From NCBI GenBank assembly GCA_015178975.1, contig WHVD01000011.1, positions 744,001 through 808,000 on the forward strand: a DNA stretch of 64,000 bases, in the 5' to 3' direction. A program made the position numbers and the translations under genes. Source of the stretch: Hysterangium stoloniferum (lineage: Eukaryota > Basidiomycota > Agaricomycetes > Hysterangiales > Hysterangiaceae). Shown here piece after piece: positions 1-64,000 of this stretch (position 1 is the first letter of the stretch; each line of letters opens with the position of its first letter). The notes under the pieces were generated by a model. That model searched no databases. It saw nothing but the letters and a program-made list of their open reading frames with translations, and was not told where the DNA came from.

Positions 1-523
1 AGAGGTCGCCAGTATGAGTTGACAAATCTATCACTGGCATCGGTGATCTTCGTATCAAATATTTGTTCTACGCTAGCATAGCCTCCTCCATACTTGCACA
101 TGCCAGAAATTTTTTGATACAATACCTCAGTCGTTGCAGTTGCTAACCTCGGTAGCGACTGAGGTACGTCTCTTTACTTAGTGTGTATACTATTGTGCCA
201 AGTAACTCATGCAAGCTGTCAGAATGAATTCATCCGACACCTCGGCCGCGCGTTCTTATGGTTTAAGCCCGTCTTCTTCTAGGTCAAAGTTGTTGACGTT
301 CTGATAATCAAACCCCCTAACGGCAGATGAGGTAGAGTGGGAATCATATCAGTGCCGGACTCAATGCGCACATAATCATTGATTGCTTTTGCTATTACTA
401 TCACGATAGCTGTGCTAAATAATTTGGGGGTAACCATTCTGTAGATATACTATTATGGACTGGGAATTCTACCTCGAATAAGTACATCCTTGATACCTAA
501 CCTGTAAGTACTTATTACATCTA
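1..523. other. No gene recognised at left edge
   Basis: AT-rich DNA without a convincing ORF, RNA gene or repeat. It probably contains the promoter of the gene starting at 524. Confidence 0.5.
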
Positions 524-2254
524 ATGGCGTCTGCATCACTAGATAATAGCTCAGTTGAGGTTAGGAAGTACATAGAAATGAAAAGTAAGTCGCGTTGGTT
601 GTATAAATATTCCGAGCCCCTCAGATACCTCCTCCAGTCTTTTACCCAAATTGTCATACACGGTCGGTCTATGGACATCCCAGATAGATCTACTATTTTG
701 CGCAAGTTGTTGGCATGTGAGTGGGCATTTATTCTATACAGCGATAAGGCTGATATGCGACTATTTCAGACAATGTGATCAAATATTGCTGGGTAGCGGC
801 AACAGCTGCAATGATGTATGAATATCGTAAGCTAAGCATAGTCTTCCGCTTTGCCTCACTCTTCCCCAGTCAATCCTCTAACATGTACTTTCAGTTCTGA
901 CAATCGAGCATGAGGTATTCAAGGGCTTGCTGTTTCGGTGAACATTATAAGTAATTGCAAGATGCACAGGCCAGAGTTTGGCAACGCCAATGGTCTTTGG
1001 GAAAGGTCCTGTATCTATTGGTAAGCCAGCTAAGCATATCAAAAAATAAACTCATCGTAAATATACGTAGATCCGCTATTGGGGGACCATTTCGGTCATT
1101 ATCGATATCACGGGTGCGAGAAACGTCGCAAGAGTAACAAGATTCGAACTGATACTTACCATACCCCAGTGATATCCATCCACGGACTCGGAGACGAAGC
1201 AAGTATCATCCTACCTCCCTCCACGCTGCCTCAACCTTACCCTGCGTGATTTTGTATAGTTGTAATTGTCGACAATATTTTGGCTTTTGGGTAAAGAAAA
1301 ACTGACACTGTCGACACTTTCAGTTGCGCAATATTTGCTTGGTGGCAGCTTATCTCGTGAGTACCACTGTAAATATCTCAGAGGATATTAACTAAGCAAT
1401 GTTCTAGGATTGTTATTACGATTGTAGCGGTGGAGAGTAAGAAATCAACTAGCGTTTGATAACCAGTTCGACTTACTGAATCATTCTCATTCTCAAGTTG
1501 CACTCACATGTCGGGTCAGTCTAATGCCCACTTTGGTAGGTAAATTTAACAATTAAAAAAGTTTATAGATTTATGTGGTATATGGAGGAAACAAGATGAT
1601 TGCCGTCATCTTAGGAATCATTTTGGTTATCGGAGCTGCAGCTTCAATCATGGTATATAAATATAGCAATGTCACCGGTAAATTTTGACATTTCCTATTG
1701 CTCACTTTGCCATCTAATCTTGGGATGTTTCAGGACAAAAAGTCGGTTTCGGTCTATCAGGCTGTAAACTGAGCACGCTGACCCCTCTGTTTGGGTATTT
1801 GATGCTTCCTGTGTTGATAAACGAGACACTCCTGTGCCTTCTAATGTTGTTCAAGGCTTTGAAGGCAAGAACTAGCTACAGGTCTCCTTTGTTGGGCGTC
1901 ATTATAAGAGACAGGTATGGACATCACAACCATATCGTTGGGTAAATATGCATATGATTCACCCATGTTTTCAGCTTGTCCTATTTTGTAGGGTATGTAG
2001 TTTACATACTTTCAACCATTATAAAATCATTGTTAATATACCTCAGAATATTCATATTTTTTCTCCCAAATGCCATAATATTTCTTCTAAGACCTCAGAA
2101 TTACACTGAAATCGGTATATTGTGCGTGCTCGATCAATTTCCATGGATAATCATTGACATCCCATTTTTAAAAAAGATGGGAAACTGTTGTTTGTTCCTC
2201 GTTGGGCTGTCGGCTCCTCGTGCACATTATGGCTTCTCCAGATGGTCAGGATAA
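524..2254 (+). CDS. DUF6533-type multi-pass membrane protein
   Basis: Function unknown; this family of integral membrane proteins is expanded in Agaricomycetes. Proposed exons: 524-584, 770-826, 895-914, 970-1020, 1071-1113, 1170-1202, 1260-1290, 1324-1356, 1408-1436, 1498-1514, 1569-1677, 1734-1914, 1975-2254, giving 314 aa with all phases consistent. Joining exons restores the family signature: a YEYLLTIEHE segment, then WQRQWSLGKVLYLL, an RYWG helix, C-x5-WWQ, VEIALTCRIYVVYGGNK, and finally a Gly-Cys motif with a long helix and an IIRDS element before the last helices. Exons of 17-33 nt are unusually small. Weak points are the 33-nt intron at 1291-1323, exons 1170-1290, the 185-bp first intron and the last 90 bp, where the family C-terminus is not clear. 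Decay of the 3' end cannot be excluded. Confidence 0.65.
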
Positions 2255-3153
2255 CCGATTTAAAGGGATAGAACATAAAACCAATATCACTCAACAAGGT
2301 ATTCCACGATTTTAAAGTATCTCGATGCACTATGGGCTGACGTCACTAATCAGACTCCTCTTTCATGTGGAGAATGAGGGAAAATGACTCCAAGCATGAT
2401 TTCCCAGCCGCAGGATATTAACTGTAGCAATGTATCTTCTCTGCGAATGGTTCGATTCATTCCGGCTTATTATGCTGGCCATCACGTTTCAGTAGTAAAA
2501 GAGTTACTTTTTTTTTTGTAAAATTTCAATTATGTACGATGGTTTTAAATCATAAAATATCGACTGTCCTGGTCTCAGCTTCCAAAACTACCTCAAATCG
2601 TAGACGTGCATCAGGAAATTGGGAAATCCGTGCATACCCTAGCTAGCTTGTATAGTAGGCCAAGCTCGACTATTTACTTACTGGTATTTTTTTTTACCAC
2701 GAGTTGGTGTATACTAGCTATCTCAGGTGTTTGCTAGCTAGCCTGGCCTTGAGCTAGGTGCTCTAGGACTACTAAGGTGACTTGTCATTATTTACATTAT
2801 ATCATATTTATATTAGACTATTAACGAATAGAATTCAATATAAATAATAAGATTAACTTATATTCTAATTAAGTATAACATGTGGAATACATAGGAAGGG
2901 TATGGGCAGAAATATGGACAATTGGTTATGGGTTTACTGTATATGACTGGTTGGATATGGACTATAATGGAATAAAAAATAAATAAAAATAAAAATAAAC
3001 AAAGAGATAGATAACACGTTGTAAGCAACTTTCACACTACATGTAACAACACAACCATGTTGGGAAGACATATAGTGTTTGTTGTCACAGCAAAGTAAAT
3101 ATTTGTTAGAACTCATATAGTGTTGCACATCATTGATTTATCTCAATGCTCAG
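2255..3153. other. AT-rich intergenic stretch
   Basis: No coding signal seen. It contains short A-rich and T-rich tracts (about 2508-2520, 2686-2696 and 2968-3003). It separates the DUF6533-like gene from the LTR cluster. Confidence 0.5.
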
Positions 3154-3225
3154 TGTTATGACCGTGTTACAACCCAACGGTCCCCGAGGATATTACTGTC
3201 TACTGATGTTCCAAGTTATTGTTAG
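3154..3225 (+). repeat. LTR family A, 5' end fragment
   Basis: Begins TGTTATGACCGTG and follows the first ~70 bp of the LTR copies at 3424 and 7014 (the TCCAAGTTATTG segment is shared). It then stops abruptly, so this is a truncated copy. Confidence 0.7.
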
Positions 3226-3269
3226 GGTATGTACACGGTGGGTCTCTGGAGAAACCCGTGGAATATCTA

Positions 3270-3345
3270 GTAGGACTTGGCTTCAGCTTATAGGCTGTGC
3301 CCTCGCTAGATCATGTTGTCCAATTTCAGACAGGCAGATGGGAAT
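3270..3345 (-). repeat. LTR family A, inverted 3' fragment
   Basis: GGACTTGGCTTCAGCTTA and CAATTTCAGACAGGC are the reverse complement of segments near the 3' end of the family A LTRs (about 4030-4105). This is a short inverted remnant next to a forward 5' fragment. Confidence 0.6.
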
Positions 3346-3423
3346 CCCAGGGAGTCTGGATGGAGGTTGTGGGTCAAGGGGTTGTAGGTCAGAGGTTGTG
3401 GGTCGTGAGTCAAGATAGGTAAG

Positions 3424-4148
3424 TGTTACGACCATGTCGCAACCCTATCGGTCCCTGAGGTTACTGCCACTTATCAATGGTTTCAAGTCACCACTTCGGA
3501 AACCATTGGCCCCCGAAGCTGACGTATGCTTTCGCGATGATCAAACTCTGTTTATGCCCACATCAAAATACTTGTATTGTCTGGTTAAACTTTTGATACA
3601 TCCCTTTCATTATGTTGATCTGTTCTATCCTATATTTCACATATGTCTATCTATATTTGTAGTCCTCGAACTATTTCCTTTTATCGTAATTCCGCTCTCG
3701 GTTATCATTGGCCTCCGAACTAATCATAAACTTCCCATTCCTAGTCAAGCTTATTGTTAATACCGTTTTCCGCCCTTCTCCCCGTTAGTATTTTCTAGAT
3801 GCCTGTTACTTGTATATGAACCCGCTGTAGTTGTAGTTACTAGGCAATCAGAATATCAACTCAGAATACCCTCATACATCTGTAACAGTCTGATACTAAG
3901 AATCCCCTCATCCACCTTCACGTGCGCTCGCCCACTCCCGGCCCTGACCCCTTGGCCCGACACTCGACTTGTCCTTTGGTCCCGATCAGTATCTCACCGA
4001 AAGGAACTCTTTAGGATCAGTCTTCGCCTGTCTGAAATTTAAGGACACCCTATGGATATTTGTGAGGGCGCAGCACATAAGCTGAAGCCAAGTCCTTCCG
4101 ATCGGTCCCTGTCAGCCACCGACATTAGTCAGTTTTCAGTTCTTAACA
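3424..4148 (+). repeat. Solo LTR, family A (725 bp)
   Basis: Runs from TGTTACGACC to TTCTTAACA, with the TG...CA ends typical of LTRs, and aligns along its length with 7014-7775. No internal retrotransposon ORFs adjoin it, so it is a solo LTR. The 5-bp flanks (GTAAG and ATTAT) do not match, suggesting recombination or later rearrangement. It lies directly beside a family B fragment. Confidence 0.75.
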
Positions 4149-4200
4149 ATTATCATCATAGGTAAATGATATATATATAGTATATAAGGACAATGCTAGG
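4149..4200 (+). repeat. LTR family B fragment
   Basis: The ATCATCATAGGTAAATGAT segment and the following TATA-rich piece match the middle of the family B LTRs (about 4845-4890). It abuts the family A LTR, so one element was probably inserted in the other. Confidence 0.55.
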
Positions 4201-4664
4201 AATTGTGAGAAGTATGCTTTTACCACAGTCTCATTATGGTAAAACACTCCTTTTATTTTATTTATATTTCACACATTTTATTCATATTTTTCTATTCTTT
4301 ATATTCTTCGAATATTGCACCATTTCATTAGTTCGAAGCTTTGTGTATACTTGTGGGTGCACTCAGCACCAAATGAAACTCAGACACACTTTTACCCAAG
4401 CACCACCACTTGTAAGACATAAACTAGGTCTACAGCAAGTGGTGATCAGGGTAACGTGTCAGCTACCACATAGGTAGCATTATCTGAGCTATCTAACACT
4501 TCAGACCTTGAACTATAGCAGTTGAGGCCTCCACTCGAATCATAATTCTTCCCATTCTACTGTGGAAGTTCTGACCATTCTATATATGAAGAAATGCACT
4601 TTTCATAAGAAGTGACTACCGTCGAGTGAAGTCTTGATATTTGTTAGGGCTCATCTGACAACTA
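4201..4664. other. AT-rich spacer between LTRs
   Basis: No supported gene. Sequence style resembles the surrounding degenerate repeats, but no full match to either LTR family was seen. Confidence 0.4.
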
Positions 4665-5133
4665 TGTCATGAATGTACAAACTCAATTTTCGATCATATT
4701 CAATTTAATATTTCTTTGACATTTCTTCGACATTCTGACTCAATTTCTGACTCAACTTCCGACTCAACTATTCTTCAACAATCTCGAATATCTTTGACTT
4801 GTCTCAGTTTGACATCATTGATGATTTCACTTTGATATCATATCATCATCATGGTAAATGATATATAGTATATAAGGGCAATGATAGGAACAAGGGAAGT
4901 CAGTCAGAAAACCTGTATCATAATTATATTATTTACTGTATTATATAATTGTCAAACTTTTTCCGAGCCTTTCTTCGACTTATTTATTCGTAAGCCTCTG
5001 TGTCCTATCTTTGCCTCACACTTTATCAACAGGACAAATTAATACTTCGTCGAATGAGGCATCTTTATTCAATATTGTTGAATATTCTTCGATTGTTTAT
5101 TTGACTTTATTGAGTAAAATTCGATTCGTGACA
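4665..5133 (+). repeat. Solo LTR, family B (469 bp)
   Basis: Runs from TGTCATGAATG to TTCGTGACA. It is repeated in reverse orientation at 5663-6139. Flanking pentamers AACTA (4660-4664) and GACTA (5134-5138) differ at one position, consistent with an aged target duplication. Confidence 0.8.
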
Positions 5134-5657
5134 GACTATGAGAATAAGCCAAAAACCAAAGTCAATATCAAGACTGAGGAACTACATACTACCCCCAGTC
5201 TGCTATGTATATACATGTATGAGCGTCTTCTCAGGCCAAATACAGTAGTAGCTGGATCTTCCCAGATCCATTGATATCATCAGAAGACACTAAACCTAAA
5301 CCTAGATCAATGAGATAGGAATCTTCTAACTATGGAGTGCACAACTATTAAGATTATGGGAGTCACAGAAGTCTGTTAATAGTCTCATTAATGTATAGTG
5401 TAAGCATGATCTACATACTCTGATAATTTGTGCATATTTTAAAAAGAGTATACAAGTCTTAAAGATGAAATTTTGGGATAATAAAATATAAACCCCTAAA
5501 ACATGTAGTCATATCACAGCTGTCACAGTCACAACATTGTCACAAAAACATTCAAGGTAACATTCAATGTAAGGGAGTGAGACTCCCTACACTGTGATTT
5601 GGTAATAATTAGTTCTATTGTTGTCCACATCCCATTGTAGTCTACATCCTATTGTAG
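5134..5657. other. Spacer between inverted family B LTRs
   Basis: About 520 bp with no ORF of retroelement type, so the two LTRs are not the ends of one element. No gene seen. Confidence 0.5.
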
Positions 5658-5662
5658 TCCAC

Positions 5663-6139
5663 TGTCATGAATCAAATTTTACTCAATAAAGTCAAATAAA
5701 CAATCGAAGAATATTCAACAATATCAAATAAAGATGGCTCATTCGACGAAGTATTAATTCGTCCTGTTGATAAAGCATGAGGCAAAGATAGGACATAGAG
5801 GCTCATGAATAAATAAGTCAAAGAAGGACTTGGAAAAGTTCGATGATTATATAATACAGTAATAATATAATATAATACAGGTTTTCTGACTGACTTCCTT
5901 CGTTCCTATCATTGCCCTTATATGTATACTATATATCATTTACCTATGATGATAATATGATATCAAAGTGAAATCATCAATGACATCAACCTGAGACAAG
6001 TTGAAGATATTTGAGATTGTCGAAGACATTGTTGAAGAATAGTCAGAAGTCAAGTCAGAAAGTCAAAGGAATATCAAAGAAATGTCGAAGAAATATTAAA
6101 TTGAATATTATCAAAAATTGAGTTTGTACATTCATGACA
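5663..6139 (-). repeat. Solo LTR, family B (477 bp, inverted)
   Basis: Reverse complement of 4665-5133 with minor differences. Flanked by a perfect 5-bp target duplication TCCAC (5658-5662 and 6140-6144), which identifies it as an independent insertion reduced to a solo LTR. Confidence 0.9.
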
Positions 6140-6299
6140 TCCACACCTATTGTAGTCCACATCCCATTGTTACTCACATCCCATTGTTCTCCACTAGTAT
6201 ATATTATGTACATGTGGATTTCAATACAGTAGTCGTTTATTCCCCATCACTCAATCTAGTGTCTGTCTGCACCTGCAGCAGATACCAGTCTTACATCAA

Positions 6300-7794
6300 C
6301 TCATCTTTGACACTTCAACTTCAACTCAACCAATGAATTCAACTCAACTTCTATTCAACTTTCTTTGACAATATTGAATATCTTTGACATGTCTCAGTTC
6401 AACATTACAAATGATTTTCTTATTAAATCATAATGTAGTCATAGGTAAATGATGGAAAGCATAAAATATTAGGGTAATACTAACAAGGCTACCAAACACA
6501 AGATAGAACACAGAAATAAAAGTGGAGAGGGGACAGCTCAATGACAGGGGAGATCACACTTGTTTTAGTGGGTGGCAGTATCAGCCTTATGTTGGTGCCA
6601 TTGTTTGCACTGTGCCACCACTGCATTGCATCGTAATGCTACTGTGCCGCATCACTTTTGGTGCAGGTGGCAGCATGATTATGTAATTACACTCACACCT
6701 TTGCCTGTAGGTGCATATTAAAATAAAATAAAAATAAAATCAATACCCTGACATCAAAGGACAATGAGAAGAGCAAAGGACCTCAGTCAGAAAATCTCTC
6801 CATTGTACATTAGTTATCTATGTTATTAATCTACTTTCAATCTTATCTTTTATAATTGTTGAAACTCTTCAACATTAATATCTGTGAGCCTTTGCAACTG
6901 GTATTAGCCTCTCACTTCATTGACAAGGTGAATCTATACTTCATCAAATGAGGCTTCTGTATTTGGTTTAGTAGAATAAATTACAATTATTATTCAACAT
7001 TATTGAAAGAAATTGTTATGACCGTGTCGCAACCGTGTCGCAACCCAATGGTTCCTGAGGATATTACCGTCTACTGACATTCCAAGTTATTGATCAAGTC
7101 ATCATATTGGAAACCATCCGTCACCTGATGTTGACGTATACCTTCATGGCAATCAAACCCCGTTTATGCCCCTGTCAAGTTATACTTGTACTATCTGGTT
7201 ATGCTTTGATACGTCCCTTTTTATTATGATGATCTGTTCTACTCTATGTTTCACATACATGTATGCCCATATATACTTGTAATCCTTGGACTATTTTCTT
7301 TTCTCGTAATCCTGCTCTCGGCTAATCACAACTTCTGATATTATTGTAACCTACTGGTTTCTAGTCAAGTTTATTTGTCAATAGTATTTTCTGCTCTTCC
7401 CTTAGTTAGTAGTTTCTAGATGCTGATAACTCATATATAGACCCACTGTAATGTAGCTACTAGGCAATCAGAATATCAACTCAGAACACCCACATACATA
7501 CATCTCTCATAAGCCTCACTCTAAGTATCCCACTCCACACCTCTGCATGCACTCACCCATCCTCGGTCTCTGACCCCTCGGCCTGACACTCAACTTATCC
7601 TTTGGTTTCTGATCAGTAACTCACCGTGAGGAATTCAATAGGACTAGTTTTCACCCACCAAAATTTAAGGACACCCAATGGTAACTTGCAAGGGTGCAGC
7701 ACATAAGCTGAAGCCAAGTCCTTCTGTTTGGTCCCCATCAGCCTACTGACATCAGTCAGTTTTCTGTTCTTAACAGAAATTCAATTTATGTCAC
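6300..7794 (+). repeat. Divergent family B LTR, interrupted
   Basis: Segments 6330-6480 and 6740-7013 resemble the family B LTR in order (TCTTTGACATGTCTCAG, GGTAAATGAT, CCTCAGTCAGAAAA, CATCAAATGAGGC), with a non-matching insert at about 6490-6735. The match resumes for a few bases after 7780 and ends near GTCACA. The family A LTR at 7014 therefore inserted close to its 3' end. Confidence 0.55.
7014..7775 (+). repeat. Solo LTR, family A (762 bp)
   Basis: Runs from TGTTATGACCGTG to TCTTAACA and is flanked by a perfect target duplication GAAAT (7009-7013 and 7776-7780). It is the best preserved family A copy. No internal domain is left. Confidence 0.92.
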
Positions 7795-8643
7795 ATAGCC
7801 AGAGGAAGTAGTTTCACTTAAAAATATGAGGATTTTTCCATAAAATTTTGTATATTCAATAAGTTGTAACTATCTTCCTAACACTTTGCTTAGATCTTAA
7901 CAATTGTCAGCTATCCCCACTGCTGCCCACAGCATCTGCTGTAGGTGCTGCTGGAGGCCCTGGGAGCCCAGCTGCCCCAGGTGCTATAGATTCCAATCCT
8001 GTATCTGTGCAGGTGGACCTATCACCATTTAGGTTAACTAAGTATACAAATACTGTGGCAAGCCCAACTGTCATGGTGTGAGATTTAAACTAATTAGAAT
8101 TTTTTTAAAGGAATGATAATAGAGAGTATGAATATCAGGAACCAATTCAGTTTAGCTAATATATACTAGTTGCAAATACTCTCTAATATGTCAATGAGCA
8201 AAAATTTTAATGACTGTGAATCAATAGTTCGTCATCAGAAAGCAAAAGGCGTGGGAGTCCTCCACACGCTCAGCTGGACGTTAAGTGCCGTATTACTCCC
8301 GGCAAGCGAGGGATCGTATCACTATGACAGAACCGCAAACTCTTATGGATATTATTAGCTTAATGGAGTAGCTGGTGGTCTTCTTGCGGGACAAGCCAAC
8401 TCTCGAGCCGGTTCACTTGTGGTGCCATCTGATCTCCTCAGGACATCGGAGTGGTACCAATCGACTAGAAACTCCTCCGTTTATGCAGAGAGTTAATATC
8501 GGTCACCAGCTCATAGTGGTGCGGCATGGCATCAGCCCCGGTGCACGTGACTCCTTTCCTCGATGCGTATTGGCGTTGAGCGCTAACTTCACACGCCTTG
8601 CAGGACTCTACGAGGTTTCTTCCCTCTGACCATCACATAGGCG
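7795..8643. other. Intergenic, upstream of transporter
   Basis: No gene recognised. GC content rises after about 8220, as expected for the 5' flank and leader of the transporter starting at 8644. Short ORFs here show no family resemblance. Confidence 0.45.
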
Positions 8644-11319
8644 ATGACTTCACCGTCTCAGAATCCTCGAGCCACTTCCCCCTCTGTTCCTGTTCCAATT
8701 GGCAACCCTCGTAGTCCTGCTGTAAGAGATACCCCTACACCGCGCGGCACGCCGGACTTTCATCATCTCACACCACAATTTGGGACACCTACGATTGATA
8801 TTCCTCCAAGGGGTTCTTTTGTGCAAAGGTCTGATACGCCACCCTCTGGCTCATTTACACCCAAGAACCCACTTACACGCCGTGGTTCGACCACCCCGAC
8901 CGTGAACCCCAATATCCTCGACGAACTCTCCGATGCAGACAAGGCCAAAGTAGTGAGGCGTCACCTCGTTTCGCGTGAGGAACGTGGAGAGGGCTCGTCA
9001 TCTCGTCCCGCTAGTGCGCTTGGAGACTCAGCGGCGATACCTGTTTCTGACGAAACATTTCCTATCCCCTATGATGTTCCTGGAGGTGATATTACTCATG
9101 ATATATACAAATGGCAGTCAAGCAAGGATCTCCGGCGTGTCCGGTCCGCCTCTTTTTCTGGCACTCAGGGAAACAAACATCCTGCATTTGAACATATTCG
9201 AGAACCAGGAGGATTTAGAAGAAATTATCTTATGTTGCGGGCTGAAGATCAGGATGCAGCGGAATCTGGAGACGGCATGCGAACTAATATGCTGAGGAAC
9301 TTTATTGATTTCCTGTATATTTTCGGCCATTTCGTGAGTATACCTCTCATATATTGTAACCGACTAACCAATAATCTAAATATAGGCTGGAGAAGATCTG
9401 GAAGAGGAAGAGGAAGAGGAAGAGGAAGAATTGGACGAGGGAGATCAAGCTATTCTTCGTGCGAATACCCTGGAGAACGGCCTTACTCTGCCAACAGAAA
9501 TTGCATTTTCTGCGCCCATACCCACTGAGAGCCTAGCTGTAGATTTCATGGAGCAAACACCGCTTTTAAAGCGTGCAGGTAGTAGGAGTTTGTCTCGACG
9601 CCGTTCCCGACGGCTCTCAAGTGCGCATGGCGAGCAGCACGGTGACGCCACTGAAACCCAAGCAGTATTGATGGTAATTTACTTGCTTATTGCCCTCATC
9701 ACAGCATCTTAACGGTTTGAACTGTAGTTATTGAAGGGTTTCATCGGTACTGGCGTGTTATTCTTGGGAAAGGCTTTCTTCAACGGCGGCATGTTATTCT
9801 CAGCTATTACTGTGATCTTTATCGCTGCCATATCATTATGGTCATTCTTGTTACTGGTTAAAACCAAATTCGTAGTGAGCGGTAGCTTCGGCGGTAAGTT
9901 AGAGCATGAACACACTAACTACACAGAGCTGATCCCATCATTGTCAGATATGGGCGGGGCCTTATATGGTACTTCGATGCGGTATGCAATCCTCTCATCG
10001 ATCGTTGTATCCCAGCTCGGTTTCACAAGCGCATATCTTATCTTTGTGGCGTCCAATCTGCAAGCTTTCATCATGGCCGTAACGAACTGCGAAACAATGA
10101 TCAGTACAACCCGTCTGATTTTCGCTCAATTAATCGTCTTTTTACCCTTAGCCATGATCCGAAATCTGGCAAAGTTAAGTACCACAGCCCTCATTGCCGA
10201 TGCTTGTATTCTTGTTGGTCTTGTCTACATTTTCGGCAATGAATTTATTGTGTTGGCATCCAACGGAATTGCGGATGTCAAGCTATTTAATCCAAAAGAT
10301 TATGCTCTGCTCATTGGGTAGGTCATACCTTTCGTTGTCGTAGTTTTTCCCTCAGAGCTGATTATATTTTTAGAACGGCAGTGTTTAGTTTTGAGGGAAT
10401 CGGTTTGGTGAGACGTACCATCAACCCAACATCTTGTCTTATTCCTAATGCCCGCCGTGTAGGTTATTCCTATTACCGACTCTATGCGTGAGCCACATAA
10501 GTTTCCTCGTGCACTAACTGGGGTCATGATCTTTTTGACTGGTAATAGTTATTTCTTCTCACACAATGCCATTATGTTGACGCTGTGTTTACTAGTGCTT
10601 TTCGCTGGTGCCGGTGTCCTGGCCTATGCGGCGTATGGTAGCAAAGTTGAGACTGTTGTTATCCTCAATTTACCTCAAGACCAAAAATTCGTTCAAGTGG
10701 TGTGTGATTTAGTCCATATTGATGAATTTTGTTAATCGAATTTGTAGGTGCAATTTCTTTATTCCGTGGCTATTCTTCTGTCAATCCCTTTGCAACTTTT
10801 CCCTGCCGTGCGAATTATGGAAAACGGTATATTTACGCGTAGTGGTAAGCATTCCCTCCGCGTGAAGTGGCAGAAGAACGCGTTTAGATTTATCGTCGTG
10901 CTCGGATGTACCCTGCTGAGTTGGCTGGGTGCTGCTGATCTCGATAAATTTGTTGCATTCATCGGGTCATTCGCCTGGTGAGCTTTTTTAAGCGTCTTTT
11001 TCGAAAAAACCTGGGCACTGACAGCGCCGTAGTGTCCCATTATGCTATGTATACCCCCCTATGCTCCATTACAAGGCATGTGCACGAACTAGAACCCAGA
11101 AGGCGGCAGATATCGCTTTAATAGTTTTTGGAACGGTGGCTGCGATTTTTACGACCATTCAAACCCTCAAGGTATACCCAATGGTCGTGTTATATTGGTA
11201 TAATGCTCATACATACATTGCAGCTCATGCTCGAACCTGCCCCATCTTCCGATCCCGAACTCGGACGTTGCCCAACCCCGCCATCAGGGAATCTATTGGC
11301 GTCACTCTCTGGCTTCTAA
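8644..11319 (+). CDS. Vacuolar amino acid transporter, AVT3-type
   Basis: Amino acid/auxin permease family. Yeast Avt3/Avt4 relatives export neutral amino acids from the vacuole. Exons: 8644-9333, 9386-9673, 9728-9893, 9948-10317, 10374-10407, 10463-10541, 10596-10699, 10748-10977, 11033-11171, 11224-11319, giving 731 aa with every phase consistent. The first ~325 residues form a Ser/Pro-rich cytosolic N-terminus with an acidic Glu run near residue 236, as in fungal AVT3 proteins. The transmembrane part opens with LLKGFIGTGVLFLGKAF and contains SFGDMGGALYG, FEGIGLVIPITDSM, VVQFLYSVAILLSIPLQ, MENGIF and a closing helix FGTVAAIFTTIQTL. Introns are 48-56 bp. No defect seen. The substrate is inferred from the family. 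Confidence 0.93.
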
Positions 11320-11862
11320 ATAATAATCCCATGCATGCACGTTGTACTCTACCTCAAATTTAAGTATGTTTGTGTTATAATTCAGACTAGAGAATACGGT
11401 TATGGACATAATACGTATTTCAAGAATATGTACCATGGTTTTCTTTGGTTTTTATGTTTCCCCCCAGTAATACGATTAATTCCCTCCTGACATTTCGAAC
11501 CTTCAAAATTGGCAATTGTACTAGTACAGGTTCGATTAGCCACAACATGGCGCCGGCACTGCACGTGTCCGAGAAGCGTGACCCGGCCAAGCAAATAGCT
11601 AGCCTTCCTTTGAATGCTTCTTATCCAGGCAGGCAGGGGAAAGATTAATACCCGTATCATGTTTTTTGTCCCATTTGCGATCGCCTTGAGGTTTGCAGCG
11701 TTTAAATAGCTTTTCCTCTTTAGTAGAACGCGTCTACATTGAAAAACTTATTTTAACAGATCTATCATTTGTTTGGCTACATAGAATAAAAAAGAAAATT
11801 ATAAACAAGCTGTTTCAACATTTCAAGCACTACTTTTGCCAAAAGTAAAAACACAAAAAGAT
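11320..11862. other. Intergenic, transporter 3' flank
   Basis: No gene seen. The A-rich run at about 11841-11860 reads as a T-rich terminator for the minus-strand tRNA that follows. Confidence 0.5.
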
Positions 11863-11971
11863 GACACCAAGGGGATTCGAACCCCTGCCTGCATACGCAG
11901 ATGAGAAGACCCTTACGTAAGGGCAAGTATTAACTTGAGTCACACTCCTTGGACCACTCGGACATAGTGCC
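11863..11971 (-). tRNA. tRNA-Leu(CAA) with intron
   Basis: On the minus strand a type II tRNA folds: acceptor GGCACTA pairs with TGGTGTC, D-stem TCC/GGA, a long variable arm CTGC/GCAG, and T-arm AGGGG-TTCGAAT-CCCCT. The anticodon loop reads CTCAAG, giving anticodon CAA. About 26 nt after position 37 form the intron usual in eukaryotic tRNA-Leu(CAA). The anticodon stem has one U-U mismatch in my fold. The B box GGTTCGAATCC is intact and a T-rich Pol III terminator follows. Confidence 0.88.
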
Positions 11972-12099
11972 TTGATATCGCTTGAGCTGTTAAATGTATA
12001 ACGACCAATGCTATTCGGTGTTACTGTCACGCGTTGTCACTTGAACGCAAAACGCGTCTTCTCTATTACTTCACCACTACTAATTTCACATCGTTTCCC

Positions 12100-13499
12100 A
12101 TGCCAGGGCTTTCACATAAAAATTTCTCAGCCTGGATTACCATGGACAAGGCTGTTCTCCCAGTATATCAGGAACAAAAGGAAAACAATACTTGTAGCGG
12201 ATGGATCCCCAGTTCTGTTGGACAGGTTGGCGTGTCTCAATGCTTTTTAGGTACTCCTTTCGTCTAATAACAAACAGAATTTCTCTGTGTGGTGGAAAGA
12301 TGACAGTAAATCACGCATTGCAACCTCTGGTCATGTGTTCATTGACGGACGGGATGTGGCGTCTGCAATCATGAGGGCTGGACGGACGAAGCCAGTAGAA
12401 CGATCTGGCGCGAAAACTAGTGCACGGCAACTAAAACCTTTCATATTTTCAGTTTTGAATTTAACGGGTATGATTTCGTATGATTCCACTCGCTAATATT
12501 CTGATTGATTTTCGATTAGACGACGATTCAATAGCGAATCCATGTGACCCTGCTTTGCAGGAGATGGGCACAATTAAAGTATATTGCTATAATGGCAGAC
12601 CCACACACCATTAAACCTCTTGTCAAAGGTCGAGATAACCCGTGTCAAAATTGGCGACGAGGTCCCCTTTAATGGATATGAAGCGCAAGATCACGGACCT
12701 GTTCATGAAAGGGCAAAGAAGCTGGGTGCACACTGCACTTCGTAGGCCGTCCCTATCTTTGCGTAATACCTTTTTAAGATATTTTATTTACTTTTAATAT
12801 TCTTTTAGGTTTGGCCCCAGCAAACGCACGGCTTCTTCAAGAACAGTTGCCGTCTCCACCGCACCGTACGATAAACACAATTCTGATCCACATGTTACTT
12901 TCATTTTTAAATATAGGAGTGCAGGTTGTATTTCTTTCAGATCTGCTAACTGTCTGTTAAATTGATTATATCAGATCTCCTTCGGGCGCAGAATATAATA
13001 AGTAACGGCCCAGGAGTTTCGAGTGCGATTCATGATCCTGACGAAGTCATCGTCATATCGGATAGCGAAGACAGTAATGAACAAGTATATTTTTCAGTAA
13101 ACCAGATGCCTTCGTGTTTGACGAATTTGGTTGTAGGACGACAGGGCACCCTCGGCAAAGAGACTGAGACTTGATTCCGGCTCGGAAACTCCATCCTCCC
13201 AAACCCTTCGTACGGCGGTAGATGCAGTTGATGTGAGGCGAGTTATGGACAGTCCTCCACCGTCCAATAATGCCGAAATGGAAGACGGCCAGTTTAGTCT
13301 TGGAGTTCCCACTTTGCTTCAAGACCACAATTCAAGCCAAACTGAACCAGATGATGAGGATGAAAATCAACTCCAGTTTGGAGCACCCATAATGCTCGAT
13401 CAAACAGAGAACATTGGGGGAAATAACCAAGATAAGGGGAAACAGTTGACGAACAAGAGCCGCGGACATCCGCGGATGAGCAGGCAACGGGCACCCTAG
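12100..13499 (+). CDS. DUF7918 domain protein
   Basis: A basidiomycete family of unknown function. Exons: 12100-12225, 12278-12467, 12520-12578, 12629-12741, 12809-12924, 12975-13084, 13137-13499, giving 358 aa in consistent phases. Family landmarks appear in order: an early AWITMDKAVLPVY strand, a Cys-Ser-Gly-Trp-Ile-Pro motif with FSVWWKDD, VFIDGRDV, KPFIFSVLNLTDDD, MGTIKVEITRVK, HERAKKLGAHCTSFG, and a VTFIFKYRS strand before a helix. After the domain comes EVIVISDSED, a hydrophobic core followed by acids that resembles a SUMO-interacting motif (inference). The C-terminal 120 residues are polar and low in complexity. The 50-bp intron 12579-12628 ends in AAG and is needed to hold the frame. 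Confidence 0.82.
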
Positions 13500-15030
13500 T
13501 AGATTGAGTCGTCACAGAAATTTTAGGCTGAGGATATAGATATTATATAAAGCAATATTTTACCCATGATTATCGCTTCCTTCCTGCTTGTCACGAAATG
13601 ATGGGTGTTGGTAATTGAAACACTGACTTCTGAGGGAGTCAATGTTGATCAACACTGCTGGGAGACCTGAGGAGCTGGTCAAATGTTGGAGAGGCGAGCT
13701 TGTGAACGAAGGGGAATGCATGTGAGCTGATCGGGAATTGTCAGTTAGTTAAGGAATGTCGGGCGACCGCACTGTGAGATGAGTCGGACCGAGAGGAAGA
13801 GACCAGATGAGACATCAAATTATTGTCGTATAAAAATGCAGAAGAGAGGGACAAATATGCCAGTCTGATCATTGTCCAGAAGGGCACGAGATCACAGTTG
13901 TTGCGGGAGTGACGCTTGGTTGTGTTCTGTCTGATATGGGTGGGACATTTGGGAAGGGCGTACGGCCATTGAAAATGAAGCTAATGTAATCAAGAAATGG
14001 TACACTTTCAAAGACCTACAGGATGGTTCATCTGTAAACATTTAGAGATTTGAAGGGTCAACTGCTGATTCAAAAAAGGTTTAAGCATCTTTGTGAAGAC
14101 CGTGCTTAATCTTAATTATAAAAAGATAAACGAGTGTAGGTATAGTCTCACTGGGCAACCACCCCCAAAGGCAAATAATGCAAAGAGTTTGTAAACGTTC
14201 TGCGATGGTTTGACTTGTGCAAGTACTAAATGAATACTAATATTGCATTAGCCGCGTCGTCCTGATAGGGCGAAACCGATGGAAGTAAGGAAATTAATGG
14301 TGAAAAGCTACAGAAGGAGGTCTCTAACCACCTTAAAATTGGTTGAGCGATTCGGAGATCGAAGAAACCGTGAATTGTCTCCTTTGTGACCGACATCAAA
14401 GAATTCTATAATGGCTCAGGATATGTGGAATTAAAAGTTTAGGATATTTTTGCCTTAAAGACTTCCTTCTTACGGATAGCCATCAGTATTGTTTAATGAA
14501 GAGCGGACGGGCGGTGAATCATGGCGACTAGAAGCGTCTGGTTAATACCGATCCGAAATGGAATATTGTTTTGAGTTCTCAACCAATGAAGAGTGGATGA
14601 AAAGGCGAACGTATCATGTGGCCGTCAGACAAGTCTAGGACAACAATTTTAGCATTTCAAACCCACACTTATTCAGAGTTGGTGTTAAGAGCGTCGTAGT
14701 TCAAGGTTGAAGTAGTGCCTACAAACCTCTAAATGCCCCTTCTCGCATGTAAGGCAATATGTATTCAGGCAACAACGTACCTATCGCGTCATCTATAGTC
14801 GCGATTCTTTCGATTCCATCCTAATAGGAGCTGTGGTCATATGGCTTTGTATGACGACCTGACGTTGCCCCATGCGATTATGTGTAGATATTAGCTGTTT
14901 TGAATTTGGCGCTATCCTATTAGCTCTGTCGAAATTCCCTCAAAGGTTCTCCGAAGTACCTCACAGTTTTACAGGGAAGACCATCGACCAGAAATTCTTC
15001 TGTTTGACAGCGAGGAGCACTCTGTTTTGG
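13500..15030. other. Intergenic, no gene seen
   Basis: About 1.5 kb without a convincing coding exon, RNA gene or repeat. It contains the presumed promoter of the UPF0014 copy starting at 15031. Confidence 0.5.
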
Positions 15031-15091
15031 ATGGACAACGACGCAGCGGCACCAGGATCGAAGACTCACCTCACATGGGGTAGCATAACTC

Positions 15092-15396
15092 TGTTGAAAC
15101 AGTTGAATAACTCTTGACAAACACCCTGTGAGTGTGAGGAAAGTAAACACTTAATGTATTCAACTGTGAAATAACTACATACCTGTGAGTGTGAGGAAAG
15201 TAAACACTAAGGAGACTTTCCCACACCCACAGCGGAGTATACTACAGGGTGCTTACCTAAGCACCTACACATCAGTTACCTTACTAGGTAACTCACTCAA
15301 TACTGCACCTACAGTGCTGGGAAAAATACTACAAATATCAGAAAAATATAGGGAACATCATAGACTATGTAAGAGCTGTAATATCATACTCTAACA
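15092..15396 (-). repeat. Copia 3' LTR
   Basis: 305 bp; on the element strand runs from TGTTAGAGTATG to GTTTCAACA. It contains two copies of CCTGTGAGTGTGAGGAAAGT (plus-strand reading) about 60 bp apart. Near-identical to 20264-20568. Confidence 0.95.
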
Positions 15397-15405
15397 CTCC
15401 CACCT
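15397..15405 (-). other. Copia polypurine tract
   Basis: On the element strand GGTGGGAG lies immediately before the 3' LTR, the expected site for priming plus-strand DNA synthesis. Confidence 0.75.
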
Positions 15406-15417
15406 GATGAGACAGCT

Positions 15418-18400
15418 CTATGCTAGTCCCAGTAGTTTTCGTAAGTATTCTACCTTTGGCTTAGCCAATGGTTTTGTCAATAAATCAGCAGGCATCTCTG
15501 AAGTAGGGAGATGAACAACTTTGATCTTCCCACTATCAACTTCCTGCCTTAACCAATATGTTCTCAAATCCAGATGTTTCATACGGCCATGATGTTCAGG
15601 ATCTCTGGCAACTGCAATAGAAGATTGGTTGTCAAGATACAAAGTGGATGCAGTCTTTTGAGGATATCCCAATTCCTCAAATAAGTTTCGCAACCATAGC
15701 ACTTCCTGACCAGCTGACACTGCTGCAATATACTCTGCTTCAGTAGTAGAGAGAGTTACAATAGTCTGGAGTTTGCTCTGCCAGCTAATGGCTCCAGTAC
15801 CCATCTTAACCACATATGCACCAGTAGATTTTCCAGTTGACTTATCACCTCCATGGTCAGCATCTGAATAAGACACAAATAATTCCCTGTCATTACTAGG
15901 GCCAAAGGTCAAGCCCAAGTCAAGGGTGCCTTTGAGATATCGAAAGAGATGTTGTACTGCTAGCCAATGAGCCTTTCCTGGATTGTGATTAAATCTGGCT
16001 AATACTCCAACAGTATAGGCAATGTCTGGACGAGTGGCAACAGCCAAATACATAAGAGAACCAACAGCATGGATGTATGGAATGTCCTTCATGTATGCAA
16101 TCTCTTCAGGAGACACTGGAGCCTGGTCTTTACTCAATTTTGAGTTAGGTATCATAGGTGTACCAATGGGATTGCAGTCAGCAAGACCATAACGCTGTAA
16201 CATGTCCAAGATGTATTGACGCTGTGATAGAGTAATAGTACGCTTTGTCCTGTCTCTTTCAATGCCAACACCTAACAAGTAAGAAGTAGGACCAAGATCA
16301 TGCAATTTGAAGTGGCTCTTTAGATCATCTTTGAGCTTTTTGATAGCCTCCTTGGATTTAGATGCAATAGTCATGTCATCTACAAATACTGGTATAATGA
16401 CTTTGACATCACCCTTTTGGAAGACCCAAATGCTATGATCGCATAGCACTTATTTGAAACCCAAACTGAGCAGGACAGCATTCAACTTCTTGTGCCAGAT
16501 ACGAGGTGACTGGCGTAAACCATATAGTCCTTTCAGAAGAAGTAAGAACTCATCACGAGCACCTTGGTGAAAACCTTCAGGTTGCTGCAAGTATACTTCC
16601 TCTTCAAGTTCACCATTCAAGAATGCAGAGGAGATATCTACACTCTCAAGTTCCATGTCCTCCAGTGCAGCCAATGCTAGGACAGCACGCAAAGTGGCCC
16701 ATTTGGCAGTAGGAGCAAAGGTATCAGTGAAGTCAAACCCTGGTCGTTGTGCATAGCCTTTTGCAACAAGACGAGCTTTGAACTTGTCAATTGACCCATC
16801 CTTCTTACGCTTGATCACAAACACCCAACGAGAGCCAATAGCTTTACGACCCTCAGGTAGTTTAGCAAGGCGAAAAGTGCCATTTTCAAGCAGGGATTGC
16901 ATTTCTGCATATGCAGCGTCATACCACTTGTCAGCATCAGGACTTTGTAAGGCCTCTTTGAGAGTTCTCGGTGCATCATCATGAGCACTGGCCTTGTAGG
17001 CAAACTCAAAGGCTTCATCCACACCAATGTAAAGATCTCCCTCACTGGCAGCTAGGGCTTCTTCCTCAGACTCAACTGGAGGAGGAGAATGTAGTGGAGA
17101 ATCCTCTGCCTCATCACTGGACTCAACTACAGGAGTAGATTCTCTATAGTTGTGGATGTGAGCAGGGTCAACTTGCCAGAAACGCTTAGGAGGAACTCTG
17201 TTTCTGGGTGGATTGCGACGTGGTTGAGGAGGAGGACTCGGTGAACGTTCAGAATGTTCAGAATTAGAATCAGAGTTGGAACTAGGACCAGGAGGCAAAG
17301 CATTATTCTGACCATCTCCCACTGGATTTGGTTCCTGTGGAGCTTCCATCTGATTAGGCTGGGCTCCCACCTGAATAGACCTAGAGGGTCCAGGAATAAA
17401 CAAATCAATAAATTGTGGAGTATCAGGAAGAACATCAGGAGCAGTAGGAGTAGAAGGTATGGCAGGTTTAGACAAGCCTGGTAAGACTCTCTCATCAAAG
17501 ACAGCATTATTACTGATAATAGTCTTCTTAGTCAAGGGATTGTAAAACATCCAACCCTTATAATCTGGAGGATATCCAATAAAGACACATTTCTGTGTAT
17601 GAGAGCCAAGTCCAATACGTTGATCCTTCTGTACATGCACATAAGCAGTACAGCCAAATACCCTAAGATGTGATACTTCTGGTTTCCTACTATGCCAAAC
17701 AGTATAAGGCACAGAATGCTTAAGAGCAGTGGTAGGTGAGCAGTTGCGCACATGAGTAATGGCAATGACAGCATGTCCCCAGAATGAGGGAGGGAGGTGG
17801 GATTCAGCCATAATTGAAGTAGCCCCTTCTTCCAATGTTCTGTTGAAGCGTTCAGCAACCCCATTCTGATGTGGTTCATTCCGCACAGTATGCTGCCGGC
17901 TGATGCCAGCAGTGGAAAGGAAGGTATCAAACTCCTTAGACATATATTCTCCACCCTTGTCATCTCTGAATATCTTGATCTTCTGACCAAGCAAGTTCTC
18001 CACTTTAGCCTTATATTGCTTAAATGCCTGAAAGGCATCACTCTTATTTTTGAGTAATGCAATCGAAGCATAGCGTGAGGCATCATCAATGAAAGTGATC
18101 CAGTAGCGAAACCCTTCCACAGTTTGTGTAGGCAAGGGACCATGAACATCACTGTGAATGAGTGCAAGTGGTTTAGTATAGCGTGTTGTTGCTATTTTAT
18201 TAATCACTCTGTTCTGTTTTCCAGCCAAACAAGGTTCACAAATAGGATCAGGAGACGTGTGAGAGTCAATCTTTATCCCACCAACCAAATCACCTTTGAG
18301 GAGCTTCTGGATATCGGCATGATTGAGATGATTAAAGCGACGATGCCAAAGTGTGGAGTCCAAGGGACAGGTTGTAACAAGACCTGCATAATCCGTCATA

Positions 18401-19662
18401 GGTACTGTCATTCCATCCAAATAGGCCTGGTTATGTTCATTGACTGTGGCAGTGAAACGCAAGACCTTTCTCAAATAGAAAGACATGGTGGAATGAAAGA
18501 TAGAGACACGGAAATTCTTTCTCTTTGTCAAATACAAGACGGAGAGGAGGTTACTTGTGAGATGGGGAACATGGAGAACCCTTTCAAACTCTATTATTAC
18601 ATTTCCATTCCCTTTAGGCTTAAACCGCACTGCTCCTATCCCTGCAGACATAACTATTTGTCCATTTGCAACTTGGATAGGTGTTTGAAACAGGGTATAA
18701 CTTGAAAACCAATGACGATGGGGAGTCATGTGCGAAGAAGCACCTGTGTCAGCAGTCCAGTCAGAACTAGCATTGACAAGGAGAGCACAAGATGGATCGG
18801 TAGAGTCAGGGATAGAAACACTTGCATTTCCAGCACTCTCTGGTTTCTTCTCCTCTGATACCTTGTCAGACGCATTAGCTTTGTCAGCCTTAGCAGTCTT
18901 TCTTTCTTTATACTCCTTTTTCTTCTGCTCAACTTTGGCCTTTGCCTGTTTCTGTGCATTTGCATACTCGTAACAATTGTCTTGGGTGTGGGTGGAACCA
19001 TTGCAGAATGTGCAAGGAACTTTACCAGAAGTGTTGGAAGTCTTTGACACAATTTTGTTCGCCGTCTCTAAACTTCTGGCAGACTGCAAACTCTCTTGTG
19101 ATGCAAAGTGAGTTTTGACATCAGAGAATGTGATAGCAGTATTCATCATTAAAGATGAAGTCCACACAGAGTCAGATTCAGGCAGAGAACGAAGTAAAGT
19201 GAGAGCAGCAAGCTCATCATCCAGCATGGCAAGAGTGTACCCCTTTGGACGCAAGTTCTGGACACGTGCACAAACCTTGTCAACACGACTCATTAATGAA
19301 GTTAGAGATTCATCAGGTTCCTTCCGAATATTAAAGAGGTCATTGTAGGCACTAAAACGAACTGCAGGGAGTTGTTTATTATGTGCCTTGTCAATTTTAG
19401 ACCACATATCATCAGGACCATCATCAATGTCAACATGGGTGCACTGTGTAGGTCCAAGAGAGCGCCATATGATACCAGCTGCTTTATTGGAGCGCTCCAA
19501 CCAGGCAGACTGTAAACTAGTCTCACTAGGTTGTTTTTCTTTGCCAGTGGCAATAGAGAGACAGTTCTCCATACGCAAAAGACCAATTACGTCATGTCTC
19601 CAATCCTCATAATTATTCTCTCCCAATATGACACTACGTTTGTAAGTATCACTGGATGCCAT
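15418..19662 (-). CDS. Copia Gag-Pol polyprotein, one internal stop
   Basis: A single reading frame of about 1414 codons interrupted only by TAA at 16450-16452, near residue 1071 in reverse transcriptase. Domains in order: UBN2-type Gag; zinc knuckle CTFCNGSTHTQDNC near residue 217; aspartic protease with DTGASSHM near 304; GAG-pre-integrase LWHRRFNHLNH; integrase core with HSDVHGPL near 501 and the later NGVAERFNRTL; a Pro/Ser-rich linker; reverse transcriptase with its FVDD active site near 1094; RNase H with TEAEYIAAVSAGQE. The order protease-integrase-RT is diagnostic of Ty1/copia. The stop makes this copy non-autonomous as read, unless bypassed. Confidence 0.95.
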
Positions 19663-20250
19663 GACACGTCAATATCCACCAAGAATTTAACTTAAAAAGA
19701 ACTAAGTAATTGGACTTGCAGTTGTAACACCGCCTTGCTCAACAGGGTTACCGTGATATTGCAAGGAAGGTAAAAACAAAGGCCCACTGAAGAGCACAAT
19801 GCCAACAGTTCAAGTTCAATGTATCTAAAAGACCGTGTTAAAAAGGGAAAATGACGTGGCACAGACCCAGATGATACTGTGAAGTGCTTGAGGTGTGAGG
19901 GAAGAGTGTGACTGGAGAGAGAGGTGACAGGGTGTGACAGGGTGAGTCACAAGGGTGATAAAAATGAAGTTGCCCAAAAAAGGGAAATTGAGCGACGACA
20001 AGCGATTTGGAGCGTGGGAATATATTTCCTTTTATGGACACGGGCGCCTAAATGGGCGAAAAATGCGCACAATCACAGATGTGAGATGTGAGTCCAAAAA
20101 GCGACCAAATCAGGCCAAAATCCAAGGAGATATAACCAAAATAAAATCCAAACGCAATGTAGAGTGTTTTGGACAAGTAGAAGTTGTCAGAAAAGATGTG
20201 CAAAGTGATGGATTGCGCAGATGACAACTGGATGTACCGGTTTAGAAGCC
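19663..20250 (-). other. Copia untranslated leader
   Basis: About 590 bp between primer site and Gag start. No ORF of note; presumably it carries packaging signals (inference). Confidence 0.5.
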
Positions 20251-20263
20251 GGGGCCCATAACC
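20251..20263 (-). other. Primer binding site, half initiator tRNA-Met
   Basis: The 13 nt next to the 5' LTR read GGGGCCCATAACC on the plus strand. This contains the GGGCCCATAACC of the anticodon arm of eukaryotic initiator tRNA-Met rather than its 3' end. It fits priming by a tRNA cut in the anticodon loop, as established for Drosophila copia. Confidence 0.7.
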
Positions 20264-20568
20264 TGTTGAAACAGTTGAATAACTCTTGACAAACACCCTG
20301 TGAGTGTGAGGAAAGTAAACACTTAATGTATTCAACTGTGAAATAACTACATACCTGTGAGTGTGAGGAAAGTAAACACTAAGGAGACTTTCCCACACCC
20401 ACAGTGGAGTATACTACAGGGTGCTTACCTAAGCACCTACACATCAGTTACCTTACTAGGTAACTCACTCAATACTGCACCTACAGTGCTGGGAAAAATA
20501 CTACAAATATCAGAAAAATATAGGGAACATCATAGACTATGTAAGAGCTGTAATATCATACTCTAACA
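20264..20568 (-). repeat. Copia 5' LTR
   Basis: 305 bp, identical to 15092-15396 except for one C/T difference. It should hold the element promoter. Confidence 0.95.
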
Positions 20569-21806
20569 AACTCTAGCATTTTCATTCATCGTCCTTGACG
20601 CAGTCCTATCTTGTGTTTTCCGTTTGAAAATTGGGACCTCACTTGTAATTGCGGCTGTACAATGCGTGGGCCAGCTTGCACTCGTTGCACTCATGCTGAA
20701 GAATGTTTATATACCAATGACCCTTGGGTAGTTGCCGCTATTGCTTGTACGTGGTGCAGAGATATACCGCATTAACAGTCAATGACCTCTGCTGATGTTT
20801 TGCCACACAAGTCTCCTTAATATCTTCGGAGCGTCTGAGACCATTGTAAATCGTTCACCCAGACGTTATAAACATATGGTTCGTTCATCCTTACTTTTCC
20901 AGGGGGAAGAGATGGTTCATGGCGGCGTATATGCAGTTCCCTGCTGTTCTCTTTGCAATGATGATATCCACTATTCCTCTCTCGGTGACAGCAACGCGTT
21001 TTATGATGAAAATTGATTTTTTTTTGGAAACCTGACTAATATAGTGAGACTATGTTATTTATATGCGGCCGTCATCCGTATGCTGAGGCAGTTGATATGA
21101 CAGCACCTATCGTCGGAATGCTCGCCGGCGCTCCATCTCGGGGATGGTCGTTGTATTGTCGACTGTACTGCGCGAACTTGAGGAGAATAGAGATAAGTTT
21201 GAGACTTACCTGGCCTTTGGTGCTTCACGGCTGGAGGCATCAGTGCCTATTGCCCAACAAGCCCTTCTGATGGCAATAACAATAACACCTATTGTAAATC
21301 AAATGAGGTCATTTTGGGCAATATTACCTTACACTCAGGCTTATATGATTGCTGCGGCAGCGCTATCGGTATTATTGCAATTCATGGGGTGATGACTGGG
21401 GCGATTCTTGGGGGAAGTAACGTTGAACAAGCTGCTAGGTTGCAAAATAAGCATTCTTTCCATTTTGCCCATGCGCATAAGGGCATGCTGATATACGGCT
21501 CTGGCGTGGCGGTGATTATATTCTGCAGTGCCAGCACGTTCTTGGGATCAATTATAGCGACAATGTCCTGCCTCGCAATAGTCACTGATATACAACATCG
21601 AATACGACTTGACCGCATCGAATCGAGAGAACATGTCGTGGGGCGTGTGTAAAATCTGTTTAATGATCGCAGCGAGCATCAAGAACGACATCTGGAATCG
21701 CAATTAAATTAAGCTGGAGGGACAGGAGCATGAGCGACTGCCAGGAAACGCGGACTAGGTAGTAGATACTAGACAACCGACACTTTGGGTGCTTTAAATA
21801 TTTATA

Positions 21807-22148
21807 CTCGAACCCCTCTTAACCCATACCTCTGATAACACATAACCCCTTGTATCCCATAGCTCAAGCCATCCACCAACTTGCTTTGTAGGGCCTTACC
21901 AGACCTCTCAAAACCCATAACCCTTCATACCCATACCTTGGGCCGTCCACTGACGGGTATGGTGTTGAAATAGTAGATAGAAGGACACAGAAGTCACCAG
22001 AAGTGACCAAACTCAGACTCAGACTCAAACTCGAATGACCGGCGGTGGTAGATTGCCAACACGCAGATAGCGCTACGGTAAGTACATGTGGGTACATATG
22101 GGTCCAAACCACACACAACGAACATATGGGTTAAGAGGGGTTTGACTG
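21807..22148. mobile_element. MITE with TA duplication (342 bp)
   Basis: Left end CTCGAACCCCTCTTAACCCATA and right end (reverse complement) CAGTCAAACCCCTCTTAACC match over about 20 bp. TA flanks both ends (21805-21806 and 22149-22150). It has no ORF. Size, termini and TA target suggest a Tc1/mariner-type non-autonomous element. The interior contains degenerate AACCCATA repeats. Confidence 0.75.
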
Positions 22149-24474
22149 TATACGCTATATACAGGTGGAATCGCTGTCGCTTAGTTCATTTCTAGAGAAT
22201 TATATATAGTTTTGGGTATTGAATGGTGTAATACAGGCCCAATCAAATTTTCGAGCCTTGGCATGAGCGTTGGACCGTGACTTTGACCTGTTGTTTCACC
22301 AACCTTTGCACCTACCGATTGGTCAGAGTCAGATGAATACACAGTACTTTCAAGCTATTATTCTCGCCAGTCATCACCGATGCTTGATAGTGCATCTTGT
22401 TCAAGATAATCCCTGGAACTATAAAATATAATGGCAATCATCAGCTTTCTTCAACCAAGTTGCACCTTCCGTTCATTTGTTCAACATAATCCATAGTTAA
22501 TCTACTCTATTTTTCAATGTTTACTACTGCTTTGTAATCTTTGAGTTTTGGCTTATCCCTGCCTCCGTATTACGCTTGTGCAACCCATCCGGTCAGACAG
22601 ACAGACAAGACAAGGCTAGCATCGATCATTCGACAAACTAGTCCCCGAGTTCGCTAAAATTACGTAATCTTCTCATCTTCTGAGAAAATCCTGAAGTTTC
22701 TGGTTGTTCTATTCTGTTTTTGCATCAGGGGTCCGTGGGGATGGCAGACTATTGCGTCGATTTGAACCTAGTTCCGACATGTCTCTCACGCTAGAGGCTA
22801 CTCCACATTACGACATCCAGGTCGTGTCTGGGGACGTTCCAATCACAAGGATACACTCGGTCATTTGCCCTAGCTTCCATCGCGACGAAGATAATAATTC
22901 ATTCACTGATTTTTTGACGACATCCAGGCCAACCACCTTATCTTAAGCCTTGACGATTAACCGAACTAATATTCACGTCCCTAATACGGATCAGTGGTTA
23001 CTTCAAGCTTTCTATGACAGATCAATGGTCCGAGATTGGTGAACACTAATTTGTCACTCAGCACTAGTCATCGCTGAATTCTATGCCTTTGCGGATATTA
23101 CACGTAATGGAACTTCAACGGAAGCTTATATGACGAAACGCAAACTCTTGGAGGATATCCCACGTTTTATGTCATATCCTCTGGTTTCGTCTTTAAAATG
23201 TTCTCACTTGTCGATGTGTCCAGTCTGGTTCTCGTCGATCTTACTATACAGCTGCTTTATCTAGGCCTCGTAAACTTAAAGTACTTATATGGCCCCATAG
23301 AACACAAGCACCGAACGCAAAGGTCTTAAGGCACGTAGCCGATTATTTATATTTAATGCTAAAGGAACAGGACGCAATAAGACCCCCCCGGTACTCTAAT
23401 TCAGTTTACAGCAAGCTTAAAGCTTTCACTACTTACAAGTAAGTTACAGATTGTGGTGCTATAGGTGACCCTCCGAATTATCAACTCGTATAACAGGGAT
23501 TACTGCTTTGGAGCATCAAGGGCCAATCCCGACGCGTAGCGGCCGGGCGTCTATTACGAATTGCTGCAGCATAATTGATAATCTGTCCATAAAAGCATCT
23601 TACTCCGGGGAGAGCAGCGGGGGAGTGCATCGTGCCTTAGATAGTCCCTTCGGTTGTGAGAAGTTTCATACTTTGCCTTGGCTCCCGTGATATCGACAGG
23701 CCTAATGCCCCTGCCGATGGTCGCGAGAATTCACCCCATACCTGCACCGATCCCCCCAGCCGACTCACCGCCAAACGGCACCTTGAGGCATATGGTGCAA
23801 TGCTGCATACATGTAACAAATCCTCAACCCACACCCCCCGGCTGAGGTATTTTAGTCAAATATACAAGACATGTCTTGACCAAAGGAGTTGAAGTACTTG
23901 CATAATTCCTGCATCCAATGAATTGCTGTGGACCTTTAATACACTACAGGCCCCACTTTCACGCGATCAAACTTTCTTTTCCCTGGTCCGGTCCGTCCCT
24001 TTTACGTCTCAAGCAAGTCATCTCAAATCATTACTAATTCAGACAACCTCCAAAAAAACCCGACATAGGGCAATTACTCCTATGTCTATATTCGGCTAAA
24101 ATTACCGGGACTCATGATCTTTAGTGACCTTATTTATTCTGAGATCCTCGAAGCCGACTACATATTGTCTTCTTCCCCTCTTTCTGATGACAATCGATTC
24201 GGAAAACAAAGTAACCCTTGGGACAGAGGGAAAACTCAACTTTCTGGTATGTTCGGACAAGACATGCAATATATCCATCAGATCGAAATCACTGATCTCC
24301 ACAATAATGCAGGACCTTAAAGCTAGTCAGAACTCTTATGTGTCCTATCATCCTAAAGAGTACTATTTTCCTTTTTTCTCGACTCTGGCCAAAGTGACCA
24401 TCTTTCACTTTATCGCTATTTATCAAGGTTAACAGTTTGTATGTACGTCTCAGGAATTACAACCAGGTCCCAGT
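22149..24474. other. Long intergenic stretch
   Basis: 2.3 kb without a gene I can support. Short ORFs (for example 22704-22946 and 24114-24320) show no family pattern. A run of seven C lies near 23383. The last few hundred bases are probably the promoter of the aminotransferase. Confidence 0.45.
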
Positions 24475-26075
24475 ATGTCCCGAGTTGAAATTAAGCGTGT
24501 CAATGTACCACTTACACGATGGTTTCCCCCCCCAGTTCATGATTTGGTTCCATTGGAGAAGCAACCAGGCGTGATTTCTCTCTTGGCAGGAAAGCCCAAC
24601 CCCACGACTTTCCCCATCACCTCGTTCACTTTCACAGCACGCTCGCCTACTGACCCATCCATTGAAGTGCCTTATACCATCACAGGGCCTGCTCTCCAAC
24701 AAGCCTTGCAATATGGTGACTCAGTCGGCTTTCCTCAACTTCTAGACTGGCTCATTGGTCTTCAAGAAAATTTCCACGGCCGTAAAAAAGGAGAGGGCTG
24801 GAAGTTAAGTGTAGGATGTGGAAGTCAAGATCTCTTATACAAGGTTGTCAATCACATTACTCTCTTATAAAACCTATGGCATTTAATCACCTCGTGTGTT
24901 TTCTCTAGGCCTTCCAGATGCTGGTTAATGATGGCGATTCAGTTCTCATGGAGTCTCCCGTATATGCGTGCGCATTCATTTGTTTGTACCCCGCGATGAG
25001 GTTAATAATTATATGTTTCTACAGTGGTATCATTCCAATTTTCAAGGCTCTCCACTGCAACCTGGTTGGTGAGCCTCTTTTTTAAACTTCAACGTTGTGT
25101 TCAGAAGTAACACATTCGTCTGTCCCCTATAGAAATCAACACTGATGCTGACGGTATATCCGCGGAGTCCCTACACGAAATAATGAATTCTTGGCCTGAA
25201 AATGAGCCAAAACCACGTGTTCTCTACACAGTCCCTGTATGAAATTTCGTCAACACTAAATATGCTGTGGACCTTACTATCTGAATTAGTATGGATGTAA
25301 CCCGACCGGAACGACTACTACAACTGAACGACGAATTGAGGTCTTAAAAATCGCTCGAACTCACAACCTCCTTATTCTAGAGGACGATCCCTACTATTAC
25401 CTGTATTTCGGCTCGCGCCCCCGTCCTCCCTCATACTTCACTCTCGAGACCCAGCTTGGGGGAACGGTTGGAAATGTGCTGCGCTTTGACACCTTCTCCA
25501 AGATCCTCAGTAGTGGAGTCCGAATCGGCACCGTCTCCGGCCCGGAACCCATAGTGCGTAAGATTGATATGCTTACCACGATATCAACTCTGCAAGCTGC
25601 GTCCTTGAGTCAGGCTGTAGTATACAGCCTCCTTTCATCTTGGGGGTACAAAGGATTCTATAAGCATACTGAGTATGTGTCTCAATTCTACCGTGCCAAA
25701 CGGGACATTTTCGAGACAGCGATGAGGAAACATCTTAGCGGCTTGGTGGAATGGGTTACTCCAGAGGCAGGCATGTTTATATGGTAGGGTTATCCCTTTT
25801 CAAATAATTTCATCGCTGAATTACCTCCTTTTATTCACACAAGGTTCAAGCTTTGCCTCCCTCCGACTGCAAACGGGGACGATGGGGATTCTGAAGCCCT
25901 TATACGCACCAAAGCATTTGAAAATGGTGTGCTTGCACTCCCCGGAACTGTATTCCTTCCCAATGGGAACAAATCTGTTTATGTCCGAGCTTCATTTAGT
26001 CTTCTGGAGGAAAACGAAATAGATGAAGCTTTAGGGAGGCTAGCTGAGGTTATCCGAAAGGAACAACTAGCGTAG
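24475..26075 (+). CDS. Class I/II aminotransferase, ARO8/aminoadipate type
   Basis: PLP enzyme of the aromatic amino acid / 2-aminoadipate aminotransferase group, moving amino groups to 2-oxoglutarate (family knowledge). Exons: 24475-24843, 24909-24967, 25025-25068, 25133-25236, 25290-25783, 25844-26075, giving 433 aa with all phases matching. Motifs: an N-terminal ISLLAGKPNPTTFP; VGCGSQDLLYKAF for cofactor binding; GCNPTG near residue 195; EDDPYYYL near 224; FDTFSKILSSGVRIG with the Schiff-base lysine near residue 263; and a C-terminal VYVRASFS with the substrate arginine. No lesion seen. Aromatic versus aminoadipate preference cannot be told from sequence alone. Confidence 0.93.
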
Positions 26076-27025
26076 ACAGCGGCTGTGATATTATGAATGG
26101 TCAATGTTCAATTCCCCTTCAAGCTGTAATATCTGAAGCAGTTCCAAGCAGATTTCCTACTCACTCCCCAAACCAATTGGTCACTCTTTACTAGTATATT
26201 TAGATCTAGTAGGAGTAAATTTAAACTGTAAGAATATGAAGGATGATGGTATTATAAATAGCAACTCATTTGTTGGGACATTTTGAATCATCGTAAATCA
26301 ATAATACTTCCACCTGATATAATAATCACTCCTAAGAGCGTCATGACGTCATTCATAAATACTTTACAGTGTTATTGCTATTTCAAAAAATGATGAGTGG
26401 TGTCGAAAAGAATAAGATTTTTACGTTTCCTAGGACTGTGGGCGGTAGATGTTTTTGCTTCAACGCGACACGACACTAGCTCAAGTATACATGCGATGTT
26501 ACAAGATCTATGTTGCTCCCCATTAGTAATTAATGACAGAGTCTGAGTGCTACGAAACTTGAAAGATTTTATTTATTTCTCAATCGGTCCTCATTCTTCG
26601 AAACAGCAAAAAATATTCTCCCAGATCCGATTAAATAATACCTTATTCCCTGTCGACAATTTTGTCATCGGTGAGTTTTACAGTTGCAGACAAGAATATT
26701 ATGATATTATGTAATGACTGACTTTTGTACTGCTGTTTTATGGCGTTCGGTTACGGGACGCGACAATTGGACAGATCACGTGGGTTTGGAATTGCTCAAT
26801 AAAATCATTCGCGTAATTTGGTCCAGCTGGTGCACAGGTGTTCAAGTACTGCGGCTAGACTTAGGCTTTCTTGTAAGGATAGTAAGAAGCCCCACTTCGT
26901 GTCTACTTAGTGTGAACGCCCAGGTGCGATCTCGACCGATCTTACGATCTTATTGGCCTGCTCGGAATGATTCTCACCACCATGCCAGTCATCAACTCGG
27001 GACTTCCTTCCCACTGTACTAGGAC
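26076..27025. other. Intergenic between aminotransferase and UPF0014
   Basis: No gene recognised; AT-rich, presumably terminator and promoter sequence. Confidence 0.5.
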
Positions 27026-28284
27026 ATGGATGCACCCATTACGCCAGACGCGAGGTCAAACCTGTCATGGCTGAACATACTCTTCGGGTTCTCGTTCATT
27101 GCATTTGATGCTTTAGTGTCCTATATGTTCGACCTCAAAATTGGGTCATCTCTCGTCAAGGCTGCATTGCGTTGTGTCGTACAGTTGACTTTCATGGCAC
27201 TTCTCCTCAGGAGCGTCTTTGAGACTCAAAATCCATGGGCTGTCGCTGGAATCGCTGGTACGTGCGCCACCCAAAGGTGTTTGGTAGATCGACATGGGTA
27301 GCTGACAAAGTCGAATGTTTAATTATGTAGGCCTGCTTAATGTCCTTGGAGCTTTTGAGACCGTAGTGAACAGATCCCCGAGACGGTATACCAACATGGT
27401 GCGCATCTATCGGATGCAAAATGCGATAATTCGTTTTCATTGTTCATATTCTAGTTTTCAACCGTCTTGATAACAATGATGACATCTACCATACCCATTT
27501 CCATAATCGCGACCCGTTTTGTAATGACAGTTGAGCCATTTTGGAAACCAGACGAGTTTAGTATGTTATTTCCTTCCATGATATTTGTGACGGTGCTAGA
27601 TTTTGGCTTCTTTAACAGTTCCGATCATTGGAATGCTTGCTGGAGCAGCTGTGGCAGGCGTAGTTGTCGCAATGACACTTGTACTGAAAGAGATCCACGA
27701 GAATAGAGACAAAATTGAAACTTATTTGGCCTTCGGTGCTTCACGCAGGGAGGCATGCACGCCGATCGCTCAGCATGCACTCCTTATGGCATTAATGCCT
27801 ACAGTAAATCAGATGAGGTCTGCTTCTTTTTGAAGTCACTTCTATTCAATCTAAGTATTATGCAGTGTTGTTGGGATCATCGCTATCCCCGGAATGATGA
27901 CGGGTGCTATACTGGGAGGGAGCAGCGTAGATCAAGCAGCAAAACTCCAAAGTGAGGCATTACTATATTTGTCTTATGAATATCTCTGACGGGATCTCAG
28001 TGATTATCATGTTCTGTATCAGTTCCAGCACGGCATTAGGATCAATTATGGCCACGTTTTTCTGTTTGTCTGTGGTTACAGATTCAGACCACCGCATCCG
28101 AGAGGAAAGAATTGATTCAACAAAACACGTCTTATGGAAAACTCGCGATAAAATTATGAAGGGCGCCACACAATTCATTCTGGAAGGGTGGTCACGGCTA
28201 AGGAAACGCAAGCCAGCTGCCGAGATCGACGCAGGGGACACTCTTGAACTACGGCAGGGTCTGCTTTCCTCAAATGATAGGTAG
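27026..28284 (+). CDS. UPF0014/FetB-like membrane permease
   Basis: Homologous to bacterial FetB (permease of the FetAB system linked to iron export) and plant ALS3; the fungal substrate is unknown. Exons: 27026-27257, 27331-27398, 27455-27560, 27619-27817, 27866-27951, 28001-28284, giving 324 aa in consistent phases. Features: N-terminal FSFIAFDALVSYMFDLKIG helix, a first helix pair ending AGIAG, VNRSPRRYTNM loop, the signature ENRDKIETYLAFGASRREA, PTVNQM, IPGMMTGAILGG and the final hydrophobic segment SSSTALGSIMATFF, with a basic C-terminal tail. It is the intact partner of the broken copy at 15031-21652; the aminotransferase lies between the two, all on the plus strand. Confidence 0.9.
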
Positions 28285-28890
28285 GGCTACCGATGTGCTA
28301 CAGTGTCCTGCATATAAAATAGGTTACTCTAGTGTAGTACAGTAAACAGGTGCTGCAGGCCTAGGAAAATATTTTCTTAGCAAGGAATTATGAGTAAATG
28401 CGTAAATCCAAAAAATTGAAAAATTGGTGATTACAAGACTTTTCGGCCCAAAATTTTCAATTTGCTCAATTGCCCTGCTATGTACGCCACCTCCGGCTGA
28501 GAAAGTGAAAGTTACAGAGAGCTTCTAGGACACATAGCTTTGACTCTAGATTAATAGATTCATTTTTGAAAACCATTGCGATCATCTAGACTTTGCTCCA
28601 GAGGTCTTGATCATGAGCTAGCTGCTATTGAAGCCACAAGTCACTAGCTATAATTCTGGACCCGCGAAGTTTCATTATGCACTAGATGGGCCAAAACTTG
28701 TGATAACATGGCTTATCGGTCAGTATTCATTTTTACACTCATTGCCTGGAGAATGTTCATAGATTGGGTTATTATTTAAATATTATGTCAGTAATATTAC
28801 TGACAATGGATCTCCCACAGAGCGCTAATATATAGGTTAAAATAGCTTATGTAACGCAGTTCGAATTCGCTTATGTAATGGTACGAGACA
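28285..28890. other. Intergenic, small perfect palindrome
   Basis: No gene seen. A perfect 20-bp palindrome TGTCAGTAATATTACTGACA spans 28786-28805, about 85 bp before the next start codon. Confidence 0.5.
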
Positions 28891-31800
28891 ATGGGGCGCC
28901 CACAAAGGACAACAAAAATAGGAAGCGACTCCTTCTACACCGAATTTCTTTTGACCAACACTGTCAACAGCATGGTGAGTCTCTGCAGACCTCTGAATAC
29001 TAATAGCTTCTAATTCTGACTATTATGTGCGCTGCCATTTGTTCACAGTCAACGTATAGCCGTCGGCGCGAGTCGATCGTCGACATCGAGGAGCAAATAA
29101 ATGACATATTCACAAAGCATAGAGAGGTTCGCTTCAACAACGCAGATATACCAGTAATACCAGCCCATTCACTACCTGACGTCTTTACGGAGCTTTCATC
29201 AAGATATGGCGTTGCAGTTCTCACCAAAGAGGAGGAAACACAGGTTGAATCCTTTGTCCAAGCTAATCCCGGAATTGAAGTCACCCCAGAACTCCTTTTG
29301 GGCTTTGTGGCACAGGCAACAGCGAAGCATGGAGATTTCCGTTCTTCTCCGAGGTCATCGCCTGAGCTAAGTGAAGAAGATAGAGGGCGTGAGGAGGACC
29401 AGGATTATGAAGACCATCACGGAAGGTCTCGCTCTTCAAGCAGAGACTCCAGGAGCACTTCAAAGTGGAGAAATGAACCAAGAACACCTGGATTTCATCC
29501 TCCCGATTCTCCATTTGAAGCGAAGTCTAGGCAACGCTCTGGCCCATTAACTGGCCCGCCCTCTAGTTGGACTAAACGGCCCGCACCAGCAAATCGAAGA
29601 AAAAGTGATGCGGGAAGTCGCAGGGGGTCAATGAGCGACTCTGAGGTTAGTTATATATATGCATTATGTCTACACCATTATTTACCGACTTTCCGAAGTC
29701 ACCTTCCGTCTCTCATTCGCGAGCAGGCCCTCGCACACGCGCTCCTTCAACACCATCATCACCTATGACATATTCACCAGAATCTAACTCCCCTCCTTTA
29801 CCGGGCCGTCCGCATTCTCGAGCTCAGTCACATTCCAATTTTAGCCTTGACTACGGCGTACAACGCTTCGGATCACATTCTCCTCAGGGCAACGATAATG
29901 GGATGGTTTCACCTCCTCCCGAAAGATCAGACTCGTACTCGCCAAGATCATACTCCCCCAAAACCTTTTCTCCAAGGAACGCCTCATTTGAAGAAGATAT
30001 GGCGGAGAGCATCTCCTCCTTGCCTATGCCTGGACAGCATGATTCTGATTCTGATGGCGAAGGGGAGGACGAAACTCGTCGAGTATCTGGCCTTATCATG
30101 GATCACGAGCGCTCCGCAGCGTCTTCAGCAGTTTCCCTTCTAGGCCCGCACGATCGACTGGAAGCTTTACAGAAGAGTAACCAGGACATCGCTCGAAGGC
30201 TCGTAGAAGCCGAACGATCCCTCCAGAACAGATTGGCTGATCACGAGGTGGAGATTGAAGACATGCAGGCCAAAGTAGACGAGCTTAGAAGCGAGCTAAC
30301 GGCCACTAAACGTGAAGAAAAGGAGCTACGGAATAAAGAGGTGAGATAACAAATAAAATTACTGAACTTCTTCTAATCATCATCATTCCAGCGACAAAAT
30401 ATGCAGCAAATCCAGGTACTAGAGTCGGAGCTTGCAAAATTGCAGAAGTCCCTTGATAGCTCCCGTGCTTTATACCAAAGCTTACACAAACAGTACATCG
30501 AGCAGTGCAGTATGTTAATTTCAGTCACCAAATCACATGGTTGTTTTAAATATTCATGCAGATGAATCGGAGAAATTACGCACCTCTCTTCGCCAAAAAG
30601 ACTATGAGATTAAATCTCACGAAGAAATTGGTCAGATGCATCAACTTGAATTCCAAAAATGGACCCAACAGCGTGAGACTCTGGAAGCCACGCATTCCAT
30701 CACAGAACAAGAGCTCGCCATTGCTCGTCAGGCTCAAAACGAGCTTGAAGACCAGAAGCAAGAGAATCTTGTGCTCAAGGAAACCATTGACCGCCTCCGA
30801 TTTGATTTGGATGAGTTACGGGCGCGCGAGCACGCTGGAAGTGGCGGACCCAGCACTGCAACCAGTCAGTTCGGAAGTGTGAGCAAGAGCTTGGGAGCCG
30901 AGCTAATGAGTAGATGGGATGCAATGGGCGGAGACGGCGTACCTGAAGAAGAGGCGGAGGAAGAGGAGGAAGAGGAAGGGTCCGGCACCGACGGTGAAGA
31001 AATGATCCAAACCATTATTACTAGAAAGAAGCGGGTATGTCTCCTGTCTATATTCGTAGTTGGTATACATCTAAACCGGTTACTAGAAGATTGCTAGTGG
31101 CAACAAGCGGCAAGTCGTCGAAGTGACAGAAACAAAGGAATATTCAGACGCCTATACCCAACACGATGTGTCTGAATTTGTCAGTTCTTTCGCCACACAG
31201 ACGGACCCTGAACCGAAGGCTCTTACAACGGCTTCATTCTCTCAAACTGAACCAGAACCACAACGATCCATGAGCTCCTTTGAAACACAGACCGATCCAG
31301 AGCCAAAACCACGCATGGCTTCAATGGAAATTCAGACCGATCCAGAGCCTGTACCTACACTTGCACGTTCCGACCATCTTTCTACCCCTACCCATGATTC
31401 AGATGATGAACTCGCCTCTTCCTCATCCACCGTTCGTCCTCCGACGCCTAAGCCATCGCTACCGCGGGATGCGCCACCATCATATGACCAAGCTCTCAGT
31501 CGTGAGGCACTCGCTAGGGCACTAGAAGGTCACACATTGGATTACTCCCAAGTCAAAGGGCCCTTACGATATGAACTCAAGATCGCCGAAGCGACACTGA
31601 AGCAATGGCATAAAGGAGCTTCTATGCCTTTTGAGCCGCTCCCTGACGGTATTCCAGTCGAAACCCTTGAACAATGGATGAAAATCAAGAAAGAATTGGG
31701 AGCTGAATGCATGGTGATTGACAAAATCATAGCCGCATCCAAGAAAATACCTAAGGCATCCGCGCCACCCACTCCGACGATGAAAAAGTCGAGCCGTCAT

Positions 31801-32118
31801 AGGTTCTACAACATCTATAACACCTATTTCTACAATAAGGCGGCGGATAGTTCCGTCACATCTTACGCCGCACCCGTTTTTCTAGGGTTTGTCTTTTCGA
31901 CAGTGATCTTCCTGGCTCTTTCGCCTGCAACGCCTTACGCCATGCCAGGCATGCCGACGTATCACGATAGAGCCTATTGGACGGCGTTTAATTCACTCGA
32001 CGCCATAGGCGAAGGCTTTGGCGGCGATGGTGGCAACTCGAACGGTATGTGGACGACCATTGGCCGCCTTCTACTTGGGAGTGCCGAAGTCGTTCGTCGC
32101 GTCAACATGCCGTCATGA
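28891..32118 (+). CDS. Coiled-coil tail-anchored protein, KASH-like architecture
   Basis: No sure family assignment. Exons: 28891-28974, 29049-29645, 29699-30340, 30392-30509, 30562-31034, 31090-32118 (31087 is an alternative acceptor), about 980 aa in phase. The order is: an N-terminal EF-hand-like region (EEQINDIFTKH and LTKEEETQVESFVQANPGIE), a long Ser/Pro/Arg-rich disordered part, a coiled coil (residues ~395-580), an acidic Glu run, four QTDPEP/QTEPEP repeats (residues ~672-727), a hydrophobic segment FLGFVFSTVIFLAL near residue 900 and a ~62-residue tail. TQT motifs bind dynein light chain LC8 in other proteins. EF-hand, coiled coil and tail anchor together recall KASH5 or yeast Kms-type nuclear envelope adaptors. 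That function is inference from layout only. Confidence 0.78.
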
Positions 32119-32511
32119 ATAAAATGCTATCTCATGGTATTATGCATAATGAATTTGTATGATTTTTTTTCCTTCTTGGTATTTGATGACGACTTGTACA
32201 TACTTTGACGGACTATTTGACCACTCACCCCAGCTCATCACTCTTTAATGGATTCTCGTTTGGGGATCAGATGTCTTATTCACTACAGTTTTGCTCGCTC
32301 ATTATCTGCAATGTATAGTAGCTGTATCAGCTTGTTCGAATATATTGCCGGTGACTCTTTTCGTAGGATATTTTGCGGGATACTTTCTACAACTGCCTGA
32401 TTTGAAACAGGCGTTGCCGCATGTTGTCAACGTTGATTCCTCGAAAACAGCATGGTGATTCGTCAAAATAAGCGCATCCATACGTTAGCTTGAAGGTGAT
32501 TTCTGACTATT
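32119..32511. other. Intergenic between paralogues
   Basis: No gene. The 32430-32511 part resembles the intron-1 region of the preceding gene (AACAGCATGGTGA and TTCTGACTATTATG are shared with 28966-29026), marking the left part of the duplication that produced the next gene. Confidence 0.55.
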
Positions 32512-33271
32512 ATGCACACTCCCCAGCCCTTCATGTCAACCATCCCGACTGATTATATGCAGGAAAAATTCGAACAAAGATCCATTAGCAAGGAGCCCCA
32601 AGGGCACGAGGCAGCAAACCCGTGGGATGACGCTCCTGATACTCCTTCAGAAACCTCTTCTCAAGATGGCAGTAATGAGTTAGATGGCGTAGAGGCAGAG
32701 GCAAAGACTCCTTTTCGTCAATGGATAGACTCGGAGACCTCTGCCCAAGTCAAAGACAATCCTGGCATCGAAGCTACGCCCCGACTATTAATGAAAGCCC
32801 AAAATATATTTGATACGGACGAGTCTGAAACGTCGACGACGCCCAACAGGCATGGCGACCGCGAGGAAAACCAATTTGAGGAGTATATCCCCCAGCGTGT
32901 ATTATCTTCTCCGGATTTGCCTCTACTCGACCAATATGTGCAATATTCCATGACAGATTCGGATTTCCAAAGGTTCAATGAGGTTCTTGTGCAGCGAATT
33001 GGGGAGATGGAGGAGTTGCATAAGACGCAAATAGCTGAAATGCAGTGCAAGTTGGACGAATTACGTCGTGAGTTGAGGGACAAGGACGCTGAGATGCTTT
33101 TGCTTGAAGAGGTGAGTTTATTCCTGTTGATATACGAAAGGACATGTATTTAACACCGCGCAACACCAGAGGAATGAGGTCCTCGAGTCTACCCTCGAGA
33201 AGATAATGGAGAGATTACAGCAGATCGTGGTTTCGAGTCGTGACTGCTTTCATGTCAAGTTCTGCTATTAG
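32512..33271 (+). CDS. Short paralogue of the coiled-coil protein
   Basis: Two exons, 32512-33111 and 33170-33271, encode 233 aa. It shares with the preceding gene the NPGIEATPRLL segment (versus NPGIEVTPELL), an acidic/Ser-rich middle, and a coiled coil (EMQCKLDELRRELRDKDAEM versus DMQAKVDELRSELTATK) cut by an intron at the same place. It ends soon after, lacking the TQT repeats and membrane anchor. If expressed it would be a soluble fragment that could pair with the full-length coiled coil (inference). A decayed copy of it lies at 45183-45900. Confidence 0.7.
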
Positions 33272-34126
33272 TTACTGATTTATCCCTCTAGCGGTTGACT
33301 CGAAAAATAATACGATAGGGGAAGTACCTGATCATGGTGGTTTGGAAACAAGTTTCATTCCCTCGACTGAGAGCCTGAGACTATCGCCGAAGCTATCCCC
33401 CCACTTTGGAAGAGACACAGTTGCCATTTGAAATGTTCCCCGACCCGTCATAGCATGTTTTTGAGCACATTTTGATGATCCCTTGTAAACTGATGGAATG
33501 TACGACTCTTCAGATTTTTTTCCCACCTTGCTTAGCTGGATTCCTGTACAAGTAGTGCGATATACCCCAATTAAACTCATTCGTTGATGCTAGACAAGTG
33601 CAAAAATTTCTTGTAAGTGGGAAAGGTGTGGTGAGATGGTGCTGATGTGAAACTAATGCCTAGATCTATACGACACGCCCAACTGATATTTTGAAAGAGG
33701 CTATACATCCACATGTGGGACCCACGCAGATCCCATAAATCTCCCCCACGTATTTTTTTTATGTGTGCATCATTGGGTTTACATGTATTATTGAAAGCTA
33801 CTATGGAATAAAATTGTATGGTTTTAAAACATACCCGTTTCGACTGTCGCTTACCCACTGACTGCAATGTCACTGCATGCAGCCCTTCTGTCAACACTTT
33901 GTAAACCATTTAAATAGATGCTATGCCCCCAATACGTACAACCACCGCCACTGCCAAACAACATAATACTAGGTATACTCAACTATATATCCTTAAATTG
34001 ATGTCAACAATTAATTATCATTGTTGGAGAGCTAGGTGGCCTGGCCCTTCGCTCCGACCACAGACCCTTTAGGCATCATAGATTACTTGTAAACCGAGTC
34101 TTGGGCCACATCAGGTTTATTTTCAA
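33272..34126. other. Duplicated non-coding flank
   Basis: No gene. 33272-33840 recurs almost unchanged at about 45870-46430 (for example CACTTTGGAAGAGACACAG and AGGCTATACATCCACATG). It is the left border of the unit array. Confidence 0.6.
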
Positions 34127-34254
34127 GGAATCCATCTTCAAATGGTGATGTGGGTGGCTCGCTTTCCATTCGGATGCGTCGCGAGGTCTCCATCAGTTCG
34201 ACCCTAAATAGCGCGTGGGCCAGAAATGAAGTGACCGAAAGGTTGAATCTACGA

Positions 34255-35096
34255 TGACGTCCTGAGAAAGGACGACATGCGCAAATGCGCTCACAGTCTA
34301 CAAGGCAGGATATATATTTGTTATCAACAGAAGAAAGCCCAGCAAAATTTCACATACGAGAGCTATTAGAAAGTGGTTCAGTATATGGATCCACGAAAGA
34401 ATGATATCCTGAAAGAGGACTTACTGCCACCGGGTGGTTCCTGAGAATCTATCAAATGTGAAAAAATTATGCGGAGAAACGCTGTTAAGGAATGTTTCAC
34501 AAGGGGGAGATGAAAGCTCACTTGTATGTTAAACTCTGACCAGGTGATGTTCCGCACTCCGTAATGCCTACCGCTCCGTCATAGAAATTTGTGCCGTTTT
34601 GAAACTACTGTATTGTAAGATAATTGTACTAGTATACAGAGAGACGCATCATGTACCAGGCCATGCCAGTGAATACTAGTAGCATTGGGTAGATTGTTCT
34701 TTACATGGACAACCAGCCTATCAGCTTGATTGGCTTCTATGGTGGGACCCGGATATATGCCTTGCGCGAGAGACTCAGCATCTGTAGCGAGAGGCACGAA
34801 TGCACACAAACCGTGAACGACCGGAGGGCAAGATCCACTGTGAAATCATACACACGAGTCTGTGGTAGTTGGCCCACCAGCCTGCTCAATACAAAAGCAG
34901 ATTCTGCTTGTGGCCGGAGGGGAGGGAGAAGAGAGACGGTTGCTTCGTAATGAAGGGGTTTGGGAACGAGACCAAGGCGAAGTTCTGGACGAAGATACCA
35001 TATGAAAGCGGCTGGAGTGATCACCGCCAGACAAAGGCCCAGGATGACTTCAAACCGCGGTCGGCCAGTGATACCAAATGGTCATCGAGCAGACAA
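34255..35096 (-). pseudogene. Multicopper oxidase 5' fragment, unit 1
   Basis: Matches the oxidase gene 57245-58126 from its first codons through HWHG to just past the HSH microexon region. It carries an extra T in the ATGACCATTTGG start region, lacks the segment coding APDGVPRTMLVVN (replaced by ATCCGGTCGTTCA), and ends at the GTAGATTCAAC junction, where gene-X sequence begins. It cannot encode an oxidase. Confidence 0.8.
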
Positions 35097-35361
35097 CGAG
35101 GATATGAGGATTCAAATAATTTAACAGCCACTGATCGTAGATGTCGCCTAACTACCAGATGTGCGTGATCTGCTCAAAGGATTCTCACAAGGCCACCAAC
35201 ACCACTAGCCGGAACTACTGTGTATGAAGCAATCATCATTGTACAAAATTAATTAGGTATTTTCGAAAAAGTATTTGAATCAGATATCTAGCACTGCCGA
35301 CGAGCGAAGCAGAACTTTGCTCATTGGATAAATGGTACCCAGGCAAAGCTTATTGTTGATA

Positions 35362-35438
35362 CAGCCGAACCTCTCGAATCCCATACACCATAGCTTCGGC
35401 TGTTTACCGAGGTGTATGGTTTATGGGAGGTTCAACTG
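35362..35438. mobile_element. 77-bp inverted-repeat element, unit 1
   Basis: Ends CAGCCGAACCTC and (reverse complement) CAGTTGAACCTC, with ~28-bp imperfect inverted repeats and a short loop. TA precedes the left end. Its termini recall the MITE at 21807. Copies lie at 43403-43474 and 50258-50334, and a decayed one near 55518-55594. Confidence 0.5.
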
Positions 35439-36377
35439 CATTACCTTGACCTGCCAGAGATGTCACCAACATGGGCAAAGTCTCAATTTATGAGTCGCCT
35501 CAGACAAAGCGGTTATGGTGATCTAGATCCAGGTTGCTACAAAGTATGCAACAACGTGTCCATAACACGCCAATGAAATAATCCTCTGATGACCAGATAC
35601 ACAAAGAAAGGCCATCAATATCAATTCGCAACGGACACATACACGATGGAGTTAAGGCATGATTTTCTGTGTCACCATGTTCGTCGAAGCATCGAAGCAT
35701 GCTCAATTCTCCAACTCTGCATTTGTGCAGCTACTTCGTTGCTCACCCCCCCTTCAAACCTTCAAAGCTACCTTCGTGAAGAGAATGCTAGGATAGGCAC
35801 TCAGCTATAAAGGGTTATTTATGCAGCCGACAAAACGCCTCGTTCCTAGCGGAGGCCACAGGTTCATCCAGATCGTCGACACCCCTCCCCCGAGCTGACA
35901 ATCCGTCATGTATGCTTCGTGGATCAGTCACTATGAGCTCTCGACAGGTGCGTGCCGTATTTTATAATTTTCACTCATAAAACCTCATCGAAAATTCAAT
36001 AGACCTTTCATGTAATATGTTCAGAAGAAGTCCCGCTAACGGCAGGGTATGTATTGTATGTGAACTCTCCCGCAAGGGCAGTGAGGATACTAGTGGCAGC
36101 AGCCGTCATGAATAAGAGCCGCCATGAGACCTAGACGATACGATTCAGTGACCACTCACATTCTGCGAGAAATCGCATCATCGGAAGAGAGCTGATTAAT
36201 AATAATCGTAAGTTTGTGGCAGTCATGATGTCTGAGTTGATAATGCCATATTGATCTTTTCATCGGTAAAAGCTGGCTCTCTCGGCGTGAACGAATTGAG
36301 AATTGTGAAAGCTAACGATGCAGACAGGCCCACGGCAGACTGGCGGCAACCTCATGAGCTGGACCCCATCCCCCACT

Positions 36378-36545
36378 GCACAATAGAACCCCATCCCCCA
36401 CCCCCACAATAGAGCCCCCACCCCGCACAATAGAACCCCACCCCGCACAATAGAGCTCCCACCCCGCACAATAGAACCCCCACCTCGCACAATAGAACCC
36501 ACCTCGCACAATAGAACCCCCACCCCGCACAATAGACCCCCATCC
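36378..36545 (-). repeat. Short-period G-rich tandem repeat, unit 1
   Basis: Tandem units of about 21-22 bp, CACAATAGAACCCCCACCCCG on the plus strand, with about eight copies of varying spacing. Unit 3 has a longer array at 49015-49330; units 2 and 4 keep about one copy. Confidence 0.85.
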
Positions 36546-36784
36546 CGAATGGGTATTCACCACCAAAAATCTGTATCAAGCCCGCCGTAGCTAATTGACC
36601 CTCGATGATCCCACGACCCGAAGGGAACAAACCTAAATTAGGAGGGTAGTACAACTCGCCAGACTAGACACTCAATATTTAGCGTCACAGAACCTGTACC
36701 CGTAAGTCCTCTTCTAACAACAAACACGGTTCTCCACTTACATATTATGCCTCGGAAACGGGTATACGCGGACTCGGGATCGCT

Positions 36785-37525
36785 TACGCCTTCACCTTCG
36801 CCACTGCAACCACCTTCGCCACTGCAACCACCTTCGCCACTGCAACCACCTTCGCCACTGCAACCACCTTCGCCACCGCCACTGCAACCACTTTCCACCT
36901 TCGCCACCGCCACTGCCACTCTAACCACCTTCCACCTTCGCCACCGCCACTCTAACCACCTTCCACCTTCGCCACCGCCACCGCCACTCTAACCACCTTC
37001 CACCTTCGCCACCGCCACCGCCACCACCACTCTAACCACCTTCCACCTTCGCCACCGCCACCGCCACTCCAACCACCTTCCACCTTCGCCACCGCCACCG
37101 CCACTCTAACCACCTTCCACCTTCGCCACCGCCACCGCCACCGCCACTCTAACCACCTTCCACCTTCGCCACCGCCACCGCCACCGCCACCGCCACTCTA
37201 ACCACCTTCCACCTTCGCCACCGCCACCGCCACTCTAACCACCTTCCGTCCTCATCGTCGACCTTGCCATCGTTTAGCCATAACTTTTCCGATGGCGGTG
37301 GTGGTGGTGGCGAAGGTGGTTGCACTGGCGAAGGTGGTGGCGGTGGCGGTGGCGAAGGTGGAAGGTGGTTAGAGTGGCGGTGGCGGTGGCGGTGGCGAAG
37401 GTGGAAGGTGGTTAGAGTGGCGGTGGCGGTGGCGAAGGTGGAAGGTGGTTAGAGTGGCGGTGGCGGTGGCGAAAGTGGAAGGTGGTTAGAGTGGCGGTGG
37501 CGGTGGCGAAGGTGGGAACGGGGAT
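36785..37525. repeat. 37-bp minisatellite, unit 1
   Basis: Two opposed arrays. 36785-37243 is C-rich on the plus strand (CCACCTTCGCCACCGCC...), and 37290-37520 is the G-rich complement (GGCGGTGGCGAAGGTGG...). A unique ~45-bp core (GTCCTCATCGTCGACC...) lies between them. Period is 37 bp with 6-bp GGCGGT additions in some units. Confidence 0.9.
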
Positions 37526-39290
37526 TTGGGCAATGTAGGGGACAAGACATTGGGATGCCTCAGCCAGACTCAATGACGCGACTCACAATCAGTCCGGGTG
37601 CCAGGAAGCAATGACAAATGAACATCAACAAAACAAGTGATCATGCTGCGATTCACAGAATATTATACTGAAACGACAACATACAAATGAGAATGCATAT
37701 GAACTGACAATGAACTGCCTCAGACCAACTGAGAGGTTTCCAAATATTTTCCTCGGAGGTTTCTCCCCATATTTAGCATGAATACGCTTATGGTTGATAT
37801 TTGGGCCTTTTCAGAATAGATATCATCCCAATGATCTCTGGGGCGGCCGTATCAACTGTCAATTGCCAATCCTCGAGTGGGGCAGTTGAAAGGGCCACAT
37901 TGAGGGCCTCAGTAGGATCACCATAGACCGCATAATCAGACTTCGAAATGCGGGTGAAAGGTTTGAATCACTCAGCGTGTGTCAGCAAGCAAGTCTCCGA
38001 AACAGAATCCGCACTCACTTGTGTTGAGATTATTTGCGCAGTTCTAAATAATACTCTCAGTGAGTGATAAACCTTCACTATAACATCTATTGTTATCTAC
38101 CTAAATAATACTGAATTAATAGTAAGTAAACTATTAATGTAGAACTAGGGAAAATTGCATACCTCTCAGTGAGTGATAAACCTTCACTGAGAGGCTACGC
38201 GATCGGTCTCTATGCTAATATAGTATCCGTAAGCGTAATGTAACTATACAGTTACCCTACACTGCGTTCCAGCTTACCAAAGGTAGCTTACGTAATGCTA
38301 ATATTTCAACAACTTGTAGTTTCTTCGAGGTATTTTTCGCAGATATCTTTCAGTGCAATGTCGGCCTGGTTCCAGTAGTCCGGCCCTAGATATCTTTCAT
38401 TGCAATGTCGGCCTGGTTCCAGTGGTTCGGCCCCGGATAGTTGGTAGGGATGCTGCGCTATCATCCAAAATTAGTATAGGTGATAAAATAAAATAAAATA
38501 ATAAATAGAAAGGGAAAGAAAAACGGGATAGCAGCTCACCAGGAACGCGAATCGAATGAAGATACCCGTTGTAATTGTATTCCCGAGTTGATTTCCCAAT
38601 GCCACTATGTCAACTCGGTCACTCGGGTTCTCGACATGGTGGATGGAATTATTTAGCTGTTATGTGTTAGTAAAATTATGCATTTTCGGTCCAGGAAGAC
38701 TTACCTTTGTTTCACGTCAGAGCGCACCTGAATAAGTTTAGTCTTTGTGTGTTTCAAGACGAGTGCGGTTTTGACCGAGTCCGACATCCAACCGTGTGGG
38801 AGGCCATAGATGTTCTTCGGAGAATGACCTGATGTTAAATATGAGGACAGAAAAACAGTGTATTTATGCGAGTAGGAATATATGACGGTAATGCATACCA
38901 GGACTACTTTGGCCGAAGTCGCACCTCAATACCCTCGATAAGATGCGAGCTCGGGGAATAGTAGCACAGACTTCCAGTGAATGATAAATGGTACTCTGCC
39001 TACATGTGCAAGAGGATCTCAGATAAAATAATAATATTTACTTACCAGGGGAATCCAATTCCTGCCAGTGCCATAGTCATTCCTGACCCAGGGATAACTG
39101 CCTTTCGAGCATACAATTTTCCTGTGTTATAAATGTGAGATATTGGGTCATTGATATAAATATTCGCCTTGGTAAGGTTTTGATCTCGAGGGTCGAAGAC
39201 GCCAGTTTCAGACCCACCATCATATGAAAACAATGGCGCAGTAGCGGAAACTGAGTCGGAGGACGATATAGCGGGGTCACCAAAGACGGT
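37526..39290 (-). pseudogene. Gene-X fragment, unit 1
   Basis: I do not recognise this gene. On the minus strand it gives the SYDGGSETGVFD and KANIYINDPISHIYNTGKL segment (39075-39245), PHGWMSDSVKTALVLKHT (38760-38800 region), a 47-bp tandem duplication (38350-38445) and a last segment YGDPTEA...EDWQLTVDTAA (37840-37935). The pieces look like exons separated by short introns. No complete ORF was found. Confidence 0.45.
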
Positions 39291-39840
39291 GACTAGGGCC
39301 GACAGTATCCAGGGTATTGGGAAGGGCAGTGGAGGGGAAGATCTTGGATTTCTGCAGAGCGCGTTGACAAGCCACATCAGGTTTGTTTTCAAGGAATCAT
39401 CTCCAAATGGTGATTGGCTGGCTCGCTTTTCCATTCGGATGCGTTGTGGGGTCTCCATCAGTTCGACCCTAAATGGCGCATGGGTTAGAAATGAAGCCAA
39501 TGAATTCCACTGGCAGATGGCCGTCAACCATGCTTTGTGGGAATCCAACATGGTCTCCTCCACTGCCCTCCCCAATACCCCTGAATACTGTCGGCCCCAG
39601 TCACTCTCTGGTGACCCTGCTATATCGTCCTCCGAATCGGTTTCCGCTACTGAGCCTGCATTGTTTTCATATGATGGTGGGTCTGAAACTGGCGTCTTCG
39701 ACCCTCAAGATCGAAACTTTACCAAGGCGAATATTTATATCAGTGACCCAGTATCTCACATTTATAACACAGAACAATTGTATGCTCGAAAGGCAGGTCC
39801 GACTGATGGCTGTTATTCTTGGGGCCAGGGATAACTATGG
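39040..39840. repeat. Palindrome centre between units 1 and 2
   Basis: The SYDGGSETG...YNTG coding segment occurs on the minus strand at 39075-39290 and again on the plus strand at 39600-39835. The ~300 bp between are the 5' part of gene X in minus orientation up to about 39520. From there the sequence is in plus orientation. The inversion breakpoint is near GATGGCC/GTCAACC at 39520. Confidence 0.75.
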
Positions 39841-40834
39841 CATTGGGAGGAATTGGACTCCCCTGGTACGTAAATTTTATTTTTTTGTCTGGGATCCGTA
39901 ATCATCTTTTGCACATACATACAGAGTACTATTTATCATTCACTGAAAGTCCGTGTTACTATCTCCCGAGCTCGCATCTTATCGAGGCTATTGAAGTGGT
40001 CCTGGTATGCATTGCGATCATACATTCCTAACCGCATAAATGCACTGTTTTTCTGCCCTCATATTTAATATCAGGTCATTCTCCGAAGAACATCTGTTGC
40101 GTCCCCCACGGTTGGATGTCGGACTCGGTCAAAACCGCACTCGTCTTGAAACACACAAAGACTAAACTTATTCAGGTGCGCTCTGACGTGAAACAAAGGT
40201 AAGTTTTCCTGGACCGAAAATGTATAATTTTACTAAAATACACATAACAACTAAACAATTCCATCCACCATGTCGAGAACCCGAGTGACCGAGTTGACAT
40301 AGTGGCATTTGGAAATCAACTCGGGAATACAATTACAACTGGGTGTCTTCATTCGATTCGCGTTCCTGGTGAGCTGCTATCCCGTTTTTCTTTCCCTTTC
40401 TATTTATTCTTTTGTTTTATTTCATCACCTATACTGATTCTGGATGATAGCGCGGCATCCCTACCATCTATCCGGGGCCGAGCCACTGGAACCAGGCCGA
40501 CATTGCAATGAAAGATATCTGGGGCCGGACTACTGGAACCAGGCCGACATTGCACTGAAAGATATCTGCGAAAAATGCCTCGAAGAAACTACAAGTGAGT
40601 GCGGATTCTGTTTCGGAGACTTGCTTGCTGTACGAGTTATTCAGACCTTTCACCCGCATTTTGAAGTCTGATTATGCGGTCTATGGTGATCCTACTGAAG
40701 CCCCCAATGTGGCCCTTTCAACTGCCCCACTCGAGGATTGGCAATTGACGGTTGATACAGCCGCCGCAAAGGTCACTGGGATGACGTCTATTCTGAAACA
40801 GCGCAAATATCAACCACAAGCGTATTCATACTAA
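39600..40834 (+). pseudogene. Gene-X fragment, unit 2
   Basis: The same unrecognised gene as in unit 1, on the plus strand. It holds the SYDGGSETG segment, GHSPKNICCVPHGWMSDSVK (40075-40135), a NQLGNTITTGCLHSIRVP segment (40315-40370), a 47-bp tandem duplication (40474-40520 and 40521-40567), a Cys-containing KDICEKCLEETTS piece and the terminal EDWQLTVDTAAAK segment, stopping at 40834. Probable short introns begin GTACGT or GTAAGT. No continuous coding solution was found. Confidence 0.45.
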
Positions 40835-41119
40835 ATATGGGGAGAAATCTCCGAGAAAAATATTTGGAAACCTCTCAGTTGGTCTGAAGCAGTTCATTAT
40901 CAATCAGTTCATATGCATTCTCATTTGTATGTTGTCGTTTCAATATAATATTCTTTGAATCGCAGCATAATGACTTGTTTTGTTAATGTTCGTTTGTCAT
41001 TGCTCCCTGGCACCCGGACTGATTGTGAGTCGCGTCGTTGAGTCTGGCTGAGGCATCCCAATGTCTTGTCCCCACATTGCCCAAATCCCCGTTCCCGTCC
41101 TCATCGTCGACCTTAGCCT

Positions 41120-42148
41120 TTCCGATGGCGGTGGTGAAGGTGGAAGGTGGTTGGAGTGGCGGTGGCGGTGGCGGTGGCGAAGGTGGAAGGTGGTTAGAGT
41201 GGCGGTGGCGGTGGCGAAGGTGGAAGGTGGTTAGAGTGGCGGTGGCGGTGGCGGTGGCGGTGGCGAAGGTGGAAGGTGGTTGGAGTGGCGGTGGCGAAGG
41301 TGGTTGGAGTGGCGGTGGCGAAGGTGGTTGGAGTGGTGGTGGCGAAGGTGGTTGGAGTGACGAAGGTGGTTGGAGTGGCGAAGGTGGTTGGATTGGCAAA
41401 GGTGGTTGGAGTGGCGAAGGTGGTGGCAGTGACAAAGGTGGTTGTGGTGGCGGTGGCAAAGGTAGAAGGTGGTTAGGTGGCGGTGGCGAAGCGAAGGTGG
41501 AAGGTCGTTGGAGTGGCGGTGGCGGTGGCGAAGGTGGCAGGTGGCTGGAGTGGCGGTGGCGGTGGCGAAGGTGGAAGGTGGTTGGAGTGGCGGTGGCGAA
41601 GGTGGTTGGAGTGGTGGTGGCGAAGGTGGTTGGAGTGGTGGTGGCGAAGGTAATTGGAGTGGTGGTGGTGAAGGTGGTTGGAGTGGTGAAGGTGGTTGGA
41701 GTGGCGAAGGTGGTTGGAGTGGTGAAGGTGGTTGGAGTGGTGAAGGTGGTGGCAGTGACAAAGGTGGTGGCAGTGACAAAGGTGGTTGCGGTGGCGGTGG
41801 CAAAGGTAGAAAGTGGTTACGGTGGCGGTGGCGGTGGCGAAGCGAAGGTGGAAGGTCGTTGGAGTGGCGGTGGCGGTGGCGAAGGTGGAAAGTGGTTGCA
41901 GTGGTGGTGGCGGTGGCGGAGGTGGTGGTGAAGGTGGTTGTGGTGGCGAAGGTGGTTGTGGTGGCGAAGGTGGTTGTGGTGGCGAAGGTGGTTGTGGTGG
42001 CGAAGGTGGTTGTGGTGGCGAAGGTGGTTGTGGTGTCGAAGGTGGTTGTGGTGGCGGAGGTGGTGGCGAAGGTGGAAGGTGGTTGCGGTCCGGGTGGTGA
42101 AGGTGGTTGCGGTGGCGAAGGTGGTTGCAGTGGCGAAGGTGAAGGGTA
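41120..42148 (+). repeat. 37-bp minisatellite, unit 2
   Basis: About 1 kb of GGTGGC/GAAGGTGG units, G-rich on the plus strand. Here the pattern breaks into shorter GAAGGTGGTTGGAGTGG(T/C)GGTGGC and GAAGGTGGTTGTGGTGGC variants. ORFs in all frames (Gly-, Val/Ala- or Arg/Trp-rich) are by-products of the repeat. Confidence 0.9.
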
Positions 42149-43648
42149 AGCGATACCGTCCACCGCTTTCCCGCACTGTCAGCCAGTGGTTCCGAGTCCG
42201 CGTATAACCGTTTCCGAGGTAGATTCTAGGATATGTAAGTGGAGAACCGTTTTTGTCGTTAGTTACGGGTACAGGTTCTGTGATGCTAGATATAGAGTGT
42301 GTAGTCTGGCGAGTCGTACTACTTTTCTAATTTAGGTTTGTTCTCAGGTTGTGGGATCATCGAGGGTAAATCAGCTACAGCGGGCCTATGAGTAATATAG
42401 CCTCTGGTAAGGTCATAATTTAGTGATGAATACCCAGTAGGGATGGGGTTCTATTGTGCAGGTGGGGGATGGGGTCCAGGTCATGAGGTTGCCGCCAGTT
42501 TGCCGTGGGCCTGTCTGCATCGTTAGCTTTCATGATTCTCAATTCGTTCACGCCGAGAGAGCCAGCTTTTACCGATGAAAAAGATCAATATGACATTATC
42601 AGCTCAGATATCATGACTGCCTCAAACTTACGATCATTCTTAATCAGCTTTCTTCCGATGATGCGATTTCTCACAGAATATGAGTGGTCACTGAGTCGTA
42701 TCGTCTAGGTCTAATCACGGCTCTTATTCGTGACGGCTGCTGCCACTAGCCTCCTCGCTCCCCTTGCGGGAGAGTTCACATACAATCCATACTGCCGTTA
42801 GCGGGACTTCTGCTGAACATATTGCGTGAAAGGTCTATTGTATTTTCGATGAGTTTTGATGAGTGAAAATTATAAAATGCGGCACGCACCTGTCGGGAGC
42901 TCATAGTGACTGTTCCACGAAGCACATACGGCGGATCGTCAGCTCGGGAAGGGGTGTTGATGATCTGGATGAACCTGTGGCCTCCGCTAGGAACGAGGCA
43001 TTTTGTCGGCTTCATACATATCCTTTCATAGCTGAGTGCCTATCCTGGCATTCTCTTCACGAAGGTGGCATTGAAGGGAGGTTTGAAGGGGTGGGGGTGA
43101 GCAACGAAGTAGCTGCACAAATGCAGAGTTGGAGAATTGAGCATGCTTCGATGCTTCGACGGACATGGTGACACAGAAAATCATGCCTTAACTCCATCGC
43201 GTATGTTATCCGTTGCGAATTGATATTGATGGCCTTTCTTTGTGTATCTGGTCATCAGACGACTATTTCATTGACGTGTCATGGACACGTTGCATACTTT
43301 GTAGCAACCTGGATCTAGATCACCATAACCGCTTTGTCTGAGGCGACTCACTAATTGAGACTTTGCCCATGTTGGTGACATCTCTGGCAGGTCAAGGTAA
43401 TGCAGTTGAACCTCCCATAAACCATACACCTCGGTAAACAGCCGAAGCTATGGCGTATGGACTCGAGAGGGCTGTATAAACAATGAGCTTGTCTTCGCTG
43501 CCATTTATCCAATGACCAAAGTTCTGCTTCGCTCGTGGGCAGTGCCCGAGAATCCTTTGGGCAGATCACACACACTTTTGTAGTTAGGCAACCTCTACGA
43601 TCACTGGCTGTGAAATTATTTGTATGCTCATATCCTCGTTGTCCGCTC
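42149..43648. other. Unit 2 spacer
   Basis: Non-coding spacer shared with units 1, 3 and 4 (for example CGTTCACGCCGAGAGAGCCAG, followed by CTTCTGCTGAACATATTGC). It contains the inverted-repeat element 43403-43474. No gene. Confidence 0.6.
43403..43474. mobile_element. Inverted-repeat element copy, unit 2
   Basis: 72-bp version of the element at 35362, from CAGTTGAACCTCCC to GAGAGGGCTG, followed by TA. Confidence 0.45.
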
Positions 43649-45182
43649 GATGACCATTGGTATCACTGGCCGACCACGGTTTGAAATCATCCTGAGCCTC
43701 GGTCTGGCGGTGATCACTCCAGCCGTTTTTATATGGCATCTTCGTCCATAACTTGGTCTTGGCCTGATTCACAAACACCTTTATTATGAAGCAACCGTTC
43801 CCATCAGGAAAGTGGGAAGATTAGTAAGTATGCCGTCTATATTGTCTAGAGCCATCTAGGAGAGCTAGCTAGCTCCGCTAGACTCGGCTAGACATCCTAC
43901 TTTCGCGAGATCCCTATTCACTAGTCGGTACAAAAACTTACTATAGATATAGGGAGTCTAGGAAGGCTAGGGAATCTATATAGTGGGTGTGGACATTCCC
44001 AAATCCCTGATGCTCTTGTCCCTTCCCTCCGGCCACAAGCAGAATCTGCTTTTGTATTGAACAAGCTGGTGGGCCAACCACCACAGACCCGTGTGCATGA
44101 TTTCACAATGGATCTTGCAATCCGGTCGTTCACGGTTTGTGTGCATTCGTGCCTCTCGCTACAGATGCTGGGTCTCTCGCGCAAGGCATGTATCCGGGTT
44201 CCACCATAGACGCCAATCAAGCTGATAGGCTGGTTGTCCATGTAAAGAACAATCTACCCAATGCTACTAGTATTCACTGGCATGTCCTGGTACATGATAC
44301 ATCTCTTTGTATACTAGTACAATTCGCTTACAATACAGCAGTTTTAAAACGGCACAAATTTCTACGTGGGAGCGGTAGGCATTACGGAGTGCGGAATACC
44401 TCCTGGTCAGAGTTTGACATACAAATGAGCTTTCATTTCCCCCTTGTCAAACACTCCTCAACAGCATTTCTCCGCATAAAAGTTTCACATTCGGTGGATT
44501 CTCAGGAACCACCTGGTGGCAGTAAGTCCCCTTTCAGGATATCATTCTTTCGTGGGTCCATATACTGAACGATTTTCTAATAGCTCTCGTATGTGAATTC
44601 TTGCTGAGCTTTCTTCTGTTGATAACAAATATATATCCTGCCTTGTAGACTGTGAGCGCATTTGCGCACGTCGTCCTTTCTCAGGACGTCATCGTAGATT
44701 CAACACAATACACAGACGATGTCAGAGGCGCACTCACAGTGCATCCAACTCTATCCCTCCCGCCTGAATTTCCATCATGGGACGAAGAAATCGTAATTTA
44801 GAGGGCAGATTGGTATCATAGGATGAGCGAGGATCTCTTGGTTAATTATCTTTCGGTTTGTGTGTGCATCTATGGTTCAGCTTCACGACCTCTCTCATGG
44901 CAGATATAGCTGGACGGAACTCCTCGCGCCCAAGGCAATGAGCCATCCCAGACTCCGGTATAAGTTCCTTTACGCTATGAGGGCATCTCCATTAGCTTAT
45001 ATCTGTATGCAGACTCTTAATAGACTTGGTCAGTATGATTCAAAGGGCTCATATTTTAGTGTAATAAAGTCCATATTTTAACATATTTCCCCAGACCAAT
45101 ACTTCCTAGTTCACGTTCCAACCCAATAAGACGTGCGATAATTACCCAGGCCCCTTTATTCCCTCAATAGCTCACACACTTC
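43649..45182 (+). pseudogene. Multicopper oxidase fragment, unit 2
   Basis: Follows the intact gene from its start codon (57245) to the position of 58612, then stops abruptly at a junction with coiled-coil gene sequence. Lesions: a stop codon where CCAGAACTC became CCATAACTT, a 211-bp insertion (43802-44012), the same loss of the APDGVPRTMLVVN segment as units 1 and 3, and truncation of the last third including both C-terminal copper motifs. Confidence 0.85.
43802..44012. mobile_element. 211-bp insertion with inverted ends
   Basis: Absent from the other oxidase copies. Left end CATCAGGAAAGTGGGAA and right end (reverse complement) CATCAGGGATTTGGGAA are imperfect inverted repeats. No ORF. No clear target duplication was found, so the class is unknown. 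Confidence 0.55.
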
Positions 45183-46430
45183 ATTTATGAGCCCCAAGGG
45201 CACGAGGCAGCAAACCCCTAGGATGACGCTCCTGATACTCCTTCAGAAACCCTTCTCAAGATGGCAGTAATGAGTTAGATGGCGTAGAGGCAGAGGCAAG
45301 GACTCCTTTTCGTTAATGGATAGACTCGGAGACCTCTGCCCAAGTCAAGGAAAAGCCTGGTATCGAAGCTACGCCCCGACTATTAATGAAGGCCCAAAAT
45401 CTATTTTATACGGACGAGTCTGAAACGTCGACGACGCCCAACAGGCATGGCGACCGCGAGAAAAACCATGTTGAGGAATATCTCCCCCAGCGTGTATTAT
45501 CTCCTCCGGATTTGCCTCTGCTCGACCAATATGTGCAATATTCCATGACAGATTCGGATTTCCAAAGGTTCAATGAGGTTCTTGTACGGTGAATTGGGGA
45601 GACGGAGGAGTTGCAGAAGACGCAAATAGCTGAAATGCAGTGCAAGTTGGACGAATTACGTCGTGAGTTGACGGACAAGGATGCTGAGATGCTTTTACTT
45701 GAAGAGGTGAGTTTAGTCCTGTTGATATACGAAAGGACATGTATTTAACACCGCGCAACACCAGAGGAATGAGGTCCTCGAGTCTACCCTCGAGAAGATA
45801 ATGGAGAGATTACAGCAGATCGTGGTTTCGAGTCGTGACTGCTTTCATGTCAAGTTCTGCTATTAGTTACTGATTTATCCCTCTAGCGACGGTTGACTCG
45901 AAAAATAACACGATAGGGGAAGTACCTGACCATAGTGGTTTGGAAGCAAGTTTCATTCCCTCGACTGAAGGTCTGAAACTATCGCCGAAGCTATCCCCCC
46001 ACTTTGGAAGAGACACAGTCGCCATTTGAAATGTTCCCCGACCCGTCATAGCATGATTTTGACCACATTTTGATGATCCCTTGTAAACTGATGGAATGTA
46101 CGATTCTTCAGATTTTTTTCCCCACCTTGCTTAGCTGGATTCCTGTACAAGTAGTGCAATATACCATTAAACTCATTCGTTGATGCTAGACAAGTGCAAA
46201 AAATTCTTATAAGTGGGAATGGTGTGGTGAGATGGTGCTGATGTGAGACTAATGCCTAGATCTATACGACACGCCCAACTGATATTTTGAAAGAGGCTAT
46301 ACATCCACATGTGGGACCCACGTAGATCCCATAAATCTCCCCCACGGATTTTTTCTATTTGTACATTATTGGGTTTACATGTATTATTGAAAGCCACTAT
46401 GAAATTAAATTGTATGGTTTTTACAACATA
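45183..46430 (+). pseudogene. Decayed copy of the short coiled-coil gene
   Basis: Begins mid-gene (AGCCCCAAGGGCACGAGGCAG, equal to 32595 onward) and continues through the intron and flank equal to about 33840. Deletions shift the frame early (AACCCCTAGG and CAGAAACCCTTC), and stops follow (for example GTTAATGG for GTCAATGG and GTACGGTGA for GTGCAGCGA). It is fused directly to the truncated oxidase on its left and to gene X on its right. Confidence 0.85.
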
Positions 46431-47348
46431 CCCGTTTCGACCGCATTGTTTTCGTATGATGGTGGGTCTGAAACTGGGGTCTTCGAACCTCGAGATCGAA
46501 ACTTTACCAAGACGAATATTTACATCAATGGGCACCCAATATCTCATATTTATAACACAGGAGAATTGATGCTCGAAAGGCAGGTCCGAATGATGGCCGT
46601 TATCCTTGGGGTCAGGGATAACTACGGCACTGGCAGGAATTGGACTCCCCTGGTACGTAAATATTATTATTCTGTCTGAGATCCGTAATCATCTTTTGCA
46701 CATGCATGCAGGTGCGCTCTGACATGAAAAAAAGGTAAGTCTTCCTGGATCTAAAATATATAATTTTACTAAATTACACATTACAGCTAAATAATTCTAT
46801 CCACCATGTCGAGAACCCGTGACCGAGTTGACATAGTGGCATTGGGAAATCAACTTGGGAATACAATTACAACTGGGTATCTTCATTCGATTCGCGTTCC
46901 TGGTGAGCTGCTATCCCGTTTTTCTTTCCCTTTCTATTTATTCTTTTATTTTATTTTATCACCTATACTAATTTTGGATGATAGCCTACCAACTATCCGG
47001 GACCGAACCACTGGAACCAGGCCGACATTGCAATGAAAGATATCTGGGGCCGGACTACTGGAACCAGGCCGACATTGCACTGAAAGATATCTGCGAAAAA
47101 TGCCTCGAAGAAACTACAAGTGAGTGCGGATTCTGCTTCGGAGACTTGCTTGCTGACACGCTGAGTGATTCAAACCTTTCACCCGCATTTTGAAGTCTGA
47201 TTATGCGGTCTATGGTGATCCTACTGAGGCCCTCAATGTGGCCCTTTCAACTGCCCCACTCGAGGATTGGCAATTGACAGTTGATACGGCCGCCCCAGAG
47301 GTCATTGGGATGATATCTATTCTGAAAAGGCACAAATATCAACCATAA
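46431..47348 (+). pseudogene. Gene-X fragment, unit 3
   Basis: Starts at the SYDGGSETGVFE segment and keeps the NQLGNTITTG, 47-bp duplication and EDWQLTVDTAA segments. It lacks the PHGWMSDSVK exon region found in units 2 and 4 (the text jumps from CACATGCATGCAG to GTGCGCTCTGAC). This is a partly deleted copy of an unrecognised gene. Confidence 0.45.
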
Positions 47349-47617
47349 GCGTATTCATGCTAAATATGGGGAGAAACCTCCGAGGAAAATATTTGGAAAC
47401 CTCTCAGTTGGTCTGAGGCAGTTCATTGTCAGTTCATATGCATTCTCATTTGTATGTTGTCGTTTCAGTATAATATTCTGTGAATCGCAGCATGATCACT
47501 TGTTTTGTTGATGTTCATTTGTCATTGCTCCCTGGCACCCGGACTGATTGTGAGTCGCGTCATTGAGTCTGGCTGAGGCATCCCAATGTCTTGTCCCCTA
47601 CATTGCCCAAATCCCCG

Positions 47618-48735
47618 TTCCCACCTTCGCCACCGCCACCGCCACTCTAACCACCTTCCACTTTCGCCACCGCCACCGCCACTCTAACCACCTTCCACCT
47701 TCGCCACCGCCACCGCCACCGCCACTCTAACCACCTTCCACCTTCGCCACCGCCACCGCCACTCTAACCACCTTCCACCTTCGCCACCGCCACCGCCACT
47801 CTAACCACCTTCCACCTTCGCCACCGCCACTGCCACTCTAACCACCTTCCGTCCTCATCGTCGACCTTGCCATCGTTTAGCCATAACTTTTCCCATGGCG
47901 GTGGTGGTGGTGGCGAAGGTGGTTGCACTGGCGAAGGTGGTGGCGGTGGCGGTGGCGAAGGTGGAAGGTAGTTAGAGTGGCGGTGGCGGTGGCGGTGGCG
48001 GTGGCGAAGGTGGAAGGTGGTTGGAGTGGCGGTGGCGAAGGTGGTTAGAGTGGCGGTGGCGGTGGCGAAGGTGGAAGGTGGTTAGAGTGGCGGTGGCGGT
48101 GGCGAAGGTGGAAGGTGGTTAGAGTGGCGGTGGCGGTGGCGAAGGTGGAAGGTGGTTAGAGTGGCGGTGGCGGTGGCGAAAGTGGAAGGTGGTTAGAGTG
48201 GCGGTGGCGGTGGCGAAGGTGGAAGGTGGTTAGAGTGGCGGTGGCGGTGGCGAAGGTGGAAGGTGGTTAGAGTGGCGGTGGCGGTGGCGAAGGTGGAAGG
48301 TGGTTAGAGTGGCGGTGGCGGTGGCGAAGGTGGAAGGTGGTTAGAGTGGCGGTGGCGGTGGCGGTGGCGAAGGTGGAAGGTGGTTGGAGTGGCGAAGGTG
48401 GTTGGAGTGGTGAAGGTGGCAGTGACAAAGGTGGTTGCGGTGGCGGTGGCAAAGGTAGAAGGTGGTTATGGTGGCAGTGGCGAAGCGAAGGTGGAAGGTG
48501 GTTGGAGTGGCGGTGGCGGTGGCGAAGGTGGAAGGTGGTTGGAGTGGCGGTGGCGAAGGTGGTTAGAGTGGCGGTGGCGAAGGTGGTAGCAGTGGCGAAG
48601 GTGGTAGGTGGTGGTGGCGGTGGCGGAGGTGGAAGGTGGTTGCAGTGGCGGTGGCGGTGGCGAAGGTGGAAGGTGGAAGGTGGTTGCAGTGGCGGCGGTG
48701 GCGAAGGTGGTTGCAGTGGCGAAGGTGAAGGCGTA
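47618..48735. repeat. 37-bp minisatellite, unit 3
   Basis: Opposed arrays again: a C-rich stretch at 47618-47850, a unique core with GTCCTCATCGTCGACC, then G-rich 37-bp units to about 48735. The central tract 48050-48360 has at least eight near-perfect 37-bp copies (TTAGAG spacing of exactly 37). Confidence 0.9.
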
Positions 48736-49014
48736 AGCGATCCCGTCCACCGCTTTCTCGCACTGCCAGCCAGTGATTCCGAGTCCGCGTATACCCGTTT
48801 CCGAGGCATATTCTAGAATATGTAAGTGGAGAACCGTGTTTGTCGTTAGAAGAGGACTTACGGGTACAGGTTCTGTGACGCTAAATATAGAGTGTCTAGT
48901 CTGGCGAGTTGTACTACCCTCCTAATTTAGGTTTGTTCCCTTCGGGTCGTGGGATCATCGAGGGTGAAGTAGCTACGGCGGGCTTGATACAGATTTTTGG
49001 TGGTGAATACCCAT

Positions 49015-49330
49015 TCGGGATGGGGGTCTATTGTGCGGGGTGGGGGTTCTATTGTGCGGGGTGGGTTCTATTGTGCGGGGTGGGGGCTCTATTGTGCGGG
49101 GTGGGTTCTATTATGCGGGGTGGGGGCTCTATTGTGCGGGGTGGGTTCTATTGTGCGGGGTGGGTTCTATTGTGGGGGTGGGAGCTCTATTGTGCGGGGT
49201 GGGAGCTCTATTGTGCGGGGTGGGTTCTATTGTGCGGGGTGGGGGTTCTATTGTGCGGGGTGAGGATTCTATTGTGCGGGGTGGGGGTTCTATTGTGGGG
49301 GTGGGGGATGGGGTTCTATTGTGCAGGTGG
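49015..49330 (+). repeat. Short-period G-rich tandem repeat, unit 3
   Basis: About fourteen units of roughly 21-22 bp built on CTATTGTGCGGGGTGGG with variable G-run length. The longest version of this repeat in the window. Confidence 0.9.
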
Positions 49331-50257
49331 GGGATGGGGTCCAGCTCATGAGGTTGCCGCCAGTCTGCCGTGGACCTGTCTCCATCGTTAGCTTTCACGA
49401 TTCTCAATTCGTTCACACCGAGAGAGTCAGCTTTTACCGATGAAAAGATCAATATGGCATTATCAACTAGACATCATGACTGCCACAAACTTACGATTAT
49501 TATTAATCAGCTCTCTTCCGATGATGCGATTTCTCGCAGAATGTGAGTGGTCACTGAATCGTATCGTCTAGGTCTCATGGCGGCTCTTATTCATGACGGC
49601 TGCTGCCACTAGTATCCTCACTGCCCTTGCGGGAGAGTTCACATACAATACATACCCTGCCGTTAGCGGGACTTCTGCTGAACATATTACATGAAAGGTC
49701 TATTGAATTTTCGATGAGGTTTTATGAGTGAAAATTATAAAATACGGCACGCACCTGTCGAGAGCTCATAGTGACTGATCCACGAAGCATACATGACGGA
49801 TTGTCAGCTCGGGGAGGGGTGTCGACGATCTGGATGAACCTGTGGCCTCCGCTAGGAACGAGGCGTTTTGTCGGCTTCATAAATACCCCTTTATAGCTGA
49901 GTGCCTATCCTAGCATTCTCTTCACGAAGGTGGCTTTGAAGGTTTGAAGGGGGGGTGAGCAACGAAGTAGCTGCACAAATGCAGAGTTGGAGAATTGAGC
50001 ATGCTTCGATGCTTCGACGAACATGGTGACACAGAAAATCATGCCTTAACTCCATCGTGTATGTTGTCCGTTGCGAATTGATATTGATGGCCTTTCTTTG
50101 TGTATCTGGTCATCAGAGGATTATTTCATTGGCGTGACACGTTGTTGCATACTTTGTAGCAACCTGGATCTAGATCACCATAACCGCTTTGTCTGAGGCG
50201 ACTCACTAATTGAGACTTTACCCATGTTGGTGACATCTCTGGCAGGTCAAGGTACTG

Positions 50258-50334
50258 CAGTTGAACCTCCCATAAACCATACACCTCGGTAAACAGCCGA
50301 AGCTATAGTGTATGGGATTCGAGAGGTTCGGCTG
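50258..50334. mobile_element. Inverted-repeat element copy, unit 3
   Basis: 77 bp from CAGTTGAACC to GGTTCGGCTG, followed by TA; the best preserved copy. Confidence 0.5.
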
Positions 50335-50609
50335 TATCAACAATAAGCTTTGCCTGGGTACCATTTATCCAATGAGCAAAGTTCTGCTTCGCTCGTCGGC
50401 AGTGCCAGATATCTGATTCAAATACTTTTTCGAAAATACCTAATTAATTTTGTACAATGATGATTGCTTCATACACAGTAGTTCCGGCTAGGGTGGTGTT
50501 GGTGGCCTTGTGAGAATCCTTTGAGCAGATCACGCACATCTGGTAGTTAGGCGACATCTACGATCAGTGGCTGTTAAATTATTTGAATCCTCATATCCTC
50601 GTTGTCTGC

Positions 50610-51451
50610 TCGATGACCATTTGGTATCACTGGCCGGTTTGAAGTCATCCTGGGCCTTTGTCTGGCGGTGATCACTCCAGCCGCTTTCATATGGTATCTT
50701 CGTCCAGAACTTCGCCTTGGTCTTGTTCACAAACACCTTCATTACGAAGCAATCGTCTCTCTTCTCCCTCCCTCCGGCCACAAGCAGAATCTGCTTTTGT
50801 ATTGAGCAGGCTGGTGGGCCAACCACCACAGACTCGTGTGTATGATTTCACAGTGGATCTTGCAATCCGGTCGTTCACGGTTTGTGTGCATTCGTGCCTC
50901 TCGCTACAGATGCTGAGTCTCTCGCGCAAGGCATATATCCGGGTCCCACCATAGAAGCCAATCAAGCTGATAGGCTGGTTGTCCATGTAAAGAACAATCT
51001 ACCCAATGCTACTAGTATTCACTGGCATGGCCTGGTACATGTGATGTGTCTCTCTGTATACTAGTACAATTATCTTACAATACAGTAGTTTCAAAACGGC
51101 ACAAATTTCTATGACGGAGCGGTAGGCATTACGGAGTGCGGAACATCTCCTGGTCAGAGTTTAACATACAAGTGAGCTTTCATCTCCCCCTCGTGAAACA
51201 TTCCTTAACAGCGTTTCTCCGCATAAAGGTTTCACATTCGATGGATTCTCAGGAACCACCCGGTGGCAGTAAGTCCTCTTTCAGGATATCATTCTTTCGT
51301 GGATCCATATACTGAACCACTTTCTAATAGCTCTCGTATGTGAAATTTTGCTAGGCTTTCTTCTGTTGATAACAAATATATATCCTGCCTTGTAGACTAT
51401 GAGCGCATTTGCGCATGTCGTCCTTTCTCAGGGCGTCATCGTAGATTCAAC
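50610..51451 (+). pseudogene. Multicopper oxidase 5' fragment, unit 3
   Basis: Same layout as the unit 1 fragment: extra T after the start codon region, the ATCCGGTCGTTCA replacement, and truncation at GTAGATTCAAC with gene-X sequence following. In addition the donor after the 3-nt microexon is changed (ACTATGAGC instead of ACTGTAAGC). Non-functional as read. Confidence 0.8.
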
Positions 51452-52887
51452 CTTTCGGTCACTTCATTTCTGGCCCACGCGCTATTTAGGGTCGAACTGA
51501 TGGAGACCCCGCGACGCATCCGAATGGAAAGCGAGCCACCCACATCACCATTTGAAGATGGATTCCTTGAAAACAAACCTGATGTGGCCTGTCAACCATG
51601 CTTTGTGGGAATCCAATATGTTCCCCTCCACTGCCCTCCCCAATACCCCTGGATACTGTCGGCCCCAGTCACTCTCTGGTGACCCTGCTATATCGTCCTC
51701 CGAATCGGTTTCCGCTACTGAGCCTGCATTGTTTTCATATGATGGTGGGTCTGAAACTGGCGTCTTCGACCCTCAAGATCGAAACTTTACCAAGGCGAAT
51801 ATTTATATCAATGACCCAGTATCTCACATTTATAACACAGGACAATTGTCTGCTCGAAAGGCAGGTCCGACTGATGGCCGTTATTCTTGGGGCCAGGGAT
51901 AACCATGGCATTGGGAGGAATCGGACTCCCCTGGTACGTAAATTTTATTTCTTTGTCTGGGATCCGTAATCATCTTTTGCACATACATACAGAGTACTAT
52001 TTATCATTCACTGAAAGTCCGTGTTACTATCTCCCGAGCTCGCATCTTATCGAGGCTATTGAAGTGGTCCTGGTATGCATTGCGATCATATATTCCTAAC
52101 CGCATAAATGCACTGTTTTTCTGCCCTCATATTTAATATCAGGTCATTCTCCGAAGAACATCTGTGGCGTCCCACACGGTTGGATGTCGGACTCGGTCAA
52201 AACCGCACTCGTCTTGAAACACACAAAGACTACACTTATTCAGGTGCGCTCTGACGTGAAACAAAGGTAAGTTTTCCTGGACCGAAAATGTATAATTTTA
52301 CTAAACTATACATAACAACTAAACGATTCCATCCACCATGTCGAGAACCCGAGTGACCGAGTTGACATAGTGGCATTGGGAAATCAACTCGGGAATACAA
52401 TTACAACTGGGTGTCTTCATTCGATTCGCGTTCCTGGTGAGCTGCTATCCCGTTTTTCTTCCCCTTTCTATTTATTCTTTTGTTTTATTTTATCACCTAT
52501 ACTGATTTTGGATGATAGCGCGGCATCCCTACCATCTATCCGGGGCCGAGCCACTGGAACCAGGCCGACATTGCAATGAAAGATATCTGGGGCCGGACTA
52601 CTGGAACCAGGCCGACATTGCACTGAAAGATATCTGCGAAAAATGCCTCGAAGAAACTACAAGTGAGTGCGGATTCTGCTTCGGAGACTTGCTTGCTGCA
52701 CGAGTTATTCAGACCTTTCACCCGCATTTTGAAGTCTGATTATGCGGTCTATGGTGATCCTACTGAGGCCCCCAATGTGGCCCTTTCAACTGCCCCACTC
52801 GAGGATTGGCAATTGACGGTTGATACGGCCGCCGCAAAGGTCACCGGGATGACATCTATTCTGAAACAGCGCAAATATCAACCATAA
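51452..52887 (+). pseudogene. Gene-X fragment, unit 4
   Basis: The longest copy. METPRRIRMESEPP at 51500, a 116-codon ORF 51552-51902 with SSSESVSATEPALFSYDGG and KANIYINDPVSHIYNTGQL, GVPHGWMSDSVKTALVLKHT (52155-52220), NQLGNTITTG, the 47-bp duplication and the terminal SDYAVYGDPTEAPNV segment. It may be the remains of one multi-exon gene or of two. I could not identify the product. The 5' part is fused to oxidase sequence at 51451. Confidence 0.45.
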
Positions 52888-53204
52888 GCATATTCATGCT
52901 AAATATGGGGAGAAATCTCCGAGGAAAATATTTGGAAACCTCTCAGTTGGTCTGAGGCAGTTCATTATCAATCAGTTCATATGCATTCTCATTTGTATGT
53001 TGTCGTTTCAATATAATATTCTTTGAATCGCAGCATAATGACTTGTTTTGTTGATGTTCGTTTGTCATTGCTCCCTGGCACCCGGACTGATTGTGAGTCG
53101 CGTCGTTGAGTCTTGAGGCATCCCAATGTCTTGTCCCCCACATTGCCCAAATCCCCGTTCCCGTCCTCATCGTCGACCTTGTCATCGTTTAGCCATAACC
53201 TTTC

Positions 53205-54270
53205 CGATGGCGGTGGTGAAGGTGGAAGGTTGTTGGAGTGGCGGTGGCGGTGGCGGTGGCGAAGGTGGAAGGTGGTTAGAGTGGCGGTGGCGGTGGCGGT
53301 GGCGAAGGTGGAAGGTGGTTAGGGTGGCGGTGGCGGTGGCGAAGGTGGTTAGAGTGGCGGTGGCGAAGGTGGAAGGTGGTTAGAGTGGCGGTGGCGAAGG
53401 TGGAAGGTGGTTAGAGTGGCGGTGGCGGTGGCGGTGGCGAAGGTGGAAGGTGGTTAGAGTGGCGGTGGCGGTGGCGGTGGCGAAGGTGGAAGGTGGTTAG
53501 GGTGGCGGTGGCGGTGGCGAAGGTGGAAGGTGGTGGCGGTGGCGAAGGTGGTTAGAGTGGCGGTGGCGGTGGCGGTGGCGGTGGCGAAGGTGGAAGGTGG
53601 TTGGAGTGGCGGTGGCGAAGGTGGTTAGAGTGGCGGTGGCGGTGGCGAAGGTGGAAGGTGGTTAGAGTGGCGGTGGCGGTGGCGAAGGTGGAAGGTGGTT
53701 AGAGTGGCGGTGGCGGTGGCGAAGGTGGAAGGTGGTTAGAGTGGCGGTGGCGGTGGCGGTGGCGAAGGTGGAAGGTGGTTAGGGTGGCGGTGGCGGTGGC
53801 GAAGGTGGAAGGTGGTTAGAGTGGCGGTGGCGAAGGTGGAAGGTGGTTAGAGTGGCGGTGGCGGTGGCGGTGGCGAAGGTGCAAGGTGGTTAGAGTGGCG
53901 GTGGCGGTGGCGGTGGCGGTGGCGGTGGCGGTGGCGGTGGCGAAGGTGGAAGGTGGTTAGAGTGGCGGTGGGGAAGGTGGAAGGTGGTTAGAGTGGCGGT
54001 GGCGGTGGTGAAGGTGGAAGGTGGTTAGAGTGGCGGTGGCGGTGGCGAAGGTGGAAGGTGGTTAGAGTAGCGGTGGCGGTGGCGGTGGCGGTGGCGAAGG
54101 TGGAAAGTGGTTGCGGTGGCGGTGGCGGTGGCGGTGGCGGAGGTGGAGGTGAAGGTGGTTGTGGTGGCGAAGGTGGTTGTGGTGGCAGAGGTGATTGTGG
54201 TGGCGGAGGTGGTGGCAAAGGTGGAAGGTGGTTGCGGTCCGGGTGGTTGCGGTGGCGAAGGTGAAGGCGT
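53205..54270 (+). repeat. 37-bp minisatellite, unit 4
   Basis: About 1.07 kb of G-rich 37-bp units with GGCGGT expansions; the longest uninterrupted GGTGGC run is at about 53898-53940. No inverted segment here. Confidence 0.9.
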
Positions 54271-55826
54271 AAGCGATCCCGTCCACCGCTTTCCCGCACT
54301 GTCAGCCAGTGGTTCCGAGTCCGCGTATAACCGTTTCCGAGGTAGATTCTAGGATATGTAAGTGGAGAACCGTTTTTGTCGTTAGTTACGGGTACAGGTT
54401 CTGTGATGCTAGATATAGAGTGTGTAGTCTGGCGAGTCGTACTACTTTTCTAATTTAGGTTTGTTCTCAGGTTGTGGGATCATCGAGGGTAAATCAGCTA
54501 CAGCGGGCCTATGAGTAATATAGCCTCTGGTAAGGTCATAATTTGGTGATGAATACCCAGTAGGGATGGGGTTCTATTGTGCAGGTGGGGGATGGGGTCC
54601 AGGTCATGAGGTTGCCGCCAGTCTGCCGTGGGCCTGTCTGCATCGTTAGCTTTCACGATTCTCAATTCGTTCACGCCGAGAGAGCCAGCTTTTACCGATG
54701 AAAAAGATCAATATGACATTATCAGCTCAGATATCATGACTGCCTCAAACTCACGATCATTCTTAATCAGCTTTCTTCCGATGATGCGATTTCTCACAGA
54801 ATATGAGTGGTCACTGAGTCGTATCGTCTAGGTCTAATCACGGCTCTTATTCGTGACGGCTGCTGCCACTAGTCTCCTCGCTACCCTTGCAGGAGAGTTC
54901 ACATACAACCCATACCCTGCCGTGAGCGGGACTTCTGCTGAACATATTGCATGAAAAAGTCTATTGTATTTTCGATGAGTTTTGATGAGTGAAAATTATC
55001 AAATACGGCACGCACCTGTCGGGAGCTCATCGTGACTGTTCCACGAAGCACATACGGTGGATCGTCACCTTGGGGAGGGATTTCGACGGTCTGGATGAAC
55101 CTGTGGCCCCCGCTAGGAACGAGGCGTTTTGTCGGCTTCATATATACTCCTTTATAGCTAAGGCACTATACTGGCATTTTCTTCACGAAGGTGGCTTTGA
55201 AGGGGGTGAGTAACGAAGTAGCTGCAAAAATGTAGAATTGAGCATGCTTCGACGCTTTGACGGACATGGTGACACAGAAAATCATGCCTTAACTCCATCG
55301 TGTATGTTGTCCGTTGCGAATCGATATTGATGGCCTTTCTGTGTGTATGGAATTTCTGGTATGCTCAGCTAGTCACCAGACGAGTATTTCATTGGCGTGT
55401 CATGGACACGTTGTTGCATACTTTGTAGCAACCTGAATCTAGATCACCATAACCGCTTTTTCTGAGGCGACTCACTAATTGAGACCTTACCCATGTTGGT
55501 GACATCTGGCAGGTCGAGTTGACGAAGGTCCCATAAACCATACACCTCGGTAAATAGCCGAAGCTATGGCGTATGGGACTCGAGAGGTTCGGCTGTATCA
55601 ACAATAAGCTTTTCCTGGGTGCCATTCATCTAAAGAGCAAAGTTCTGCCTCGCTCGTCGGCAGTGCACAATTCATGTGAAAATACATACCACTACATACA
55701 TACCACTACATTAAAAATCCATAGGCAAAACACGCAGGTACAACGCCGTCATCCATACTTTTCGAGGTGTTCAGTATATCAAGTAAAAAATACAGCATAG
55801 ATCATGTGCGCGTGCAACTGATGGCT
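54271..55826. other. Unit 4 spacer
   Basis: Collinear with unit 2 spacer 42149-43560, followed from about 55666 by sequence present only here. A decayed inverted-repeat element lies near 55518-55594. No gene. Confidence 0.55.
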
Positions 55827-57244
<1,418 letters not shown>

Positions 57245-59848
57245 ATGACCATTGGTATCACTGGCCGACCACGGTTTGAAATCATCCTGGGCCTTTGTCT
57301 GGCGGTGATCACTCCAGCCGCTTTCATATGGCATCTTCGTCCAGAACTCGGCCTTGGTCTCATTCACAAACACCTTCATTACGAAGCAATCGTCCCTCTT
57401 CTCCCTCCCCTCCGGCCACAAGCAGAATCTGCTTTTGTATTGAACAAGCTGGTCGGCCAACCACCACAGACCCGTGTGTATGATTTCACAGTGGATCTTG
57501 CATGGGGGGCACCAGATGGAGTGCCTCGGACCATGCTTGTTGTTAACGGTTTGTGTGCATCCGTGCCTCTCGCTACAGATGCTGAGTCTCTCGCGCAAGG
57601 CATGTATCCGGGTCCCACCATAGAAGCCAATCAAGCTGATAGGCTGGTTGTCCATGTAAAGAACAATCTACCCAATGCTACTAGTATTCACTGGCATGGC
57701 CTGGTACGTGATACGTATCTCTATACAGTAGTACAATTCACTTACAATGCAGTAGTTTCAAAACGGCACAAATTTCTACGACGGAGCGGTAGGCATTACG
57801 GAGTGCGGAATACCTCCTGGTCAGAGTTTAACATATAAGTGAGCTTTCATCTCCTCCTTGTCAAACACTCCTTAACAGCATTTCTCCGCATAAAAGTTTC
57901 ACATTCGGTGGATTCTCAGGGACCACCTGGTGGCAGTAAGTCCCTTTAAGGATATCATTCTTTCCTGCGTCCATATACTGAACGACTTTCTAATAGCTCT
58001 CGTATGTGAAATCTTGCTGGACTTTCTTCTGTTGATAACAAATATATATCCTGCCTTGTAGACTGTAAGCGCATTTGCGCTCGTCATCCTTTCTCTAATC
58101 TCACAGGACGTCATCGTAGATTCAACACAATACACAGACGGCGTCAGCGGCGCACTCATAGTGCATCCAACTCTATCCCCGCCGCCTGAATTTCCATCAT
58201 GGGACGAAGAAATCGTAATTCAGATGGCAGATTGGTACCATAGGATGAGTGAGGATCTCTTGGTTGATTATCTTTCGGTTTGTGTGTGCATCTATGGTTC
58301 AGCTTCACGACCTCTCTCATGGCAGATATAGCTGGACGGAATTGCTGGCGCTCAAGGCAATGAACCTATTCCAGACTCCGGTGTAAGTTCCTTTACGCTA
58401 TGAGGGCATCTCCTTTAGCTTATATCTGTGTGCAGACTCTTAATGGACTTGGTCAGTATGATTCAAAGGGCTCATATTTTAGTGTAAGAAAGTCCATATT
58501 TTAACATATTCCACCGGACCAATACTTCCTAGTTCACGCTCCAACCCAATAAAACGTGCGATCATTACCCGGGCTTTCTTATTCTCTCAATACCTCACAC
58601 ACTTCATTTATAGCTACAGACTTCGCCTGATAAATGCTGGCTCTTTCCCGTCGATACGCTTTTCCGTAGATTGGCACCCGCTCACCCTGATAGAAGCTGA
58701 TGGAACGATGCTAGAACCAGTCACAGTCTCCGGGATAACTGTCGCTGTGGCACAACGCTATTCTGTCCTCTTACACACAAACGCGACGGCAAATGAAAAC
58801 GGAACTTATTGGATACGAACTATTTTACAGGACGATATGTTCAAGTACAAGTACTTCTCGAATCTAAATGTTAGAGCTATTCTTCGGTATGGCGGGGTCG
58901 GTTTATATCCACCAGATATATTCTCATGGGAATTCTTCACTCTAAATTCAGATACGCTGGGGCGCCTTCCCTCGGACTTCCTGGCCATCCCGATTCACCA
59001 GATCCAGGCCCTGGGGTGGACAATGCTTTGGATGTTGATGGATTTACACATCTCAGACCATTAATACCTGAACCCTCACCGGAGGTCACCAAGGTATATA
59101 CAATGACCATGTCCTTCCAGAAAATATCGGATGCGAGGGTACTCGGGTTTATGAACACCACTGTGCGTGTACTGCTTTGAAGAGTTACCGGTAATTCTTA
59201 CCTATGATTTAGAGCTGGGAGATACCGAGGGGAGACACCACCCTTTTGGCTGTAGCAAGGAATCCTAAAGGCTATGCTCCAGAGGGCGCGATCATCGCCC
59301 CTGTTGACCAGCTAATGATAACGGAAGACTCAATCCAGGTGGTCGAACTCCGCATTGTATGTATTTTTTTTCTCGACATTTATAGCGTTACACAGAAAAC
59401 TCATCAAGCGAGTTAGGATAATCTAGACGACGGGGACCATCCGTTCCATTTACACGGATTAAGACCTTGGCTGTAAGCCTCTACCTCCGTGCTCTGGAAA
59501 GCGCTCTCATCTCACTCGCCCGTCCGTAAAGCATGGGTTCTGCACCAGGACGGTACATAGGCCAGTCTGTCGACCCACACCCTCTACGCCGCGATACATT
59601 CGTCATCCCTGCCTTTTCGTACTACATTATCCGCTTCGTCACCGACAACCGTAGGTGCTTCGGTTACCCAAATAGCCAGGCTGTTCACCAATTGTTTAAA
59701 TAAAACAGCAGGCCTTTGGGCATTCCACTGCCATTTGGTATGGCATATGGCAGCAGGTTTACTAATGCAGATCAACAGTTTACCGTCGAAATCAGCACAA
59801 TTTGACATACCGCAGGATATTATCTCGCAGTGTGCGGCTGCTAAATAA
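57245..59848 (+). CDS. Laccase-like multicopper oxidase, membrane-anchored
   Basis: Oxidises phenols or metal ions while reducing O2 to water; laccase versus ferroxidase use is not decided by sequence. Exons: 57245-57548, 57600-57703, 57756-57838, 57897-57935, 57997-58001, 58062-58064, 58120-58277, 58332-58382, 58436-58483, 58533-58555, 58614-58886, 58952-59162, 59213-59356, 59417-59472, 59532-59650, 59709-59848, giving 586 aa with every phase consistent. An N-terminal hydrophobic segment (ILGLCLAVITPAAFIW) should anchor or export it. Copper motifs: HWHGLFQ (~132), HSHYSTQYTDG (177-179), HPFHLHG (490-495) and HCHLVWHMAAGL (547-553). HSH is built across 5-nt and 3-nt exons. All ligands are present, so the gene looks functional. 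It is the only complete copy; three fragments lie upstream. Confidence 0.9.
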
Positions 59849-60391
59849 CATGTTCGGCTTGCTCTGGATCTGCACGCAACCTACTGATCATTTGATCTTT
59901 ACCTCTACATTACATATTCTACATTCGTTCGGGTGCTGATTGTCCTGGACTAAACGGAAGTCTGTTTCGCTAATAATAATATACTCCAGTTCTACTGCAA
60001 CCGTGGGGTCGATTACACTACTGGATCCTGCCCCTTTAAATTCTAAACCAGGTCTACTACACTGGTGGAGTATACAGCGAGGAAATTCTATTTGGCCACA
60101 TAAGGTCCATGTTTTTAGCCAGGTAGAAAGGGTGATGAAAAAATGTAGTGAGCGACGTGTATTTGATGGGAGGGGGATGATTGAGGGTAATAATGGAGTG
60201 AAGATAAAACGAAGAGAACAAGGGGATCTAGGGAGATACACGAGTATAAGAACAATGCAAAATGTGATGAGAAAGGGGGACGACAAAAGAGTTCCAAGTC
60301 AAAATCGAATCTAAGACATATAATAGAACACGCATCCGCCACACCAAGGTGGAACGAGAGAGAAGAGCAAGGATACGAGGAGTAAACATAA
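59849..60391. other. Intergenic between convergent genes
   Basis: 543 bp between the oxidase stop and the kinase stop; 3' flanks of both. No gene seen. Confidence 0.55.
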
Positions 60392-63015
60392 TCAATGAAT
60401 TGGCGGAACGCGTGCAGGACGGTAGAGTACCGCCGATGGACGACGAGTCCTGAGCTCGAGAACCTCGTCATCTGAAGAATCATCTTCATGCTCATCAGTA
60501 CCGCCGTCATCAAAGACGTCGCTCGAGATGCCATCGTCAGAGGCGGAAGCAGAACCGAAGGATCGTGCGAGGGGGCTACGAACCCGTGGAGGGTGTGGGG
60601 GTAGCTCGATGAGTGCCTGTCGGGCGGTGCTGTCGCTCGAATCGCTCAACGTCATCTCTGCCATCTGTGAGCTTACATGTACCGCGGCAAAGCCGTTTCC
60701 GTTTGGGTTTCCGTTTGGGTTTGCGGCGCCATTCCCTATGTCGCAACTGCAACTGTAATCACTCACGTGTCCAGGGGCATCGACATACCCGCCGGCACCA
60801 AACTTGACCACACTTTTGTTGAAGTCCTGAATCACACGCACGCTTCCCGAACCTACAACGTCAGAGCCTGTCGAGTCAAAATTCTCAACATCCAATCGAG
60901 GCGCCGGTGACCCCCAGCTCGATGCCCTCCTTGCAGGAGTCAAGCCTACATCTAGCTCTTCTGTCCCAGCTCTCGGCCTTGACGTGCCCAGTGTTTCAGC
61001 GCTTGTCCGTCCATTCGCCTCTTTCCCGCCATCCCCTTTGGAGTTTCGTATGCCTTTTGCTGCTTTCCGTGAGCTGTTTGAACGCACAACGCGCGTAAAG
61101 CGGCTTGTCAGACTCGGCTGTTCTTCAGGTGTCGTGGGGCTCGACTTAGACGATATGGAAGTACCATCGCTGGGCTTGGGGGCGTGGAGCGACTCAGACT
61201 GACGACGCTTGCTCCATGGGATGTGCGTGCGGCGGTCGGGTGTTGATGTGGATGTTGATGTTGATGGGCCTGCGAGAGGAGGAGAGGAGGGAGATTGTGG
61301 ATTTTCTAAGAGACCGGCGGATGAGTTACGTCGCCAGAAAATAGATGATGTCGTTGTACTGCTGAGATCAACATCACTATCGTTCGTGAGGCTGCCGCTG
61401 CGCGAGGGGGACGCTCCTGAGCCGAACGTGAAGCGCTTGAGTCTGCTCCTAGGACGGCAGCTGCGTGCATGGCATGGGGATGAGGCGGCCTGCTCAAGTA
61501 GATGGCTCGAACCGGAGGCACTGGGTGTGGAGGTTGATGGACTGCGTGTAGACCGCGACGATCCAGACCGACCGCTGAGTGTTGTGGGAACGCGCTTGAT
61601 TGTACTCGCAATGCGGGCGACAAGACCAGGGTAGGAATACCAGGCTCGTTTGATAGCACTCCTGGCCTCTTCTTCTGTGACAACAACGCGAGTGTCAATA
61701 TTCTGCGTTGTTTCACGAATCCGGTGGTGGTTGTCTTGAGGAGTACCATAAAGAACCCAGGGAATTTGCTGCATACAGTCAGATTATCCATCAGCAAAAG
61801 GGCTACTCACACCACTCACGTTAATCTCAGCCAGCGTGATCCTTTGGAATTGATCTTTCGCTAGCAACCTCGACAATAGGTCAACCACAATCCATCCAAC
61901 CTCCTTCCCTTCAAGCTTCCTCTCCCTTCCACCGGTCGGAATGCGATCTCTCGCCATAGTCTCTGGGATCTTAAAATCCTCGGTACAAATTGCCTTGAAC
62001 ATGACGAACTCGGAATGACCCTCCCAAGGTACTTTCCCAAACAATAGACAGTAAAAGGTCACACCTAACGCCCATATGTCGATCTGCTTCGTTATTGGCT
62101 GGGGTGTGAAAGTGGCAACATTCGTTGATAACGACTTCTCTTCGAAAGAGATATCAGGTATGGTGCATAGTTCAGGCGCAAAAAAAGCAGGACTGCCCGC
62201 TGTCTTGGATAGACCGGCTTCGTCACAGAGTGAGGGGTCATTGGTGGTAGCGGTAAAGTGGGACACGCCAAAGTCGCAAATCTTGACGGATTGGCAGTTT
62301 GCGGTCCATAAGAGGTTAGCTGGCTTAATGTCGCGGTGGATGATACCTTGATGGTGAACTGTGATTGTGTATCAATATATATCGTACTGTGGGAAACAAG
62401 ATAATGGTACACACGGTATTCCAAGCCGAGCGTAACGTCACGCAAAATACGTTGTATCTGGTTCAGATGGAGTACAGGTTCCCCGACCTCGTCACGATTC
62501 CTTAACCTCCACTTCACTTCTCCGCCTTCTAAATTTTCCATTACTGGTTATGTTGACATGATCAACTGGGACACATGACAGCAAAGGACAATAGGACATA
62601 CCCAGATACACCTTCTTACTTGCAGGATCATCTATAACTTCGAGAAGACGCACGACATTGGGATGTGTACACTTTTTCATAACTGCGATCTCCTTTCGAA
62701 TTTTGGCCTCAGTTTCTTCCTGTGCGGTTGGGGGAGGAACGTCCGGACGGAGAGACTTTGGGAGTTTTCGATTGTGGGGGTCGTTTCGCTTCATGATTTT
62801 GATTGCCTGTGGGAGATGATTGAAAGACCGTTGACAGTAGCTTAACGTCCTCTTACCACTGCTTGGTTGTTTACAGTGTCTCTCGCCTGCACGACCTTAC
62901 CATGCATGCCCTCTCCCAGAGGAATACCAAATACATACTGGTTGACGCCTGGATGCTTGTGGTCGTGGTCGAGAGACCGTCTAATAGTATGAGTTTCGAC
63001 GACGTTACTTGACAT
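60392..63015 (-). CDS. CaMKK-like SNF1/AMPK-activating Ser/Thr kinase
   Basis: Likely upstream kinase of SNF1/AMPK (relatives: mammalian CaMKK, fission yeast Ssp1, budding yeast Sak1/Tos3/Elm1). Exons (minus strand): 63015-62857, 62806-62602, 62543-62415, 62358-61820, 61768-60392, giving 802 aa in phase. Catalytic motifs: GIPLGEGMHGKV loop near residue 35, AIKIMKR lysine near 56, a Pro-rich insert (KSLRPDVPPPTAQE) after it as in the CaMKK RP segment, HPNVVRLLEVIDD, HRDIKPANLLW, CDFGVSHF, SKTAGSPAFFAPELC and DIWALGVTFYCLLFG. The ~460-residue C-terminal exon is Ser/Thr-rich and disordered, with an acidic patch near the end, probably regulatory (inference). No defect seen. Confidence 0.92.
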
Positions 63016-63714
63016 TGTAGTTGAGGGTGCTCATTGAAGATGGGAGATGGGGAAGAAGACTATAGAGGAGACGAAACGAAGCAACTGCAGCTTAAGCGAC
63101 CATGGTTGTGATGCTGTAATCGCTGTTTGCCCCTGTTTGTGTTTGGAGATTCCCACGGTAAAAGTGTTTAATAATGGGATTGTCTCGGGTTCTCTTTAGT
63201 CCCATACGGTGGCTTTATTCAACGATGTGGATCTAGGAAAAGATTGAGATTTTAATTTTGAAACAAGCTCTGTAATATCCTCGTTTAAAATCATTCATTA
63301 TCGCGCTGATCCTCGCTTATTTTTTAGCCAAGAGTTTAAGCAACGGGCGCCAGTATTCATGTCAAATAAAATCTCCTGCGTGCCAAGGCAACCGTATATA
63401 GCCAGGCGGGTCGACTCCAGAGACGAGGGTATGCGATGTCTCCACTCCCAAGTTTCCTCTTTAAAACAATAAGTCATTGTTTCCGACCCTGAGCAACGAC
63501 CCTCGTTACATAACTTTGGGACATCAACACTAATTTATTCACCCTACAATCGGCTGTGTATCCTTATGCATTCCTTGTCAAGTTCTTCCGAGGATATGCT
63601 AAAATCCAAAAGGGTAAGCTATGCCAAACATCCGACGGAAAATTGAACATGATGTCAAATTTCAGCACTCATTTGTGATACACTTTTACCGTCTTTTCCC
63701 GCAACACCACATAC
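63016..63714. other. Kinase upstream region
   Basis: About 700 bp between the kinase start and the stop of the edge ORF; presumed promoter. No gene seen. Confidence 0.5.
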
Positions 63715-64000
63715 TTATAGCTCCTTTTTCAAAATCCATAGCCTTTCCTTCCTCACAATCCCAGGTAGTCTCACCTTGCTCCAAATACCAAGGGGCAGCA
63801 TCCGCATACCTTCCAGTCCCTGTACGCTTCCTAGCACACGCCAACGCTCTTCTCTCCGCACAGCTTCGCCGTCCACGACGTCACCATCTTCTCTCACCCC
63901 AAACTCATTAACCCGTTCGGTAATCACCCACTCAACTCCCCCGAAATCTTCCAATCCCTCCGTTTTGTCATATTTCACCCGCAACACGTGGTCCAGGGGC
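63715..64000 (-). CDS. Partial ORF cut by window edge
   Basis: An open frame enters at the right edge and runs on the minus strand to a stop at 63715 (about 95 codons visible, including LEDFGGVEWVITERVNEFG and ERWRVLGSVQGLEG). It may be the last exon of a gene lying to the right. Product not recognised. A GTGAGA at about 63775 could instead start an intron. Confidence 0.4.
   Translation of the reverse strand, partial: PLDHVLRVKYDKTEGLEDFGGVEWVITERVNEFGVREDGDVVDGEAVRREERWRVLGSVQGLEGMRMLPLGIWSKVRLPGIVRKERLWILKKEL

What the first reader, a model, noticed from the sequence alone, without database searches (positions are those of the whole stretch)
57897..58140. Copper-binding HSH motif assembled from 5-nt and 3-nt microexons
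Four coding pieces, 57897-57935, CTCTC (57997-58001), ACT (58062-58064) and 58120 onward, are separated by three introns of 61, 60 and 55 nt. Each intron has a clean donor (GTAAGT, GTATGT, GTAAGC) and a TAG acceptor. Joined, they read WWHSHYSTQYTDG, the conserved oxidase signature. Any other reading loses the second His ligand or meets a stop. Exons of 3-5 nt cannot be defined by normal exon recognition, so splicing must be by intron definition or a nested (stwintron-like) order. Gene finders would miss them and call this gene broken.
Basis: partly seen in the sequence, partly recalled or inferred. Interest (0 to 1): 0.85.

Follow-up and report, generated by a model that had tools for sequence, protein, structure and literature searches.

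The report
Copper-site microexons in fungal oxidase
A gene for a copper-containing oxidase in a truffle-like fungus spells part of its metal-binding site with two extremely short exons (5 and 3 bases); a distant sister gene has the same arrangement, and published gene models of close relatives often go wrong at this spot.

Summary
The anatomy is real. In an intact 16-exon multicopper oxidase gene of Hysterangium stoloniferum (57245-59848 +, 586 aa), exons of 5 nt (57997-58001) and 3 nt (58062-58064) lie between introns of 61, 60 and 55 nt and complete WWHSHYSTQYTDG. A diverged paralog (about 63% aa identity) has a 5+3 pair with other letters (CGCGC, ATT) at the same positions and phases, giving HAHFSTQ. 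Shuffles gave this split in 0 of 5000 trials per gene. The six sites used in the window gene are the best-scoring of their region. One claim fails: skipping the 3-nt exon keeps both His and the frame and loses only Tyr180; that is the NCBI model. Among the 43 closest listed homologs the motif is regular in 6 of 6 transcript-like proteins but in 4 of 37 others, and models from several Agaricomycete orders lack exactly this residue, so the pair is probably old and often misannotated. Stepwise intron-defined splicing is likely; a stwintron is not supported. Ultra-short exons are known in plants and fungi: a new member of a known kind. No RNA from this species was available.

The parts
57245..59848 (+). 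multicopper oxidase gene, 16 coding exons, 586 aa; four copper motifs present (HWHGL, HSH, HPFHLHG, HCHLVWH)
   Evidence: 15 of 15 intron positions and phases shared with the C57 paralog
57897..57935 (+). exon 4, 39 nt, ends ...TGG TGG CA
57936..57996 (+). intron 4, 61 nt, GTAAGT...TAATAG; retention gives a stop at codon 178
57997..58001 (+). exon 5, microexon of 5 nt (CTCTC): completes His177, gives Ser178 and the first base of His179
   Evidence: paralog has CGCGC
58002..58061 (+). intron 5, 60 nt, GTATGT...TTGTAG; retention gives a stop at codon 181
58062..58064 (+). exon 6, microexon of 3 nt (ACT): completes His179, first base of Tyr180
   Evidence: paralog has ATT; absent from the reading of NCBI model P0001
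58065..58119 (+). intron 6, 55 nt, GTAAGC...TCGTAG; retention shifts the frame, stop at codon 221
58120..58277 (+). exon 7, starts AT TCA ACA CAA TAC (completes Tyr180, then STQYTDG)
58533..58555 (+). exon 10, a further small exon of 23 nt, shared by the paralog
34264..35085 (-). truncated copy B of the gene (extent of the BLAST matches); carries CTCTC (34358-34362) and ACT (34295-34297)
43650..45192 (+). degenerate copy D (extent of the BLAST matches); carries CTCTC (44584-44588) and ACT (44649-44651)
50613..51429 (+). truncated copy C (extent of the BLAST matches); carries CTCTC (51331-51335) and ACT (51396-51398), but the six bases after ACT read ATGAGC

Best explanation
This is an intact fungal multicopper oxidase gene (filed at NCBI as 'multicopper oxidase 2A') in which eight coding bases of the second copper-ligand motif are divided by three ordinary introns into microexons of 5 nt and 3 nt. 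Shown from sequence: the 5+3 split, its match to the best splice sites, and its conservation in position and phase in a diverged paralog. Inferred: the spliceosome recognises each 55-61 nt intron across the intron (intron definition) and removes the three one after another, because the sites around the 3-nt exon are too close for simultaneous occupation; the mature mRNA normally carries both microexons, since loss of the 5-nt exon breaks the frame and loss of the 3-nt exon removes a residue beside the copper ligands (in the paralog, a ligand). The arrangement probably predates the split of several Agaricomycete orders, and many gene predictions of close relatives get it wrong.
For: Paralog on contig C57: first donor, 5-nt CGCGC, 3-nt ATT and final exon in the same positions and phases, giving HAHFSTQ; 15 of 15 introns agree. 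Its introns here match at only 26-29 bases over 55-65, against 28 of 39 and 110 of 158 in the flanking exons (not calibrated), so the split is not a recent copy. Chance: 0 of 5000 shuffles for the exact 5+3 in each gene. Site scores: donors ranks 1-3 of 12, acceptors 1-3 of 8. The 8-nt reading aligns without a gap to yeast Fet3 (WWHSHYSTQYTDG against WYHSHTDGQYEDG) and scores best of three readings against Pfam Cu-oxidase_3 (117.6, 111.0, 98.6 bits). Transcript-like proteins among the 43 closest have the residue after HxH in 6 of 6 cases, including the nearest, P0002, HSHYSTQ. By alignment 18 of 120 homologs lack one residue at exactly this column (4 of the 18, P0024, P0025, P0028 and P0059, are garbled in other ways too); of the 80 columns within 40 residues only two others show any such gap (2, and 22 at a loop position). 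One-residue-short models come from Hysterangiales, Gomphales, Sistotremastrales, Agaricales and Hymenochaetales, plus Russulales and Polyporales (orders recalled).
Against: No RNA evidence from H. stoloniferum was available. The NCBI model of this very gene uses the 5-nt exon but skips ACT; whether RNA reads informed it is unknown. That the 'lgn' proteins come from transcripts is inferred from long uninterrupted ORFs on 2.0-3.8 kb contigs. Genomic DNA of other species was not read, so conservation beyond this genome rests on the pattern of irregular protein models, which I did not show to be errors one by one. Over the whole alignment three columns have more one-residue gaps than this one (87, 40 and 22), though they lie in segments of variable length. 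In the paralog the acceptors rank 1, 4 and 7 of 19, less clear-cut than its donors (top 3 of 15), and one further open chain there keeps an HxH, reading HAHSTTAVSTQ (2 of 12 open chains). My exon choices for the window gene were partly guided by the family consensus, so the 15-of-15 agreement is not wholly independent.
Confidence: 0.92

Rival explanations
1. Only the 5-nt exon is real in this gene; the 3-nt ACT is intronic and the true product is WWHSHSTQYTDG, as in the NCBI model.
For: Open, in frame, keeps both His; it is the motif of the published model P0001.
Against: It makes a 118-nt intron that passes over the second-best donor and second-best acceptor of the region; it leaves a one-residue gap in a conserved active-site segment; the same skip in the paralog destroys the second His (WWHALSTQY); the six transcript-like proteins among the 43 closest carry the residue.
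Confidence: 0.05
2. The microexons act as a switch: inclusion gives active enzyme; skipping or retention gives a Tyr-less or truncated form, so splicing regulates oxidase output.
For: Skipping exon 5, skipping both, or retaining intron 4, 5 or 6 gives early stops; skipping exon 6 alone stays in frame. [quoted passage not shown] paper not held). A fungal microexon switch is described for Trichoderma Xlr2 (start of abstract and passages).
Against: No condition-dependent transcript seen; sites are strong rather than weak; the six transcript-like close homologs have the regular motif.
Confidence: 0.12
3. A stwintron-like nested arrangement: an inner intron must be removed to rebuild the splice site of an outer one.
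For: Neighbouring splice sites only 3 and 5 nt apart suggest some order of removal (inference from coordinates).
Against: [quoted passage not shown] Here every donor and acceptor is intact in the primary sequence and both microexons are kept in the reading.
Confidence: 0.03
4. The gene is decaying and the motif is a chance join.
For: Three degenerate or truncated copies lie in the same window.
Against: This copy is open over 586 codons with four copper motifs; 0 of 5000 shuffles give the split; the paralog has it too.
Confidence: 0.01

Closest known systems
Conserved ultra-short plant microexons (1-15 nt), often missing from annotation (PMC8831610; start of abstract and passages seen)
   Same: Tiny exons, conserved, missed or skipped by annotation; includes a rice transcript with two adjacent microexons of 5 and 12 nt and 1-nt exons confirmed by RT-PCR sequencing
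   Different: Plants, not fungi; shown with RNA; here 5+3 nt in tandem at a metal-ligand motif, without RNA
Very short exons in fungal genes: Phlebia radiata (exons down to 2-3 nt, PMC6540522, passages) and Dactylellina haptotyla lipS (two exons of 3 nt, PMC5639578, passage)
   Same: 3-nt exons in fungal genes with small introns
   Different: Phlebia is a genome-wide remark on predicted genes; lipS is another gene in an ascomycete; the passages seen do not describe this motif
Phanerochaete chrysosporium mco gene cluster with altered splicing (Larrondo et al. 2004; title only, paper not held)
   Same: Homologous multicopper oxidases (Q6QNN1 and Q6QNN4, 51% and 53% identical over 90% and 67% of the query) with a regular HAHYDTQ / HAHYSTQ motif
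   Different: Exon sizes in that paper not seen; it may already contain the same microexons
Stwintrons (PMC5639578, passages)
   Same: Serial excision by intron definition
   Different: Nested introns that split a splice signal; no coding exon between them

Membership tests
Three-domain multicopper oxidase (ferroxidase/laccase type) | Cu-oxidase_3, Cu-oxidase and Cu-oxidase_2 domains | tested here: met
   125, 123.1 and 102.1 bits, all above cut-off (made with the 603-aa draft that still held intron 1)
Three-domain multicopper oxidase (ferroxidase/laccase type) | four His-rich copper motifs (list recalled) | tested here: met
   HWHGL, HSH, HPFHLHG, HCHLVWH in the spliced reading
Three-domain multicopper oxidase (ferroxidase/laccase type) | Fet3 acidic residues E185, D283, D409 linked to ferroxidase activity (PMC3129051, passages) | tested here: inconclusive
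   Counted by hand on the alignment with an assumed offset of 21 between chain and paper numbering: E185 and D409 equivalents present, D283 equivalent is Lys; the passages report E185 and D409 for P. chrysosporium Mco1
Three-domain multicopper oxidase (ferroxidase/laccase type) | enzyme activity | not testable with these tools
   needs expression and assay
Conserved microexon (15 nt or less) | internal exon of at most 15 nt with introns on both sides | tested here: met
   5 and 3 nt with GT-AG introns
Conserved microexon (15 nt or less) | conserved in position and phase in homologs | tested here: met
   one diverged paralog, same positions and phases; other species only indirectly
Conserved microexon (15 nt or less) | included in mature mRNA | not testable with these tools
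   no RNA reads; indirect support from transcript-like homologs
Stwintron | internal intron interrupts a splice signal of an external intron | tested here: not met
   all three introns have complete GT and AG sites in the primary sequence

The most novel reading that the evidence does not exclude
Across much of Agaricomycetes, one catalytic motif of this oxidase family is kept split by three introns within eight coding bases, and the split is used: almost any splicing error destroys the copper site, so inclusion of the 5+3 pair acts as a conserved switch or checkpoint on active oxidase, tunable for example by copper or iron.
Probability: 0.1. Interest if true: 0.8.

Novelty: new member of a known kind. 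Interest (0 to 1): 0.5.

Why it matters
Two exons of 5 and 3 nt in a row, conserved between diverged paralogs and probably across several mushroom orders, are a stringent natural test of how small an exon a fungal spliceosome handles without exon definition. In practice, of the 37 non-transcript-like proteins among the 43 closest listed homologs only 4 have a regular ligand motif. If most of these are prediction errors, as the paralog's model is, then screening mushroom genomes for active oxidases by their copper ligands would discard or mis-clone many members of this group.

Tried and rejected
Rejected: a single larger exon or another splice chain (74 enumerated with introns of 40 nt or more; shorter minimum introns were tried only for the paralog, where 64 of 1309 chains are open at 30 nt or more). 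Rejected: decay. Rejected: stwintron. My own first gene model (used as query and as the reference row or base) had 15 exons and 603 aa, because it kept a 51-nt intron that is open in frame (57549-57599); comparison with the paralog and P0001 corrected it to 16 exons and 586 aa. This does not touch the microexon region.

Other multicopper oxidase loci of this genome (contigs C124, C134, C246, C512, C79, C212, C27) were scanned for motifs. C27 has the HSH motif in one exon. C124 (the middle one of three stretches), C134, C246 and C79 look to have a single intron at nearby but different positions (read by eye). The other two C124 stretches, C512 and C212 were not printed (no HWHG or HPFHLHG pattern found) and were not followed. 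Paper searches for microexons or short exons in basidiomycete laccases or multicopper oxidases listed no paper on this motif; I opened only some of the papers listed (for example PMC3689799 and PMC4986451 were not opened), and one search was too broad to use. The Larrondo 2004 paper is not held. No genomic DNA of other fungi was read: the genome collection offered is prokaryotic and the metagenome cap was zero; the viral and prokaryotic collections were not scanned because no fungal gene was expected there. The third protein search and the structure tools were not used. Fisher's test on 6/6 against 4/37 (p 3.4e-5) ignores shared ancestry and is descriptive only. The motif classes come from my own text patterns; the 37 include partial models and the two models of this genome's own genes, and the 6 include P0043, which is also in UniRef and nr.

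Full report
WHERE IT IS. The window is part of a 1,460,784-base contig of a 111-Mb assembly. The organism is therefore taken to be Hysterangium stoloniferum, Hysterangiales, Phallomycetidae.

THE GENE. The corrected model has 16 exons and 15 introns at 57245-59848, 586 aa, with introns of 49-65 nt. It carries the three multicopper oxidase domains (draft model) and the four copper motifs. The top match among solved structures is yeast Fet3, by a small margin over several laccases. A review of basidiomycete multicopper oxidases (PMC3129051, passages only) ties ferroxidase activity to residues E185, D283 and D409 of Fet3; by hand count on the alignment this protein has the first and third, the two that the passages report for P. 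chrysosporium Mco1.

THE OBSERVATION. Joined they read TGG TGG CAC TCT CAC TAT TCA ACA CAA TAC, W175 W176 H177 S178 H179 Y180 S T Q Y. I enumerated every chain of up to three GT-AG introns of at least 40 nt between the flanking exons: 74 chains, 4 open and in frame, 2 with an HxH motif. One is the full 5+3 reading. The other skips only the 3-nt exon, keeps both His and loses Tyr180. So the claim that any other reading loses the second His or meets a stop is wrong, and that second reading is the motif of the published model.

CHANCE. With the first donor and last acceptor fixed and the rest shuffled keeping dinucleotides, a chain giving the motif with a fitting residue after it appeared in 2 of 5000 (this gene) and 4 of 5000 (paralog), never with good sites throughout and never with a 5+3 split; a looser HxH plus STQY appeared in 46 of 5000 for each. 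A site model from the other 24 introns of the two genes ranks the three donors first to third of 12 and the three acceptors first to third of 8 in this gene. In the paralog the donors are first to third of 15 and the acceptors first, fourth and seventh of 19.

THE PARALOG. A gene on contig C57 (locus L037), about 63% identical in protein, reads TGG TGG CA | CGCGC | ATT | TT TCT ACA CAA TAT with introns of 57, 65 and 51 nt, that is HAHFSTQYTDG. All 15 intron positions and phases agree with the window gene, although my exon choices for the window gene were partly guided by the family consensus. Intron sequences in this stretch share only 28 of 61, 29 of 65 and 26 of 55 positions, against 28 of 39 and 110 of 158 in the neighbouring exons (not calibrated against random pairs). 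Of 362 chains in the paralog 12 are open, and 2 of these keep an HxH: the 5+3 reading and one reading HAHSTTAVSTQ. Skipping only the 3-nt exon would give WWHALSTQY and lose the second His, so here the 3-nt exon carries part of a ligand. The filed NCBI model of this paralog (P0008) reads WWQDSTTAVSTQ, as if one intron ran from the first donor past both microexons.

OTHER SPECIES. The first protein search gave 1056 hits, of which the best 120 were listed and examined; a second search with the paralog gave 707 hits and its list of the best 120 added nine proteins (P0121-P0129). Among the 43 closest of the first list, proteins from source 'lgn' (single long ORFs on contigs of 2.0-3.8 kb, which for a gene with 15 introns I take to be assembled transcripts) have the regular motif in 6 of 6; the others in 4 of 37. 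The 37 include partial models and the two models of this genome. Among the remaining 86 proteins 57 are regular, so the irregularity is concentrated in the near relatives. By alignment, 18 of 120 homologs lack one residue at the Tyr column; four of these 18 are garbled in other ways too (P0024, P0025, P0028, P0059). Within 40 columns on either side only two other columns show any such gap, 2 at the neighbouring His and 22 at a loop position; over the whole alignment three columns have more (87, 40 and that same 22). Two types fit 'five-base exon used, three-base exon skipped': HxH followed directly by S/D/A-T (11 of 129, P0001 among them), and HAL or HSL before STQ, STE or DTQ (P0012, P0040, P0051, P0055, P0085), the form the paralog would give. 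Looked-up orders are Hysterangiales, Agaricales (Cristinia), Gomphales (Ramaria), Hymenochaetales (Rickenella) and Sistotremastrales; Russulales and Polyporales members are placed from memory. This suggests an old 5+3 pair, but it is indirect: no genomic DNA of those species was read, and single models may be truly different rather than wrong.

HOW IT MOST LIKELY WORKS. Introns of 51-65 nt fit intron definition, which the passages of PMC5639578 report as demonstrated in filamentous ascomycetes by two-step stwintron splicing. Each of the three introns is complete. With 3 nt between an acceptor and the next donor, both sites can hardly be bound at once, so removal should be stepwise (inference); after one removal the microexons become part of a longer exon. 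Consequences of error, computed: skipping exon 5, or both microexons, stops at codon 201 or 200; retaining intron 4, 5 or 6 stops at codon 178, 181 or 221; skipping exon 6 alone stays in frame without Tyr180. Whether the cell uses this for regulation is open.

WHAT IS KNOWN. Tiny conserved exons missed by annotation are established in plants, including adjacent 5- and 12-nt exons in rice and 1-nt exons (PMC8831610, start of abstract and passages). In fungi, exons of 2-3 nt are reported for Phlebia radiata (PMC6540522, passages), two 3-nt exons for D. haptotyla lipS (PMC5639578, passage), and microexons of 2-10 codons in P450 genes of P. chrysosporium (PMC1184071, passages). A 2024 paper states that functional microexons had not been described before in filamentous fungi (PMC11121469, start of abstract and passages). 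Altered splicing of P. chrysosporium mco transcripts is the title of a 2004 paper that I could not read. Searches for microexons or short exons together with laccase or multicopper oxidase listed no paper on this motif, within open-licence PMC papers only and without opening every paper listed.

VERDICT.

Noticed in passing
34264-35085 (-), 43650-45192 (+), 50613-51429 (+): Three degenerate or truncated copies of the oxidase gene lie in the same window at about 91-95% DNA identity. B and C both lose similarity to the gene just inside exon 7 (by eye; the BLAST matches stop slightly earlier) and share 97.5% identity over 1.9 kb (34104-36000 against 49702-51589), which suggests duplication after truncation.
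   Followed up: partly
44013-45192: Copy D has a Val codon in place of the Gly of HWHG and an in-frame stop in the segment after the HSH motif (read by eye).
   Followed up: no
58278-58435: The NCBI model P0001 also differs at exon 8: it reads SVCVASPLAYICVQTLNG where my reading, in line with the paralog, is SLDGIAGAQGNEPIPDSGTLNG.
   Followed up: partly
59700-59712: The last acceptor is a tandem ...AACAGCAG site; using the first AG gives DNPGLWAFHCH, the second would give DNRLWAFHCH, a possible one-residue alternative beside the HCH copper motif (read).
   Followed up: no
P0116 (P. chrysosporium Q6QNN4): This filed protein ends ...GFLNTTVRPVSRPGVRCSR, which looks like retention of the intron matching intron 12 here, in line with the title on altered splicing of mco transcripts (inference).
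   Followed up: no
contigs C124, C134, C246, C79, C27 (L039, L041, L042, L044, L046): Other multicopper oxidase genes of this genome carry no or one intron at this motif, at differing positions; introns seem to recur around the HSH motif (read by eye).
   Followed up: partly
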